Assembly (NCBI RefSeq): GCF_004362895.1
Contig: NZ_SNXI01000005.1
Span: forward strand, 124,001 to 188,000
Reading direction: 5' to 3'
DNA: 64,000 nt
From: Idiomarina aquatica
GTDB lineage: Bacteria; Pseudomonadota; Gammaproteobacteria; Enterobacterales; Alteromonadaceae
Shown: piece by piece, positions 1-64,000 of the stretch
How the letters are laid out: the number at the start of each line of letters is the position of its first letter
How positions within the stretch are numbered: position 1 is the first letter of the stretch
Notes under the pieces: model-generated
What the model was told of the DNA's origin: nothing
Databases searched by the model: none
What the model saw: the letters and a program-made list of their open reading frames with translations, nothing else
Translations under genes and position numbers: made by a program

Positions 1-231
1 ACCCAGCCGATTACCAGCAATGCAGTGGTGGAAAAAGAGGATAACAGCTGGTTTTACACGCGCACCGAAATTCGCAGCCGCTATGCCGACTCCCATCTGG
101 GCCACGTATTCGAAGATGGACCACAGCCAACAGGCTTGCGTTACTGTATGAATTCCGCCGCGCTGGAATTCATTCCGTTAGCTGAAATGAAGCAACGCGG
201 CTATGGTGAGTATATTAAATACGTCGAATAA
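1..231 (+). CDS. msrB: Peptide methionine-(R)-sulfoxide reductase MsrB, C-terminal part (cut by window edge)
   Basis: The frame is open from base 1 and ends in TAA at 231, giving 76 residues. It contains the MsrB signature: the ADSHLGHVF stretch, then GLRYCMNSAAL with the catalytic Cys, then the usual FIPL strand. MsrB reduces methionine-R-sulfoxide in oxidised proteins with thioredoxin as donor. The family is normally about 130-150 residues, or longer as an MsrA-MsrB fusion, so the N-terminal part including the zinc CxxC motifs lies outside the window. Whether it is fused to MsrA cannot be seen. It converges with asnB, with 10 bases between the stop codons. Confidence 0.93.
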   Translation, partial: TQPITSNAVVEKEDNSWFYTRTEIRSRYADSHLGHVFEDGPQPTGLRYCMNSAALEFIPLAEMKQRGYGEYIKYVE

Positions 232-241
232 GCTGCGTAGC

Positions 242-2257
242 CTAAGCTATCCAGCCTAACTCCTGCGCCCTTTGTGCCGCTTGCTGCGGTACATCGGTCG
301 CAACAAAGTGGTGATGCAGTACCTGCACGCCCAACATATGGTTGATTACGGCATCTAGTTGCACTTGTTCCTCAGCAGGCACATCGTCATCCTGATGTCG
401 CTCAAAGGTTCTGACGACCTGCTCATAATCCAGCAAACCTGCCGACTTTACCGCCTTCTCGTTTAAAAACTGCTCGGCCAGCTTTTCTACGGCCTGCCAC
501 TTTTCCGGGTCGGTGTGGGCCGGCGGCGCCATAAAGGCGAACTTCTCGCGCTTGTACAAAGTTTCAGGAAGAAGTCCTTTCATTGCCTCGCGCAACACGT
601 ATTTTTCTTTATTACCTTTAATGCGCAAATGCGGCGGTACGGTAAACGCATACTCGGCTAAATGATGGTCGAGGAACGCCGGTCGCGCTTCCATTGAGTT
701 TGCCATATCAACGCGATCACCTCCCCAGGTCAATATTTGCCCTTCCAGCATGGTTTTGATCCACACATACTGTGCCCGATCTAAGGGGTGACGCCCGTCT
801 AACATGGTTTCGTCAAGCGTATCAGCTATCGCTTTGCTGGGATCGTATTCGCTTACCTGCTCGCGCATGGTTGCAGACATTAACGGTAACGCGACGCTGC
901 TGCACGACAGCCACGGCTGCACACAACTGGGGGTAAAGCCCATTTTCTGATTAAACGCGTCGCTGACAAACTCTTCTCGTGCCAGCATCGCGCCTTTAAA
1001 CAGTTTATTGTTCTTCTCTAATAGCTCTTGCCATTCTACCCGCTCGACTTCCGGCAAATGATCAAGGCCATGTAAAAACATGTCTTTACGAAACGCTGGG
1101 TAGCCGGCAAAAAGTTCATCCGAGCCCTCTCCCGTCATTACCACTTTGTATCCGGCTTCATGCACTTCCTTACTCATCAAGTATTTCGCCACGCCCAGCG
1201 TGTTATAGATGGTGCGTTCGGTATGCCACAGTGTTTTTACAAAATGGTCATATAAGTCATTGGCTTTAAGCGCCATGATATGGTGGTCGGCATCAGTGGC
1301 TTCTGCCATTTCGCGGGCAATCGGGGTTTCGTCATAAGCGTCAGAGTCAAACCCGATGGTAAACGCTTTTACCGAGGTTTGTGTCGATGCTGATGCTAAG
1401 CCCAGAATCGCACAGGAATCGATACCTCCCGACAAGTAACAACCGACCGGCACATCAGCGGTCATCCGGTGCTGTACGGCTTCCAGTAATTTAGCTCGCA
1501 CACCTTCGATATACTGTTCTTCGTCGACATCATCGCCCGGATAATCATGTTCGTTAGGAAAGTTCACGTCCCAGTATTTATGTTCAGAAATACTCAATTT
1601 ACCGTTGTTTCGTTGTATTTTTACCACATAACCCGGCTGCACCTGATTGATTCCGGCAAACGCTGTGGACCCCGGTACCATCACTTGAATCAACTGGTGA
1701 TAGAGCCCTTCGGGAGAAAACTCGCGCTTAACGTCAGGGTGCGCGAACAAAACTTTTAGCTCTGAACCGAATACAACGCCGTGCTCGGTCTCTGTCCAGT
1801 ATAAGGGTTTAATACCAAACCGGTCGCGCACTAGATAAAGACTATCGTCCTGCTCGTCAAACAAACCAAACGCAAATTCACCACGCAGTTCACTTAGCGT
1901 ATGCTCTAGTCCATAGCGCTCAAATAAGTGTAAAACAATCTCAGAGTCACTCTTTGAACGAAACGCTGCTCCCCGTGCGGTCAAGTCTGCACGAATACGT
2001 TTAAAATCATAGAACTCGCCATTGTGTGTCAGCATCAGTCGTTTATCCGCAGACATAAAAGGCTGACGACCCCGTTGTTCATTCAGGTCAATAATCGACA
2101 GTCGGGCATGGCTAAAACCAACGCCGTGTTCCTGTTTAACTTGATAACCATAACCATCAGGGCCGCGATGATGCATAATCGCGGCCATATTCACTAACGT
2201 CTGCGCGTCGATTGAACGATCCGTTTGGTGATGAAAAACTCCAGCAATTCCGCACAT
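242..2257 (-). CDS. asnB: Asparagine synthetase B, glutamine-hydrolysing
   Basis: This 671-residue protein has an N-terminal class II glutamine amidotransferase domain, with Cys2 as nucleophile after Met removal and the HNGEFYD substrate-binding stretch near residue 78. A C-terminal ATP-pyrophosphatase domain follows, with the PP-loop SGGIDS near 276-281. It makes asparagine from aspartate, glutamine and ATP in the cytoplasm. It is longer than the E. coli enzyme (about 554 residues), mainly in the C-terminal half. It starts 18 bases after the carbamoyltransferase-like gene and is the last gene of the operon that begins at 5369. That context makes a specialised amidation role, not only housekeeping asparagine supply, worth considering. 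Confidence 0.88.
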   Translation of the reverse strand: MCGIAGVFHHQTDRSIDAQTLVNMAAIMHHRGPDGYGYQVKQEHGVGFSHARLSIIDLNEQRGRQPFMSADKRLMLTHNGEFYDFKRIRADLTARGAAFRSKSDSEIVLHLFERYGLEHTLSELRGEFAFGLFDEQDDSLYLVRDRFGIKPLYWTETEHGVVFGSELKVLFAHPDVKREFSPEGLYHQLIQVMVPGSTAFAGINQVQPGYVVKIQRNNGKLSISEHKYWDVNFPNEHDYPGDDVDEEQYIEGVRAKLLEAVQHRMTADVPVGCYLSGGIDSCAILGLASASTQTSVKAFTIGFDSDAYDETPIAREMAEATDADHHIMALKANDLYDHFVKTLWHTERTIYNTLGVAKYLMSKEVHEAGYKVVMTGEGSDELFAGYPAFRKDMFLHGLDHLPEVERVEWQELLEKNNKLFKGAMLAREEFVSDAFNQKMGFTPSCVQPWLSCSSVALPLMSATMREQVSEYDPSKAIADTLDETMLDGRHPLDRAQYVWIKTMLEGQILTWGGDRVDMANSMEARPAFLDHHLAEYAFTVPPHLRIKGNKEKYVLREAMKGLLPETLYKREKFAFMAPPAHTDPEKWQAVEKLAEQFLNEKAVKSAGLLDYEQVVRTFERHQDDDVPAEEQVQLDAVINHMLGVQVLHHHFVATDVPQQAAQRAQELGWIA

Positions 2258-2275
2258 TCTTTGCTTTTCCTTTTA

Positions 2276-3343
2276 TTAAACGACATCAATAACGCGCTCT
2301 GCGCGCTGCACCATACAAGTCAGTAACGCCATCCGCAAAAATACCGCTCCGCGAGCCTGGCTGAAGTACCAGTTATGTGAGGTATGGTCGAGGTCGGTAT
2401 TGAGCTCAGCACCGCGAGCCAACGGATGTAAAATAATGGCATCTTCTTTTAGCGGCGATTGGGCGCTTAACGAGAACGTTTTACCATAGGTATTAAAGGT
2501 CTCACCCTCCCACGAAATCGCATTAATATAAACCACGTCAAGCTCCGGTAACACGCTATCCACATCAGTCGCAGTGGCTACCTTAATACCTGCCTGCTCT
2601 ATCTGCTCACGCTGAGCCTGACCAAATAGCTCATCGGTTACCGTCTGGTCATGAATAATTACCAGTTCCTTCACTGCATTAGGGAATTTACAGAGCAATT
2701 TTATCAGGCTACGCACGGTACGCATTTTATCCGGCACCCCAATAATGCCAATGCGAACAGCATGCTCTGCCGCTTGCTCAGTCACCAGTTCAGGCTTCCA
2801 CTTGAACATCGCATACAAATCCGCCATCGCCTGCGTCGGATGCTCATCACTACCGTTACCTGCGTTGATAATCGGAATACGCAGCGAATCGATCATTTCC
2901 TCCAGCGAGCTTTCATTATTATCCCGCAACACCACACAGTCGCCGTAGTTATTGAACATTTCAGCAACGTCGGCCAGACACTCGCCTTTAGCGATACCTG
3001 TGGTAGAACGATCGGTAATCGACATAATGTCACCGCCTAAGCGATGCCAGGCACTTTCAAACGATAGCCGCGTACGCGTGCTTGGCTCATAAAATGCGGA
3101 AATTAATATCTTGCCCTGTAGCGAGGTGCTGAAACGCCGTGGATTCGCTTCATATTTTGCCGCCAGTCGAAACAACTGCAGCAACCCGTTCTGGGTAAAT
3201 TGGTCTGACGACACTATGTGTTGATTCGCCAGCTTTAACAGATAGTCGCCATCTTCCTGAATGACTCTGAGTAATGCCTTGGGGTGTGCATCACCGCAGA
3301 CATCCGGTCGCTCCCTTTCAAACGACACATCTTTTATGTTCAT
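2276..3343 (-). CDS. Aspartate carbamoyltransferase-like protein with altered amino-substrate site
   Basis: The 355-residue protein has the transcarbamylase fold signatures. The carbamoyl-phosphate residues are kept: PSTRTR (87-92), a Lys equivalent to E. coli K84 (K119), R140, HPTQ (158-161) and R198 (E. coli R167). Beyond these, E. coli R229 and Q231, which bind aspartate, align with A265 and S267, and the conserved HPLPR reads HPLAR at 296-300. It also has about 45 extra N-terminal residues. It is therefore likely a carbamoyltransferase whose second substrate may not be aspartate. An ordinary pyrB role is possible but less well supported, and no pyrI follows. It is the fourth gene of the operon, 4 bases after the microprotein gene and 18 before asnB. 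Confidence 0.75.
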   Translation of the reverse strand: MNIKDVSFERERPDVCGDAHPKALLRVIQEDGDYLLKLANQHIVSSDQFTQNGLLQLFRLAAKYEANPRRFSTSLQGKILISAFYEPSTRTRLSFESAWHRLGGDIMSITDRSTTGIAKGECLADVAEMFNNYGDCVVLRDNNESSLEEMIDSLRIPIINAGNGSDEHPTQAMADLYAMFKWKPELVTEQAAEHAVRIGIIGVPDKMRTVRSLIKLLCKFPNAVKELVIIHDQTVTDELFGQAQREQIEQAGIKVATATDVDSVLPELDVVYINAISWEGETFNTYGKTFSLSAQSPLKEDAIILHPLARGAELNTDLDHTSHNWYFSQARGAVFLRMALLTCMVQRAERVIDVV

Positions 3344-3347
3344 AGGG

Positions 3348-3470
3348 CTACCATATTGTTTTAGAAAAATAATCTTTTACGAACAGCGCCAGCAAAATGA
3401 TCGGTGTTAAACACGATAATGCCAGCGCAGCGATAATCAAAATAGCAAAAGCGAGTTCCGGTAATTGCAT
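3348..3470 (-). CDS. 40-residue single-pass membrane microprotein coupled to the symporter
   Basis: The ATG at 3470 overlaps the symporter stop codon by one base (TAATG), a classic translational-coupling junction. The frame runs 40 codons to TAG at 3348, four bases before the carbamoyltransferase start. The product begins MQLPELAF, has one hydrophobic segment over about residues 8-31, and ends in a short charged tail (VKDYFSKTIW). I do not recognise a family. Size, position and coupling fit a small accessory subunit of the transporter, which is an inference. Confidence 0.72.
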   Translation of the reverse strand: MQLPELAFAILIIAALALSCLTPIILLALFVKDYFSKTIW

Positions 3471-4891
3471 TACCCGCCCTCCTCGTTTAGCTGTTGCCAG
3501 TCAAACAACGACTGAGCGCGCCATACTCCCAGCGCACAAATTAATCCGGATACGGCGCAGGAAATAAGTGCAGCAACATAAAAACCGACCATAAAATAGC
3601 CAACCAAACCCAGTCCGGTGCCTGCCGCCATCGCCAGCGCTGCATATCCGCCACTAAGCCGGCGACTATAAAGACCCAGTACAATGGGCCAAATGGTGCT
3701 GGCAACAAATGCACCAGCAAAGTTCAGTAGAGCCCCCAGCGTGGCGATTCGGGGTAAGCAAAACAGCCAGGTCATTACACCCAAGCCTAAAATACAGTAA
3801 CGGTTAAAGCGTAACAGGCTTTTGTCAGACGCATTCGGACAGAGCTTTTTATGGAATAAATCCTGCGTGACAAGATCTGAGGTTGCGGCTAACAGTGAAT
3901 CGAGACTGGACGCCAAGGCTGAAAAAATAACGATAAAGACCAGCACAGCGCCCGTCGTACCCCGTACTGCAGCCGCTACCGTTGGGCCAATCATGTCGGC
4001 ACTGGGCGGAAAAATTCCCAGTTGCGGCGCAGCTAAGGCAATAAAACCTGTCACAATGGGAATCGGCAACCACATCAGGCCGCCGGTAAGGTAAGCTTTG
4101 TAGGCCACGCCTTGTTTGAATGATAAAGCCCTTGACCACCACACGTTAGAATGGAAGATTTCGCCTAGCCCGAAAAAGATATTGTTAAATAAAAACATGA
4201 CCGCTGCCGGAAACAGCAAATCCAGCAGTTGCGGATGCTCGGCGGACAAGTTTTGATGAATGCTGTCCAGGCCGACATTGTTGATCAACCAGAACGCAAT
4301 GGCGCTAATGCCGACGATAATAATCAGCGCCTGAATAAAATCGGTAGCAATAACAGCACGCATACCGCCGAATAAGGTGTAGCCGACGCAAATAATCAAA
4401 ATTGCCGTCATGCCAATGTGGTAGTCGAGGCCACTTAATGACTCGAGTAAAATGCCGCCGGCCATGCCTAAACTAATCAGCCAGCCAAATGCATAAACCA
4501 CTGAAATGATGATAAACACCCACCATGCTGCCTGACCATAACGTAGCCGCACAAAATCGCCCGAGGTATAGCCATTGGGCAATAACTTCTTGATGCGTTT
4601 AGCCATAGGCGCAAACAGCAGTAACCCCAATGCCGCGAAGGAGTACCCAATCATTCCCCAAATGCCAAATTGGTAGGTCAACTGCGGCGCTACCAACGTG
4701 GTATTACTGGTGACCCAGGTTGCCATAGCGGTGGCCGCAGCAAAAGCGAAGCCAACGTTACGACCGGCTAAGGCAAAGTCCTCATGGGTTTTGTTTTTGC
4801 GCCCGAGCCAAAAACCAAAAACCACCCAAAAAATACCAAACAGAACGACAATGGTGAGTCCTACCGAGGTATCCAGAGCAAACTCAGTCAT
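3470..4891 (-). CDS. Sodium:solute symporter (SSS/SLC5 family)
   Basis: The protein has 473 residues when started at the ATG at 4891. That start has a GAGGTG ribosome-binding site about 8 bases upstream and is preferred over a GTG at 4900. It has about 13 hydrophobic segments and the SSS-type stretch around NGYTSGDFVRLRYG. The family carries organic solutes such as proline, pantothenate, sugars or acetate with Na+; the substrate here cannot be told. Its start overlaps the upstream gene's stop (TGA at 4884) by 8 bases, and its own stop overlaps the microprotein ATG. All five genes from 5369 to 242 are therefore probably one operon. Confidence 0.85.
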   Translation of the reverse strand: MTEFALDTSVGLTIVVLFGIFWVVFGFWLGRKNKTHEDFALAGRNVGFAFAAATAMATWVTSNTTLVAPQLTYQFGIWGMIGYSFAALGLLLFAPMAKRIKKLLPNGYTSGDFVRLRYGQAAWWVFIIISVVYAFGWLISLGMAGGILLESLSGLDYHIGMTAILIICVGYTLFGGMRAVIATDFIQALIIIVGISAIAFWLINNVGLDSIHQNLSAEHPQLLDLLFPAAVMFLFNNIFFGLGEIFHSNVWWSRALSFKQGVAYKAYLTGGLMWLPIPIVTGFIALAAPQLGIFPPSADMIGPTVAAAVRGTTGAVLVFIVIFSALASSLDSLLAATSDLVTQDLFHKKLCPNASDKSLLRFNRYCILGLGVMTWLFCLPRIATLGALLNFAGAFVASTIWPIVLGLYSRRLSGGYAALAMAAGTGLGLVGYFMVGFYVAALISCAVSGLICALGVWRAQSLFDWQQLNEEGG

Positions 4892-5369
4892 GAGTAGCAC
4901 CTCGCTGAACCCGGCGGTGAAAGGTCAACAAGACGACCACCAGCACGATGAACAACAGCAAACCGACAAAAAACAGGCCCAGCGCTTGCCATAAGGGATA
5001 ATGATTAACCTTAACTTGAATTACATTGCTGGGGGCTTCGATATTGTCCGCCCGGGCTCGGAGGTAATAGGTGCCGTTACTGAACCCTGTCAGCGATAGT
5101 TGTTTAAAATCGCCCAGCGCGGGAAAGTGCGTTACGGCCTGATCAAAACCGGCAGAAGTCGATGATTCGATGACTAGATTCTTAACCACCTCGCTATTTG
5201 ATTCACTGACGGAAACCGTAAAATAGCCTTCGCGGACAGTATCTTCAGGACCAGACAGGGTCAGTGATTGCGCAGACACAAGCCGCGGCAATAGCAGCAA
5301 TAAACACAAACTCAACAATGTAACAACGCATTTAGCGATGCCAGGCTGTCTGGTTTTCAGGCTAACCAT
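4884..5369 (-). CDS. Secreted/membrane-anchored protein with Ig/Fn3-like domain
   Basis: This 161-residue protein has a signal peptide (hydrophobic stretch to about residue 33, cleavage near VSAQS). A beta-rich domain of about 95 residues resembles fibronectin type III (...NGTYYLRARADN...). A C-terminal transmembrane helix near 130-150 is followed by a basic tail (FHRRVQR). The topology is a periplasmic domain anchored in the inner membrane. It is the first gene of the symporter/carbamoyltransferase/asnB operon, so a substrate-presenting or assembly role beside the transporter is possible. I know of no assigned function. Confidence 0.7.
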   Translation of the reverse strand: MVSLKTRQPGIAKCVVTLLSLCLLLLLPRLVSAQSLTLSGPEDTVREGYFTVSVSESNSEVVKNLVIESSTSAGFDQAVTHFPALGDFKQLSLTGFSNGTYYLRARADNIEAPSNVIQVKVNHYPLWQALGLFFVGLLLFIVLVVVLLTFHRRVQRGATHD

Positions 5370-5585
5370 AAAGTCCGCTTTGGCTTGCAGTACATGAATT
5401 TCAGGCTATCAGCCCCCCACGTTTATTTCAACTTTAGTCATAATCGCGCCTATACGCATGCAAACTTTAGTTAACAATCGCGAATAAACATTGCAAACAA
5501 AAACCATTTTTCGCAGGCTACCGTAGTAATATGACTAATTAACTCATACGACTAAGCCACCGGCGGATCAGGGAACAACAACAGC

Positions 5586-5963
5586 ATGAAGTATCTTTGC
5601 AGCCTCGGCTCAAATATCGAACCCGAGCTTCACTTTTCTCGCGCTAAACATTATTTGGCAAAACTGGCAGACGAACTGGAGTTCTCCAGAGACATCACCA
5701 CCAAGCCCGTCGGCATGAATACCAATCATCCGTTTTTAAACGCGTTATTCATACTCGAAACAGCACTTACGCCGACCGCACTAAAAGCGGAATTTAATCA
5801 GATTGAAGTGCTGCTGGGCCGCGATCGTTCCGATCCACTTTGCAGCGTTAAAGATCGGCCAATTGATATTGATATTTTGGGCGAACTTGATGATAACCCG
5901 GAAGTGCCCGACTATTTGCAACAGCTGATCCCGGATTTAACAGCAGTAGGAGAAACAAAGTGA
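5586..5963 (+). CDS. Short HPPK (FolK)-like pterin pyrophosphokinase
   Basis: The 125-residue protein matches 2-amino-4-hydroxy-6-hydroxymethyldihydropteridine pyrophosphokinase. It has the N-terminal GSN motif, FLNA, and the Mg-binding DRPIDIDIL motif (equivalent to E. coli D95 and D97). It is about 35 residues shorter than E. coli FolK and lacks the C-terminal segment that contributes ATP-contacting Arg residues. It overlaps the following folM-like gene by four bases (GTGA), so the pair is co-translated. It is probably a FolK paralogue in a folate or monapterin pathway; activity on the normal substrate is not assured. Confidence 0.75.
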   Translation: MKYLCSLGSNIEPELHFSRAKHYLAKLADELEFSRDITTKPVGMNTNHPFLNALFILETALTPTALKAEFNQIEVLLGRDRSDPLCSVKDRPIDIDILGELDDNPEVPDYLQQLIPDLTAVGETK

Positions 5964-6667
5964 GTAAGGTCGCATTGATTACCGGCGCCGGCCGGCGGTT
6001 TGGCTATGAGCTCGCCAATGATTTATTGGATCAGGGCTATACGGTGTATGCCCATTATAATTCGTCTAAACAGGGTGTTGAGCAACTAGAGCAGCGCGGT
6101 GCCATCGGCCTGCAAGCTGACTTCAGTGACATTGCAGCCATCGACGACATGATTGCCACGGTAAAAGAGCAAGCTCAGCACATCGATCTGTTAGTTAATA
6201 ATGCCTCGTGCTTTTTTAATAACAGCGATGTTGACGATGACGCTGATAAGTTACAAGCAGTCTACGCGGTTCATGCTATTGCGCCCTACAAATTAATCAC
6301 GGGCTTACAAGACGTACTGTCAACAGCCAACGACGGCTTGGTGATCAACATCACCGATATCTACAGCGATCGTCCATCAACCGACTACATTGCCTACTGC
6401 GGTGCCAAAGCAGCACTAGCCAACATGACCCTGGCATTTGCCAAGTCGCTAGCCCCTAATATCCGTGTCAATGCCATCCAGCCAGGCCCGATTCTGTTCC
6501 TCCCGGAACACGACAGCGACCACCGTAAACAAGTCCTGGCAGAAACCCCACTGACCGTCGAAGGCGGCCTGCAACCCATGATCGACACCGTCAAATTCTT
6601 CCGCGACAACCCGTTCCTGACCGGCGAATCCATCAAAGTCGACGGCGGCCGCGCGTTGAAGATCTGA
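5960..6667 (+). CDS. folM: FolM-type dihydromonapterin/pteridine reductase (SDR family)
   Basis: This 235-residue short-chain dehydrogenase starts at a GTG overlapping the folK-like stop. The nucleotide-binding motif reads TGAGRRFG, the TGxxxRxG form typical of pteridine reductases and FolM. NNAS and the catalytic YCGAK (YxxxK) are present. FolM reduces dihydromonapterin or dihydrofolate with NADPH. Its pairing with a pterin pyrophosphokinase homologue supports a pterin substrate. Confidence 0.82.
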   Translation: MSKVALITGAGRRFGYELANDLLDQGYTVYAHYNSSKQGVEQLEQRGAIGLQADFSDIAAIDDMIATVKEQAQHIDLLVNNASCFFNNSDVDDDADKLQAVYAVHAIAPYKLITGLQDVLSTANDGLVINITDIYSDRPSTDYIAYCGAKAALANMTLAFAKSLAPNIRVNAIQPGPILFLPEHDSDHRKQVLAETPLTVEGGLQPMIDTVKFFRDNPFLTGESIKVDGGRALKI

Positions 6668-6670
6668 ACA

Positions 6671-6932
6671 GGTGTCGGTGGGGACGTTGGGCGGCGGTGA
6701 TGACGTTGCGAGAAATGCGGCTGGTGATTGACCGCAGCGACGAGGATGGCTTTTTAGTGCTTCAGCACCCCCATCTCAGGGGGACGCTGCAAGTACATCC
6801 CTGTACGCTTGTTTCCGGCCATCCATGGCCTCCAACACCCCCTGAGATGGGGATGCTAAAACACTAACGCCAACCTCGACGCTGCGGTCAATCACCTTAA
6901 CGCCGCTTTCTCCCAACGTCCTCACCGACACC
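6671..6932. repeat. Composite palindrome A: long inverted-repeat arms around a 54-bp core
   Basis: Arms of roughly 90-110 bases pair with mismatches and small bulges. Bases 6671-6680 are exactly complementary to 6923-6932, and 6769-6783 are exactly complementary to 6838-6852. The arms enclose a 54-base core (6784-6837) holding two small hairpins, GTACA-TCCC-TGTAC and GGCCAT-CC-ATGGCC. The same core recurs inverted at 7006-7059 inside unrelated arms. The element fills most of the 516-base gap between folM and acnA. No ORF of note was seen in it. It may be a dispersed structured repeat or a structured RNA. Confidence 0.85.
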
Positions 6933-6952
6933 AACGTGTTGCCAGGCTAAAA

Positions 6953-7114
6953 GCGAAAGGGTGACAGCAGGGCTTTAGGCTTTATGGCACGCCTATTCTG
7001 GGGGGTGTTGGAGGCCATGGATGGCCGGAAACAAGCGTACACGGACGTACTTGCAGCGTCCCCCCAGAATAGGCGTGCCGTGAAGTCTAAAAAGCCCTGT
7101 TGTCACCCTTTCGC
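6953..7114. repeat. Composite palindrome B: same 54-bp core inverted, with different self-complementary arms
   Basis: The left arm 6953-7005 and right arm 7060-7114 are complementary. The outer 14 bases (GCGAAAGGGTGACA and its complement) and the inner 20 bases next to the core match exactly. The core at 7006-7059 is the reverse complement of the core of palindrome A, with 52 of 54 bases identical. Of the two changes, one leaves a G-T wobble in the small stem and the other lies in its loop. The arms of A and B are not alike except for a G/C run beside the core. Confidence 0.85.
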
Positions 7115-7130
7115 CATCCGACGGCAACAA

Positions 7131-7155
7131 AAAAACCGGCGCGAGGCCGGTTTTT
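7131..7155. terminator. Bidirectional intrinsic terminator downstream of acnA
   Basis: AAAAACCGG (7131-7139) pairs with CCGGTTTTT (7147-7155) around a 7-base loop. A second hairpin, CTCGCGC-CCTA-GCGCGAG, lies at 7163-7180, just before the acnA stop codon. Confidence 0.8.
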
Positions 7156-7183
7156 GTTTGCTCTCGCGCCCTAGCGCGAGCGA

Positions 7184-9856
7184 CTAGTTTTTGAGCATTT
7201 GGCGGAGTACGAAGTGCAGGATACCGCCGTTTTTGTAGTACTGCATTTCGTTGCCGGTGTCGATGCGGCATTTGACTTTGAACTTAACCTCTTCGCCATT
7301 CTTGCGTTTGGCGACTACGTCTAGCATTTGTCCTGGTTTCAGGTCTTTGCTCAGGCCGTGAATTGAGATCTGTTCTTCGCCGGTTAAGCCGTGGGCTTCG
7401 ACGCCTTGACCGTCTTCGAATTGTAACGGCAGTACGCCCATACCAACTAAGTTAGAACGGTGAATACGCTCATAGCTCTCGGCGATAACCGCTTTTACAC
7501 CTAACAGACGCGTACCTTTGGCAGCCCAGTCACGGCTGGAGCCGGTGCCGTACTCTTTACCGGCCAGCACCACCAACGGTGTATCGTTCTCCATATACTT
7601 CATGGCGGCATCGTACATCGACATTTGCTCGCCAGTTGGTACATATTGAGTAAAACCACCCTCAACGTCGTCCAGCATTTGGTTTTTAATGCGGATGTTA
7701 GCGAAGGTACCACGCATCATGACTTCGTGGTTACCACGGCGCGAACCGTAAGAGTTAAAGTCTTTAACCTCGACGCCGTTTTCCTGCAAGTATTTACCTG
7801 CCGGTGAATCCGGCTTAATCGCGCCAGCCGGCGAAATGTGGTCAGTGGTGATCGAATCTGCAAATACCGCTAATACGTTGGCATCGTTGATGTCCTGCGG
7901 ATCTTGCAGCGGCTGATCAATACCGTCAAAGAATGGCGGGTTTTTCACATAGGTTGAATCATCCTGCCAGTCGTAGACTTTACCTTCGGCAACATTGATC
8001 GCACGCCATTCGTCGTCGCCTTTAAAGACTTCCGCATATTCTTTACGGAACATCTCGTTATCAACAGTTTTAACCGCTTCGGCAATTTCAGCGCTCGTTG
8101 GCCAGATGTCTTTTAAGAACACAGCGTTGCCATCTTTGTCCTTACCCAGCGGCTCTTTGCTTAGGTCTGTACGCGTGGTACCGGCCAGTGCGTATGCAAC
8201 GACTAACGGCGGTGATGCTAACCAGTTAGCTTTTACATCAGGGTGCACGCGACCTTCGAAGTTACGGTTACCCGACAATACTGAAGAGACCGTTAGGTTA
8301 CCTTCGTTGATTGCATCGCTGATTTCGTCATCCAGTGGACCCGAGTTACCGATACAGGTGGTACAGCCATAGCCGACCAAGTGGAAGCCGAGGTCTTCCA
8401 TGTATGGCGTAAAGCCTGCTTTTTTCAGATAGTCAGTAACAACTTTTGAGCCGGGCGCAAACGATGACTTAACCCAGGGTTTACGATCCAGGCCTTTTTC
8501 TACTGCTTTCTTGGCCAGCAAGCCCGCAGCCATTAATACACTGGGGTTGGACGTATTGGTACAGGAAGTAATTGCAGCAATGACCACGTCACCGTGCGAC
8601 AAGCTGTAATCTTTACCTTTAACCGGTACTTCTTTGTCTGTTTCGTTGGCCTGACCGTTGGTTTCCAGAATCAGGTCAAAATTACTACCCAGCTGTTCCA
8701 TATTGACCCGATCTTGCGGGCGTTTAGGTCCTGCAAGTGATGCTGTTACGCTGCTTAAGTCAAGCTCCAGAGAGTCAGTAAATTCTGGCTCGTTATCATT
8801 GGAACGCCATAAACCCTGCTCTTTGCAGTAAGCTTCCACCAGTGCCAGTGTTTCGTCATCACGGCCTGACAGGCGCATGTAATTGATCGTTTCATCGTCA
8901 ACCGGGAAGAAACCACAGGTTGCGCCATATTCAGGTGCCATGTTTGAAATCGTTGCACGGTCAGCCAGAGGCAGGTTATCAAGACCCGGGCCGTAGAACT
9001 CGACGAATTTACCCACTACGCCGCGTTCACGCAGCATTTGCGTTACGGTCAATACCAAGTCGGTCGCGGTCACGCCTTCCGGTAGTTTACCGGTCATGCG
9101 GAAACCAACGACTTCGGGGATCAGCATTGAAACGGGTTGCCCAAGCATTGCGGCTTCGGCTTCGATACCGCCGACACCCCAGCCCAGCACGCCAAGTGCG
9201 TTAATCATGGTGGTATGAGAATCTGTACCAACCAGGGTATCAGGATACGCTACGGTGCGGCCGTCCTCTTCTTTGGTCCATACACTTTTACCCAGGTATT
9301 CCAGGTTAACCTGGTGACAAATACCGGTGCCGGGTGGCACGACACGGAAGTTTTCAAACGCGCCTTGTCCCCACTTAAGGAACTCGTAGCGCTCCTTGTT
9401 ACGATCCATCTCCATCCGCACATTCTGTTTAAACGCTTCTGGTGTGGCATATTTATCGACCATCACCGAGTGGTCAATGACCAGGTCAACAGGTGATAAC
9501 GGATTGATGATTTCAGGATTGTGACCGGCTTTATCGACCGCATCACGCATTGCAGCTAAATCCACAATGCCCGGTACGCCGGTAAAGTCCTGCATCAGGA
9601 CGCGCGCCGGGCGGTACTGGATCTCGCGGTCGATTTTCTTTTCTTTTAACCAGTCGACCATCGCTTTCAGATCATCGCCGGTTACGGTTTCGCCATCTTC
9701 GTTACGTAACAGGTTTTCCAGCAACACTTTCATTGATGCCGGCAATTTATCGATATTTCCTAATGACTTGGCTGCCTTAGGCAAGCTGTAATAGTCATAA
9801 CTTTTGCCCTTAACATCCAATGTACTTAACGTATCCAGACTATTTTTGCCTGACAT
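7184..9856 (-). CDS. acnA: Aconitate hydratase A
   Basis: The 890-residue protein is the AcnA/IRP1 type. It converts citrate to isocitrate in the TCA cycle through a [4Fe-4S] cluster. The cluster cysteines are visible in SCTNTSNPS and in [10 protein letters not shown] (CxxC). The C-terminal swivel domain with [11 protein letters not shown] carries substrate-binding residues. The length matches E. coli AcnA (891). The start has GGGAG about 6 bases upstream. It is transcribed alone and divergently from tesB. A 10-bp perfect inverted repeat sits in its promoter region. Confidence 0.96.
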
Positions 9857-9919
9857 AGTACTCTCCCATTCGCATTGAGCGTTGTTTTAGCCAATAGATA
9901 CCATCAACTATAGTCAATG

Positions 9920-9944
9920 CAAAATCAATCGGCCATTGATTTTG
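9920..9944. promoter_or_regulatory. Perfect inverted repeat in the acnA/tesB intergenic region (candidate operator)
   Basis: CAAAATCAAT (9920-9929) and ATTGATTTTG (9935-9944) are perfectly complementary around CGGCC. The palindrome is flanked on both sides by an ATAGTCAA direct repeat (near 9910 and 9951). It lies 64-88 bases upstream of the acnA ATG. The binding protein is unknown. Confidence 0.5.
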
Positions 9945-10133
9945 TTGTTAATAGTCAAACACAATCAACAAAAACTCGCCAGCCCTGACGGTTATGTATT
10001 ATTCGATAAGCATTTATTTTTACTATTAATTGTTTCTATAGAACATAGTCGATAAAGACGAAATCAGATCAATTGGGTACACTATTACTCATTGTATCAA
10101 TGAACACTTAGTAAAGCACAGGGAAGCAAGGCA

Positions 10134-10994
10134 ATGAGCCAAGTATTAGATAATTTGTTAAACCTTCTGCAGTTAGAAACTATCGAGCAAGGTATTTACC
10201 GCGGCAATAGTCAAGATTTGGGCTTTGGCGCTGTGTTTGGTGGTCAGGTTATTGGCCAGGCCCTGTCGGCAGCTAAAGAGACACTGCCTCCTGAACGTGG
10301 CGCGCACTCGTTTCACAGTTACTTTTTGCGCCCGGGTGATGCTAAAAAGCCAATTGTATACGATGTAGAAGTCATTCGTGATGGCAAAAGCATCTCCACG
10401 CGTCGCGTCAAAGCGATACAAAACGGCAAACCCATTTTTCATATGACCGCTTCGTTTCAGGAAGACGAGGTCGGCTTTGAACATCAGGACACCATGCCGG
10501 AAGTCCCCGGTCCTGAGGGGCTGGTATCAGATATTGATATCTACAAAGAGCATCAGGATTTAATTCCTGCGCCGATCCGTAATAAGTTTATTTGCGAAAA
10601 GCCAATCGAAATGCGCTTTGTGACCGCCTACAACCCGTTCAAACCGGAAAAAGACGAACCCAAGCGCTACGTTTGGCTTAAAGCCAACGGCGAAATGCCG
10701 GCTGACCTGCGCGTGCACAAATACCTATTGGCGTACGCCTCAGACTTTAACTTTTTGCCCACGGCATTGCAGCCACACGGCATGAGCTTTGCACAACCGA
10801 ACATGCAAGTTGCAACCATTGATCATGCCATGTGGTTCCATCGCGATTTCCGCATGGACGATTGGTTGCTCTATGCTATCGACAGCCCATCGGCGAGCGG
10901 TAATCGTGGCTTAGTCAGAGGGCAAATCTATACACGTGACGGCACACTGGTTGCGTCTACTATTCAGGAAGGTGTGATGCGGCGCCAACGCTGA
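10134..10994 (+). CDS. tesB: Acyl-CoA thioesterase II
   Basis: The 286-residue double-hotdog thioesterase hydrolyses medium- and long-chain acyl-CoA. The N-terminal hotdog carries [12 protein letters not shown] and the C-terminal hotdog carries [12 protein letters not shown] and the QEGVMR end. These contain the Asp and Gln of the TesB catalytic network. Length equals E. coli TesB (286). The GGGAAG ribosome site lies about 10 bases before the ATG. The stop codon lies in the loop of the first hairpin of the array that follows. Confidence 0.92.
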
Positions 10995-11123
10995 CGCGTT
11001 GGCTTGCTTGGCGCTGCCGTGCAGCTTGCTTGGCAGCGCTTCGCGCTTTGCTTGACATGGCCTGTGGCCATTTGCCTGGCGGCACCGTTGGTGCCTTGAA
11101 CGCCGTGACCTTGGCTTAGGTCA
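10984..11123. repeat. Tandem array of six small hairpins separated by exact 9-base linkers
   Basis: Perfect stems occur at 10984-11003 (GCCAACGC, TGAC loop), 11013-11025 (GCTGC, CGT), 11035-11047 (AGCGC, TTC), 11057-11071 (ATGGCC, TGT), 11081-11095 (GGCACC, GTT) and 11106-11123 (TGACCT, six-base loop). Linkers are TTGCTTGGC, TTGCTTGGC, TTGCTTGAC, TTGCCTGGC and TTGAACGCC, each 9 bases; one extra G precedes the last hairpin. Stem sequences differ entirely while linkers are conserved. The array fills the gap between convergent tesB and nupC, and its end hairpins contain both stop codons. No known repeat family is recognised. Confidence 0.88.
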
Positions 11124-12324
11124 GTGACACGAAGAAGCCAGCGATTGCGGCGCTCATCATGTTTGCCATTGTTGCCGCGAGTAAAGCGCGCATGCCCAAA
11201 CGAGCTATATCATGGCGTCGACTTGGCGCCATACCGCCTAACCCACCGAGCAGTATGGCGATTGAGGAGAAGTTGGCAAAACCACACAACACGAAAGTAA
11301 TAATGACTTGCGAGTGTTCACTCAGCTGATCTTTGTAGTTAACAAAGTCCAGGTAGGCGACAAATTCGTTAATAACCAGCTTCTGGCCAATAAAGCTACC
11401 GGCAATTTGTGCCTCATCCCAGCTGATACCCAGCACATAAGCCACCGGCTGGAACACATAACCAAAAACTTCCTGCATGGTTAGTCCGGGGTAACCAAAC
11501 CAGCCACCGACCCAGCCAAATATGCCATTCACCAGAGCGATTAACGCAACAAAGGCTAACAGCATCGCACCCACGTTCATGGCAAGCTGAAGACCACTGG
11601 AAGCCCCTGATGCGGCTGCATCAATGACGTTGGCAGAGTTGTCCTCGACTTCAACTTCTTCCAGATCATTACGCGGAGTTTCGCACTCCGGAATCATCAT
11701 CTTAGCCATCAAGAAGCCCGCGGGCGCAGCCATGAAGCTTGCTGCAATAAGGTATTTAAGCTCAACTCCGACTCCTGCATAGCCGGCCAATACCGACCCG
11801 GATACCGAGCTCATACCACCGACCATGACAGCAAATAACTCACTACGGGTCATGGTGCCGATAAAGGGTCTGACCATCATCGGCGCTTCCGTTTGGCCGA
11901 CAAAAATATTAGCTGCCGCCGACATCGACTCGGGGCGGCTGGTATTCAGTAATTTTTGTAAGCCGCCACCCAGAATACGAATAATCCACTTCATGATACC
12001 AAGGTAATAAAGCACCGAAATCAGTGACGAGAAGAAAACGATAACGCTGAGTACCTGGATAGCAAAAACAAAGCCAAACTCTTCTGATGCCAGCCCCCCA
12101 AACAAAAAGTTAATACCGGCGGAGGTGTAGCCAATAACCGCCGAGACGCCTTGAGCAAAGCTAAACAGCATCTCGCGCCCAAGGGGCACGTAAAGCACAA
12201 AGCCGGCAAGTGACATTTGAATAGCAAACGCACCGATAACGGTGCGCCAGCGAATATTCTTGCGATTGGTTGACAGTAAGTAAGCAACCAGAAGGATAAC
12301 GGCAATGCCGAGTAAACTATTCAT
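11116..12324 (-). CDS. nupC: Concentrative nucleoside transporter, NupC family
   Basis: This 402-residue inner-membrane protein has CNT-family features: an N-terminal helical bundle, [11 protein letters not shown] in the core, and NEFVAYLDF in the second half. These motifs hold the nucleoside- and ion-binding residues. It imports nucleosides with Na+ or H+. It follows udk by 11 bases on the same strand, so uptake and phosphorylation of uridine/cytidine are coupled in one operon. Its stop codon lies in the last hairpin of the array. Confidence 0.9.
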
Positions 12325-12335
12325 ATAGGACCAAC

Positions 12336-12968
12336 TTATTCTGCCAGCAACTGGCGTATTTTTGTTTTTATAATGTCGATAGCGATCTCGTTTTGACCAC
12401 CGCGGGTGACAACCAGATCAGCGTACTGCTTGGACGGAAAAATGTGGTCGAAAAATGCCGGACGCACATACTGCTCATATTGTTCTGTAACTGACTGCAA
12501 AGTACGGCCACGCTCTTCTATATCACGCTTGATGCGGCGCAGCAGACAAATATCTAAGGGCGTATCCATAAACACCGCAATATCGAATTCCTGCCTCAAC
12601 GCGGGGTCAGTTAACAGTAATATTCCTTCTACCATTATCACTTTAGCAGGAGCAACACGAATACTTTCTTGCAGGCGGGTGTGCGTTGTATGGCTGTACT
12701 GCGGCATGTCAACGCCCTCTTCGCGGCGCAGTTGCTGAATATGCTGCAATAATAAATCATGCTCAAACGCCGAGGGTTGGTCATAATTGGTCAGCACTCG
12801 CTGCTCCATGGTCATATGACTTTGATCCCGATAGTAGGCGTCCTCGGCAAGAATAGCGATACCATCACTACCCAGTTCCTCGACCAGTTCGTGATAAACC
12901 GTCGAAGCAAACAAGCTTTTACCCGAGGCTGAGGCCCCTGCGATTGCAATAACTGTCGTCTTACTCAC
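12336..12968 (-). CDS. udk: Uridine kinase
   Basis: The protein has a P-loop GASASGKS near residues 11-18 and an RRIKRD stretch in the lid region. It phosphorylates uridine and cytidine for salvage. A longer frame reaches 13028, but the GTG at 12968 gives 210 residues, close to E. coli Udk (213), and removes an N-terminal extension unlike the family. The start choice is therefore probable, not certain. It is the first gene of the udk-nupC operon. Confidence 0.87.
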
Positions 12969-13066
12969 AAGCGTGTGTTTTCCCTTAAGCTTTTCTGACC
13001 GCGCGCAATTATCCTTGATTGTTACCACAATTAAAAGTCCAGTGGTCGAAATGCTTTGTCTAATTT

Positions 13067-13084
13067 CGTTACAATTTTGTAACG
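13067..13084. promoter_or_regulatory. 18-bp perfect palindrome between udk and the M16 peptidase gene
   Basis: CGTTACAA and TTGTAACG flank a central TT. The site sits about 100 bases upstream of both divergent start codons, as expected for an operator. I cannot assign a regulator. Confidence 0.45.
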
Positions 13085-13181
13085 CATCTTGCTACAGCTA
13101 TACAAGTAGTCCCGCTATAGTAGCTTGGCTATTTATTGTATGACGTTATGTTCGAGAGAACGTTCTAAGGAACTTTTACGA

Positions 13182-15962
13182 ATGAAAATGATAAAAACTT
13201 TAACGGCAGTGGCTGTTAGCGCAGCGTTACTTGGCGGATGCCAAATGACACAAAGCGCCAATGCTACGACCCAAACTGAACAATCGGTAAATCAACAACA
13301 GTTTCCTGAAGTCGAGGTAAGCTACGAAACATTCAAACTGGACAACGGCTTAACAGTAGTTGTGCATGAAGACCGTAAAGCCCCTATCGTTGCCGTCAAC
13401 GTGTGGTATGCAGTGGGTTCTAAAGACGAGAAACCCGGCAAAACCGGCTTTGCTCACCTATTTGAACACCTGATGTTTAATGGCACAGAAAACTACGACG
13501 ACGAATACTTTGGCCCGTTTGAGCGCGCTGGTGCAACAGAAATGAACGGCACCACCAACAATGACCGCACCAACTACTTCCAAAATGTTCCCACCCCGGC
13601 CTTAGATATGGCGTTGTGGATGGAATCTGACCGCATGGGTCATTTGCTGGGGGCAGTTACTCAGGAAAAGTTAGACGAACAGCGTGGCGTTGTACAAAAC
13701 GAGAAACGCCAGGGCGAAGCACAACCTTACGGTCGTGTCTGGGGCTACTTAGCAGAGCAAACCTTCCCTGAAGGTCACCCCTATTCATGGTCCGTTATTG
13801 GCTCGATGGAAGACTTAAACAATGCTTCGTTAGATGATGTCCACCAGTGGTTCAAAGACTATTACGGCGCCTCCAACGCAGTATTAGTGTTAGCCGGTGA
13901 CATTGATGTCGAAACCGCTAAAGAAAAAGTAGAAAAATATTTTGCTGATATTGCACCCGGTAAACCGCTGCAAAAGCTTGAAGCCTGGGTTGCTAAGCGC
14001 GAGGGTACTAAACGTGCCACCATGCAGGATGACGTGCCGGCTGCGCGTATTTATCGTATCTGGAATACCGCTCAGTTAGGTACTGCAGACCATGAATACC
14101 TCAGCTTACTGTCAGATATTCTGGCTAATGGCAAAAACTCGCGTTTATACGAGCGCTTAGTATACGAAGAGCAAATTGCCAGCTCAGTCGGTGGCTTCCA
14201 ATTCGGTCGTGATTTGGCCGGTCAGTTCTTTATCACTGCTGACGCCAAAGCAGGTGTCGACCTGGACCGCGTAGAAGCCATTATTGACGAAGAACTTAAC
14301 CGCTTGTTAACTGAAGGTCCGACACAGGAAGAGTTGCAACGCACCAAGTTCAGCACCACCGCAGGTTTTGTGCGTCGCGTCGAAAAAGTGGGTGGTTTTG
14401 GTGGTAAATCTGATTTACTTGCCTCAGGCGAGGTTTACCATGGTGACCCCGGCTTTTATGCGAAAGAAATGGACTGGCTTAAAAATGCCACCGTTAGCGA
14501 TTTACAAGCAGCTGGTAAACGTTGGTTAACTGACGGCGACTTCATTCTGCACGTACAGCCACAACCTGGTTATCAGGCCGGCGAAGCGCAGGCAAGCCGT
14601 GACCAACTTCCGGACGTTGGTGATCTGCCAACACTTGAGTTACCGGAATTAAATACCTTTACGCTGTCCAATGGCCTGGAAGTATATCTTGCCGAACGCC
14701 ACGATACACCTACCGTTGAAATGCGTTTGGTTGCTGACGCCGGTTACGCAGCTGACGCAGGCACTCACGCCGGTACCGCCAGCTTTGCCATGTCGATGCT
14801 TAAAGAAGGCACCGAAAATTATGGCCCTATGGAGCTTGCCGCAAAACTGGAAAATCTGGGTACGGGTTTGAATGCATACGCCAGCTTAGACACCTCAACC
14901 ATTAGCCTTAACAGCTTGACCGTTAACCTGGAACAAAGCTTAGGCTTGATGAGCGAGATTATTTTGCGGCCGACCTTCCCACAAGCTGAAATCGATCGTA
15001 AACGCTCTAACTGGCTTGAAGACATTCGCAAAGAACAGGCTCGTCCGCAAACTCAGGCACTGCGCGTTGTACCCGGTTTAATGTTTGGTGAAGACCACGC
15101 TTACAGCCAGCCGTTAACGGGCTCAGGTACTGTTGATTCAATCAACGCGTTAACACGCGACGATTTAGTCGACCATGTACAAACCTGGTTACGTCCGGAT
15201 AACGCCCGACTGGTTATTGTTGGTGACACCACAGAGGCGCAGATTAAGCCGTTACTGGAGCAGCAACTGGCAGACTGGCAGGCTCCGGCGAGCGCTAAGC
15301 CGAGCAAAGTCTTAGAACGCCCTGCTGCGCAGGAACAAGCGCGGGTATTCCTGATCGATAAACCCGGCACACCGCAATCATTGATCATCGCAGGTCAATT
15401 AGCCCCATCGGGTACGGTAGATAATGCTGATACTATCGATGTCATGAATACCATTTTAGGCGGTAGCTTTACCAGCCGCTTAAACATGAACTTGCGTGAG
15501 GACAAAGGTTGGTCATACGGAGCGCGCTCCATGTGGTTAGATAACCTGGGTCCGGGCCTGTTAATCGCCTTAGCTCCGGTACAAACGGATAAAACCCAGG
15601 AGTCAATTGAGGAAATTGTTAAAGAATTTACTCAATACGAGGGTGAAAATCCTGCTACTGCTGACGAGTTAGCGAAAGTAAAAGCTAATAAAGTAGCTAA
15701 ATTGCCGGGCGCTTACGAGACCAAAGGTCAATTGATCAATGCAGTCAGTGACACATTGAACAAAGGCAAAGACATGCAGTACTTAGAAGCCTATGCGCAA
15801 CGTGTTTCAAATATCGATTTGGATAGCGTTAAGCAAACTGCTGATAGTGTGCTGCGTCCCGACGCCATGACATGGGTTATCGTTGGTGATTTAGAGCAAA
15901 TCGAAGAGAAAGTCCGTTCGCTAAATCTGGGCGAAGTCACGATTCTTGACGACGTAAAATAA
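13182..15962 (+). CDS. M16 family zinc metallopeptidase lipoprotein (two M16 domains)
   Basis: The start at 13182 has AAGGAAC about 9 bases upstream. It gives 926 residues with a lipoprotein signal ending in LLGGC, so the protein is probably anchored to a periplasmic membrane face. The first M16 domain contains the inverted zinc motif HLFEH with the downstream Glu (VVQNEKR). The second domain, from about residue 500, lacks a zinc motif, as is usual for the inactive half of pitrilysin-like enzymes. It probably degrades peptides in the periplasm. The gene is transcribed alone and ends at a strong terminator. Confidence 0.9.
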   Translation: MKMIKTLTAVAVSAALLGGCQMTQSANATTQTEQSVNQQQFPEVEVSYETFKLDNGLTVVVHEDRKAPIVAVNVWYAVGSKDEKPGKTGFAHLFEHLMFNGTENYDDEYFGPFERAGATEMNGTTNNDRTNYFQNVPTPALDMALWMESDRMGHLLGAVTQEKLDEQRGVVQNEKRQGEAQPYGRVWGYLAEQTFPEGHPYSWSVIGSMEDLNNASLDDVHQWFKDYYGASNAVLVLAGDIDVETAKEKVEKYFADIAPGKPLQKLEAWVAKREGTKRATMQDDVPAARIYRIWNTAQLGTADHEYLSLLSDILANGKNSRLYERLVYEEQIASSVGGFQFGRDLAGQFFITADAKAGVDLDRVEAIIDEELNRLLTEGPTQEELQRTKFSTTAGFVRRVEKVGGFGGKSDLLASGEVYHGDPGFYAKEMDWLKNATVSDLQAAGKRWLTDGDFILHVQPQPGYQAGEAQASRDQLPDVGDLPTLELPELNTFTLSNGLEVYLAERHDTPTVEMRLVADAGYAADAGTHAGTASFAMSMLKEGTENYGPMELAAKLENLGTGLNAYASLDTSTISLNSLTVNLEQSLGLMSEIILRPTFPQAEIDRKRSNWLEDIRKEQARPQTQALRVVPGLMFGEDHAYSQPLTGSGTVDSINALTRDDLVDHVQTWLRPDNARLVIVGDTTEAQIKPLLEQQLADWQAPASAKPSKVLERPAAQEQARVFLIDKPGTPQSLIIAGQLAPSGTVDNADTIDVMNTILGGSFTSRLNMNLREDKGWSYGARSMWLDNLGPGLLIALAPVQTDKTQESIEEIVKEFTQYEGENPATADELAKVKANKVAKLPGAYETKGQLINAVSDTLNKGKDMQYLEAYAQRVSNIDLDSVKQTADSVLRPDAMTWVIVGDLEQIEEKVRSLNLGEVTILDDVK

Positions 15963-15977
15963 CAGCGCCTTAAAACT

Positions 15978-16011
15978 AAAAAGTGCAGGACCCGTGTCCT
16001 GCACTTTTTTT
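15978..16011. terminator. Bidirectional intrinsic terminator
   Basis: A perfect 14-bp stem, AAAAAGTGCAGGAC against GTCCTGCACTTTTT, closes a CCGT loop with T-runs on both strands. It serves the M16 gene and the convergent DUF3429 gene. Confidence 0.95.
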
Positions 16012-16015
16012 GTGT

Positions 16016-16471
16016 CTAAAAGATATGATTACCCAGCACCAACAGCTGACAAACAATAACGCCGGTGGTAAGAATAAGACGCATGGGGTAATAGCCTGAC
16101 TGCGTTGTCATTAGTGTGCCTCGGGCCAATGTACGCTCAAACACAAGCACCAACGCAAAACCGACCATCTGCACCAACAATGCCCAAAACACGCTTTCGA
16201 GCAATAATGTTAACCAGGCCAGCAACGCAAATAGATTACTGAGTAACAACAAACTATTAGTCGCTTCACTATCCGCCCTGTGAATCGCTCTTCCCCAGAG
16301 CGTGCCCGACATAAAGCTTAAAATGATGGCACCATAAGTCAGTAGCAGCGTCATCGGTGACACCGGTATCGGTAGGTTTAGTGCCATTAATTCGGCCAGT
16401 GCAGAAATCAAGAACGGAACAAGCCCGGCATAACCCAAAAGTTGCATCAGTTTTGTTTTTGCAGATTCCAT
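16016..16471 (-). CDS. DUF3429 family membrane protein
   Basis: This 151-residue protein has about five hydrophobic helices. The conserved segment YGAIILSFMSGTLWGRA matches my recollection of DUF3429. The function is unknown. It is divergent from the cryptochrome-DASH gene, with about 75 bases between the starts. Confidence 0.7.
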   Translation of the reverse strand: MESAKTKLMQLLGYAGLVPFLISALAELMALNLPIPVSPMTLLLTYGAIILSFMSGTLWGRAIHRADSEATNSLLLLSNLFALLAWLTLLLESVFWALLVQMVGFALVLVFERTLARGTLMTTQSGYYPMRLILTTGVIVCQLLVLGNHIF

Positions 16472-16545
16472 CAGAACACGTCCATTTTGTTAGTTTTTGC
16501 GTAATTGACTGTTATAACGAGAATTAACCTGGTTAAGTTTAGTTG

Positions 16546-17868
16546 ATGAGTAAAACTTATTCCCGTTCGCTTTATTGGTTTACCCATGACCTGCGCTTAT
16601 CGGATAATATCGCTTTGCAAACCGCACAACGTCAATCAGACGCACTGTGCTACTGCTATGTTATTGATAAAAACAGCCTATCGCGCGGCCGCTATGGTAT
16701 GCCTAGTCTTGGTCAACAACGCCTCAGTTTTATTTGGCAGTCACTGCAAGATCTAAAGCACCAATTAGAACAAGCCGGCCACCAACTGCTGATTCGTGTG
16801 GGAGAACCACTGGACGAAATCAGCCAGTTAATCAGCCAATACCAACCAGAAGCGGTATTCGCCGGGCTTCAAAACGGCGTCTATGAGCGACGCCGGTGGC
16901 AACAACTGCAAAAGCAGTTTCGGTTTATTGCATTCAACGCATCAGCCAATAGTACCCTGTTGAGTGAACACCACCTGCCCTTTGACGAGCAACAGTTTCC
17001 CGCTTCTTATAGCCAGTTCCGGCGGCGTCTCGAGCCTTTGTCATTAAGCATTACTGCGAAGCCGGAGCAGCCAATAAATTTTGACCACAAAGCAATGGGC
17101 GGCTCGACGGCGCCCCCACTTGAGCTTACCCAAAACCTGTCTGACACCTGGCTAAGCGGGGGGGAGTCTGCGGCACAACGTCACCTGCACAGCTATTTTA
17201 GCAGCGCGGCACCGGCAACCTATAAACAAACCCGTAATGCTCTGGACGGTTTTGATCAATCGACCAAGTTGTCAGCCTACCTTGCTCACGGCAACCTTTC
17301 GCCACAGCAAGTGATTAACCGATTACGCAAGTACGAAGCAGAGCACGGCGAAAACGAATCGACCTACTGGATTGTCTTTGAATTACTGTGGCGGGAATAT
17401 TTTTTCTGGTATCTACGGCATTACCAGGAGCGTGTCTTCGCCGTCGGTGGCATTAATAATATCAAGCCGCAGACGACATTTTATCCTGCCCGGTTTAAAC
17501 AATGGTGTTGCGGCACTACCCCCTTCCCATTAGTTAACGCCTGTATGAAGCAACTCAACCAGACCGGTTATATGTCCAACCGTGGCCGTCAAATCGTCGC
17601 CAGCTGTCTGGTTAACGAATTAGCTATTGATTGGCGCTATGGTGCCGCCTATTTTGAACAACAATTACTGGATTATGATATCGGTTCAAACTGGGGCAAC
17701 TGGCAATACATTGCGGGAGTTGGCGCTGACCCACGCGGCGGTAGGCATTTTAACCTGGACAAGCAGACTAATCAGTTTGACCCGGATGGCGAGTTTATTG
17801 CACGTTGGCAAGGCAATACCACGCGCTCGATGGACAGTACTGACGCTGCAGATTGGCCGGTTAGTTAG
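16546..17868 (+). CDS. Cryptochrome DASH
   Basis: The protein has 440 residues from the ATG at 16546. An N-terminal photolyase antenna domain (YWFTHDLRLSDN) is followed by the FAD-binding domain with the DASH pattern: TGYMSNRGRQIVASCLVNEL, then GSNWGNWQYIAGVGADPRGG near the C-terminus. CRY-DASH proteins bind FAD and a folate and repair cyclobutane pyrimidine dimers, mainly in single-stranded or looped DNA, and may act as blue-light sensors. The stop overlaps that of the convergent diguanylate cyclase gene by 8 bases. Confidence 0.93.
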   Translation: MSKTYSRSLYWFTHDLRLSDNIALQTAQRQSDALCYCYVIDKNSLSRGRYGMPSLGQQRLSFIWQSLQDLKHQLEQAGHQLLIRVGEPLDEISQLISQYQPEAVFAGLQNGVYERRRWQQLQKQFRFIAFNASANSTLLSEHHLPFDEQQFPASYSQFRRRLEPLSLSITAKPEQPINFDHKAMGGSTAPPLELTQNLSDTWLSGGESAAQRHLHSYFSSAAPATYKQTRNALDGFDQSTKLSAYLAHGNLSPQQVINRLRKYEAEHGENESTYWIVFELLWREYFFWYLRHYQERVFAVGGINNIKPQTTFYPARFKQWCCGTTPFPLVNACMKQLNQTGYMSNRGRQIVASCLVNELAIDWRYGAAYFEQQLLDYDIGSNWGNWQYIAGVGADPRGGRHFNLDKQTNQFDPDGEFIARWQGNTTRSMDSTDAADWPVS

Positions 17869-18772
17869 CCGGCTTAGCCAACACCACCGCGTTTTTACCT
17901 GCGCTTTTTGCCTGATACATAGCCTTGTCAGCCATATCGATAATGCTTTCGACCGTATGCCCCTGAGAGAGTTGGTCGCACTGGCATAAGCCGATAGATA
18001 AAGTAACAGGCAAGTGTTCTGACGCGATACCCGAGACTAATTGTGTGCGTAACCGCTCCATCATCTGTTGGGCATTTTCTGCTGAAATCATCGGATGAAT
18101 GGTGGCAAACTCATCGCCACCAATACGGGCAACATGATCAGAGTGACGACTGCACGAGGTAATCATCTTACCAATAGCCTGCAACACCTCATCGCCATAT
18201 TGATGACCAAACTTGTCATTCACCTCTTTAAAGTCATCCAAATCGATAAAACCGACCGCGAAAGGCGTGCCATGCTCAGCTAGCTGTTGCAGTTCTTCAT
18301 TCAGTTGAGCCACAAACGCACGGCGGTTCATCACGCCGGTTAAATGGTCGGTTAAGGCCTGGCGCTTTTCAAATTCCAGCTCGCGGCGGATCTTCTCTTC
18401 GGCTTGTTGCTGGAGGGTATAATCGCGAACAATGGCAACGCCGTAAAGCGCACCGTCGACATCCATTTGATTAAGCATGATATCCACGTAAAACGTGACA
18501 CCGCTGCGTTTTACCGCAGGAAACCGCAGGCCATTGCCCATAGAGCGTTTACCCGGGTGCTCAAAAAAGTGCTTTAAATGCCCCGCATGCGCCTGTCGAA
18601 ACTCGACCGGAATGAGTTGATCAAGCGGCAAATCAATCAAGCCACTTGAACTATAATCAAACATAGTTGCTGCGGCCATATTGGCGGCGACAATAGTCCC
18701 TGCCTGGTCAATAACCAGGGCACCATCCGGAATGATTTCTAAGAATTCACGAAAGGTCTTTTCAATTTCCAT
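17861..18772 (-). CDS. PAS-GGDEF diguanylate cyclase
   Basis: This 303-residue cytoplasmic protein has a PAS domain (about 10-125) and a GGDEF domain (about 135-300). The active-site motif is intact (RIGGDEFA). An RxxD allosteric inhibition site (RHSD) sits at the standard spacing before it. It should make cyclic di-GMP under product feedback. It begins one base after the stop of the upstream PAS-GGDEF-EAL gene, so a synthase and a phosphodiesterase are co-expressed. Confidence 0.92.
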   Translation of the reverse strand: MEIEKTFREFLEIIPDGALVIDQAGTIVAANMAAATMFDYSSSGLIDLPLDQLIPVEFRQAHAGHLKHFFEHPGKRSMGNGLRFPAVKRSGVTFYVDIMLNQMDVDGALYGVAIVRDYTLQQQAEEKIRRELEFEKRQALTDHLTGVMNRRAFVAQLNEELQQLAEHGTPFAVGFIDLDDFKEVNDKFGHQYGDEVLQAIGKMITSCSRHSDHVARIGGDEFATIHPMISAENAQQMMERLRTQLVSGIASEHLPVTLSIGLCQCDQLSQGHTVESIIDMADKAMYQAKSAGKNAVVLAKPAN

Positions 18773-18773
18773 A

Positions 18774-20378
18774 TTAATTCAACCACTGCGATATGTGCGG
18801 CGCCGGCCTACCGATGTAATAACCCTGCAAGTATTCGATTTGTTGCTGAGTCAGATAGCCGTTAATGGCTTCGTTTTCGACAAATTCAGCAACCATCGGT
18901 ATATTCAGTTCGCGGCAGATACTGATCATGCCATTTAAAATACTGGCATTGCTTTTATCTTCCAGAATGTTCTTGATGATACTGCCGTCAATTTTTAAAT
19001 AATCAGGATGCAGTTGAATCAAACGCGAAAAGTTTGAGTAGCCCACACCAAAGTCATCAATGGCTATTTTAGCTCCTCGTTGACGGACTTGCTGTGCAAA
19101 TTCCTCGACCGCTGAAAAATCCTCGGTCGATTCAGTCTCTGTGATTTCAAAAATCAGTTGCGCTGCGGGATGTTGGTCGAGAGTTGTCAGGATGAATTCC
19201 ACGGTCTGCGGATTAAGGATATCCTCGATAGAAACATTAACCGATATCGCAACCTGATGACGTTCCGATTGCACCATCGCCTGTTGTACAACCGAGCGGG
19301 TGATTTGACTGTAATAACGCGTGGTTTTCGCTTTGTCTAAAAACAAACCGGGCGGCAGGTCATTTTTACCGTCACGTAAGCGCACCAGCGCCTCATAATA
19401 ATCCACGTGCTGACCATTACTACTCTTTATCGGCTGGTAATAATTAACAAAATTATCATTGTCCAGCGCAGCCTGAATCTTCGGCATCCAGTTAATTTGG
19501 TGCGAATGACTAAAGTCACGCTCTTTAACACACTCTATTTGGTACCCGGAAAACACTTTTTTAGCTTTTGCCAGAGCGCTTTCCGCCAGCTGAATAAGCT
19601 TTTTACGGCCAACTCCCATACCTAATGCAATATCAATTTCAACATCGCCGCCATCGACTGTGAACTGCGCTTTGGCGAGTGCATCGTAGTATTGCTGTAA
19701 GTGAACTTCAAACAGGTTTGGGATCATTCTAAAATCGGCGGCAATGGCAAACTTATCGCCATAGAGCCGGTAAATATTCAACCGACTCTCGGATAAGTAC
19801 TGAGCTGACCAATTGCTGAATGCGCGCAGTAACTGGTCACCAAACTCGAGGCCATAAAAGTCCACAAACGAACGAAATTTGCGAATATCTAATATCGCTA
19901 AACATTGTGCCCGAGCTTTTTTCAGGTCATTAAGCAAATCAACACGGGTTGCCAACCCGGTTACTGCGTCAAAACGCGTTTCGTTGAGGAGTTCATCCAG
20001 ATAGACTTCGCGGGAGATATCCTGTAGCAACAAGACAATTTCTGACAACTGTTCATTTTCGAATAACGGAATAGTCAAGCACTTAAACCAGGCACCGCTG
20101 TCCTTGTCAGTTGTCGTTGCGGAAACCAACCGCACAATGCCATTCCAGCTCTGCTTAAACTCAATCGCGTAGTTTATCCGATCGGTTAATTGGTCACGGT
20201 TGGATGGCTCAATAAATTGCGTAAAACGTGTGCCAATAACGGCAGCATCAGTGTGTAACTGCTTCTGAAGTGACTCGCTGATAAAGACAACTCGCCCGTG
20301 CGCATCCAAGCGTGCACACAATGCGGAAGATTCTAATGCCGCAACATATTGCGAGAGCAATTGTTGATTATGCACCAA
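18774..20378 (-). CDS. PAS-GGDEF(degenerate)-EAL cyclic di-GMP phosphodiesterase
   Basis: The 534-residue protein has an N-terminal PAS region (about 10-120) and a GGDEF domain whose motif has decayed to YGDKF, so it is unlikely to synthesise c-di-GMP. The EAL domain has its key residues: YEALVRLRDG, NVSIED, ETES, IDDFGVGYSN, VAEFVEN and QGYYIGRP. It probably hydrolyses c-di-GMP. No membrane segment is seen. It heads a two-gene operon with the PAS-GGDEF cyclase. Confidence 0.9.
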   Translation of the reverse strand: MVHNQQLLSQYVAALESSALCARLDAHGRVVFISESLQKQLHTDAAVIGTRFTQFIEPSNRDQLTDRINYAIEFKQSWNGIVRLVSATTTDKDSGAWFKCLTIPLFENEQLSEIVLLLQDISREVYLDELLNETRFDAVTGLATRVDLLNDLKKARAQCLAILDIRKFRSFVDFYGLEFGDQLLRAFSNWSAQYLSESRLNIYRLYGDKFAIAADFRMIPNLFEVHLQQYYDALAKAQFTVDGGDVEIDIALGMGVGRKKLIQLAESALAKAKKVFSGYQIECVKERDFSHSHQINWMPKIQAALDNDNFVNYYQPIKSSNGQHVDYYEALVRLRDGKNDLPPGLFLDKAKTTRYYSQITRSVVQQAMVQSERHQVAISVNVSIEDILNPQTVEFILTTLDQHPAAQLIFEITETESTEDFSAVEEFAQQVRQRGAKIAIDDFGVGYSNFSRLIQLHPDYLKIDGSIIKNILEDKSNASILNGMISICRELNIPMVAEFVENEAINGYLTQQQIEYLQGYYIGRPAPHISQWLN

Positions 20379-20445
20379 CGACCCCTTAACAACGACTGTA
20401 ATGTGAATTTTTTATTATTATCGTTCTACTCTAACCCGACTGGAA

Positions 20446-21000
20446 TTAAATTGCGACATTGCAATAACAACCATTTGCAACTGTGTTTACCCAGCCACCG
20501 TTGGCTTTTAACTTGTTGCTGTTGATTTCGGGTAGCAGTTGTTCGACAAAGCTCGTTTCAGTAGTACAAAACGCACCATCAGCATATGGTCCCAAATACA
20601 CTAACTGCTGGTTCGCGTTATAAATAATCACCGCTGGTGTTGACGGTAGCAGTGTTTTTAATTCGGGGTATTGATCGATATCAATGGTGATATTGTGACC
20701 ACCTTGCACCTTGACTGAACGTTCTGTAGCTTGCTGGTGCGCGCGTGTACGCCAGTTGCATTGGCAACTCTCCGCGAATACGTGAAAAACCGATGAGCTC
20801 AGGTCCGGCGCAATGTGTTGCAATTGGCTAGCCAGCCGCTGCTCAAAGTCATTACTACTGACCTGCTGCTGTAAACGGCCCTCGGCATCGAACCATACCA
20901 AGCGCGCCTCCAGCAGCCACCAAAGACCAACCAGAACGGCACCAAACCAAGCTACGATCAACAGCCACAGGCTGCGCTGACGCCAGCGTTTAGACAGCAA
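20446..21000 (-). CDS. Membrane-anchored thioredoxin-like protein (DUF6436-like)
   Basis: The 184-residue frame opens at a TTG (21000), with an N-terminal transmembrane helix (about 11-30) and a periplasmic domain. Cysteines occur as SCQC, FCTTE and CYC. The APAVIIYNANQQLVYLGPY stretch resembles the core strands of a thioredoxin-like fold. My recollection places it in DUF6436; no activity is known. It overlaps the broken small gene upstream by 11 bases, which suggests translational coupling. Confidence 0.6.
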   Translation of the reverse strand: MLSKRWRQRSLWLLIVAWFGAVLVGLWWLLEARLVWFDAEGRLQQQVSSNDFEQRLASQLQHIAPDLSSSVFHVFAESCQCNWRTRAHQQATERSVKVQGGHNITIDIDQYPELKTLLPSTPAVIIYNANQQLVYLGPYADGAFCTTETSFVEQLLPEINSNKLKANGGWVNTVANGCYCNVAI

Positions 21001-21161
21001 AGCGCTCCACCTGCTGACGCAACCGCTCTGCCGCCTCGGCCATTTGCTGCGCTTTACGATCGTTACTATCGACCAAACGCTGCTCCTGATCGGATACCAT
21101 GCGCAAGCAAAACACCAGTAAACACGCGGTGTGCGGAAAGAACCCAGGGGTAAGTGGTCAT
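20990..21161 (-). pseudogene. Frameshifted gene for a 56-residue membrane-anchored coiled-coil protein
   Basis: An ATG at 21161 has a good ribosome site (AGAGG, 5 bases away) and reads MTTYPW, then leaves frame. Removing one G from the GGG run at about 21143-21145 gives a continuous 56-residue protein: MTTYPWFFPH, a short hydrophobic segment (TACLLVFCLRM), then a charged helix (QEQRLVDSNDRKAQ...RLRQQVERF). It ends at TAA (20990), overlapping the DUF6436-like start. The span is 172 bases, one more than a multiple of three. It may be a real mutation, an assembly indel or, less likely, programmed frameshifting. Confidence 0.65.
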
Positions 21162-21273
21162 GAAAGCCTCTAACACAGCAAGTACAGACGTTTTTACGTT
21201 AATTAGCCTAAGGCTGGATTAATCGTCTGAGATAAATATAATGACGCCTTTTTAGACAATTGGCCACTTTTTT

Positions 21274-21999
21274 ATGTATGAACGTTCAAAAATAGTTAAG
21301 CGCATCGCAACCCCGTCAATCGCTCTGTCGGCTTTGTTGGCCACCACGCCGATAGCGGCAGAACAATATTGGTCTGATACCAGCTTAACTTACTTGTATG
21401 GCGACGATTACGAGGTTGGCGATAGTGATCGGCAAGTGCTTACCCTTGAATACGTCTCGGGCTATAGCTGGGGCAAATTGTTTAGCTTCGCTGATCGGTT
21501 AGAATCGGGAAATGGTGATACCGAAACCTATATCGAGGTGTCACCTGAAGTTTATCTTACCGAGCACAGCGACAGTTGGGTTAGTAACACCAGCGTTACC
21601 ACCACGGTAGAAATCGGTGATGGCTTTACCCACTACCTTTATGGTTTGGGTGTCGCTTTCAATGCTCCGGGGTTCGACTACTTAGAGCTGGACGCTTATC
21701 GCCGCAATAACGACGGGTTCGCCAATAACTACCAGTTAACGGCAACCTGGGCCACCTCCTTTAGCTTAGGTAATAGCCGCTGGTTATATGATGGTTTTAT
21801 TGACTATGCTTCGGGAATTTCCGGCGTTGGTCCGGCAAACCTTAACTTCACCTCGCAGCTGAAACTGGATATTGCCCCCTACCTGGAATTAAAAAGCCCA
21901 CTTTACGTGGGCCTGGAATATGTTTACTGGCGCAACAAGTTTTATATTGACGGAGTAAACGAGCATAATCCGAACTTGCTGCTAAAGTGGCATTTTTAA
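21274..21999 (+). CDS. Outer-membrane channel protein, OmpK/Tsx-like
   Basis: The 241-residue protein has a signal peptide ending near PIAAEQ and a beta-strand-rich body that finishes in an aromatic residue (LLLKWHF), the usual outer-membrane insertion signal. The pattern (YWSDTSLTYLYGDDYE, LEYVSGYSWGKLFSFADR) resembles the nucleoside-specific Tsx/OmpK family. With nupC-udk nearby a nucleoside role is possible, but they are not in one operon. No strong ribosome site precedes the ATG. Confidence 0.72.
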   Translation: MYERSKIVKRIATPSIALSALLATTPIAAEQYWSDTSLTYLYGDDYEVGDSDRQVLTLEYVSGYSWGKLFSFADRLESGNGDTETYIEVSPEVYLTEHSDSWVSNTSVTTTVEIGDGFTHYLYGLGVAFNAPGFDYLELDAYRRNNDGFANNYQLTATWATSFSLGNSRWLYDGFIDYASGISGVGPANLNFTSQLKLDIAPYLELKSPLYVGLEYVYWRNKFYIDGVNEHNPNLLLKWHF

Positions 22000-22000
22000 G

Positions 22001-22561
22001 CTAAAAGCGATAAGTCATACCCAGGTTAATGGACGACAATTCAAAGTAATCTTCGTCCATTAGCCTCAACCAATCCAAGTAAAAACCCAGCTGTTGTGAT
22101 GTTTTTACTTCAAAGCCGGCACCCACACTCAAGCCGCTCTCTGCACCCGATGCGCCACCACTGCTAATTTCGCTGCGTGACCAACCAGCCAACGCATATA
22201 CCGACAATTGATTGGTTAACTGCGCCTGCGGTTTTGCCAATAAACTGACCGCGTAATCTAATTCCACTTCGCTATTAATCGACGTACCCGGCATAACTTC
22301 ATAACTGATGGTGTCGCTGGCTACGCCAAAACCTAAACGTGCCTCGACCGCCACATTAGGATGAATCGTCTGCCCAACCGCAAAGCTCAGCACATTAGGT
22401 TTAGCAGTCGGAATGTCCGCCGCTCCCGAATCCGCACTGAACTGGCTACCCTGCACCGCAATGTAATAATCATTCCATTGCATGGGTTGTTGCGCCAAAG
22501 CGGACGTTGACGCCAGCGCAGACAAAGTAACCAATGATAGCTTTTTAAATATACCTTGCAT
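22001..22561 (-). CDS. Outer-membrane beta-barrel protein
   Basis: This 186-residue protein has a signal peptide (cleavage near ALAQQ). Eight or so amphipathic strands end in Phe (NLGMTYRF), typical of small OmpA/OmpX-like barrels. The ligand is unknown. It is convergent with the OmpK-like gene, with the stop codons adjacent. Confidence 0.75.
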   Translation of the reverse strand: MQGIFKKLSLVTLSALASTSALAQQPMQWNDYYIAVQGSQFSADSGAADIPTAKPNVLSFAVGQTIHPNVAVEARLGFGVASDTISYEVMPGTSINSEVELDYAVSLLAKPQAQLTNQLSVYALAGWSRSEISSGGASGAESGLSVGAGFEVKTSQQLGFYLDWLRLMDEDYFELSSINLGMTYRF

Positions 22562-22711
22562 TATTTCCTCTTCCTTAAGGGGCCAAAAGTTTCCCTATGA
22601 TAGCACTCCATATAACAAACAACAGGTCTGTCCGGCGAATTCCTTTGTCAGAGATAAACGACTAACTTAAGGAGATTTAGCCTGCTGTTACAGTCTAAAT
22701 TTGGTAAAGTC

Positions 22712-24892
22712 TTAAAAGTTCAACGCGAAGTTGAGTGCCAGATGTCTTTCAGCAGCCTTCAGTCCGCTGATAGCAGGGTTATCGGGCTCGTAACCCTGAA
22801 CACTGCTGTAATGCCAATAGTCACGATTAAACACATTAAACAGCCCTATATTTATATCGATATTATTAGCCGGATACCAACTCACTAACCAGTCTACCGT
22901 CGCGTAACCCGCGCTTTCATACAAAGGTTCGGCATCACTACTTTCAAGCTCGGGTTGTCCATCATATGCGGTGAGTACCCAACGGCTTTGCCAGTCACCA
23001 GAACCGGGCTTATAACTTAGTTCAAACACGCCATGAGCCGGCGCAACACCGGCTAACTCTCTGCCGCTTCTGTCATCTTCCCCGGTGCTGTAAGAAAGTG
23101 CGACCTGACTTGCCCAGCGAGGGTTCCAATTTTGCTGCCACTCTAGTTCAACTCCTTTGATAGAAACACGATCCCGGTTAACGGATTGAAAAATCAACAA
23201 CCCCTGCTGCGGATCAACCCCCTGCGGCGCCCGTGACTCGATAAAATCCCTGTAGCTGTTGTCGTAAACGGCTAACTGCCAGCGGCCCTCATCAAAACGT
23301 TGTCTAAATCCAGCTTCCAGGCTGTAGCCACGTTCTGCCTTAAGATCAGGATTGGAGATAGCCAACACCCCAAACTGAGGATAATACAAGCCGACATTCA
23401 CGTCGGCAAAAGGTGGCGCGCGATAGCCTCGAGCGTACTGTGCAAAAACTTCGCTACGCTTGCTACTCTGCCATAATAACCCAAGTTTTGGCAGCCACGC
23501 ATCCTCGCTTAAATCGGTTACGTCGGCTTGCGGGTAGCGCTCAGCGAACAAAGCATCGGGCTGGTTTTCTAACTCATAGTATTCATAGCGCAGCCCTGGG
23601 ATTAACGTCACGTTGGGCATTAATTTGGGCATTAATGCAATCTCGTTATGCACGTAAACGCCCAGTTCTCGAACTTCGGTGGTAGGGAAGTCACGTAACG
23701 GGAATTGTTCACCCAGTAATACTTTTGTGGATTCGGCAGTCTCCAAGTTTAGTTGCTCAGCATCACGTAGATCAGTATACGTTGACTTTAGCCACTCAAA
23801 ACCGTAGCCCAATTGTTGATCAACATCACCGATACGCAAGCTACTGGCAAAGTCTGCGCCAACACCATACAGCCGATGTTGGTAGGAAAAATCGCGCTCA
23901 ATAAATAATGCGGGATCCGCTGACAGTCGCTGTTCATCCGTGTATTGTTGCGCCTCACTGTTTTGTATGAACAACCGTGACTGCATCGAGTCAGCAAAAT
24001 CCAGATCCCGGATGTCATATTCAAGTAATGCGCGCCATTGCTCTCGTTGATCATCAGCCTGCATCGCTGTGGTGTTAGTAAGCCTTCCGGTACCGATGAT
24101 TGATTCAATTTGGGTGTCACGTTCATCATTAAGCGCATCAACACTTAGCTTTATTTCACCAGCGGCTAAACGCGATTCAAAACTCAGTAAAACCGCTTGT
24201 TGGCGATGATGTTGAGGATCAACATGGCGTTCTTCACCATATTGAGCAGCGGCACCTAATAACCAACGATTTCCGTCTTTTTCAGCTGCAACAGCTGTCA
24301 TCAGGCGCGCCTGATTTTTATCGCTATCAAAACCGCTACGAAAAACACCGGCAAACGATTCACCCAATAGCAAGTCATCTGCATCCAACAATTCAATCGC
24401 AACTACACCGCCTAACGCCTTACTGCCATATAGTGTCGATGCCGGGCCACGCAACACCTCGACTTGGTTAACTAAGCCTAATTCAAGCAATCCTCGCCCA
24501 CTATTAGAAAAGCTACCTACAGCAAACTGCTCCGCTACAGGAACCTGGTCGACAATAATTGATGTGCGATTTCCGCCAATGCCACGCACTCTAAAGCCGT
24601 CATTGCCAAAGCGTGTACTGCTCTCATCAACACTAACACCAACTTGGTAGCGAACCATATCTGCCGCATCAATGACCAGGTTTTGTTGCAACTGTTGCTG
24701 ATCAATTATGCTGACAGTTCCTGCAACGTCAGAAACTGCCCGCGGCTGGCGTGTTGCCACCACGGTAATACGCTCAATCGACGCATCATTAACTTGTTGG
24801 TTGTCTGTTTGCTGCGCAAAAACAACGGGGCTAAATAGCCCCGTTGTCACAGCAAACAAAACACCCGCTAAACCCATGTGTTTTTGCTGCAT
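22712..24892 (-). CDS. TonB-dependent receptor, heme/hemoglobin-receptor-like
   Basis: The 726-residue protein has a signal peptide, a plug domain (ITVVATRQPR; LRGPASTLYGSKALGG) and a 22-strand barrel ending in LNFALNF. The barrel carries YRAPPF and NPDL, close to the FRAP and NPNL boxes of heme/hemoglobin receptors. It starts three bases after the stop of the cytochrome cd1 gene, with GAGGTG inside that gene's end as ribosome site. The two are therefore co-transcribed. The ligand may be heme or a heme-like tetrapyrrole, which is an inference. Confidence 0.85.
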   Translation of the reverse strand: MQQKHMGLAGVLFAVTTGLFSPVVFAQQTDNQQVNDASIERITVVATRQPRAVSDVAGTVSIIDQQQLQQNLVIDAADMVRYQVGVSVDESSTRFGNDGFRVRGIGGNRTSIIVDQVPVAEQFAVGSFSNSGRGLLELGLVNQVEVLRGPASTLYGSKALGGVVAIELLDADDLLLGESFAGVFRSGFDSDKNQARLMTAVAAEKDGNRWLLGAAAQYGEERHVDPQHHRQQAVLLSFESRLAAGEIKLSVDALNDERDTQIESIIGTGRLTNTTAMQADDQREQWRALLEYDIRDLDFADSMQSRLFIQNSEAQQYTDEQRLSADPALFIERDFSYQHRLYGVGADFASSLRIGDVDQQLGYGFEWLKSTYTDLRDAEQLNLETAESTKVLLGEQFPLRDFPTTEVRELGVYVHNEIALMPKLMPNVTLIPGLRYEYYELENQPDALFAERYPQADVTDLSEDAWLPKLGLLWQSSKRSEVFAQYARGYRAPPFADVNVGLYYPQFGVLAISNPDLKAERGYSLEAGFRQRFDEGRWQLAVYDNSYRDFIESRAPQGVDPQQGLLIFQSVNRDRVSIKGVELEWQQNWNPRWASQVALSYSTGEDDRSGRELAGVAPAHGVFELSYKPGSGDWQSRWVLTAYDGQPELESSDAEPLYESAGYATVDWLVSWYPANNIDINIGLFNVFNRDYWHYSSVQGYEPDNPAISGLKAAERHLALNFALNF

Positions 24893-24895
24893 CGT

Positions 24896-27037
<2,142 letters not shown>

Positions 27038-27094
27038 TTAGGCGACTTTTTATTCTTTAGCTATTAACTAAAGTGAGTGTTTTCAGGTTCTTAT

Positions 27095-27118
27095 GTGATA
27101 TCCACAAGTGGGTATCAC
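27095..27118. other. Hairpin over the stop codon of the metallo-beta-lactamase gene
   Basis: GTGATATCC and GGGTATCAC form a 9-bp stem with one wobble. The TGA stop (27115-27117) lies within the stem. There is no T-tract, so termination is uncertain. Confidence 0.45.
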
Positions 27119-28473
27119 AGGTGATAAACGCCCTGATAGTCCGCAATGTCGACGTCAAAGTTAGTTGTCTGCGACAAGTGATCACGAAACGCTTCCATCG
27201 CGTCAGGTTCGCCATGAACCAATTGAATCGGCGTGTCAGCACGCAATTCAGATGCTTTCAGCCAGTCTGTGAGTTCACTGTAGTCAGCATGCCCTGACAA
27301 GCCGTCAAGTTGCCGCACACGTGCTTTAACCGGCAGCCAGCTGCCATGAACCTTGATTGATTCCACACCTTGCAACATTTTCGCACCGCGTGTGCCACCA
27401 GCCTGATGCCCACTAAATAATACGGTAGCGCGGTGGTCCGCAAGCCAGCGCTTAAAGTGATGCAAAATACGCCCACCGGTGGCCATGCCGCTACCGGCAA
27501 TAATAATATGTGGGCCATTTTGCGATGCGATAGCCTTTGACTCATCGACACTGCGCGTATAGATAACGGTGTTAAAAGCACGTTGACAGTCATCATTGCT
27601 TAAACGATGAAGCTTATGGTGACGCCGATAAATTTCGGTCACGTTAATGGCCATTGGCGAGTCAAGAAAAATAGGTTGTTTCGGAACCCGTCCTTCTGCC
27701 ATCAATTTAACTAATAAGTGTTGCATCAGCTGCGCACGGCCAACAGAGAAAGCTGGTATCATCAGCACCCCGCCGCCCGATGCGCATTCGTTAACAACTT
27801 CAGCCAGCTGCTGCTCAGCACTGTCTGTCGCTTCGTGACGGCGATCACCGTAAGTCGATTCAAGTAATAACAAATCAACGGCGGGTAGTTTTTCGGCAGG
27901 ATACATCATGATGTCGTTGGGCCGGCCTATATCACCGGAAAAGGCCACCCGTTTACCTTCGGCCTCGATAATAACGCTGGCTGCACCCAAAATATGCCCG
28001 GCCGGTTGCAAGGTAACCTGGATATCACCAATCGCAAATTGCTGATGGAACTCAACACTTTGAAAGAGTTTTATACTGGCATTGGCTGTTGCTTCGTCAT
28101 ATAGCGGTTGTGGATCTTTATGCTTACTCAAGCCGTGCTTACCCAGGAACTTGGCATCTTCTTCCTGAATTCGACCACTGTCAGCCAACATTATCTGGCA
28201 AAGTTCGGTGGTCGCTTGATGCGCAAACACAGGGCCCCGGTAGCCTTCTTTATAGAGTACCGGGACAAAGCCGGAATGGTCGAGATGCGCATGCGTTAGC
28301 ACCACACCGTCGACGTGGTTTATGCCCATCGGCAAAGGCTGCCAATTGCGTTTGCGCAGCCATTTATAGCCCTGAAATAACCCACAATCGACTAAAATAC
28401 GTGTGTTTTCGGTCTCGACTAAATACTTGGAGCCGGAGACTGTTTCTGTACCACCTAAAAAAATGATTTTCAT
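27115..28473 (-). CDS. MBL-fold RNA-type metallo-hydrolase (beta-CASP)
   Basis: The 452-residue protein has the metallo-beta-lactamase motif THAHLDHSG near residue 60. The beta-CASP and C-terminal features of the RNase J/CPSF-73-like group are present (SGMATGGR; HADYSEL). The family cleaves RNA. Related single-protein bacterial members are usually annotated as exonuclease- or endonuclease-like with unclear substrates. The ATG is preceded by GGAGG (GAGGCCGGTTATG). No operon partner is evident. Confidence 0.85.
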   Translation of the reverse strand: MKIIFLGGTETVSGSKYLVETENTRILVDCGLFQGYKWLRKRNWQPLPMGINHVDGVVLTHAHLDHSGFVPVLYKEGYRGPVFAHQATTELCQIMLADSGRIQEEDAKFLGKHGLSKHKDPQPLYDEATANASIKLFQSVEFHQQFAIGDIQVTLQPAGHILGAASVIIEAEGKRVAFSGDIGRPNDIMMYPAEKLPAVDLLLLESTYGDRRHEATDSAEQQLAEVVNECASGGGVLMIPAFSVGRAQLMQHLLVKLMAEGRVPKQPIFLDSPMAINVTEIYRRHHKLHRLSNDDCQRAFNTVIYTRSVDESKAIASQNGPHIIIAGSGMATGGRILHHFKRWLADHRATVLFSGHQAGGTRGAKMLQGVESIKVHGSWLPVKARVRQLDGLSGHADYSELTDWLKASELRADTPIQLVHGEPDAMEAFRDHLSQTTNFDVDIADYQGVYHL

Positions 28474-28500
28474 AACCGGCCTCCTCAGCCTATTTGCGAC

Positions 28501-29415
28501 CTACTGTAAAAACTTTAACCCGCCAACTACGGCTGCAACTTGCGCCTGATTGCATTCTTGCGGAGTAGCACGGGCGCTATCAGGATAAACCTCAGTGGTG
28601 GTGGTATACATGGCATTGGTCATGCTAATGCATAAACCTAAGGAATTAACCGGAAAGCTGATTAAGCCCTCGGTATCAACCGTTGCATCAATCAGTTTGC
28701 CATCCTCATCGGCATCAGCAATGTGCGTTACCTGCCGGACTTCGTTTAAAACCGCTTGCTGAAAGTCCAATTGCAGGTTTTCTGAATCACCCACCAGGTA
28801 AAAACCATCCGGAATATTCCAGTTCGTATTGACTTCGCCCTCGCGTGCCGCTTTAGCAGGACGAAACTCTGAGTTATCGCTGTCAGTAGTTTCATGTAAG
28901 TCGATATGCACAAGAATATCAATGTCTGCTTGTTCCAAATGTTCCATGACCAGTGCACATTCTTGCGCCGGACTGTCATCAATAAACGAGCGATTTGGAT
29001 CGACGGCATCAGGGTTCCAGCGATTAATGGTTTCGTATCCCCACGGACTCAAGCAGGGAAACACCACAAAATTAAAGTGCTCGCTGTAGTTTTCCAATTC
29101 GGTATCGATAAACTGTAAAGCGCCCTGTACACCACTGGTTTCGTAACCGTGCACACCGCCAGTCACTAACACCGTTGGGTTTTCGCTATTCCAGTTTTTA
29201 TTACGCACCACAAACAATGGATACTGCCCTACCGAGTACTCCAGGCTGCCATATTGTTGAATATCAAAGCGTGGCGCCATGGCCTCCAGCTTTGTCAGTA
29301 CCTGCTCGCGATAATCGCGTTTTTTAGTTTGTGCTTGCAACCACTGCATCTTTTCTTCTTCACCCCAGGGCTTGCCTGGCGTACCAATAGGATAAATACG
29401 GTTTTGCTCGGTCAT
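28501..29415 (-). CDS. M14 family zinc carboxypeptidase-like protein
   Basis: It has 304 residues from the ATG at 29415, which has AAGGAG at good spacing; a GTG at 29421 is also in frame. Zinc ligands are visible as GGVHGYETSG (HxxE) and the later DLHE. VDPNRSF and TTTEVYPD (catalytic Glu) follow the M14 order. No signal peptide is seen, so it probably acts in the cytoplasm on peptides or small amide substrates. Confidence 0.8.
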   Translation of the reverse strand: MTEQNRIYPIGTPGKPWGEEEKMQWLQAQTKKRDYREQVLTKLEAMAPRFDIQQYGSLEYSVGQYPLFVVRNKNWNSENPTVLVTGGVHGYETSGVQGALQFIDTELENYSEHFNFVVFPCLSPWGYETINRWNPDAVDPNRSFIDDSPAQECALVMEHLEQADIDILVHIDLHETTDSDNSEFRPAKAAREGEVNTNWNIPDGFYLVGDSENLQLDFQQAVLNEVRQVTHIADADEDGKLIDATVDTEGLISFPVNSLGLCISMTNAMYTTTTEVYPDSARATPQECNQAQVAAVVGGLKFLQ

Positions 29416-29558
29416 GTTCACTCCTTATTCAACAACGTTAGCATGCTACCAGACTAACATAAATCACCTTGGTGATAGCGATATTTAGCTGCTTAAGGTA
29501 CTATGCCAAGATCTGATTATCCTTGTTTCTTTCAGCTGCAAAGAGATCCTCGAATCCA

Positions 29559-30740
29559 ATGTCGTATTCCAGATTGCAAATTTACACTGCAATATTCGCC
29601 ATGTCCATCGGTACGTTCGCTATTGGTATTGGCGAATTTGTAATGATGGGATTGTTGCCCAACATCGGCGCTGATTTCGGCACCTCATCCCAGCAAACCG
29701 GGCATTTAATCAGTCTTTACGCGCTCGGTGTTGTGGTTGGCGCGCCAGTAATCACGCTGTTGTTTTCCCGGCTTGCCAAAAAGCCGCTGCTAATTGCCTT
29801 AATGAGCCTGTACGCCGTCAGTAACATCGCCAGCGCTTACGCCGAAAGCTTTACGCAATTGCAGTGGTTACGCTTTATTAGCGGTTTGCCACACGGTGCC
29901 TACGGCGGCATCGTATGCCTGTTAGCAGCCGCAATGGTCAGAAAAGATCAGCGCGGTATGGCAGTGACTCTGGTGATGATGGGATTAACCATTGCCATTT
30001 TAGTCGGCAACCCACTGGCAACCTGGTTTGGTCAACTGCTCGACTGGCGTGTTGTATACCAGGGCGTCGGTATGACCGCACTGGCCGCTGCGATGCTAAT
30101 TGTTGTGGCCGTGCCCGCTATCAATGCCGGCGAGTCCACGCGCACGCGAACTGAGTTAACTGCGCTAAAAAATAAACAAGTGCTGCTAACTCTGGCTATT
30201 GGCAGTATTGGCTTTGGCGGCATGTTTTCCGTATTGAGCTATTTGGCCCCCACCTTGTTAGAAGCGACTCAGGTTAACCAAGGCTGGATACCTATCGCTT
30301 TGCTCATTTACGGCGTGGGTTCTTTTGTTGGCAGTTTAGTCGGCGGCTGGGCTACTGACGTCAATATGAAGTGGGCTATTGGCGGTGCGCTCGCCTGGGC
30401 AACCGTGGTGCTGTTTATTTTTCCGTTCAGCATCAATGAGCTGGTAACCATTTTGCCGATGGTATTCTTACTGGGCACCACCGCTGCACTCGTACCCACC
30501 TTGCAGGTCCGGCTAATGGATGTTGCCGGACAAGCGCAAACTCTGGCGGCGTCACTTAACCATGCTGCATTTAATATCGCCAATGGCGTGGGCGCCTATT
30601 TAGGCGGCCTCGCCATTGTATCGCCATTGCAGTGGCAGGGTACCGGATGGGTCGGTTGTCTGCTGGCAGCAACCGGTTTGCTGGTATTTTTTGTCACTAA
30701 ACATCACAGCCGTAAAGTTAATTACGCCGAAAGCCTTTAA
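29559..30740 (+). CDS. MFS transporter, DHA1/AraJ-like efflux family
   Basis: The start at 29559 gives 393 residues, the usual length for AraJ/YdhP-type carriers. It has twelve hydrophobic segments. The first carries GIGEFVMMGLLP and the motif near RFISGLPHGAYGG is typical of the DHA1 group. The substrate is unknown; members export sugars, arabinosides or drugs. It is convergent with the broken DUF3149 gene. Confidence 0.85.
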   Translation: MSYSRLQIYTAIFAMSIGTFAIGIGEFVMMGLLPNIGADFGTSSQQTGHLISLYALGVVVGAPVITLLFSRLAKKPLLIALMSLYAVSNIASAYAESFTQLQWLRFISGLPHGAYGGIVCLLAAAMVRKDQRGMAVTLVMMGLTIAILVGNPLATWFGQLLDWRVVYQGVGMTALAAAMLIVVAVPAINAGESTRTRTELTALKNKQVLLTLAIGSIGFGGMFSVLSYLAPTLLEATQVNQGWIPIALLIYGVGSFVGSLVGGWATDVNMKWAIGGALAWATVVLFIFPFSINELVTILPMVFLLGTTAALVPTLQVRLMDVAGQAQTLAASLNHAAFNIANGVGAYLGGLAIVSPLQWQGTGWVGCLLAATGLLVFFVTKHHSRKVNYAESL

Positions 30741-30742
30741 AA

Positions 30743-30890
30743 TTACGAGTGCCGCTGTTTATTTTCTGCGGCAACCATTTTCTTATAAAAGAAAATAGCG
30801 TAAAAAATACATAGGCCAATAACGATTCCAAGGCCCACAAAAGAGATAAAGATTACCGGGTCTTTAAAAAATTCCTGCCATAAGCTCATG
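30743..30890 (-). pseudogene. Frameshifted DUF3149-type small membrane protein
   Basis: The ATG at 30890 has a strong AAGGAG site and reads MSLWQEFFKDPVIFISF, then goes out of frame at a T5 run (A5 at 30839-30843 on the + strand). Deleting one T gives a continuous 48-residue product: one transmembrane helix, then FFYKKMVAAENK to TAA at 30743. This is the DUF3149 pattern as I know it. The 148-base span is one over a multiple of three. It may be a homopolymer assembly error or a real inactivation. Confidence 0.75.
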
Positions 30891-30977
30891 ACGGTACTCC
30901 TTGTAAATTACCCTATTGAGTTTATGGTTTTAGTTTATAAAACTTACTCACTTAACCAATTGATATGGATCAATCTT

Positions 30978-31178
30978 ATGAGCGAACAGAAACCCAGTGA
31001 AACCGACCCTATGGGCGTTGCTATTGGTGTTGGCGTGGCCGTCGGCACGGCCATTGGCGTGGTGATGGATCAAATTGCTTTGGGTGTCGCGCTGGGCATA
31101 GCTTTTGGTGTGGCTTATGGGGCTACCCTGAAGCGCAAACAAAGTACAGAAAAGGCTAAGGATAACAACGACGATTAA
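30978..31178 (+). CDS. Small glycine-zipper membrane protein
   Basis: The ATG at 30978 gives 66 residues. A hydrophilic N-terminus (MSEQKPSETD) is followed by repeated small residues at four-residue spacing (GVAIGVGVAVGTAIG, GVALGIAFGVAYG), a glycine-zipper pattern for membrane-embedded or oligomerising helices, then a charged tail. The frame is open further upstream, but the leader there is unlike a protein start. It overlaps the convergent MscS-type gene by four bases. Confidence 0.6.
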   Translation: MSEQKPSETDPMGVAIGVGVAVGTAIGVVMDQIALGVALGIAFGVAYGATLKRKQSTEKAKDNNDD

Positions 31179-32041
31179 GTTGTCGGAATAATTCGGCTAA
31201 AATCATTAGCACTAAAAACATCGCTGAGAATACTTTGTTCGAGCCAATTGCGCCCTTCTGCCCGGGTGGGCACACGTACTACCAAAGTAATGTCTTCCGG
31301 GTCCTCAACCTGCAATGTTACCCGTGGTTCAACTGCCGGAGTATCCAGGCCGGTACGGTAACTAATGCGGTCAAAATGTCGTTTTACGTCGGCAATATAG
31401 TCTTTACAGTAAGCCTGTGACACTCGCAGCAACTCCTGCTGTGCAAGCTGCCAGTTATCGGTTCGCTTAAAAGGGACGGTAAAGGTATGCAGCACATAGT
31501 CTTTACTGTAGCTTTCGTTAATCACCGGCTCCGTAGCAAATAAAGAGTTGGGAATAACAATCATGCGACCACTGCGCTGTTGCATGTATTTACCCGGCCC
31601 AACCTCTAAAATCGTAGTCGTTAACAGGTTTTGGTCAATCACATCGCCGCGATATTCTTTTATTTGAATACGATCGCCTAAATGAAACGCGTGCGCGCCG
31701 CCTTTAATCAAAGTACCACTAATACAAATAATCAGCTCTTTGGTCGCGATAACCAAAGCCACCGCAATCGCAACCAATGACAACGCAAAGGTTCTGAGTT
31801 CATTACTCCAAATCATGAACAGCCCGAACAACAGCACCAACAATAGCCCATTCCTTAACTGCACCAGCCAGCGGCGGCGTAAATCACTGGAATTGACGTT
31901 ACGGCGAATAAAGCGGCGCAATACCCAGCGTGCAAACACCACTACAGCGATTAAAACCGATGTACTGAGTAATAGTCGTAAAAGGGAATCTGAAGCCTGA
32001 AGTTGCTCCACAATTTGGTTAACGATTTGCTGTAAGTTCAT
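31175..32041 (-). CDS. MscS-family small-conductance mechanosensitive channel
   Basis: The 288-residue protein has two or three N-terminal membrane helices. The MscS beta domain follows, with a HLGDRIQIKEYRGDVIDQNLLTTTILE-type segment and an IVIPNSLF motif, then a C-terminal cytoplasmic domain. These channels release solutes on hypo-osmotic shock, which suits a halotolerant bacterium. The pore helix is less glycine/alanine-rich than in E. coli MscS. Confidence 0.85.
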   Translation of the reverse strand: MNLQQIVNQIVEQLQASDSLLRLLLSTSVLIAVVVFARWVLRRFIRRNVNSSDLRRRWLVQLRNGLLLVLLFGLFMIWSNELRTFALSLVAIAVALVIATKELIICISGTLIKGGAHAFHLGDRIQIKEYRGDVIDQNLLTTTILEVGPGKYMQQRSGRMIVIPNSLFATEPVINESYSKDYVLHTFTVPFKRTDNWQLAQQELLRVSQAYCKDYIADVKRHFDRISYRTGLDTPAVEPRVTLQVEDPEDITLVVRVPTRAEGRNWLEQSILSDVFSANDFSRIIPTT

Positions 32042-32132
32042 GACTCTCTAAGTAAATTGTCGTAAAGATGGTGGCGAATTCAATGACTTGAACTATAGTT
32101 TTTATTGGGTTTCAAGGAAAGGAGAATTTATA

Positions 32133-32519
32133 ATGAAAAAGATGACTTTAGCGACAGCGACGTTATTGGGTTTATTTACTATCGCCGGTTGTAGTCAGGA
32201 ATCTGCTGACAGCAAAACCGAAGATGCAATGGATTCGGCGTCACAGGCTGCCGAGGATATGGGCGAAGCGGCAAAAGCACAAATGGAGCAAGCTGGTGAC
32301 TACCTTAGCGATGCGCAAATTACTGCAAAAGTTAAAACCGCACTGTTCGATAACGGTGGTATTGACAGCGCCAACGTATCGGTAGAAACGCGTGACGGTA
32401 CGGTCTACCTATCCGGCACGCTTGCCAGTGATAACGATGTAGAAACCGCGGGGCAACTGGCCGCGGGAGTTGAGGGTGTTGAGGACGTCGAAAACGATAT
32501 TGTTGTCGGCGGTAATTAA
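32133..32519 (+). CDS. BON-domain lipoprotein
   Basis: The ATG at 32133 has AAAGGAG upstream and gives 128 residues. The lipobox TIAGCSQ marks a lipoprotein, followed by an Ala/Glu-rich linker and a BON domain (DAQITAKVKTALFDNGGIDSANVSV... to the end). BON proteins (OsmY-like) act in the periplasm against osmotic and membrane stress. It is convergent with the thioredoxin-like gene. Confidence 0.88.
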   Translation: MKKMTLATATLLGLFTIAGCSQESADSKTEDAMDSASQAAEDMGEAAKAQMEQAGDYLSDAQITAKVKTALFDNGGIDSANVSVETRDGTVYLSGTLASDNDVETAGQLAAGVEGVEDVENDIVVGGN

Positions 32520-32536
32520 GACGAGTAATAGCTGTT

Positions 32537-33049
32537 TTAGCGAGCCAGCATCAGTCTGGCTCGCATGCCTAACGACGTGGTTAGCCCGGTCGTTACTGAC
32601 TGAACCTCACCATCACGAATAATCAGTATGGTCGGTGTTACCGACACGCCCCAGCGCCTCGCCAGCACACCGGTTTGGTCATTAACCGTGGCAAACTCAT
32701 AACCTTTTTGTTGCGCAATTTGCATAACTTTTTCGTCAGCACCGGAAGAAAAAGCCACAGTAACAACGTCGTAATCCTCCGCAATACCATCAACCATCGG
32801 TGAAACAACCGTGCAATAAGGGCACCAGGTCGCCCAAAAATAGACCAACACAGGCGCTTCCTTTGAGCGTTCAATAATATCGACGGTGTCGCCCTGCAAT
32901 GTCCTCAATGTGGTGCTTTGCTCAGGGACTGTGGTCTCTATATCTGCAGAGCGGTACCAGTCGACAAGCATCGCGATAATAAATATCGCAACAAAATAAC
33001 CCACCGTTTTAGCGATGCGTTTAGCCCATACTGAATTTTTAAAGGCCAC
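32537..33049 (-). CDS. Membrane-anchored thioredoxin-like protein (TlpA/ScsD type)
   Basis: The GTG at 33049 has GGAG at 6 bases and gives 170 residues; an upstream in-frame TTG at 33061 is less likely. An N-terminal helix (about 17-33) anchors a periplasmic thioredoxin fold with active site WCPYC and cis-Pro loop VTPT. It resembles ScsD/DsbE-like reductants of periplasmic disulfides. The stop codon lies beside a 9-bp perfect hairpin (32540-32564). Confidence 0.82.
   Translation of the reverse strand: MAFKNSVWAKRIAKTVGYFVAIFIIAMLVDWYRSADIETTVPEQSTTLRTLQGDTVDIIERSKEAPVLVYFWATWCPYCTVVSPMVDGIAEDYDVVTVAFSSGADEKVMQIAQQKGYEFATVNDQTGVLARRWGVSVTPTILIIRDGEVQSVTTGLTTSLGMRARLMLAR
32540..32564. terminator. 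Hairpin at the convergent ends of the BON and TlpA-like genes
   Basis: GCGAGCCAG and CTGGCTCGC are perfectly complementary around a 7-base loop. The hairpin covers the last codons of the TlpA-like gene. On the minus strand it is followed by TAAAAC, a weak tail, so terminator function is only likely. Confidence 0.5.
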
Positions 33050-33114
33050 AAACAACTCCAACTACCTGTAGTGCACTTGTTGTGGCCCAGCTTATCACTA
33101 ATTAACGATCTGTT

Positions 33115-34134
33115 TTAAAACGAAATGCAAATTTTACCGAAGTGTTTGCCGGCTTCCTCATAGCGAAAGGCGTCGGCTAGTTCATCCAGTTTAAAGGTCT
33201 TATCAATGACCGGCTTTATACCGTTAACGTTAAGCGCCCGCACCAAGTCTTTCTGGTTGTCACGACTGCCCACAATAAGCCCCTGTAAGCGTGCTTGCTT
33301 AGCCATTAACCGGGTCGTCGGTATTTCACCCTCGTTACCGGTTAGCACACCAATCAGGGCGATATGACCGCCAATCGCCACGGCGTTTATTGATTGCGGC
33401 AAGGTGCCCGGGCCGCCGACTTCGATAACATGATCAACACCACGACCATGGGTTAACTTACGCACCGTTTTGCCCCATTCGGGATCGTCTTTATAGTTGA
33501 TGAGGTAGTCGGCGCCCAGCTTTTTATACTGTTCTAATTTTGCATCCGACGACGAGGTCGCAAAAACGGTGGCGCCCAGACTTTTTGCGATCTGGCAGGC
33601 AAACACCGACACCCCACCACTACCTAACACCAGCACCGTGTTGCCGGGTTTGATATTGCCATCAACCACCAAAGCACGCCAGGCAGTTAATCCGGCAGTG
33701 GTCAATGTCGCTGATTGCTCGTGACTAAACCCCTGCGGCTGCTCAGTAAAAAAGTGCGCCGGGCAAACCACAACCTCGCGGGCATAGCCATCGACTCCAT
33801 CTCCCGGCGTTGTGCGAAAATCACCAATCGGCGCCGGCCCGCTGAGCCAGTATGGGAAAAACGTCGATACCACGTTATCGCCAACGGAAAAATCCTCGAC
33901 GCCCTCGCCGACGGCTTCAATCACACCCGCGCCATCTGACAGTGGAATGCGCCCCTCTTCGGTTGGAATAAAACCGGCGGCGACACCAAAATCGTGAAAA
34001 TTTAAAGAGCTCGCTTTGATACGGACGCGAACTTCACCCGCACCCGGCTGGCCGGGATCGTCTATTTTTGTCGCTTCGATATTATCCAGGCCGAAGGGTT
34101 GTTTAAGTTTTAACGCAGTAATTTGCTCAGCCAT
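33115..34134 (-). CDS. Zinc-independent medium-chain alcohol dehydrogenase/quinone oxidoreductase-like
   Basis: The ATG at 34134 (GGGGAG upstream) gives 339 residues. It has a GroES-like N-terminal domain (SSLNFHD, VSTFFPYW) and a Rossmann domain with the nucleotide motif GSGGVSVFACQIAKSLG. The catalytic and structural zinc cysteines of classical alcohol dehydrogenases are absent, which fits the NADPH:quinone-oxidoreductase branch. The substrate is unknown. Confidence 0.82.
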   Translation of the reverse strand: MAEQITALKLKQPFGLDNIEATKIDDPGQPGAGEVRVRIKASSLNFHDFGVAAGFIPTEEGRIPLSDGAGVIEAVGEGVEDFSVGDNVVSTFFPYWLSGPAPIGDFRTTPGDGVDGYAREVVVCPAHFFTEQPQGFSHEQSATLTTAGLTAWRALVVDGNIKPGNTVLVLGSGGVSVFACQIAKSLGATVFATSSSDAKLEQYKKLGADYLINYKDDPEWGKTVRKLTHGRGVDHVIEVGGPGTLPQSINAVAIGGHIALIGVLTGNEGEIPTTRLMAKQARLQGLIVGSRDNQKDLVRALNVNGIKPVIDKTFKLDELADAFRYEEAGKHFGKICISF

Positions 34135-34210
34135 TAGGTTCTCCCCATCGCATAAAAAGGTCACGCCTTACTATAATTGCGTGACCCGCTTTTAGATCAA
34201 TAAGGTTACC

Positions 34211-36220
34211 TTAAAAACTTACCGCAGCCGACAGCCATAAGCGCCGCCCGTCTTCAACATATCCATAGTCCGCAACCATGATCTGTTCGTTAAAGACGTT
34301 GTAAAGAGCGGCACTCAATTTTACTGCGGGCGTTAGCGCATAATTAACTCCCAGGTCAGTCAACGTATAAAATGGTGCAATCAAGCTATCTTGCGAGGGG
34401 CCGGTCACCGGCTGGCTCTCTTCGCCGCGATAATGCACACGTATCCAACTGTTGGTCTGCTTATTCCAGGCATAATCCATAGATAACTGAATCAGATGTT
34501 TCGGTAATTGATTTAACGGACTGCCGGCATATTCGCCGGTTTTTTGTTCTGAATCCGTATAGGTATAGTTACCCGATAACTTCCAGCGACGCGTAAATTT
34601 GTGGCTGGCACTCAATTCCACCCCTTGCGTCACCGCTTCATCCACGTTAACTCGCGTAGTCGGTAAACTACCGAATTCATTCGGCCCGGCATCACAAATT
34701 GTCTGAGGGCACGCAACGCGAGTAATTTTATCCTTAAACTCGTTATAAAAAACGGTGATATTACCGCTACCATGGCGCCATTGCTGGTACCAACCCAATT
34801 CATAATTTATCGACTCTTCCGGCTGTAAGTCCGGGTTACCGTAGACGTTACCACCGCGGCTGACCTGTCCCCACTGCGGCGTAATTTCTCGCAGTCCGGG
34901 AGCTCTGAAGCCGGTCGAAATACCGCCTTTAAGCGTGCTGCGGTTATTTGCCGTCCAAACCCCATAAATACGCGGACTCCAATGACCGCCAAAGGTTTTA
35001 TCCTCGTCGTAACGCGCGCCAACTGTTACTGCAAACGCTGGCGCCAGTCGCCATTCATCCTCCGCAAACAGCGACCACTGATAACCCTCGACAAAGGTTA
35101 AATCGCTAACCTGATTGGTGGTTAAATCGGTCAGCTCCTCTTTATAGTATGAGCCGCCCAAACTCAGGCTATGTTGATCATTTAGCGGTACTGACCAGAG
35201 TGTTTGAAAATCCAGATTGTCGACGCTGATCAAGCGTGACTTATTATCAAATTCGTCTTTTTTAAGGTAACTCCGTGAGCTGCCAAAATCCCAAAATGCA
35301 TTATGCGCTAAAGAAATTGACTGCCCCTGATAATCGGTTGTCGATGATTCAGGGCAACCGCGACGACCACACTCTTCTCCTGCTGCCAGCGGTTCAACGG
35401 TTTTACCCAAGGTTGCATCCAGGGTTTGATTCTGGCTGACTGCTTCCAGTAAGAACTCGTGTGATTTACTCGGTGTGAACGCCAGTTTAGCCGTAATATT
35501 ATCTGCCTCGCGGCCGCGGAAACCCTCGTATATGGCATCTTCTTCACGTTTGCTGAACTGCCCGTATAACTGAACCCCAAGCACGTCATCAATCAGAGAG
35601 CCAGAAGTGAACAAGTTCGTTTGGTAAATATTTCCCGACTCATCACGTTGTTGCAGGGTGGCGTCAAAGCGAACTTCTGAGCGCCACTCGTCAGGCGTTT
35701 TACGCGTGATAATATTAATAACGCCACCAATGGCATCAGAGCCGTAAAGTGACGACATCGGTCCGCGTATAATCTCAATTCGTTCGATAGCAGCCAGCGG
35801 CGGCGTCCAGGCACCCTCTACCCCGGGACCATCGCTATTGGGGCGCGTTTCACGCGATGTTTGCCGCTGTCCATCCACTAATATTAAGGTGTAATCTCGC
35901 CCCATACCGCGAATAGAGACATCCTGACGGTCTCCACCTCCGGTTACGATAACGCCAGGTGCGTCTGTTAGTGCATCGGTCAGATCGCGGTAAAAGCGTT
36001 TAGATATCTGACGCTTATCAATAACGCTAATCGATGCCGGCGCATCCTTTAACAACTGCTCTCCGGCCGACGCAGTTATCACCATGGTTTCCATGACCTT
36101 TTCCTGCTTGTGGTGATGCCGCTTATCCTGGGCATGAGCCGGTAAGGCCAAAGTAGCTACCGTCGTTGCCATGGTTATTGCTGCAGCAATTCTTGTCTGC
36201 GTGCATCGCGCAATTGACAT
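34211..36220 (-). CDS. TonB-dependent receptor, CirA/FepA-like
   Basis: The 669-residue protein has a signal peptide (cleavage near AHAQD) and a His-rich linker (RHHHKQ). The TonB box region (METMVITAS) leads into the plug (VSIRGMGRDYTLILVDGQR; RGPMSSLYGSDAIGGVINI). A barrel ends in LSAAVSF. Similarity is to catecholate siderophore and colicin I receptors. A divergent LysR-type regulator gene is 116 bases away, with a Fur-like site between. The His-rich start is unusual and may bind metal. Confidence 0.87.
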   Translation of the reverse strand: MSIARCTQTRIAAAITMATTVATLALPAHAQDKRHHHKQEKVMETMVITASAGEQLLKDAPASISVIDKRQISKRFYRDLTDALTDAPGVIVTGGGDRQDVSIRGMGRDYTLILVDGQRQTSRETRPNSDGPGVEGAWTPPLAAIERIEIIRGPMSSLYGSDAIGGVINIITRKTPDEWRSEVRFDATLQQRDESGNIYQTNLFTSGSLIDDVLGVQLYGQFSKREEDAIYEGFRGREADNITAKLAFTPSKSHEFLLEAVSQNQTLDATLGKTVEPLAAGEECGRRGCPESSTTDYQGQSISLAHNAFWDFGSSRSYLKKDEFDNKSRLISVDNLDFQTLWSVPLNDQHSLSLGGSYYKEELTDLTTNQVSDLTFVEGYQWSLFAEDEWRLAPAFAVTVGARYDEDKTFGGHWSPRIYGVWTANNRSTLKGGISTGFRAPGLREITPQWGQVSRGGNVYGNPDLQPEESINYELGWYQQWRHGSGNITVFYNEFKDKITRVACPQTICDAGPNEFGSLPTTRVNVDEAVTQGVELSASHKFTRRWKLSGNYTYTDSEQKTGEYAGSPLNQLPKHLIQLSMDYAWNKQTNSWIRVHYRGEESQPVTGPSQDSLIAPFYTLTDLGVNYALTPAVKLSAALYNVFNEQIMVADYGYVEDGRRLWLSAAVSF

Positions 36221-36242
36221 TTCTCATTCTCCTGATAAATTG

Positions 36243-36261
36243 TTAATGCGAATTATTCGTG
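36243..36261. promoter_or_regulatory. Candidate Fur box upstream of the CirA-like receptor
   Basis: TTAATGCGAATTATTCGTG contains CGAAT-T-ATTCG, and resembles the AT-rich 7-1-7 Fur pattern. It lies 23 bases before the receptor ATG, in the divergent promoter region shared with the LysR gene. Confidence 0.35.
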
Positions 36262-36336
36262 TTTGCTATAATACGCATTGTAAACGCGCAAACCATCGCA
36301 ATCTGTTAAATTCAGGATTAAGGAACACTTAAAGGA

Positions 36337-37227
36337 ATGAACCAGCGCCTCTTAAAAGCAGTACGGGTATTTAACCAAACAGCATGCACCGGCAGCATGA
36401 GCCAAGCGGCACGCGAGCTCAATATGACGGTATCTGCCGTCAGTCAACAGTTACAAAAATTGGAGGAGGAAATTGGCCTGTCGCTTTTTGTTCGCAACAC
36501 CCGCTCGATGTCATTAACCGAGGCCGGTGAACTGTATTACCAAACCACCCGAAAAATTGCAGACGAAGCCGAGTTGATGCAGTCAAAATTGGCGATGCTG
36601 AAACAACAACCGCAAGGCGTTATCAAGTTAGTCGCTCCGGCCGGTTTTGGCGGCGGTTTGCTTAGTGGGCCGTTAAAGCAATTGATGAGCGAGTTTCCCG
36701 ACATGGGTGTGCATTTAACATTAACCGATGAGCCCTGTAATTTAGTACGCCAGGGAGCCGACCTGGGCCTGTGTATCGGCCCGTTAAGTGACTCGCAGAT
36801 GGTGGCAAGACAATTAGCTGAATGGCAGATGTGCTTGTGTGTGAGCCGCCAACACCCCCTGGCCGACTCTCCGCCTAAACATCCTTCACAGTTGCACGCT
36901 CAAGATTACATTAGCCATATTCGCGAACAAAATACGATTAGTCAGCTATCGCACCCGGGTGGCGAGTTATTTGAATTAAAACAACGCCGACTGATGGTCA
37001 ATAATATGCAGTCACTTATTCAAATGATAAAAGATAACGTGGGTTTCGGCTTAGTGCCAAAGATCGAGGTTGAACAGGCACTTGCTGACGGCGAGCTAGT
37101 TGAGTTACTGACTGACTGGACTGTACCTAACTATACTGTGCATGCAGTGACGCCTCAACGCGATTTTATTCCGGCTAAAACACAAACCGCTATTAAGCTG
37201 TTAAAGGCGCATTTTAATGCGATTTAA
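36337..37227 (+). CDS. LysR-family transcriptional regulator
   Basis: The 296-residue protein has the N-terminal winged helix-turn-helix (MSQAARELNMTVSAVSQQLQKLE) and a C-terminal effector-binding domain. It is divergent from the TonB receptor, the usual arrangement for a LysR regulator and its target, so it probably senses a signal linked to that receptor's ligand. Confidence 0.88.
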   Translation: MNQRLLKAVRVFNQTACTGSMSQAARELNMTVSAVSQQLQKLEEEIGLSLFVRNTRSMSLTEAGELYYQTTRKIADEAELMQSKLAMLKQQPQGVIKLVAPAGFGGGLLSGPLKQLMSEFPDMGVHLTLTDEPCNLVRQGADLGLCIGPLSDSQMVARQLAEWQMCLCVSRQHPLADSPPKHPSQLHAQDYISHIREQNTISQLSHPGGELFELKQRRLMVNNMQSLIQMIKDNVGFGLVPKIEVEQALADGELVELLTDWTVPNYTVHAVTPQRDFIPAKTQTAIKLLKAHFNAI

Positions 37228-37229
37228 GT

Positions 37230-37639
37230 CTATGTCGATAATTGGCGGATATGTTTAGATTTCGTGGCAATAAAAATTCCGACTAGTAGACCGATAATAT
37301 CCAAAACCATTTGTAACGTAACCGTCACACCATAGGCAAACCAATCCATCACTCCGTCGTCAACGACCGCTATATATATGAAGAAAATATTCCATAGTAA
37401 CAAGAAGCCAATGCCATAAAAAATAAACTGCGTCTCTTCCTCGCCGATGGCTTACGTGCAACGAGTGATGCCAAGTGATTATAACCATAAACAGCCGCCA
37501 ACATCGGGCTCAACATATAGCCAGAAAGTTGAACACCCAAAAATAAAGAAAAAATGACAAGTCCTATTAAGATAGCAACATAACTTAGAATAAAGCGTAT
37601 CAACGCACGCTGTGTATTCGTCAATCTGGTCCTGCTCAT
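37230..37639 (-). pseudogene. Frameshifted gene for a four-helix membrane protein
   Basis: From the ATG at 37639 the first frame encodes two hydrophobic helices (FILSYVAILIGLVIF; GYMLSPMLAAVYGYN), then becomes basic and ends at 37370. The neighbouring frame continues from about 37450 with EEETQFIFYGIGFLLLWNIFF and a further helix (TLQMVLDIIGLLVGIF), then KSKHIRQLST and TAG at 37230. A single missing base near 37450 would join them into about 136 residues. The span (410 bases) is one short of a multiple of three. The family is not recognised. Confidence 0.58.
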
Positions 37640-37779
37640 CTAGTCGCCTTTTGTCTAAACCCGAGGGATTTATGGTTGTTATGTAAAAAATATGTGGAGT
37701 AAAGCCTACTATCTGAGCCAACCTTCATCAACATGATCTTTTTTGCACTTAGACACGTTTAAATTTTTTTTTACTACAC

Positions 37780-39246
37780 ATGTTATTCATGCCACTGTCT
37801 ATTGTATGGTTAAAACGCGATTTACGTTTGCACGACCACGAGCCGCTACAGCGGGCTATAGCAGCCGGTCAGCCCGTTTTATTGGTATACGTATTTGAAC
37901 CTGACATGGTCAATGATCCGCACTTAAGCGAGCGGCATTTTCGTTTTATTACGCAAAGCCTGGATGACCTCAGGCGTCAGTGTCCGGATATCGCGCTGTG
38001 GGTAAAACGTGCGCCGGTTTTAGAGGTGTTAAAAGCGCTGCACCAGGAATTCGGTATCTCAGCACTATTTAGCCATCAGGAAGTCGGCCTGGATTACACC
38101 TTTAAACGTGATCTCGCGGTTGCTGAATGGTGCAAAAACCGCGGCATTGATTGGTCAGAGTCGCCAACCGGCGCCGTTGTCCGCGGCTTAACTCATCGCA
38201 GAAATTGGGATAAACACTGGCATCAGGTGATGCGTGCTAAAGCCCAGCATCCCGATGTAAATAATGCCCAATGGTTAATTGATGTGCCGACATCAGACAC
38301 TCTGCCGACCGAATGGCAGCAACCCGACGAAAATTTTCAAACCGGTGGCGAAACTAGCGCCTGGGCAACGCTTAACGACTTTTATGCCGGCCGTGGCCAG
38401 CATTACTTCCGTCAGTTATCCAGCCCATTAACCGCCGAAACAGCCTGCTCGCGGCTGTCACCCTATTTAGCCTGGGGTAACATCAGTTTACGGCAGGTTT
38501 ACCATACTGTGCTCAAGTCATGGAAACGTCCGGGCTGGCGGCGCACGCTCATGGCTTTCAGCTCCCGACTGCATTGGCATTGCCACTTTATTCAAAAATT
38601 TGAGAGCGAGTCCGAAATGGAATTTCGTCATCTTAATCCCGGCTATAACGATATGCCACTCACCACCGGCGACCAGGCACAACAGCACCTGAAAGCCTGG
38701 CAACAGGGGCAAACGGGTATACCAATGGTTGATGCTTGTATGCGCTGCCTGCAGACCACGGGGTATATTAACTTTCGTATGCGCGCCATGCTGGTGAGCT
38801 TTTTGACTCATCACCTGGCACTCGACTGGCGCTTGGGGGTTACCCATTTGGCACGATTATTTTTGGATTTTGAGCCCGGTATCCATTATGCCCAGTTTCA
38901 GATGCAAGCGGGCGTTACCGGTATTAATACCATTCGGCTCTATAACCCCATTAAACAAGGGCAGGAAAAAGATCCCGAAGGGCAATTTATCAGTCGCTGG
39001 TGCCCGGAGCTGGCAGAGTTACCGGTAAACTTTATTCACCAGCCGTGGGAACTTACCGCCATGGAACAGCAACTCTATGATTTTAGCCTGGGAAAGGATT
39101 ATCCTGCCCCCATTATCGATGTCGATGCGGCGGCAAAAACGGCCCGCGACAGACTCTGGAGTTGGCGTAAAAAACCACAAGTTCTTGCGCATAAAAAACG
39201 GATACTCAATCGCCATGCCGCACCAAAAACAAAATTTACCCAGTAA
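37780..39246 (+). CDS. Photolyase/cryptochrome-family flavoprotein
   Basis: The 488-residue protein (alternative start 37789) has the antenna domain ([16 protein letters not shown]) and the FAD-binding domain ([53 protein letters not shown]). It differs from the CRY-DASH at 16546 and from classical PhrB around the FAD site. DNA repair and signalling are both possible. A DUF2256 gene overlaps its 3' end by 32 bases, an association I recall for this subgroup. Confidence 0.85.
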
Positions 39247-39364
39247 AATTTGCCCGGTTTGTGAGCGTCCTTTTGTTTGGCGCAAAAAATGGCGGGATTG
39301 TTGGGACGAGGTGAAGTATTGCTCCGAACGTTGCAGACGACAACGCCACAAGCAGACGAATTAA
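39215..39364 (+). CDS. DUF2256 small Cys-rich protein
   Basis: An ATG at 39215 inside the end of the photolyase-like gene starts a 49-residue protein. It has the DUF2256 pattern [14 protein letters not shown], then [12 protein letters not shown], with four cysteines in two pairs likely to bind zinc. Its start 32 bases before the upstream stop suggests coupled translation and a joint function with the flavoprotein. Its stop overlaps that of the convergent GNAT gene. Confidence 0.82.
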
Positions 39365-39804
39365 AGCTGTTTACTCATTATTAAGCGGTCTTCGTCCTTG
39401 CCAAGGTAGTCAGCAACTTCGTCAAGCACACTAAAGCCGGCTTTTTGATACAGAGCTACCGCTTTGGTGTTAGTTGGCGCAACACTCAGTTCCATAGTCT
39501 CATAGCCCTCTTGTTTGGCAACGACCATACTGTGTTGCAACAGCGCTTTGCCCAGCCCCAGCTGTTGGAAGTCTGTTGCTACCAATAGTGACATCAGCAT
39601 CACGCGTTGTGGATCCAGTGGCACCATCATACTGTACCCCGACGCAACGTCATCGTTCTGCGATACCAAAAGCAACTGCGGCCACTGCCGATAAGCCTGG
39701 TAAAACAACAGTTCTGGATACCCTTCGGCACCATAAAGCTGCCGCTCATAAAGCGACAGCTTGTGCAGATCTGTAACCTCCGCCAACCGAATTAAACTGC
39801 TCAT
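39361..39804 (-). CDS. GNAT-family N-acetyltransferase
   Basis: The 147-residue protein has the acetyl-CoA-binding motif ([19 protein letters not shown]/RxxGxG type) and a C-terminal ALYQKAGF. The substrate is unknown. Its start overlaps the stop of the OmpA-like gene by four bases (ATGA), so the two are co-translated. Confidence 0.82.
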
Positions 39805-40430
39805 TGCTGAGTATTCGGAATGATTTTCAGCTCGACCCGACGGTTTTGCTCACGCCCACTGGCCGTATTGTTGTCAGCAATCGGCTGATTTTCGCCATAG
39901 CCATAGGTCGTTAAGCGGCGCTGATCGATACTATTACCGACCAGATAGTTGCGTACTGCCATAGCGCGATTTAGCGACAACTGTTGGTTGTAGGCCGCAT
40001 CACCCGTGCTATCGGTGTGACCCTCAACCATCATGGTGGTTTTTTCGTATTTTTTCAGCACTTTAGCTACGTCATCCAATACCGGATAAAAGTTCTGTGA
40101 AATACTGGCACTGTCCGTTGCAAAGGTAATATTACCGGGTAACTGCAGGCGTATATTGTCACCTTCGCGAATAACCTGTACGCCACTACCGGATAATTCG
40201 TCGCGGAACTCTTGCTCCTGCTTATCCATGTAGTTACCGATGGCGCTGCCGGCCAAGGCCCCTACTGCAGCACCCCATACATAGCGGCTTTTATCATGGT
40301 CGCCAGTACCCTTACCAAGTAACGCACCGGCTACCGCACCAATTGCCGCACCTTTTTGAGTATTGTTCATGTTGGCACAACCGGCAACAACAAACGACGA
40401 TAATGCAGTTACTAAAATCAGTTTTTTCAT
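39801..40430 (-). CDS. OmpA-family lipoprotein, YiaD-like
   Basis: The 209-residue protein has a lipobox (VVAGCAN) and a glycine-zipper segment (KGAAIGAVAGALLGKG; AAVGALAGSAIGNYM). A C-terminal OmpA peptidoglycan-binding domain carries EGHTDSTGDAAYNQQLSLNRA and NRRVEL. It probably links the outer membrane to peptidoglycan. Confidence 0.9.
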   Translation of the reverse strand: MKKLILVTALSSFVVAGCANMNNTQKGAAIGAVAGALLGKGTGDHDKSRYVWGAAVGALAGSAIGNYMDKQEQEFRDELSGSGVQVIREGDNIRLQLPGNITFATDSASISQNFYPVLDDVAKVLKKYEKTTMMVEGHTDSTGDAAYNQQLSLNRAMAVRNYLVGNSIDQRRLTTYGYGENQPIADNNTASGREQNRRVELKIIPNTQQ

Positions 40431-40546
40431 TGCGACACTTCCCTCTTGCCTAAACTGATAATCACTTTAGCATAATCAAAAATTTTCGCTGTAATGGTTT
40501 ACAGCATCTTTACAGATATTAAATTTTAGTCGTTGTCACGCGCTAC

Positions 40547-41809
40547 TTAGCGACTCATTAGGTCCGCTTGCAGATCCCAGTCAATCTCTTTACCCATGTC
40601 ATTAACAGGCACATCGCCGGAGACTGCAAATTTGCGTGGCATTTCAGCATCATCAAGCTTTTCTGCAAGCCACGACTGCACCTGGGCGATCAATGCTTCC
40701 GTCGGCATATTCAACGCTTGTTGCTCAGCCACAATTAGCGCTTTTAAACCGCTGTCACTGTCACTTTCGATTAATCGAACCCGCGCCTCTTTAATACTCG
40801 GATGCTCTGCCATCAGCGCAGCGATGCGCTTAGGGTAAACGTTATAGCCGTTAACTTGTACGGCATGGTCCTTGCGCGCTAGCGGTTTAAAATGACGCTC
40901 GTCACGCCATTCAAGGTCATCCGGAACTGCAACGCTGTCATTGGTCGAAATATCGACGACATGCTCCAGATCACGGCGCTGCCAACGTGGCAATAATTCA
41001 TACCAACCGTCGCGCATAATGCGCACGCCCAAGCCCGACGTCTCGCTACTGCCATAGACTTCGATTATTTGACTCAAGCCCTGCTGGTGTAACTGTTGTA
41101 AAACATCTGACGCCACCGGCCCGCTGGAACAAACCGCATGTGCTTGTTGCGGGAAGCCCACATTGGCTTGTGCTAACTGTCGATACCAACCCGGGAAGCC
41201 AACTAAAAGGTCACCGTTAGCGAGTCGCTGACCCTGCGTTAACGTGAACGCCTTTAACCCTCTGATGACGGGTACACTCATCACTTCCGGTAATAACACA
41301 GAAAAGATAAAGCCATAGATATGGTGAGGGGGAACGGCACTTATAACACGCTTTATCTGTGCATCGTTGTCACCTAAGTTATCACCTAAATAGCTCGCAA
41401 AATATTCAGCTTCACGGTAAAGGTCATCCCAGCGCTGGCTACATTTCTTAGGCTGTCCGCTCGAACCTGACGACGAGAAGGTAATATCCTTGCTGCCCTG
41501 CTCTCTGCTGGTCTGTACCACCTCAGCCCACTCGCCCAAACTAGACACACGGAGCAAGTAATCTTCCAAACCAGTACTATCCAGCTGAAAAAAGTCAACC
41601 ACGCGACTGGCAATCGACATCCACTCAAATGAGTCTACTTTAACTTCGTTATCATTGCCCTGAGCACGCGACGCGGTAGTGATAATCGTATCTGACTTCC
41701 ACTGACGCCCCTTCCAGAGCTGGCTGTCTTTTTTACGGATCTTTGCCAGTTCATCGGCCGTCAGCGCGCCGATGATGGCAATAATTGAAGCCTGCGATAA
41801 GGTACTCAT
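40547..41809 (-). CDS. AMP-dependent ligase for the PYP chromophore (p-coumarate:CoA ligase-like)
   Basis: The 420-residue ANL-family enzyme has the P-loop FSSSGSSGQPKK, VYGSSETSG, and a C-terminal NDMGKE with the catalytic Lys. It is shorter than usual CoA ligases (about 500-550). Its ATG overlaps the PYP stop by one base (TAATG), the arrangement known for pyp-pcl pairs. The ligase activates p-coumaric acid so that it can be attached to Cys69 of PYP. A tyrosine ammonia-lyase gene to make p-coumarate is not in the window. Confidence 0.85.
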   Translation of the reverse strand: MSTLSQASIIAIIGALTADELAKIRKKDSQLWKGRQWKSDTIITTASRAQGNDNEVKVDSFEWMSIASRVVDFFQLDSTGLEDYLLRVSSLGEWAEVVQTSREQGSKDITFSSSGSSGQPKKCSQRWDDLYREAEYFASYLGDNLGDNDAQIKRVISAVPPHHIYGFIFSVLLPEVMSVPVIRGLKAFTLTQGQRLANGDLLVGFPGWYRQLAQANVGFPQQAHAVCSSGPVASDVLQQLHQQGLSQIIEVYGSSETSGLGVRIMRDGWYELLPRWQRRDLEHVVDISTNDSVAVPDDLEWRDERHFKPLARKDHAVQVNGYNVYPKRIAALMAEHPSIKEARVRLIESDSDSGLKALIVAEQQALNMPTEALIAQVQSWLAEKLDDAEMPRKFAVSGDVPVNDMGKEIDWDLQADLMSR

Positions 41810-42186
41810 TACAGACGCTTAACAAAAACCCAGTAGCTATCGCCTGACAAGGCTTTCTTCATGTGTACTTTCACTTTAGTCGGCTTCATTTCATAATCGA
41901 AGGTGTATTCGAACATGGTGTTTAAGTCACCGTTCTTAACACCCTCATCAAACTTACCTTTAAACTCTTTACTGTTCGTACACGGCGCTACGTCAGTAAA
42001 AAAGTTCTTGCCCACTACCGCTGATGGATCACGGCCGGTGATATCACCTTCGGCAGCGTTGTACTGAATAATCTTGCCGTTGCCATCCAGTTGAATAGCG
42101 CCAAATGCAACGTCATCTAACTGACCGTTATCCATCGACGCTAGTTTATTTTCGATATCGTTAGATCCAAACTGCACGATTTCCAT
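41809..42186 (-). CDS. pyp: Photoactive yellow protein
   Basis: At 125 residues it has exactly the length of Halorhodospira halophila PYP, and the key residues fall at the same numbers. These are Tyr42, Glu46, Thr50 and Arg52 in the chromophore pocket, Cys69 (VAPCTN) as chromophore attachment site, and Met100. It is a PAS-fold blue-light receptor using thioester-linked p-coumaric acid. AGGAG precedes the ATG. It lies 76 bases downstream of a DUF502 gene and is coupled to the chromophore ligase. The output partner is unknown. Confidence 0.97.
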
Positions 42187-42262
42187 TCAATTCTCCTAAT
42201 TTTGCGAATGCTCACCTTCTTTTAGAAGAACGGTTGCCATTTAGATCAGCGGTTAAAGGAAA

Positions 42263-42868
42263 TTAGTTTGATTTATGATCGCGATTTTTGCCTAACCCGG
42301 CACTAATTGTCATTTGCAGCGCGTCCGCAGGCTTAAGATCGATAGATTCGACGCAATTTTTCGGCACCATAATCATATAGCCACCCACGTTGTAACTCAT
42401 CGGTAAAAATACCGCGACTTGATCATCGTTGAGCATCTTCGAGAGGCGGTCATCGTCGTCACCACTTTTTTTCGTCACAATGCCAATGAGACGAGTTTCA
42501 CTGTTCGGCAATGTCACCAACACCACCGACTCTTCAGCAAAATCTTTACCCGACATCATCTCAAAGACATCGTTAACGGTGCCGTATAGACTACGCAGCA
42601 AAGGCAACTTGTTCATCAACATACCAGGCAGTTGCCATACCCAGTTCATAAAACGCCAACGGGTACTAAAACCGATTAATACGGTTAACACCAAAAAACT
42701 GATAAATGCCAGTCCCGGAAAGTAATAGGTCTCGCCCAGTACCGCCTTCCAAATAGGCGATAGCCAGGTTTCTATTGTTACCAATAGCCACTGCACCAGG
42801 TAAACGGTGACAATAATCGGCAACAGAATCGCAAGTCCTTTTAATAACGACTGAATAATAATTTTCAT
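42263..42868 (-). CDS. DUF502 family membrane protein
   Basis: Started at the ATG at 42868 it has 201 residues, with two transmembrane helices (about 7-30 and 50-70). A conserved soluble part has PLLRSLYGTVNDVFEMM and VFLPMSYNVGGYMIMVP, the DUF502 pattern. The function is unknown; plant homologues (COV) affect vascular patterning. It could share a transcript with pyp. Confidence 0.78.
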   Translation of the reverse strand: MKIIIQSLLKGLAILLPIIVTVYLVQWLLVTIETWLSPIWKAVLGETYYFPGLAFISFLVLTVLIGFSTRWRFMNWVWQLPGMLMNKLPLLRSLYGTVNDVFEMMSGKDFAEESVVLVTLPNSETRLIGIVTKKSGDDDDRLSKMLNDDQVAVFLPMSYNVGGYMIMVPKNCVESIDLKPADALQMTISAGLGKNRDHKSN

Positions 42869-42945
42869 GGCAATGAGTCCGTCCTCTGACGAGTTGCTGT
42901 TACTATAAACCTTGGTAAACGCTATCACTGAAACCACGGATTTGC

Positions 42946-43383
42946 ATGGAATTTACTGATACCTTGTTATCATTTGGCTATTTAGGTCTGTTTTTATCGG
43001 CCTTTATTGCTGCCACTTTGTTGCCGATGGGCTCAGAAGCGGTACTGTTGACGCTGGCTTACCAGGGCGGCGAGCCATTAAGCTTGCTAGCCGTTGCCAC
43101 TACCGGTAATGTACTGGGTTCCTGTGTTAATTACGCTATCGGGCGCTGGGCTCATCATCGACTGGTTAACTCCCCTGCAGATAAGAGCCAGCAACGGTTA
43201 AAGCAAGCCGAGAAGGTTTTCAATCGTTTTGGCTGGTGGTCATTACTTTTTGCCTGGCTGCCCATTATCGGTGATCCACTGACCTTGGTGGCGGGCGTAT
43301 TAAGAACACCAGTCAGTTTATTTATCGTGCTGGTAACACTAGGTAAATTCGCTCGTTATGCGGTTGTTTTAAGCTTGGTGTAA
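42946..43383 (+). CDS. yqaA: YqaA/DedA-like membrane protein (SNARE-associated family)
   Basis: The 145-residue integral membrane protein has FLSAFIAATLLPMGSEAVL, GNVLGSCVNYAIGRW and FNRFGWWSLLFAWLPIIGDPLTLVAG. These are the glycine/proline-rich re-entrant segments of the DedA/VTT superfamily in the short YqaA form. DedA proteins flip undecaprenyl phosphate or other lipids; YqaA itself is uncharacterised. Confidence 0.82.
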   Translation: MEFTDTLLSFGYLGLFLSAFIAATLLPMGSEAVLLTLAYQGGEPLSLLAVATTGNVLGSCVNYAIGRWAHHRLVNSPADKSQQRLKQAEKVFNRFGWWSLLFAWLPIIGDPLTLVAGVLRTPVSLFIVLVTLGKFARYAVVLSLV

Positions 43384-43412
43384 CCAAAACACATATTTTA
43401 GAGGACGTTGCT

Positions 43413-44339
43413 ATGAAAGCAGTCATTCTTGACGCCGACTCATTGGGTGAAGGCATTGATCTGTCGCCTCTCGAACAACAGGTTGATGAATTGGTATGTC
43501 ATCCACTAACCGCGCCGCACGAAGTTAACCAGCGCATAGCTGATGCAGATATCGTTATCACTAACAAAGTGGTGCTCAACGGCGATACGCTGCGCAATGC
43601 TAACCAAATTAAACTTATCTGCGTGCTCGCGACGGGGATGAATAACATCGATCGCGACACCGCCAACGAGCTCGGTATTGCAGTAAAGAATGTCGAAGCT
43701 TACGGAACTCCCAGCGTGGTTCAGCATACCTTGATGATGATGCTGTCATTGGCAACAAAAATGCCGGTTATGCAAAAACGTATGGCGGCGGGTGACTGGC
43801 AGCAGTCACCGTTATTTACCTTGCTGGATCCGCCGACCTATCAACTGGCCGGCAAGCATTTAGTTATTGTGGGCTCAGGCGAACTGGGACAAGCAGTAAA
43901 AAAACAAGCCGAAGCATTGGGTATGCGCGTGACCTTTACCGCTCGACCGGGTAAAACAGACGACTCGCGCCCAAGTTTTGACGCACTTTTGCCTGAAGCT
44001 GACGTTATTTCGTTTCATTGCCCGCTAACCGAGGACACAAAAGGCTTGCTTAACCGCAATAATATCAAGCATTGCCAGCCTCATACTTTAGTCATTAATA
44101 ATGCCCGGGGTGGCGTTGCTAACGAGCACGACGTACTGGAGGCATTACGGAAAGGCCAAATTGGCGGCTATGCAACGGATGTTCTTCCGCAAGAGCCGCC
44201 AAAAGACGGTCATCCGTTGCTAGATGCGTTAAATGAGCCCTTGAACCTCATTGTAACGCCGCATAACGCCTGGACCTCTCCGGAGGCACGACAACGCATT
44301 ATTGAATTAACGGCTGAAAATATCTCAGCGTTAAAATGA
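43413..44339 (+). CDS. D-2-hydroxyacid dehydrogenase
   Basis: The 308-residue protein has the NAD-binding motif GSGELGQAV. The catalytic residues are Arg in NNARGGV, Glu in PQEPP and His in TPHNAW. It resembles glycerate/hydroxypyruvate reductases (HprA) with the N-terminal segment ICVLATGMNNID. AGAGGACG precedes the ATG. It is 29 bases after yqaA and may be co-transcribed. Confidence 0.87.
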   Translation: MKAVILDADSLGEGIDLSPLEQQVDELVCHPLTAPHEVNQRIADADIVITNKVVLNGDTLRNANQIKLICVLATGMNNIDRDTANELGIAVKNVEAYGTPSVVQHTLMMMLSLATKMPVMQKRMAAGDWQQSPLFTLLDPPTYQLAGKHLVIVGSGELGQAVKKQAEALGMRVTFTARPGKTDDSRPSFDALLPEADVISFHCPLTEDTKGLLNRNNIKHCQPHTLVINNARGGVANEHDVLEALRKGQIGGYATDVLPQEPPKDGHPLLDALNEPLNLIVTPHNAWTSPEARQRIIELTAENISALK

Positions 44340-44362
44340 TAGCCTTCTTACTACTGATAACG

Positions 44363-44394
44363 GCTTAACTCGTGAAAAGTAACGCGAGTTAAGC
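44363..44394. terminator. Hairpin between the hydroxyacid dehydrogenase and cytochrome b561 genes
   Basis: GCTTAACTCG (44363-44372) and CGAGTTAAGC (44385-44394) form a perfect 10-bp stem around a 12-base loop. It lies between convergent genes and covers the b561 stop codon. Flanking T-runs are weak. Confidence 0.6.
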
Positions 44395-44883
44395 ACGTTG
44401 TTTATAGAAGTTGCGAACCCCGCCACCAATATGTAGTATCAATAGCAACGGCAGTATATAAGCACCCAACACCTTGTGCACTTCCTCTACCGGCTCATGA
44501 ATCCATTCGATAACTCTTAAGTCAAATGATACGGCAAACCAACCAAAAACTGACAGCGACTCATTTTCAGTAAATAAATACAGTGGTCCCGTTACAATTA
44601 ACACCAGCATTGTTAATAGCAGAGCGTAATGAAGATATCTGGCAACCTTTTCGGTGAGAGTGTGGGCCGGCTCAGGGAACCCCTGATACAGTCGTAATAC
44701 ACTGCGCCAGCCTATTAATAAGAAGGCAAAAAAGCCAACACCGATGTGGGTCGCTTCAGAAAAATGTTTTACCTCCCGAGAGTCGGCAAAAAACATCATA
44801 AACCCGAGTGTCAGCATGACAATAACAGCCATTGCGCCTAACCAGTGCATTGTGCGCGACAATGGCGAATAATGCCTATCCAT
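44389..44883 (-). CDS. Cytochrome b561 family protein
   Basis: The ATG at 44883 has AAGGAG upstream and gives 164 residues. Four transmembrane helices carry the b-heme histidines (RTMHWLGAM; HYALLLTML; LLILHIGGG). It is a CybB-like inner-membrane electron carrier, perhaps oxidising quinol or handling superoxide. It follows the sensor-kinase gene by 56 bases. A perfect PmrA-type box lies in that gap, so it can be driven separately by the adjacent two-component system. Confidence 0.85.
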   Translation of the reverse strand: MDRHYSPLSRTMHWLGAMAVIVMLTLGFMMFFADSREVKHFSEATHIGVGFFAFLLIGWRSVLRLYQGFPEPAHTLTEKVARYLHYALLLTMLVLIVTGPLYLFTENESLSVFGWFAVSFDLRVIEWIHEPVEEVHKVLGAYILPLLLILHIGGGVRNFYKQRA

Positions 44884-44927
44884 AATGTTACTCCTTCTAG
44901 TCATTGACTTCAGAGTAACAGGACAAT

Positions 44928-44944
44928 ATTAAGCCAACATTAAG
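44928..44944 (-). promoter_or_regulatory. PmrA/QseB-type box upstream of cytochrome b561
   Basis: On the minus strand the site reads CTTAAT-GTTGG-CTTAAT, an exact match to YTTAAK N5 YTTAAK with an 11-base period. It lies 45-61 bases before the b561 ATG and overlaps the end of the sensor-kinase gene. Confidence 0.72.
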
Positions 44945-46316
44945 GCTGTCTGGAGATTACAGGCTTTTCAACCGATGCTTGATCAACCTCAACTTTTGCA
45001 ACAAACCAATCGTCTTCAAGCGCAAGAGTCAACTTTAACCCTAACTGTTTGGCTAAATTACTGACAATACTCAGACCTAACCCAGCGCCTTCTTCCCTCA
45101 GCTGACCACCACGATAAAAACGCTCGGTCAGCCGCTTAGCGTCAACGTGGTGAGATTTTTCAATACGATTGCGTATGGTAAAAAGAGAGCCATCACAGTT
45201 AATGTCAATCGACGACTGAGGTGCTGCATATTTAATCGCATTATCAACAAGGTTACTGAATAACATCGTTAGATAACGCTCTTCTGAGCGCCATAAGACG
45301 GTGTCGGGAAGATTCACATCCATCACTAACCGCCGCAAATCAGCCCACTGGTAATAATCTGAAATAACCTGCCGAAGAATAGCGGCAGCATTAACCTGCT
45401 TCCAATGCTGCGGCGGTAGTTCCGTCTTGGAGAGTAAAAGTAGACTTTCGACCAGACTTACTAATCTATCCGTACTGGCTAACAGCGATTCCAGCTCTTC
45501 TTTTTGCTGCTGAGTTGAAGCTTTTTGCCACTGATTCTGCAACTGCGCTTTTAGGCCTGCCAGAGGGGTTCTGAGCTCATGCGCGGCATCTGCAGAAAAT
45601 TGTTTTTCCCGCAGGAATGTTTGCTCAATACGCGTCAGATAATGATTTAACGCGCCTTTCACCAACGACACTTCCTCAGTGTCATTCGACTCAACGAACG
45701 GCCTATAATCGTCTGAGCGCTTGCGCCTAAGTGCTTCTGCCAGCCTTCTGAAGCTGGCAAAGTTTTGGTTTATGGTCCACCAACCTAACCACAACATTAA
45801 TGGCAATAAAGTTAAGATAGGCACAACCATATCGGTCGTCAGGTCACCGCGTATTTCAGAACGAAATTCATCTTGCTGCAAAAGAAGAATGCGATAGTCT
45901 CTAGCCGGCGAACTCAAACCGAAGCTATGCCAAAGTTCACTATCTACCGTCTTAACTGAAAAGCCTTCTTTAAAAGGGATAACAGAGGGGTCCAACGAAC
46001 CTTCCGTTTGCATTATGCGCTTGCCGTTAATCGTCTCAATACGATAGGAGAGCTTGTCTTCGTATGAATGCGCATTGATACGACTAATGGTTATGTCACG
46101 CGCTACACTAGCTCCATCACTTGGCAATAATGCCAATAGGGTTTTTGCCTGCTGAACCATCTCTGCATCAAATAACTCATCAACCTCGTGACTTATTTCC
46201 GCGTAAATCCATCTGGCAGACACCGTTGCGCTTAACAAGTAAACCGCAGAGACAGCAACAAGGATTCGCCGGCGTATGGAGTTAAGTTTCGTTTTTACCC
46301 TACTCGTTAGCCACAT
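44940..46316 (-). CDS. Sensor histidine kinase, QseC/PmrB-like
   Basis: The ATG at 46316 overlaps the response-regulator stop by 10 bases and gives 458 residues. There are two transmembrane helices flanking a periplasmic domain of about 130 residues (2CSK_N-like, EISHEVDELFDAEM). A HAMP-like region follows, then the phospho-acceptor HELRTPLAG, an N-box (NLVDNAIKYA) and a G-box (GAGLGLSI). It phosphorylates the adjacent OmpR-type regulator. The signal is unknown; relatives sense metals, antimicrobial peptides or catecholamines. Confidence 0.9.
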   Translation of the reverse strand: MWLTSRVKTKLNSIRRRILVAVSAVYLLSATVSARWIYAEISHEVDELFDAEMVQQAKTLLALLPSDGASVARDITISRINAHSYEDKLSYRIETINGKRIMQTEGSLDPSVIPFKEGFSVKTVDSELWHSFGLSSPARDYRILLLQQDEFRSEIRGDLTTDMVVPILTLLPLMLWLGWWTINQNFASFRRLAEALRRKRSDDYRPFVESNDTEEVSLVKGALNHYLTRIEQTFLREKQFSADAAHELRTPLAGLKAQLQNQWQKASTQQQKEELESLLASTDRLVSLVESLLLLSKTELPPQHWKQVNAAAILRQVISDYYQWADLRRLVMDVNLPDTVLWRSEERYLTMLFSNLVDNAIKYAAPQSSIDINCDGSLFTIRNRIEKSHHVDAKRLTERFYRGGQLREEGAGLGLSIVSNLAKQLGLKLTLALEDDWFVAKVEVDQASVEKPVISRQP

Positions 46317-46969
46317 GCTAAACGATATCCTACGCCGCGAATGGTCTGAATCCATTCTTTATTGCCTAGTTTCTTTCGTAGGTTGTGGACATGCACTTCC
46401 AGAGCGTTGCTCTCTAACTGTTGTTCGTTACGAAACACAACCTGCTCTAATTTATCACGACTATGCACGCGCTCAGGTGACGCCATCAATGCGCGTAATA
46501 GCTCAAACTCCCGTCGGGATAAATTAACCGGTTGCTCTTGTGCCCATACCTGAAAGTTTGACTCATCAACGCGGATAGGTCCGACAACTAATTCCGGGGT
46601 AGCATAGCCTCGTTGGCGTCGCACCAGTGCGCGCAAACGTGCCCCGAGTTCATTCATATCGAAGGGTTTGACCATATAATCATCCGCGCCGAGATCTAAC
46701 AGTTTGACGATCTCCGAACTGTCATCACGGGCAGTCAGCACTAATATCGGCATCACTTGCCCCTTTTTACGCAGTGCCGACAGCACCCGACTACCATCTA
46801 AGTCCGGTAGCCCTAAATCCAGAACCGCCACGTCATAAGGTATGCGCTGGCTCTCACTAATAGCGGCAGCACCGGTTCGTACCCATTGCACTGAAAATTG
46901 CCGTTCAGACAAGCCGATTTCAACGGCCTGTCCCAACATGGCATCGTCCTCTACCAACAATAAGTCCAT
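46307..46969 (-). CDS. OmpR-family response regulator, PmrA/QseB-like
   Basis: The 220-residue protein has a receiver domain with phospho-Asp51 (VLDLGLPDLDG) and the usual acidic pair at 8-9 and Lys in MVKPFD. A winged-helix domain (about 125-218) ends in TIRGVGYRL. Three matching binding-box sites occur within 7 kb. It is cotranscribed after the TPR gene (15-base gap) and before the kinase. Confidence 0.93.
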   Translation of the reverse strand: MDLLLVEDDAMLGQAVEIGLSERQFSVQWVRTGAAAISESQRIPYDVAVLDLGLPDLDGSRVLSALRKKGQVMPILVLTARDDSSEIVKLLDLGADDYMVKPFDMNELGARLRALVRRQRGYATPELVVGPIRVDESNFQVWAQEQPVNLSRREFELLRALMASPERVHSRDKLEQVVFRNEQQLESNALEVHVHNLRKKLGNKEWIQTIRGVGYRLACG

Positions 46970-46984
46970 GCACTATCCTTGCTA

Positions 46985-47644
46985 TTATTTTTCGCCTTTA
47001 ATTCGCACCAACAGCTGTTTAATTTCCTCTCGCCGAAACTCGTCCGCGAGCGGTCTCTCAGGTCTCGGTGCTGCTGCGAGTGCTTTATTAGCATAATTTT
47101 CAGCTTTTATATAATCGCCCTGTTCGAACCAATAATCGGCGTAAAAGTAATTCGGGTCAATGCCATCCGGATTTATTGTTAAGGCTTGTTCTAACAGTTC
47201 CTGCGCTTTGTCCTCATCGCCAAACCCAAACGGCCATCCCGGTACCTTATAATACAGCGTGCCCAGCGACGCGTAGGCCGAACCGTCCAGTGCAGTAGGT
47301 TCTAAATCAAGGGCTTTCTGCAGCGATTTACGCGACTCTTTTGCGAGACTCAATGCGCCTAAGCCACCTTTAGCCCCGGCATACGTACTTTTTATAATAC
47401 CCAGCCAAATATGTGCAGGCGCTGAATTGGGCTCCTGTGTTACCCATTGCTGGGCATCAGCAACTAATTGCTCGAACGCTTTTTCCTGAGCATCGTCTTT
47501 TAGTTCATAATTGACCGTTGCCCAGCGTTGTTGCAGGTCATGCAACCGTTGCTGACTGTTGTCACTAAGATCCAACGCGGTAGAAGATACCGGCAAGCTT
47601 AAGAAGCCGGCAACGACCAGGGCAGTAAAGTTAATTTTTTTCAT
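46985..47644 (-). CDS. Periplasmic TPR-repeat protein
   Basis: The 219-residue protein has a signal peptide (cleavage near STALD). TPR-like helical pairs include APAHIWLGIIKSTYAG, ASLGTLYYKVPGWPFGF and YFYADYWFEQGDYIKAENYANKAL. It should act as a periplasmic scaffold. Its ATG overlaps the SDR stop by 14 bases, and it stands between the enzyme genes and the two-component genes of the same operon. Confidence 0.8.
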   Translation of the reverse strand: MKKINFTALVVAGFLSLPVSSTALDLSDNSQQRLHDLQQRWATVNYELKDDAQEKAFEQLVADAQQWVTQEPNSAPAHIWLGIIKSTYAGAKGGLGALSLAKESRKSLQKALDLEPTALDGSAYASLGTLYYKVPGWPFGFGDEDKAQELLEQALTINPDGIDPNYFYADYWFEQGDYIKAENYANKALAAAPRPERPLADEFRREEIKQLLVRIKGEK

Positions 47645-48437
47645 GACGGTATTCCTCGATGAGTTGATACAACATATTTCGTGTTTTGCCTAAACTGCGA
47701 CTCACTTGTTCCGGCCATAGCCCGTTTAAACGCACCAATAACCGCTCCGGCCAACCGAGAGTTTGCAGTAACTGTTGTCGCTCAATTTGTTTAACTAATT
47801 GCTGCGCAACCTGTTGCGGCTGATCTTGTGGTGTATTAAGACGCTGATTTAAGCGATTTAGTACGCCGTGATTAAGCGACGTTTTGATAGCTCGTGGCGC
47901 TGCATACATGACGCGTACGTCAGATGGTTTTAATTCGCGTTGCAGGGCTTGCGTAAAACCACGCAAACCAAACTTACTAGCGCAATACAACGCTTGCCCC
48001 GGAAAACCTATAGCACCGAATACCGAGCCCACGTTTAATGCCCAGCCCTGCTCATTACTAAGCAACGGTAACAGCTGATGGGTCAGCGCCACGGGCGCGG
48101 TTAAATTGGTACTAATAACTAGCTCGATATCCTCTGCAGACGCATCCCGGAATAATCCCTCATGCGTTACTGCAGCATTATTAATAAGCCCGGTCAGAGG
48201 GCGCGCCTGTTGCTGTATGAACTGGTATAGCCGCTGCCGTTCGCCGTGTGCGGTTATGTCAGCAACAAAGGGAGTCTGTTGCAGCCGGGATGCCAATGCC
48301 TCTAGCTTTTCCGCAGACCGCCCCACCAAAATTAAGCGCGCCCCCTTCTTGCCAAGCGCTTCTGCCAGCGCTTCGCCCAGCCCTCCGGAGGCCCCCGTTA
48401 ACACGATCGTTTGCCGGGACCAGTCGATGGTTTTCAT
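47631..48437 (-). CDS. Short-chain dehydrogenase/reductase
   Basis: The 268-residue classical SDR has TGASGGLG as nucleotide motif, NNAA, and the catalytic YCASK. It has a basic C-terminal extension (EEYRHEKN), similar to membrane-associated fatty-acyl or ketone reductases. Its start overlaps the diiron-oxidase gene stop by four bases (ATGA). It probably reduces or oxidises the product of the preceding enzymes. Confidence 0.87.
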   Translation of the reverse strand: MKTIDWSRQTIVLTGASGGLGEALAEALGKKGARLILVGRSAEKLEALASRLQQTPFVADITAHGERQRLYQFIQQQARPLTGLINNAAVTHEGLFRDASAEDIELVISTNLTAPVALTHQLLPLLSNEQGWALNVGSVFGAIGFPGQALYCASKFGLRGFTQALQRELKPSDVRVMYAAPRAIKTSLNHGVLNRLNQRLNTPQDQPQQVAQQLVKQIERQQLLQTLGWPERLLVRLNGLWPEQVSRSLGKTRNMLYQLIEEYRHEKN

Positions 48438-49099
48438 GCTGACTCTCCGGCCAATTCAGGTAACGCCCGGAACATGTCACCGTAAAGTCTATAGACATGC
48501 TTTGCGGTCTGGATAATGACCTGTTGTGCTTTTTCATCAGTGATTTTATTCATCAGCTGTTCAAAGAAGTGAACGTGTTCGAGGTCAAGGTCGCCATGGG
48601 ATAACAGATAGCTGAAAGCCGAATGAGGTAATCCCAGCGCTGATTTTATTTTACCCGCCGCTTGTGTCGCCAGCTTGACGCTGGTCCCTTCCAGTACATG
48701 CGCCATACCAAAAAACGCCGCCGGATGATCATTATCTATAGCCTGATAAACCAATGACACCATCGCCTGTGTTGCAGTGTGCGGTACGCTGCTTTGGGCA
48801 AGCTGCACATCACCACCTGCCGCTTTAATATCATTGAGGATCCAACGTTCGTGACCGTATTCCTCATTGATATACTCAATAACCGCTTTACGTAACCACT
48901 CATCATTGAACGAGAGTCTGCTACCACAACGCATCAGTAGCGGCGTGGTGTGCTTAACATGATGATAGGCCTGCGTTAAAAACGCACGATAGCGATCCAA
49001 TGTAATGTCACCTTGCAAGGCCTGCTGAATTGCCGGTGCGTTCAGTAAATAGCGTTGTTCATTCTGCGTTTGGTCACATAAGGTGTTAAAAAATTTCAT
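48434..49099 (-). CDS. Heme-oxygenase-like diiron oxidase (HDO) family protein
   Basis: Started at 49099, overlapping the ligase stop by 14 bases, it has 221 residues and is all-helical. It carries a complete HDO metal-ligand set: E80-x2-H83, E137, H168-x3-D172-x2-H175. The last triad spacing equals that of Chlamydia CADD, and the family includes UndA, which makes alkenes from fatty acids. It is therefore a likely O2-dependent iron oxidase acting on an amino- or fatty-acid-derived substrate. The actual reaction is unknown. Confidence 0.78.
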   Translation of the reverse strand: MKFFNTLCDQTQNEQRYLLNAPAIQQALQGDITLDRYRAFLTQAYHHVKHTTPLLMRCGSRLSFNDEWLRKAVIEYINEEYGHERWILNDIKAAGGDVQLAQSSVPHTATQAMVSLVYQAIDNDHPAAFFGMAHVLEGTSVKLATQAAGKIKSALGLPHSAFSYLLSHGDLDLEHVHFFEQLMNKITDEKAQQVIIQTAKHVYRLYGDMFRALPELAGESA

Positions 49100-50477
49100 C
49101 ACGTACCTCGTTAATCGATGAGTTATGTTGAGCACCAAAAAGCTGTTGCGCTAATGTCTGGAGAGCCTGACGCCGCAGGCGCCCGGTTCCTGTTAACAAG
49201 CCATTGGTTACAGTAAAAGGTTCAGTCAGTTCTATGTGGCGCTGAACACGGGCATAATCCGGCAACAGTCGATTAACCCGATCAACCGCAGCATCGGCCT
49301 GTGCTTTGGTAGTGGAAGGCATTAATACCAGTAAGGCGGTCAAAGGCATTTGTTCATCGCCTATAACAGCGCTCTGATAAATACCCGGCTGGCTGCACAA
49401 CTCAGACTCAATCCACTCAGGATCAATATTGCGGCCATAGTCGGTCACAATAATATGCTTGCGCCGGCCTAATATTGTTAGCCGGCCCTGGTCATCAAAT
49501 TCGCCCAGATCACCGGTATAAATTTGGTTCGGAAACCAACTGCTTTGATCATTCCAGTAACCCAACATGGCATTGCCTTGCACGACCAATTCACCGTTAT
49601 TCAGCGTTACCTGAGCATGATTTAGCGGTTTACCGACAGTTCCCGGAGCAATTGACTCGGGTGCATTAAGTGCCACCACCGAACCGAACTCTGACAGGCC
49701 ATAGCCCTGTACGATGGGAAGTTTTAACGCTAATGCCCTGTGCTCCAACGTGCGGCTTAAACGCGCACCGCCTACGGCCAATAACTTAAACGATTTGGCA
49801 TTGATGAAGCCGCGCTCCACACCGGTAACCACGGCATCCAGCAAGGCCGGCGTCAGGATTAAACTATCGGGCTGATATTGCTTAAGCGCCGCGAAAAAGG
49901 ACTCTAACTGCAGAGATGACGATCCTTTTAAACCGAGTGTCTCGCTACTTAACAGCACCACTTCGGCGCCTAGCCATAACGCCAGATAAACGCCCGCAAC
50001 GTTTTCCAGTAAAACTGCGAGCGGCATAATAACCAGATGCCGTTTAACATCAGCACCAGCAACTCGTTCGGCTAGCGCTGCCACCGTGGTTAATTGGTTC
50101 TCGACCGAAAGGCACACGCCCTTAGGATCTCCAGTACTTCCGGAAGTAAAGGTAACCTTGCTGGTAGCAGGTGGCAGCGGCTTAGCGGAATTGGCTTGTT
50201 GCTGTAAATACTGTTGTTGTCGTTGACTAAAAAATGGCGGTATCGGAATACAGACTTTATTGGCCAGCATTAGCGCTAAGTCTTCTATCACCCAAGCCAT
50301 TGGTTCAGATACGTCCAGCAGGAATATTTGCTGCGACTGTTGATGTAGTTGCTGCGCCCGCAGTTGAACCAATCTTACCAACTCGGCATAACTCAGTTGT
50401 TTAGTCTCTGAGCGAATTGCAATGGCGTTGGGTTTGGCCTGCGCTTGAGAGTGCAAGCGTTCAAATAGCGCGTTCAT
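49086..50477 (-). CDS. AMP-forming acyl ligase (ANL superfamily)
   Basis: The 463-residue protein has the P-loop TFTSGSTGDPKGV, the GYGLSE motif and YTGDLG. It ends in a FACS-like C-terminal domain with LTGTGRLRR where many members have a catalytic Lys. Arg in its place suggests altered chemistry, or use of a different Lys (RRKHIIV, of the A8 region). It is shorter than long-chain acyl-CoA synthetases. Its ATG overlaps the upstream stop by four bases. It probably adenylates a fatty acid or related acid for the following oxidase and reductase. Confidence 0.82.
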   Translation of the reverse strand: MNALFERLHSQAQAKPNAIAIRSETKQLSYAELVRLVQLRAQQLHQQSQQIFLLDVSEPMAWVIEDLALMLANKVCIPIPPFFSQRQQQYLQQQANSAKPLPPATSKVTFTSGSTGDPKGVCLSVENQLTTVAALAERVAGADVKRHLVIMPLAVLLENVAGVYLALWLGAEVVLLSSETLGLKGSSSLQLESFFAALKQYQPDSLILTPALLDAVVTGVERGFINAKSFKLLAVGGARLSRTLEHRALALKLPIVQGYGLSEFGSVVALNAPESIAPGTVGKPLNHAQVTLNNGELVVQGNAMLGYWNDQSSWFPNQIYTGDLGEFDDQGRLTILGRRKHIIVTDYGRNIDPEWIESELCSQPGIYQSAVIGDEQMPLTALLVLMPSTTKAQADAAVDRVNRLLPDYARVQRHIELTEPFTVTNGLLTGTGRLRRQALQTLAQQLFGAQHNSSINEVRDEIF

Positions 50478-51073
50478 ACTCTGGCCTCAGGCAGTTTGGT
50501 CGCAACAGCCACTGGTGTTGTCGCCAGTTGCTCAAACGCACTGCCTTGCGTTAACCAGCCGGCCAGCACAACCGGTTGGTGTTGATAATAGCTTCCCCAG
50601 AGTTCTCTTACTGATTCTGGTAACGCACTTATTTGTGCTGTCTCCAATGCAGTCAAGGCAACACCCATGCGGCGAAAATATTTCTGCAAAGCACGGGTAG
50701 CAGTAAAAATAACCGCGCTGCGCTGGATATTGCCCAATAGCTTAACCACTGCGCCAAATAAATGCGGTAGGTAACTTGCTGCCAGTGCCGCCATGGAGCC
50801 GACTTCGGCTAGTTTTTCTGCTGCAGGTAATGGTCGGCTGCTCACTTGGTACGCGTGCAGTGGCTGATTCAAATACGTTTGCGAAAATAAACGTTGCTCA
50901 TCGGCTAATTGCACCCCGCATGCGGCTACCAGCACCTCATCATCAAACACGGCAACCAATAAGCGCGGCAGTGTTCGCAGGCAGGCATTAAAGTTCAACC
51001 AATAACGGTTACAAATAAACGTTTCTACCTGCTCACGTAACGGATGGTCCGGCAAGATCCAGCAGTGATGCAT
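50474..51073 (-). CDS. Thermostable hemolysin family protein (T_hemolysin)
   Basis: The 199-residue protein matches the Vibrio delta-type thermostable hemolysin family: VETFICNRYWLNFNA, LLVAVFDDEVLVAACGV, AEVGSMAA, and a GNAT-like C-terminal half. The name is historical. The layout resembles acyltransferase/autoinducer-synthase folds, so an acyl-transfer role is plausible. No signal peptide is seen, which argues against secretion. It is the first gene of the seven-gene operon, 67 bases downstream of the PmrA-type boxes. Confidence 0.78.
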   Translation of the reverse strand: MHHCWILPDHPLREQVETFICNRYWLNFNACLRTLPRLLVAVFDDEVLVAACGVQLADEQRLFSQTYLNQPLHAYQVSSRPLPAAEKLAEVGSMAALAASYLPHLFGAVVKLLGNIQRSAVIFTATRALQKYFRRMGVALTALETAQISALPESVRELWGSYYQHQPVVLAGWLTQGSAFEQLATTPVAVATKLPEARV

Positions 51074-51139
51074 AGCGATACTCCTTAAGTCAGTCGAGCG
51101 ACTGCAACAGCGTCAATGGCATCACTTTATTAATCGAGG

Positions 51140-51167
51140 CTTAAGGAAAACTTAAATTGGGTTTAAG
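51140..51167 (-). promoter_or_regulatory. Three tandem PmrA/QseB-type half-sites upstream of the T_hemolysin operon
   Basis: Read on the + strand: CTTAAG, 5 bases, CTTAAA, 5 bases, TTTAAG, each 11 bases apart. On the minus strand (operon direction) TTTAAG-TTTTC-CTTAAG is an exact YTTAAK N5 YTTAAK match. It is followed after a few bases by a TTAATAAA-like -10 element. Confidence 0.72.
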
Positions 51168-51214
51168 AATTGTGGTTTGTGTAGTGGGTTAAAAGTTCCA
51201 ATTTATTTATTAAA

Positions 51215-51574
51215 TCAGAAAAACAAAATACTTATCCAGGTTATCATCAACAGTAACAAAGCAAAAAATACCGCTGCTGAGGCGATATCTTTGGCACGCC
51301 CGCTGAGTTCATGGAATTCAGCGCCAACTCTGTCAACAACGGCTTCTACTGCAGAGTTTAATAACTCAGTAATCACCAGAATAAATAACGTCATGAGCAG
51401 TAATAACCGCTCAGCGGTTGATGCATCAACGAGGAATGCAACCGGAACCAATAACGCACAAAGCAGTGCTTCTTGCCGAAATGCAGCTTCATAGCGCCAG
51501 GCGGTTTTAATCCCTCTTAGCGAGTTAAATGTTGCTTTCCAAATGCGCGTCACACCGGTGTAACCTGATTTCAT
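51215..51574 (-). CDS. dgkA: Diacylglycerol kinase
   Basis: The 119-residue inner-membrane protein has three helices and the DgkA motif ELLNSAVEAVVDRVG. It phosphorylates diacylglycerol to phosphatidic acid, recycling the diacylglycerol left when head groups are removed from phospholipids. The divergent LTA-synthase-like enzyme releases diacylglycerol in its known reaction, so the two should work together. Both share a promoter region with a PmrA-type box. Confidence 0.93.
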   Translation of the reverse strand: MKSGYTGVTRIWKATFNSLRGIKTAWRYEAAFRQEALLCALLVPVAFLVDASTAERLLLLMTLFILVITELLNSAVEAVVDRVGAEFHELSGRAKDIASAAVFFALLLLMITWISILFF

Positions 51575-51625
51575 GCTCTATCCTTTAATTGCATTACCTG
51601 CAAGGCGTATAGATATTATTAAAAC

Positions 51626-51648
51626 AGTCTTAAGATTATCTTAAGACT
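51626..51648. promoter_or_regulatory. PmrA/QseB-type box between dgkA and the LTA-synthase-like gene
   Basis: CTTAAG (51629-51634), ATTAT, CTTAAG (51640-51645): an exact consensus direct repeat with 11-base period. It also forms an inverted repeat (AGTCTTAAG with CTTAAGACT), so it reads the same toward both genes. TAATAATAT on the dgkA side could be the -10 element. Confidence 0.75.
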
Positions 51649-51695
51649 TGCCTGTTAGCGTCGTCTTTCTTTAATAAAGAGAAAGACTTGTTTAT

Positions 51696-53699
51696 ATGCG
51701 CGCAATAAAAAACTTAAGCCGCTCGCTGGCACTATTTAAACCACTAGGTTATTTCACCGTAATCGCGTTGGTGCTGTTAAGCGTGTCACGCCTAATTCTC
51801 GCGAGCCTTTATGTCAATCGTGTCGAAAATGCTGTCAGCTGGTCAGAGTTTTTTCTATTGGGCCTTCGTGCCGATATCATACAAGTCGGCTACTTTACCC
51901 TCATCCCCTTGCTGGTTTTATTGCCGTTTATTACGATCTTGCACAAACCTGCGGCGCAACGCTGGTGGCGACGGCTGCTTACCCTTTGGGTATTATTCTA
52001 TACACTCATCTTATGGTTTATGGAAGTATCCACGCCGGCATTTTTGGCGCAATACGATACCCGCCCTAACCGTCTGTTTTTTGAGTACCTTGCGTATCCT
52101 AAAGAAGTTTTTTCAACATTAATCCACGGTTTTGCCGGATGGCTTGCTGCTGGTATTGTGTCAACGCTAATCTTTATTGTCATTAGCTATCGTTGCTGTC
52201 GAGCAACAGAGTATCGCTTTAAACCGCGTGCTGTGGGTCGTCGATATGTCATGTTAATATTGCCTATACTCGTTGTCAGCTCGGTATTGGGTATTCGCTC
52301 AACATTGGCCCACCGCCCTGCAAACCCCGCTTTTTTTGCCGTAACGTCAGATGCGATGGTAAATTCGCTTATCCTGAACTCAACCTACACCGTTGAATAT
52401 GCGCTATATAACTTAAAGCACGAAGCCGCAGCAAACACGGTTTATGGCGATCTAACGCCCGATCAGGTGGTCGAGGAAATCAGGCAGACACCCCATTTAA
52501 AACAGCAAGAATTTCCATTTACTGACTACCCTACGGTGCACTATCAACAGGCCACACGCACGCGCTCGCGCCCCTTGAACATCGTCATAATATTGCAGGA
52601 AAGTCTAGGTGCTACATTTGTTGAGTCGCTCGGCGGTCTGCCCGTCACACCTAATCTTGAGCGCTTAAAACAGCAAGGTTGGTGGTTTGAGAACCTCTAC
52701 GCGACGGGGATTCGTTCGGTGCGTGGTATCGAGGCCGTTATTTCCGGATTTTTGCCAAGCCGGGCCCGCTCAACCGTTAAACTATCGGCTTCACAACGGC
52801 AATTTTTCACCCTCGCCGATTTACTTAAGCGAAAAGGCTATCAAACCGAATTTATCTATGGCGGCCAATCACACTTCGACAATATGGCCAATTTTTTTGT
52901 TGGCAACGGCTTTGACTCGATCATTGATCAAGATGATTACCCTAACCCTAAATTTGTTGGTAGTTGGGGCGTCAGTGACCAGGACTTACTGAATAAATTA
53001 CACCAACGGTTATCGCAAACGTCAGCTGATAAACCTCAGTTTACCCTGGCTTTTACCTCTTCCAACCACGAGCCTTTTGAGTTTCCTGATGATCAAATTG
53101 TACTTGCTGAACAACCCAGGAACACGGTTAATAATGCGGTTAAATATGCCGACTATGCATTGGGCGAATTTATTAATCGCGCACAACAAAGTGACTATTG
53201 GGAGAACACCTTGTTTTTGATCGTTGCCGACCATGACACGCGAGTTTACGGCGATGAACTGGTTCCCGTTAGCAAGTTTCACATTCCGGGATTAATCTTA
53301 GGTGCAGACATCGAACCCCGAAAAATTTCCGCTGTTAGTAGTCAAATAGATCTTGCACCGACGATGTTATCATTGGCAGGTGTCTCTGCTTATGTGCCAA
53401 CCGTAGGGCAAGACCTGAGTGCGCCAACGATGCAGCCGGCGAACCGCGCAATGATGCAGTTTGGCGATAATTATGGTTGGCTCGAACGGACTAAAAGCGG
53501 TGAGCAGTTAACCGTCTTACAAGTTGATCGTTCGGTACAAAAATTCGAATATAGCCCATCGTCACATAGGTTAAAGCCGATACAGCAACGCCCAGACGCA
53601 ATACAAATAAACAAAATCACCGCGTATGCCATGCTACCGTCAATTCTCTACCAACAGCGCGCCTATTTTGTTCCCGAAACGGCAATTGCTAGTCAATAA
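51696..53699 (+). CDS. LTA synthase-family phosphoglycerol/phosphoethanolamine transferase
   Basis: The 667-residue protein has five N-terminal transmembrane helices and a periplasmic sulfatase-fold domain from about residue 290. Metal and active-site positions are seen as IILQESLGA, YATGIRSVRG, SSNHEPFEFP and VADHDTRVYG. The position normally held by the nucleophilic Thr appears to be Ser (IRSVRG). The enzyme moves a phospholipid head group to an acceptor and releases diacylglycerol. The acceptor here could be a membrane glucan, LPS or a protein. Confidence 0.85.
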   Translation: MRAIKNLSRSLALFKPLGYFTVIALVLLSVSRLILASLYVNRVENAVSWSEFFLLGLRADIIQVGYFTLIPLLVLLPFITILHKPAAQRWWRRLLTLWVLFYTLILWFMEVSTPAFLAQYDTRPNRLFFEYLAYPKEVFSTLIHGFAGWLAAGIVSTLIFIVISYRCCRATEYRFKPRAVGRRYVMLILPILVVSSVLGIRSTLAHRPANPAFFAVTSDAMVNSLILNSTYTVEYALYNLKHEAAANTVYGDLTPDQVVEEIRQTPHLKQQEFPFTDYPTVHYQQATRTRSRPLNIVIILQESLGATFVESLGGLPVTPNLERLKQQGWWFENLYATGIRSVRGIEAVISGFLPSRARSTVKLSASQRQFFTLADLLKRKGYQTEFIYGGQSHFDNMANFFVGNGFDSIIDQDDYPNPKFVGSWGVSDQDLLNKLHQRLSQTSADKPQFTLAFTSSNHEPFEFPDDQIVLAEQPRNTVNNAVKYADYALGEFINRAQQSDYWENTLFLIVADHDTRVYGDELVPVSKFHIPGLILGADIEPRKISAVSSQIDLAPTMLSLAGVSAYVPTVGQDLSAPTMQPANRAMMQFGDNYGWLERTKSGEQLTVLQVDRSVQKFEYSPSSHRLKPIQQRPDAIQINKITAYAMLPSILYQQRAYFVPETAIASQ

Positions 53700-55581
53700 A
53701 AAAGCAATTTTTGCCGGCACGCTTAGCACGGTATAGCTGGCGATCGGCCTGTCGGATAACATCTTCAGCGGGCCAATCTGCCGCCAGAAGTGCTGCGCCC
53801 ATACTGACTGTAAGCACATGGGGTTCAGTCGCTTTAAACTCATGTCCAATAGCTTGGTTGACGACACATGTGCGCCAAGCCTCCAATAGTCCACGAACCT
53901 CATTGATGTCACACGTGGGGATAATCGCAGCAAGCTCTTCACCACCGTACCGGTAAACTCTAAAATCAACGTTCTTACTCAGGCAACCGGCAATTTTCTT
54001 TAATGCCTGATCGCCCGCTTCGTGACCATAGTTATCATTATACGGCTTAAATTCGTCGATATCTGCCATCATTAAGTAGGCCGGTTCCCCGGTTCCGATA
54101 GCTGCGGCCAGATCCTGATCAAATGCGCGACGATTAAACAGTCCGGTCAGGCCATCTAAGTGCGCCAGGGCATCTAATTTTTTGTTGGCTTCGGCCAATT
54201 CTGCTGTGCGCATCTCGACTTTTCGTTCAAGCTCGTTCTGCGCCTTAATAAAACGTGATGCCATCGTTTTAAAGCCATCCAGCGCCTGCTTTACTTCGCC
54301 GCGTGCGTTAATATCAGCAGAGCGATGCTGCAGCGCTTGCTGATAGTCGCTGCGCCCCATCATCGACGCCATCGTTGCAACTTCCTGTAACGGTTTGGTT
54401 ATCTCGCGGCGAATCAGCCAATAGGTCATCAGCAGGATTAACAAGACTAAGCCAACCCCGGCAAAGATTAAACGCACGGGCAATACCATTGCCTCGGCAC
54501 GAATTTCTGCTAATGGATAGAGGGTTACATGCCACCAATCGGGTCCTTCAATCTTATCGATGATCAACAGCTGCTCTTCAACACCACGCTCAATAACAAC
54601 CGGCAATTGGGTAAATGAATTTGCATTAATAACCTCACTGACCGCTTGATAAATCGGTTCCTGATAGGTGTCTTTTGTCAGTGTGCTGCGACTTTGCATG
54701 GCTTGCTGCGACAAGTTGGACGCCGCTATCAAGTCACCCTTAGCATTAAGTACCAGATGTTCAGAGCTTGAACGTTTTTTTGCGGTTAAATCTTCCAGCA
54801 AGCGACCTAATGCCACATCAAAGCTGGCATTGACTAAATGCTGACCATTACGATCCACCGGGTGCTGGTAGGTGATAGTCCAGACATCGGCTGAAATATC
54901 ATAATATAAGCCGGTCCAGTTAGGCCGTCGTTCAGGGTTTTTACTTTGTAAGGTCGACTCCACTACCGAAAAGTCCGTAATAACCAAGTCCTTATCGGCC
55001 AATAACCCCCAGGGCGACTCTTTTGAGTACATGACAATAATATTTTCAGGCATCGAAAAATGCGTATTACCGACCACGTTTTGCCATGCCGGTCCTACCG
55101 CATCAAGGGTATGCTGCGCTGCGATCACGCGAGTTTTTAGTTCGTCTGTTAGCGGCTGCGTGCGCGGACCTATAAATGCGCTCAAATGTTGAAAATACTC
55201 ACCGCTTTGCAAGGTACCCTGATCAAACTCAGGTTTAAGTCTGAGCACGCCTGGTGATGTTTCCTGATACCAACGATCAAACTGTGCAATTCGTTCAGAT
55301 TGGTTTTGCATCAGCTGGTAGCGCTCTAAAAACTCTTCACTGAGCACTTCAGCATGCCTTTCGATACGTTCAAACAGCACCTGGTTGCGCTCTAACGTCG
55401 GTGCTAGATCCTGTTGCATCAGGTCGATGACGCGTTGCCGGGCGTTTTGGTAGGTTGCGGTAAAAGTAACCGCTGAGGCGATAATGACAATTGAGATTGC
55501 CCACAAGCTGATTTTTACCAGTAATGCGGTGGTCAGTCGCTCATGCCGTTGTAATCGTCGATGTTGGTGACGTCGTTCCAT
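53689..55581 (-). CDS. Membrane diguanylate cyclase with periplasmic sensor domain
   Basis: The 630-residue protein has a helix near 25-45 and a dCache-like periplasmic domain (about 45-350, with PENIIVMYSKESPWG and NWTGLYYD). A second helix near 360-380, a HAMP-like region, a coiled coil and a GGDEF domain follow, with active GGEEL (YGGEELAA). It should make c-di-GMP in response to an external ligand. Its 3' end overlaps the convergent LTA-synthase-like gene by 11 bases. Confidence 0.88.
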   Translation of the reverse strand: MERRHQHRRLQRHERLTTALLVKISLWAISIVIIASAVTFTATYQNARQRVIDLMQQDLAPTLERNQVLFERIERHAEVLSEEFLERYQLMQNQSERIAQFDRWYQETSPGVLRLKPEFDQGTLQSGEYFQHLSAFIGPRTQPLTDELKTRVIAAQHTLDAVGPAWQNVVGNTHFSMPENIIVMYSKESPWGLLADKDLVITDFSVVESTLQSKNPERRPNWTGLYYDISADVWTITYQHPVDRNGQHLVNASFDVALGRLLEDLTAKKRSSSEHLVLNAKGDLIAASNLSQQAMQSRSTLTKDTYQEPIYQAVSEVINANSFTQLPVVIERGVEEQLLIIDKIEGPDWWHVTLYPLAEIRAEAMVLPVRLIFAGVGLVLLILLMTYWLIRREITKPLQEVATMASMMGRSDYQQALQHRSADINARGEVKQALDGFKTMASRFIKAQNELERKVEMRTAELAEANKKLDALAHLDGLTGLFNRRAFDQDLAAAIGTGEPAYLMMADIDEFKPYNDNYGHEAGDQALKKIAGCLSKNVDFRVYRYGGEELAAIIPTCDINEVRGLLEAWRTCVVNQAIGHEFKATEPHVLTVSMGAALLAADWPAEDVIRQADRQLYRAKRAGKNCFFID

Positions 55582-55675
55582 TTAGAGCAATCGTTATTTT
55601 TCGCTTAACTTAACAAAAGTTTTAAGCTGATGCTATCATGCACATAAAAATAACAATAATTTATAGGTAAGCACA

Positions 55676-56140
55676 ATGAAAGAAATCAAGTGGGGTTTAG
55701 TTTTTATCGTCGCCATCATCGTTTGGATGGTCATCGAAAAAGCAACCGGATTACACGGCGAACACATTCAATATCATGCGGTATTTAGTAATGTCTTCGC
55801 TATTGTTGCTATTGTTATCTTTATTTTTGCATTGCGCGATATTCGCCGGGCGCAGCCTGAAGGTCCGGTAACCTGGCTAAAATTATTCCTGGCCGGGATA
55901 AAAATATCGGTGGTTATTGCGGTACTGTCACCACCAACACAGTTCCTGATTCATTCCGTTATTTCGCCGGAGTTTTTCCCCAACATGCGTGAGTACGCCA
56001 TTACTTCTGGCATGATGAGTGAAACTCGCGCCAACGAGTACTTCTCGTTAGCCGCTTACATGTTTCAATCGGCAGTGTTCGCCTTTGGTATGGGCGTGAT
56101 TACCAGCGCCGTCATTGCGTTTTTCTTAAAGCGGAAGTAG
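55676..56140 (+). CDS. DUF4199-type membrane protein
   Basis: This 154-residue protein has four hydrophobic helices and a central loop with HSVISPEFFPNMREYAI, in the manner of DUF4199. The function is unknown. It stands alone between the cyclase and the iron-uptake operon. Confidence 0.6.
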   Translation: MKEIKWGLVFIVAIIVWMVIEKATGLHGEHIQYHAVFSNVFAIVAIVIFIFALRDIRRAQPEGPVTWLKLFLAGIKISVVIAVLSPPTQFLIHSVISPEFFPNMREYAITSGMMSETRANEYFSLAAYMFQSAVFAFGMGVITSAVIAFFLKRK

Positions 56141-56178
56141 CAGGCTTACCGCCAACGTTCGATTTTTTGAAGAACTCA

Positions 56179-57594
56179 TCACTTTACGCGTTTTAGCCGG
56201 AGCCATAGTAACACTGCACTTACAAGTAAGCCGCCGTTTATCCATATTGCGGCAGGCTGCGCAAGGTTAACCCCAAACATGACAACATGAACGGTAACCA
56301 ATACCAACAGCATAGTAATTGTCGCCATTAAAAACTGCTGCGTTACTTGCTGTGGCTGTTTGCGCCAGGCGCTGTAGACAACGCTAAGCAACAGCATCGC
56401 CCAGAATGTCAGCGTTGCAGAAAACCCACAGAGTAAACTAACCAATGCCGCCAGCGTCATTGCCATCGGTGTTCCCCAAACTATCGCGGCCCAGTAATCA
56501 TTTAACGCATCGTCATGCTGACGTTTTTTCAGCCATATATTAACGCCCGACACACAGATAACAGTCAATGCCAGACCCAACACGCCATAAACAATCTTCA
56601 TCCATTCGCCGGCAAAATGACCAAAGTGCAGGCGGTAGACCGAGAAGATAGCCTCCTGACCCGTTTTGCCATCAGCATAACCGACCGCATCAATATAGTT
56701 ACCCATGGCGTCAAAACGATATTGTTCGGAATAGATTAATTTGTCGTGGTGTTGAGCACCCATCAGCAAATATTGATCAGCCTCACCCGGACGCTCAAAG
56801 GTAATAAATAGCGGTTGCGCTTGCGGCGCTACGCGTTTAAGTTCTGTCAACGCACGCGGTAAATCCATCTCCCCATCATAGCTTTCGACCTCTGGGGTTG
56901 CACCGAAAACATCCGCAAATAAGGCCATTTCATCGCCTTTGTACTGTGTCTCAGCATAAAAATTCGTCATCAATAAGGCCAAGCCAAAGTAGGCTCCGGT
57001 CAAGGCTATCATCAAATGAAACGGCAGCCCCCAAACGCTCAGTCGATTATGCAAATCCGCTTCACCCTGCTGGCCGTTACCGCCCCGGCGCCAACGAAAC
57101 GCGTCTTTAAACATACGGCGATGCGCAAACACGCCGGTCAGGATCAAACCGGTCAGTAGTGCTCCGAATACACTAACCACGATCATGCCGAAGCTGTGGG
57201 GTAAGTGCAGCTCCGCATGTAACTCAGCAATCATGTTGGTAAACGGATGCTGCTTTGGTGGACCTAAGGTCCCGTCTTCATTGATATACCAGGACTGTCC
57301 ATTGGCATTAATATATAACCGCGGAATATCCACGGTCGGTAAGCGCATCGTGGTCAGACCCTGAAATTGATCCTGCTCAGCTAATACCTGTTCGTAGGCG
57401 CGCTGCAATGCAGCGGCATCATACTCCAGGGTTTCCTCAATGGTAGGCTGTTCCCATCGAGTAAGCTCCTGGCTGAACACCGCAAGTGTACCCGATAAAC
57501 AAATCCAGTATAGTAACACCGCACTTAACAGCCCGAGCCAGGAGTGGCTTTTAAGTGAACGTTGACTAAATGCTCGCGTTATCGAAAAGTTCAT
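56179..57594 (-). CDS. PepSY-associated transmembrane protein (FpvG/PiuB-like)
   Basis: The 471-residue protein starts with a basic segment and SWLGLLSAVLLYWICLSGTLAVFS. It has a PepSY-type periplasmic region and further helices with paired His (LHLPHSFGM; YRLHFGHFAGEWMK). The family is found with siderophore receptors and is thought to reduce ferric siderophores in the periplasm through heme or quinone. It overlaps the upstream gene by four bases and is the last of the three-gene iron operon. Confidence 0.85.
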   Translation of the reverse strand: MNFSITRAFSQRSLKSHSWLGLLSAVLLYWICLSGTLAVFSQELTRWEQPTIEETLEYDAAALQRAYEQVLAEQDQFQGLTTMRLPTVDIPRLYINANGQSWYINEDGTLGPPKQHPFTNMIAELHAELHLPHSFGMIVVSVFGALLTGLILTGVFAHRRMFKDAFRWRRGGNGQQGEADLHNRLSVWGLPFHLMIALTGAYFGLALLMTNFYAETQYKGDEMALFADVFGATPEVESYDGEMDLPRALTELKRVAPQAQPLFITFERPGEADQYLLMGAQHHDKLIYSEQYRFDAMGNYIDAVGYADGKTGQEAIFSVYRLHFGHFAGEWMKIVYGVLGLALTVICVSGVNIWLKKRQHDDALNDYWAAIVWGTPMAMTLAALVSLLCGFSATLTFWAMLLLSVVYSAWRKQPQQVTQQFLMATITMLLVLVTVHVVMFGVNLAQPAAIWINGGLLVSAVLLWLRLKRVK

Positions 57595-58139
57595 CGGTAA
57601 ATACCCCAGCTACACAACGCAACAATTGCTACCATTACCAGTATCGGCCGCCACCAGCGACTATCTGCCAGCACCCAAAAGCTAAAGCCAGCCCAGACAA
57701 CCGGCATGATATAAATTCCAAGCGCCATCAAGTCGACGCGAGCCCACGGCAATAAGCCCGTCACAAGTGTCGTTGACTGCATCGCAGTCAGGCCAGCCAG
57801 CGGTATCGTTGCCAATGCCAACACCAGGTGTTTAGGTAATGCTTTGGCCGCCGCACCAAAGTTTAACGGTAAGCGGGGTCTGCCGGGAGCTGCTTTCAGT
57901 GGCTTATTCTGGCGATTTAACACTACCAACAGCCAAGCTAACGGCGACAGCGCTAACAGCGCAAAGCATACGGCAAAGATAATACCGTGTGAAATTGCCC
58001 ATAGCGGCACACTGGCTGCTAAAAGTATCCACCCCAATAACGTTAATAAGGGGTGTGAACGTGATTGGCGCCAGCAATAATAAAGCAGCGTCACTGACGC
58101 TGCTGCAAGGGTAATGGCAAGCAGTGAAAACACTGACAT
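57591..58139 (-). CDS. Membrane protein of the iron-uptake operon (possible DUF3325-DUF3649-like fusion)
   Basis: The 182-residue protein has about six hydrophobic helices in two groups split by a basic, proline-rich linker (NRQNKPLKAAPGRPRLP). In pseudomonads two small membrane proteins, DUF3325 and DUF3649, accompany the PepSY protein in ferripyoverdine reduction. The two halves here resemble these in size and order, so it could be a fusion. This is a resemblance by eye only. Confidence 0.55.
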   Translation of the reverse strand: MSVFSLLAITLAAASVTLLYYCWRQSRSHPLLTLLGWILLAASVPLWAISHGIIFAVCFALLALSPLAWLLVVLNRQNKPLKAAPGRPRLPLNFGAAAKALPKHLVLALATIPLAGLTAMQSTTLVTGLLPWARVDLMALGIYIMPVVWAGFSFWVLADSRWWRPILVMVAIVALCSWGIYR

Positions 58140-58161
58140 TCCTTAATCTTTAAAGTAATAA

Positions 58162-60360
58162 TTAAAAATCGACTGAGACCGATAACTTAACATTACGAGG
58201 CTCGCTTAACACCAGGTAATTTGAGCCCGGGAAGCCACCAACCGATGCCCAGTAATTCTCGTCAAATAGGTTTTCTACACGCAACAGTACATCTATTTCG
58301 GTTACACCAACCAGAAAGCTATAGCGCCCGCCTATGTCCCAGCGCTGCGATGAGTCAACAGTATACTGATTTGCCGCGTCGGCATATTGCTCACCGGTGT
58401 ATATTGCACGCGCATCTAACGTAAGTCCCGGTAGCGCTTGCACATCCCACTCGGCATTTACATTGACCTGAAGATCCGGCACACCAATGGCATCATTACC
58501 GTCGTAAATCCCATTTTGCGTGCGCGATTGTTCCGCATCCGTGAACACCGCCCCTCCCAGTAGTCGAACATGGTCGGTCAGCATCCCAAAGGCCGAAAAC
58601 TCAATACCCTGGTTGGTCTGTTCGCCGCTTACCGTAAAACGATTATCCACAATCAGTGAGCTGGGCTTTTTGGTCGAATAGGCACTCAGCGTGCCACCAA
58701 ACCGACCGCCATCATATTTAACGCCCGCTTCGTATTGTTTGCTGCGAAACGGCTCAAACACCTCGCCGGCATTCTCAATAGCAGTTCCGCCGCTATTTGC
58801 CGGTGCAATAGCGCCCGGCTGCAAACCCTCGATGTAATTTGCGTATAACGACCATTGCTCGCTCGGTTTTACCACGATACCGGCCATTGGTGTTAAGCGC
58901 GAATCATCGTAGCCAGACAGCGGCGCGCCGGTATTATAGTCATAGCTCTGCGTATCAATCGTCTGCTGCCTTGCACCTAACGTCACCAGCACCTTATCCT
59001 GGTTAAAAGATAAAATATCAGCAATTGCAAAGCTTTGATTATCCGCGCTCTCGGTAACTAACGGCGCCGCCAGGTCACCACCAACAAAAAAGTCAGCGGC
59101 CGGCTGTGGCGCCGTTTGTGGTTGATAGAGATTACCGGCAAATCCTGCGAAGGAAGAGAACGCATAAGCGTTTTCAGAATCGGACGAAAACCAAGAGCCG
59201 GACAATACCAGTTGATGGTTAATAGCCCCAGTCACAAATTCACTGCGCAAACCCAGCTCGTATGAGCGGACATTGTCTTCTCGCACATTATCGAAACGAT
59301 ACGCGCTAAAGTTTCCGTCAGCAGTGGCTGTCGGGTTAGCAAGCACGTTATCCTCTTTGCCGTTTCGAAAACCGGCTGCCACCCATGACGTCATCGCCGG
59401 TGTTAGGTCATATTCCGCTCGCACCGCACCAAACAGCTGGCGTTCAGTGGAAAATGTCCAGCTTTGCGCAAAGTTAACGTCAGCTTCCGGTGGCTCAGGT
59501 ATTTCTGCAGTCGGCGTCACGCTTGGGCGCGGCGCGTCAATTTGGTGATCCTGATAGCCCAGGTCCGCCGATAAGCGCAATTTCTCGCTATCGTAATCAA
59601 CACCCAGAGATACCACCGATAAATCCCGATCCTGGTCCTCAATCGCTGTTTCACCATCGCGTTCAACAACATTAACCCGCACGCCCGTGCTTTCGTTTTT
59701 ATCACCAAAGCGGCGTCCAATATCAACCGCACCGTAAACATGGCCATTGCCTTCAACACCGGTGGTTAAGCGAGTAAGAGGCTGTTCACCCGCTCGCTTC
59801 GGAACCACATTTACCGAACCACCTAGGCCACTCCCACCGGGTGCGGCGCCGTTCAAGAAGGTGTTAGCACCACGAAAAACTTCTACGCGTTGCAATAGCT
59901 CAGCCGCAACGTACTGGCGCGGCAAAATGCCATACAATCCGTTGTAAGTCATATCGTCCGAATAGACCGGAAAGCCGCGCAAAATATAAACTTCCTGGAA
60001 GTTGCCGAAGCCTTTAGCGACTCTGACTACCGGGTCATTTTTCATCACGTCGCCCACGCTAACCGCCTGTTGGTCACGGATTAGCTCTTCGGTAAAGTTT
60101 AATGCACTAAAAGGCGAGCTCATCATATCCAAGTTGCCAAGAATGCCGGCGCGACCGCCGCGCGCAACCTGACCACCAGGATACACATCATTCAGTTGCA
60201 CTTGTGAGCCATCAACTTTGATACGCTCAATCGCAACGCTATCATCAGCGGTTTCTGTTGTGGGCTGTTCCGACTCCTGTGCCACGACCGTCAACGACAA
60301 CAAACTAGCAGCAAGGGCAAGCGACAAACGTGACAATGAAAACGAACCAAAGGATGACAT
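58162..60360 (-). CDS. TonB-dependent ferric-siderophore receptor
   Basis: Started at the ATG at 60360 (GGAG, 7 bases) it has 732 residues. It has a signal peptide ending near VVAQE, a plug with IERIKVDGSQVQL and RVEVFRGANTFLNGAAPGGSGLGGSV (FhuA/FpvA-like), and a barrel ending in LSVSVDF. It probably imports a hydroxamate-type siderophore. It is the first gene of an operon with a membrane protein and a PepSY reductase, and a possible Fur site lies upstream. Confidence 0.9.
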   Translation of the reverse strand: MSSFGSFSLSRLSLALAASLLSLTVVAQESEQPTTETADDSVAIERIKVDGSQVQLNDVYPGGQVARGGRAGILGNLDMMSSPFSALNFTEELIRDQQAVSVGDVMKNDPVVRVAKGFGNFQEVYILRGFPVYSDDMTYNGLYGILPRQYVAAELLQRVEVFRGANTFLNGAAPGGSGLGGSVNVVPKRAGEQPLTRLTTGVEGNGHVYGAVDIGRRFGDKNESTGVRVNVVERDGETAIEDQDRDLSVVSLGVDYDSEKLRLSADLGYQDHQIDAPRPSVTPTAEIPEPPEADVNFAQSWTFSTERQLFGAVRAEYDLTPAMTSWVAAGFRNGKEDNVLANPTATADGNFSAYRFDNVREDNVRSYELGLRSEFVTGAINHQLVLSGSWFSSDSENAYAFSSFAGFAGNLYQPQTAPQPAADFFVGGDLAAPLVTESADNQSFAIADILSFNQDKVLVTLGARQQTIDTQSYDYNTGAPLSGYDDSRLTPMAGIVVKPSEQWSLYANYIEGLQPGAIAPANSGGTAIENAGEVFEPFRSKQYEAGVKYDGGRFGGTLSAYSTKKPSSLIVDNRFTVSGEQTNQGIEFSAFGMLTDHVRLLGGAVFTDAEQSRTQNGIYDGNDAIGVPDLQVNVNAEWDVQALPGLTLDARAIYTGEQYADAANQYTVDSSQRWDIGGRYSFLVGVTEIDVLLRVENLFDENYWASVGGFPGSNYLVLSEPRNVKLSVSVDF

Positions 60361-60394
60361 GACACAACTCCGTGAAGACAATCTGAAATTGCGT

Positions 60395-60415
60395 AAATGC
60401 TATTCGTTCTTATTT
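60395..60415. promoter_or_regulatory. Possible Fur box upstream of the siderophore receptor
   Basis: The AT-rich stretch AAATGCTATTCGTTCTTATTT, about 35 bases before the ATG, partly fits the Fur consensus. The match is weak and rests mainly on location. Confidence 0.25.
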
Positions 60416-60438
60416 ATATTTGCAAGTAGGAATTATTC

Positions 60439-60816
60439 TTATTTCACTTTGCCACTAACATAAAACCACTGACCGTTTTCACAGATGAAATCAGATAGTT
60501 CTTCCATAAACCCGACTTCGCCCTGTTCGTTGTAAAATGCACGGAAGTGAACCTTTCCACTATCGCCATTTTGTTCGCTGCTGAGTATCTGCAGTTTTAC
60601 CCAGTGCGGTTGGTCATCAAGGTTTAATGTTGTCGGTCGAGTTTTCGGGTGCCATGTTTTAAGCAGATACTGCTGCAGTTTCTGCGCAAACGCAGAGTAA
60701 CGCGAACGCATTAATTGCTCGGGTGTTTGCGCTAGTTGGGTGTTTTGGTGCAAGGGTTGGCAGCATGTTGAATAGCCCTTTGAACTGCCACATGGGCATA
60801 ATTCATTTGAGGTCAT
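60439..60816 (-). CDS. YchJ-family SEC-C motif protein
   Basis: The 125-residue protein has a SEC-C-type zinc motif (CPCGSSKGYSTCC) at the N-terminus and then the YchJ NTF2-like domain (LMRSRYSAFA...YLLKTWHPKTRP). The C-terminal SEC-C copy found in longer YchJ proteins is absent. The function is unknown. Confidence 0.85.
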   Translation of the reverse strand: MTSNELCPCGSSKGYSTCCQPLHQNTQLAQTPEQLMRSRYSAFAQKLQQYLLKTWHPKTRPTTLNLDDQPHWVKLQILSSEQNGDSGKVHFRAFYNEQGEVGFMEELSDFICENGQWFYVSGKVK

Positions 60817-60834
60817 TATGGTTGTACGCCTGTC

Positions 60835-61074
60835 TTAAGGCTTTTTAGACAAATACTGCTCGGCCCGTAACCACAGTTCGGACGGCAGACACTCCAGCGT
60901 ATCAGCAATTTTCATCACTGACGAGACGGATGGATTAGCCGTGCCCCGCTCTACCCGGGAAATAAACGAGCGCGCCATGTCAGCACCGTTTGCGAGCTGT
61001 TCCTGCGACAAACGCTGCTCGACACGCTTAACTTTTACCGCCATACCAAAAGCTGTCTTAATATCAATTGCCAT
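60835..61074 (-). CDS. XRE-family helix-turn-helix regulator
   Basis: This 79-residue protein is essentially a single HTH_3 domain (LSQEQLANGADMARSFISRVERGTANPSVSSVMKIADTL). No partner toxin or phage gene is nearby. It is 18 bases upstream of ychJ and may share its transcript. The target is unknown. Confidence 0.85.
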   Translation of the reverse strand: MAIDIKTAFGMAVKVKRVEQRLSQEQLANGADMARSFISRVERGTANPSVSSVMKIADTLECLPSELWLRAEQYLSKKP

Positions 61075-61217
61075 AAAATGAAATATAGAAATAAATTATA
61101 GTTATAGTGACATTAAAAGCCTGTTTATAGAACACTCAATGAGATACCGCTTGACTCATATAATCATCAGTGCAATTCTCTTGATATGAGTCAATAATTT
61201 TACGCGGAATCAATAAG

Positions 61218-63449
61218 ATGAGATCACTTTTTGCAGTCGGTCTTATCGTTGCAGTAACGGCATTTGTGGTACCGAGCTCAGCGAATACAGATAATAGTGA
61301 GGTGTCGCAGACGCAGGTTATCAAACCTGCCCCACACTACAAAACCATCCGCTACGCTGGTTCAAAATATTATCCCCCGCTTGAATGGCTAGACAGTAAC
61401 GATTTACCGCAAGGCTTTATCACTGACTTGCGGTCCGCTATGGCAACCACCGACGGTTCTTCGGCCACATTTGAGCTGATGTTGTGGCAAAATGCGCTTG
61501 ACGCAGTCAAAAGTGGTGACGCTGACGCAATAGCACTGATCCCGTCTGAGCGCCGGGCAAAGGATTTTGATTTCACTCAGCCCTTTCACTACGTCCCTCA
61601 TGGTATTTTCTCACACACCGATGGCGTGCAATATACCCAGATTGATCAGCTAACCAATAAAATCATTGCCGTTGCCAGCGGTGCCTACGCCCAAACACAA
61701 CTACAAACAATGGCGGGCGATTATCAATTGCTCAACACCGCGGATGAGCTTGACTGTTTAAAACAGGTGGCGTTAAAGAACGCTGACGCCTGCATCGAGG
61801 TATCAACAACTTCTGATGAACTGATTGCGATGTATGATCTTCCAGTGCAATTATCCAGCGGCCCTTTTTGGCCTCAGCCTTATGCATTCGGGGTAAAAAA
61901 AGGCAATACCAAATTACTGGCTCAGCTTAATGAGCAACTCGCCACTGTTATTGTTAATGGCGATTATGAGCGAGTTTATAAACAGTGGGCACATCAGATT
62001 GAATCGAAACCGCATGGCCTGCTCGATATCATTTACCATGCCCTTTGGTTTTTTGTACCACTGGCCTTATTAGCCACACTAACACTGTGTTGGTCATTTA
62101 CATTACGTAAAAAAGTCGCACAAAAAACCCGGGCATTACGAGCGGAACTTGATCATAACCGCCAGCTCCAACAGCAAATCGAGTTTAATGCAGCACATGA
62201 CAACATAACCGGACTGCTCACTCGCACCGCTTTTTTTAATGAGATTGACCAGCAACTTCAGGCTCAGCAAGACAACGCTGAAGTCACCTTAATTATCACG
62301 CAAATCAGTAACCTGGAATCGATGATTACGGTATTTGGTTATGATACGGCATTTACCACGGTTGCCCGGCTTGGGGAGCGTTTAAACACGCTGCCTAATG
62401 CAATCAGTGCGCATTTTGGTTCAGGCCTGTTTGCGATTGCCGTCAATGATTCCGAACAAGTTGAACACACCATCGATAATATTCTTGAACCACTTTTTGC
62501 AGATGCAACCGATATCGAACCGCAACTTGTGTTTGGTTACGCGGACACTCTTTGTTCCATTGAGCCGATAAAAGCGGCTGAACTGGTACGACGGGCAATA
62601 ACCGCATTAACCTACGCGCAACGTAAAAAAGTGAAAGTGTCGCATTACCGTGATTCGATCGAGCCAGACGCCAATAACCTGCGCCTGCTTAACGATTTTC
62701 AAAAATTCGGCTGCCGACAGTTCGTGCTGCATTTTCAACCACAGCTTGATCTTGCCAAACAATCCGTATCTCACGTAGAGGCGTTAATTCGTTGGCAACA
62801 TCCCGAATTAGGCTTAATTCCGCCGTATCAGTTTATTCCGCTGTTAGAAGAATCCGGCGGTATCAAGCAATTAACTCGCTGGGTTATTCAACAGGCCGTT
62901 GAGCGGCTCAAGCAGGATGAAAGTGCTAACGAGTCAAAGCCACTAATGATTAGCGTCAATATCAGCTCGCACGATTTGGTTGATGAAGATTTTCTACCTT
63001 TCGTGCGTAAAGTTATTGGTGATATCAATCCATCCCACTTGGTTTTCGAGATAACCGAAAGTGAATTGATTGAAGAGTCTGAGCGCGCTCGTGAGGTTAT
63101 TCAAAAACTGGCATCTATGGGCATCGGCTCGGCCGTCGATGACTTTGGCACCGGCTACTCATCGTTGGCCTATTTAAATGATTTATCGGTGCAGGAAATT
63201 AAACTGGATCGTTTGTTTGTTAAAAACATCTGCAGCAACAAGCGCAGTTATAAAATCGTTAAATCAACCATCGACCTGGCGCACGATCTGGGTTTATACA
63301 CGGTCGCAGAAGGCGTCGAGGACAGAGAAACGCTAGAGCAACTTAAACAACTGGGTTGTGACCGCATTCAGGGCTACTACATCGCCAAACCCATGCCGGA
63401 ACAGGAGTTGAACCTGTTTTTGGAGTCGTTTAAATCGCCCGGTTCCTAG
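61218..63449 (+). CDS. Periplasmic solute-binding sensor linked to a c-di-GMP phosphodiesterase (SBP_bac_3-GGDEF*-EAL)
   Basis: The 743-residue protein has a signal peptide, a PBPb/SBP_bac_3-type domain (about 40-265), one transmembrane helix near 275-297, a GGDEF domain and an EAL domain. GGDEF is degenerate (HFGSGLFAI), so synthesis is unlikely. EAL residues are intact: VEALIRW, NISSHD, ITESE, VDDFGTGYSS, LDRLFV, AEGVED and QGYYIAKP. Ligand binding in the periplasm (an amino acid or similar) probably controls c-di-GMP breakdown. Confidence 0.9.
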   Translation: MRSLFAVGLIVAVTAFVVPSSANTDNSEVSQTQVIKPAPHYKTIRYAGSKYYPPLEWLDSNDLPQGFITDLRSAMATTDGSSATFELMLWQNALDAVKSGDADAIALIPSERRAKDFDFTQPFHYVPHGIFSHTDGVQYTQIDQLTNKIIAVASGAYAQTQLQTMAGDYQLLNTADELDCLKQVALKNADACIEVSTTSDELIAMYDLPVQLSSGPFWPQPYAFGVKKGNTKLLAQLNEQLATVIVNGDYERVYKQWAHQIESKPHGLLDIIYHALWFFVPLALLATLTLCWSFTLRKKVAQKTRALRAELDHNRQLQQQIEFNAAHDNITGLLTRTAFFNEIDQQLQAQQDNAEVTLIITQISNLESMITVFGYDTAFTTVARLGERLNTLPNAISAHFGSGLFAIAVNDSEQVEHTIDNILEPLFADATDIEPQLVFGYADTLCSIEPIKAAELVRRAITALTYAQRKKVKVSHYRDSIEPDANNLRLLNDFQKFGCRQFVLHFQPQLDLAKQSVSHVEALIRWQHPELGLIPPYQFIPLLEESGGIKQLTRWVIQQAVERLKQDESANESKPLMISVNISSHDLVDEDFLPFVRKVIGDINPSHLVFEITESELIEESERAREVIQKLASMGIGSAVDDFGTGYSSLAYLNDLSVQEIKLDRLFVKNICSNKRSYKIVKSTIDLAHDLGLYTVAEGVEDRETLEQLKQLGCDRIQGYYIAKPMPEQELNLFLESFKSPGS

Positions 63450-63528
63450 ATTCAACTAACGACAGCGCTACTCAGATACGCCAACTTGTGCAAAACTAGC
63501 CAATAAAAATAAAAAAAAGGAATGGCTT

Positions 63529-64000
63529 ATGTTTACCCGTATGTTGGCGCCAATTGCCGGTGTGCTGTTACTACTACCTACGTCAACCCAGGCAGTTCAG
63601 GCTCAGGGCCGAGTCATAGAATCTGCCGGGCAGTACTCTGTAGTACCCCATCGAGAGCGAGTTGCGCCTGTTAACGAAATGACCAATCAACGCCTGGATA
63701 CCCTACTTCCGCGCTTAATGGATGAAACAGGACTGGACATGTGGCTGGTAATTAATCGCGAATACGCCGAAGACCCGGTTTATTTCTCGCTGGTACCGCA
63801 ACCAACCTTTGCTGCACGTCGCACTACCATGCTGATTTTTAATCGGCTGGCGGATGGTACCGTAGAAAAACTGTCGGTTAACACCTACCCATTCGGGTCG
63901 CCGTACGAGTCGGTATGGTCCGGCGGCGATTTAGACGAGCAATGGCGGGCGTTGGCAAAACTGATTGTTGAGAAGAATCCACAACGTATCGGCATCAACG
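63529..64000 (+). CDS. M24-family metallopeptidase (Xaa-Pro aminopeptidase-like), N-terminal part, cut by window edge
   Basis: An ATG at 63529 with AAGGA upstream opens a frame that runs off the window end (157 codons seen). It has a signal peptide (LLLLPTSTQA), then PHRERVAPVNEMTNQRLD, and a creatinase/prolidase N-terminal domain pattern (TGLDMWLVINREYAEDPVYFSL). The catalytic metal-binding domain would lie beyond the window. It is probably a secreted or periplasmic peptidase. Confidence 0.8.
   Translation, partial: MFTRMLAPIAGVLLLLPTSTQAVQAQGRVIESAGQYSVVPHRERVAPVNEMTNQRLDTLLPRLMDETGLDMWLVINREYAEDPVYFSLVPQPTFAARRTTMLIFNRLADGTVEKLSVNTYPFGSPYESVWSGGDLDEQWRALAKLIVEKNPQRIGIN

Follow-up and report, generated by a model that had tools for sequence, protein, structure and literature searches.

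A string of six hairpins between tesB and nupC as a member of a scattered family of arrays kept by shape more than by stem letters

Between two convergent genes of the stretch of DNA analysed here (64,000 nt, hereafter the window), a string of six perfect hairpins is located at positions 10984-11123 (Table 1). The array was confirmed and is part of a scattered family that is kept by its shape more than by the letters of its stems. The unit of this family is a short, mostly perfect hairpin combined with a constant linker of 8-9 nt. As the best explanation, we tentatively regard the window array as a lone and non-canonical copy of a dispersed DNA repeat that is coded by its structure and akin to REP and MITE elements, which would have spread in single-stranded form via a REP-associated tyrosine transposase (RAYT); in our estimation, this has somewhat less than an even chance of being correct.

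The six perfect small hairpins listed in the preliminary description of this DNA were borne out, and the stop codons lie in the two end hairpins as it had stated, with the tesB stop in the loop of the first and the nupC stop within the sixth. Its count of five linkers of 9 bases holds for linkers 1 to 4, each of which comprises exactly 9 nt and fits TTGCYTGRC, but not for the fifth, which is longer by one base and does not fit. Likewise, its statement that the stems share no sequence applies within the window array, whereas stems that occupy the same position in different members of the family are related and diverge through paired changes. Hairpin lengths of 20, 13, 13, 15, 15, and 18 nt render the window array non-canonical. 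It is solitary, lacks the terminal inverted repeats of paired-arm elements (see below), and no partner arm was found for it. Both the RNA and the DNA fold of the array beat 200 of 200 shuffles. The unit at 11048-11080 around hairpin 4 matches a covariance model of linker-hairpin-linker units (R1) with an E value of 2.1e-10, being itself one of the 13 units used to build this model. An interpretation of the linker as an uptake sequence was dropped due to its lack of enrichment, with 24 one-mismatch copies in the window vs. 25 expected.

Table 1. Locations of the window array and its flanking genes, of the flhF arrays, and of the GTAG-type repeats
Feature	Location	Strand	Remarks
tesB, acyl-CoA thioesterase II	10134..10994	+	runs toward array; stop codon 10992-10994
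hairpin 1	10984..11003	+	8 bp, loop TGAC; 5' arm is the tesB end, TGA stop inside loop
linker 1 TTGCTTGGC	11004..11012	+	pattern match
hairpin 2	11013..11025	+	5 bp, loop CGT; same stem in G004
linker 2 TTGCTTGGC	11026..11034	+	pattern match
hairpin 3	11035..11047	+	5 bp, loop TTC; same stem in G004
linker 3 TTGCTTGAC	11048..11056	+	pattern match
hairpin 4	11057..11071	+	6 bp, loop TGT; same stem in G004
linker 4 TTGCCTGGC	11072..11080	+	pattern match
hairpin 5	11081..11095	+	6 bp, loop GTT; same stem in G004
degenerate fifth linker TTGAACGCCG	11096..11105	+	10 nt, read from sequence
hairpin 6	11106..11123	+	6 bp, loop of 6; 3' arm is the nupC end, stop codon 11116-11118
nupC, nucleoside transporter	11116..12324	-	runs toward array
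flhF array L267	G000:C13:66960		variable linker of gene
flhF array L263	G001:C1:163064		variable linker of gene
flhF array L232	G004:C1:632340-632500		variable linker of gene
GTAG-type repeat sites	L040:2922; L043:2895, 3848; L047:2802, 3096; L218:1740, 2059; L232:5809; L281:8162		

An orthologous array occurs in Idiomarina aquatica SN-14 (G004). Its stems of hairpins 1-5 differ from those of the window at 2 of 60 sites, which represent a single compensated pair in hairpin 1 (A-T vs. G-C), and the four linkers and the loops differ at 3 of 36 and 6 of 16 positions, respectively; hairpin 6 and the fifth linker are more divergent and were left out of this comparison, and linker 1 was aligned such that it differs by one base in SN-14, where it may be one base shorter. 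The tesB genes of the same two genomes differ at 77 of 114 fourfold sites, counted where the first two bases agree. Stems and linkers of the window array are under strong constraint between the two species. The SN-14 copy (L189) contains short duplications at both array ends, and a tandem duplication of the tesB stop region, absent from the window, is situated directly before the array. No linker match was found in the tesB-nupC gap of 17 other species. When all 19 species were read, 10 of these 17 array-less ones displayed a perfect hairpin of at least 6 bp on or between the two stops.

Regarding genomic placement, 28 clusters in addition to the window array were assigned with a simple ORF caller and with cluster limits set by hand. 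Of these, 18 lie between tandem, five between convergent, and one between divergent genes, and four within an ORF, of which only the flhF case was accepted. According to a hand count, 19 of the 28 begin within 50 bp behind the 3' end of a gene. This location, the single divergent case, the position of the window array between convergent stops, the hairpins at the tesB-nupC stops of array-less species, and the retention of stems and linkers vs. saturated synonymous sites would all agree with an RNA element, whose hairpins at mRNA 3' ends would terminate or protect the transcript, with a protein on the linkers and the pairing selected in RNA. Such an element is at odds with arms that occur in both orientations, often within one element, with one site inside an open frame read as flhF, and with Rfam, which at gathering score reports nothing but tRNAs in 15 loci (89 kb). 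Furthermore, no T-tract terminator site was detected in 10800-11300, a weak result given that shuffles average 0.6. We rate an RNA element as rather unlikely, the RNA 3'-end reading being possible for the window copy in particular. The bidirectional transcript end put forward in the preliminary description is thus possible with respect to the 19 clusters near 3' ends, but simple termination leaves the conserved linkers unexplained.

The arrays searched for following the preliminary description are present elsewhere in the own genome of the window (G000, 2.95 Mb in 63 contigs) and in SN-14. The pattern of two linkers spaced by 10-25 nt yields 10 matches in G000 vs. none for a reversed control. 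Nine of the 10 enclosed stretches are palindromes, some with a mismatch or bulge, and the tenth (C2:205374) is poor (partly judged by eye). Among 60 genomes, own included, seven contain the pattern; outside G000 and G004 the matches enclose non-palindromes by eye, as does one of 10 in G004. With model R1, for which 150 candidates were scored per genome, 41 matches were obtained in G000 and 36 in G004. Single marginal matches (E 0.001-0.05) in each of six other genomes of the genus fall in array-free DNA and were taken for chance, and 11 genomes gave none. R1 and the pattern search together revealed no array in 17 of the 19 genus members, though G001 contains the second linker dialect described below. 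A model of whole arms matched at least 13 times in each of G000 and G004 and, under stricter filters, not at all in the other 293 of 295 family genomes.

Runs of three hairpins with similar linkers but dissimilar stems were searched for, which returned four rows from 319 kb of G000, representing three arrays including that of the window, and, from 255 kb of G004, 10 rows in which some arrays are listed twice; both samples were largely picked for known arrays. No match was obtained in 200 kb of G001, 120 kb of G013, 80 kb of G003, and in shuffles, and the sole match in 857 kb of diverse contigs belongs to I. aquatica. A scan of contigs for linkers yielded at least 117 loci, almost all of them tandem coding-like repeats considered as random linker matches. 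L099 and L185 passed the bare cut and were rejected as tandem copies of a single unit, and some other loci passed on one side only. Among the scan matches listed, the only accepted arrays are those of L178 (I. aquatica, NZ_PIPS01000001.1), which are the same as in G004; the scan may omit own-genome records and may have missed organisms. Plasmid and phage records gave no match to one full element used as query. In the literature searched, no paper was recognised as describing such a hairpin-array family, which is no proof of its absence from print.

Canonical arms consist of four hairpins in fixed order and occur singly or as inverted pairs around a core (18 arms read). With one mismatch permitted per linker, the layout is a terminal linker (e.g., CGCTAGGC), 15-16 nt, TTGCYNGGC, 19-21 nt, TTGCYNGGC, 15-21 nt, TTGCYNGGC, 11-14 nt, and TTGC. 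The second hairpin is typically composed of six pairs, a bulged base, two pairs, and a loop such as TTC. Arms are often arranged face to face, and the core between them may be a tRNA, a long palindrome, a pair of REP-like hairpins, or, in the case of G004, a gene resembling tnpB. Full elements comprise approximately 280 bp and are 68-80% alike on alignment. Most paired-arm elements have CGCTAGGC or CGCTTGGC at their start and the complement at their end, and three full elements are 69-74% alike to their own reverse complement. Full elements are predicted to fold into a trunk with opposed hairpins and paired left and right linkers. This trunk pairing is not claimed, since no covariation was observed at variable positions of left vs. 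right linkers (15 of 36 equal vs. a shuffled mean of 13.9; six elements, linkers typed by hand). No target-site duplication was seen by eye and no clean empty site was established, the array-less species being too diverged.

Three further features were observed in the vicinity of arms or arrays. In G000, an approximately 200-bp repeat with inverted arms (L055; C2:198862-199064 and 205131-205327, 81% alike) occurs beside or between hairpin arms. In G004, two segments of approximately 980 bp (C1:1138836-1139815 and 1155795-1156749) are 96% alike, 17 kb apart, and both contain a hairpin array. A TnpB-like gene and a TnpA fragment are situated between near-identical inverted arms (93% over 192 bp) at L042 (G004:C1:914500-919000).

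According to hand counts, the R1 matches are clustered, with 31 of 41 of G000 on contig C2 (292 kb of 2.95 Mb) and 34 of 36 of G004 on C1:0.49-1.16 Mb, and these two regions are collinear. Arrays were found in both species at eight of 11 compared places, two of which are halves of one element, in addition to the window. At 44k, 73k, and C33:4k, one of the two species shows at most a stub of an array within the DNA read. For rlmN-pilF and 266k/677k, arrays of the same build occur in both species with largely different stems; at 270k/674k the stems are nearly identical. Due to the fact that most compared sites are common to both species, recent movement is rare at best. The concentration in one chromosome part and the shared places would fit chromosome-organising sites, in which a DNA-binding protein reads linkers and cruciforms, and the predicted trunk with opposed hairpins could be seen in the same light. 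We consider this very improbable, regarding the 17 of 19 genus members without an R1 or pattern array and the lack of left-right linker covariation.

Considering 80 linker-chosen segments of G000 and G004, 495 of 523 stem pairs are Watson-Crick, and the other 28 comprise five G·T, six A·C, and 17 of other types; eight of 90 segments had been removed by hand as chance or overlapping matches, and the totals derive from 80 of the remaining 82 with defined register. Selection at the RNA level would favour G·T over A·C, which is not seen, so that an RNA role is not favoured, albeit from small numbers. The protein-bound RNA suggested in the preliminary description thus finds no favour either.

In 14 of the 18 arms (four with longer third hairpins were left out), 95.7% of 347 pair cells are standard, with 54 cells changed on both sides vs. 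four on one side. The covariation score of the arms was reached by none of 500 shuffles, and slid partners drop to 28-51%; further pair types are no better than shuffles (196 of 500). An alignment of 13 units (A1; 10 found by linkers alone and three picked with hairpin detection or the window) contains 21 cells changed on both sides vs. none on one side, and is not beyond shuffles for both-side-changed pairs (61 of 500) or further pair types (38 of 500). The stem covariation for which the preliminary description had asked is hence present across copies, and the stems are kept at the orthologous SN-14 site. Mean pairwise identity in 36 of 41 15-mers (those with at least five pairs) is 0.58 for stems, 0.55 for loops, and 0.81 and 0.87 for linkers, the latter values being inflated by the search pattern.

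The loops follow a rule. In linker direction, a TNC loop closed by C-G occurs in 56 of 80 hairpins (80 of 82 units counted) and a GNA loop in none of the 80, the copies being related and thus not independent. By comparison, C-G closing with TNC or GNA was observed in nine of 218 other perfect triloop hairpins in the analysed stretches of the two genomes. Loops that read C(TNC)G imply that the opposite strand reads C(GNA)G. Passages of PMC5815330 describe C(GNA)G DNA triloops as stable, with a preference for the C-G closing pair, and a passage of PMC10527192 attributes an extraordinarily stable hairpin to the segment CGCGAAGCG. The lack of a G·T excess together with this stable triloop rule favours folding at the DNA level over an RNA role. 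In case of the window array, TNC is found in one of the four triloops of hairpins 2-5, and likewise in one of four in the SN-14 copy; this low share suggests another use there.

A second dialect of the same build, with the linker GGCTGTTT, is present in G000, G004, and G001. Three exact GGCTGTTT linkers spaced by 10-22 nt were found among 60 genomes in these three and in G031, where the repeats are non-palindromic and were rejected; inexact arrays of other species could be missed by exact linkers. The units are mostly palindromes of 13-15 nt, with inverted array pairs at some loci, clearest at L264, and they obey the same loop rule (15 of 19 odd-length units and no GNA; 19 of 22 units counted). 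Within a gene read as flhF (SRP54-type GTPase domain), dialect 2 in G000 and G001 and dialect 1 in G004 occupy the same site, in a stretch that is variable across the genus, and the arrays keep the frame open.

In G001, equal units of 21 nt are repeated, along with an imperfect stem that was copied with them. As this one clear case of recent growth copies a unit plus its imperfect stem, and canonical arms consist of four hairpins in fixed order with related stems, growth by addition of a linker and a new palindrome, as proposed in the preliminary description, is unsupported as stated, and a palindrome new at birth was rejected. The G001 units and the lack of a G·T excess would be in agreement with a passive DNA repeat that has neither function nor transposase, in which slippage multiplies units and template switching of replication in hairpins keeps the arms perfect. 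Creation and maintenance of hairpins by template switching are reported in PMC8794818. Slippage does not explain linkers that are alike across copies, partly owing to the search pattern, and kept between species (3 of 36), and dispersed paired-arm copies share the ends CGCTAGGC or CGCTTGGC and their complement. The loops are not inverted (GNA in 0 of 80), which counts solely against switching through the loop. On balance, a passive repeat seems quite unlikely.

Under the preferred reading as a REP/MITE-like repeat, the element would have spread as folded single-stranded DNA and would be read by a hairpin-binding RAYT (a Y1 transposase). According to passages of PMC8266576, TnpAREP recognises single-stranded REP, and GTAG is crucial for its activity. 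For a folded single strand read by a RAYT of the family's own, shape and linker would matter and stem letters would not. The window copy may have been kept as the common 3' end of both convergent transcripts. The own genome encodes two RAYTs above the NCBIfam cut-off, and the candidate enzyme would be the clade of G000:C13:4636-5163 (clade b). Clade b occurs in the three array-bearing genomes G000, G004, and G001 at 64-65% identity and is absent from the other 16 of the genus, in which RAYTs are at most 44% identical to it; eight of the 19 genomes have no match at all. Since G000, G004, and G001 share their highest TesB and RlmN identities with one another and thus look like closest relatives, the co-occurrence can be due to one shared ancestry and is weak evidence. 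Cores contain REP-like hairpins, and the motif beside clade-b RAYT genes also occurs in the core of the element at G000:C2:255k, as well as at two places without a tied array (L232:5809 and L281:8162).

A GTAG-type repeat (complement of ...CCGATGGCTACCTACGAT...) was observed beside clade-b RAYT genes, in the core of a tRNA-holding array element, and at two other places. GTAG repeats around the RAYT on C2 of G000 were set aside as a family separate from the arrays. The Y1 fragment near the G004 array at L042 was rejected as a source, as it sits with a TnpB-read gene and was taken for an IS605-type insertion.

Movement of an element was not seen in the compared sites. Terminal inverted repeats such as those of the paired-arm elements are not known as a usual feature of single-strand Y1 elements, and the array hairpins lack the GTAG head of REPs; both points count against the REP/RAYT reading. 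It is tempting to speculate, yet unlikely, that the family represents mobile DNA with shape as its heritable identity, namely strings of exceptionally stable DNA mini-hairpins, with C(GNA)G on one strand, spaced by a linker word that has at least two dialects at the same site of different species (flhF), which a dedicated RAYT clade would both spread and keep by reading the geometry of linker and hairpin instead of stem sequence.

Since repeat families are usually detected by sequence likeness, one in which pairing and spacing persist despite changing stems can easily escape notice. Provided that the DNA-level reading is true, the paired stem changes would represent a natural mutagenesis of the needs of a hairpin-reading transposase, and the loop rule would connect the biophysics of DNA triloops with repeats of a living genome. 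That the window copy is so deeply conserved suggests that repeats of this type can turn into a retained component of a gene pair.

Among known systems, an intrinsic terminator differs from the window array by the T-tract after its stem, with the reservation made above on the shuffles. Mitochondrial hairpin repeats (double-hairpin elements, sponge RHE, Volvox palindromes) are similar in that they consist of short, dispersed hairpins, interpreted as mobile or selfish DNA in passages of PMC2800124 and PMC2670323, but belong to organelles and not to bacteria; stems of the sponge RHE are described there as conserved and the loops as variable, whereas in the arrays stems vary in pairs, many loops are TNC, and linkers are kept.

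MITEs and small bacterial mobile repeats are sequence families. Similar to MITEs, Correia, RUP, ERIC, and Rickettsia palindromic elements, the arrays form dispersed, non-coding inverted-repeat elements of approximately 280 bp, with one array in an open frame, and terminal inverted repeats as in MITEs are found in paired-arm elements. Unlike these, the arrays keep pairing and linkers while stems change; no target-site duplications were seen by eye.

With REP, BIME, and REPIN sequences and their RAYTs, the arrays share short G+C-rich hairpins of mostly extragenic location in inverted pairs, and GTAG repeats lie beside one of the two RAYTs of the own genome. For REPs, sub-families with alternative complementary stem residues are known from passages of PMC3733652, in which G·T pairs are described as often observed, whereas the arrays display no G·T excess. 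In contrast to REPs and REPINs, the palindromes of the arrays have no adjacent GT(A/G)G head; TTGCYNGGC or GGCTGTTT borders the hairpins, and GTAG repeats exist apart from them and in one core (970k). Moreover, the arrays string approximately 4-6 different hairpins together by a constant linker of 8-9 nt, with the terminal repeat CGCTAGGC. Considering these likenesses and differences, the family can be regarded as a variant of the REP/MITE kind of repeat with a structural rule at the DNA level.
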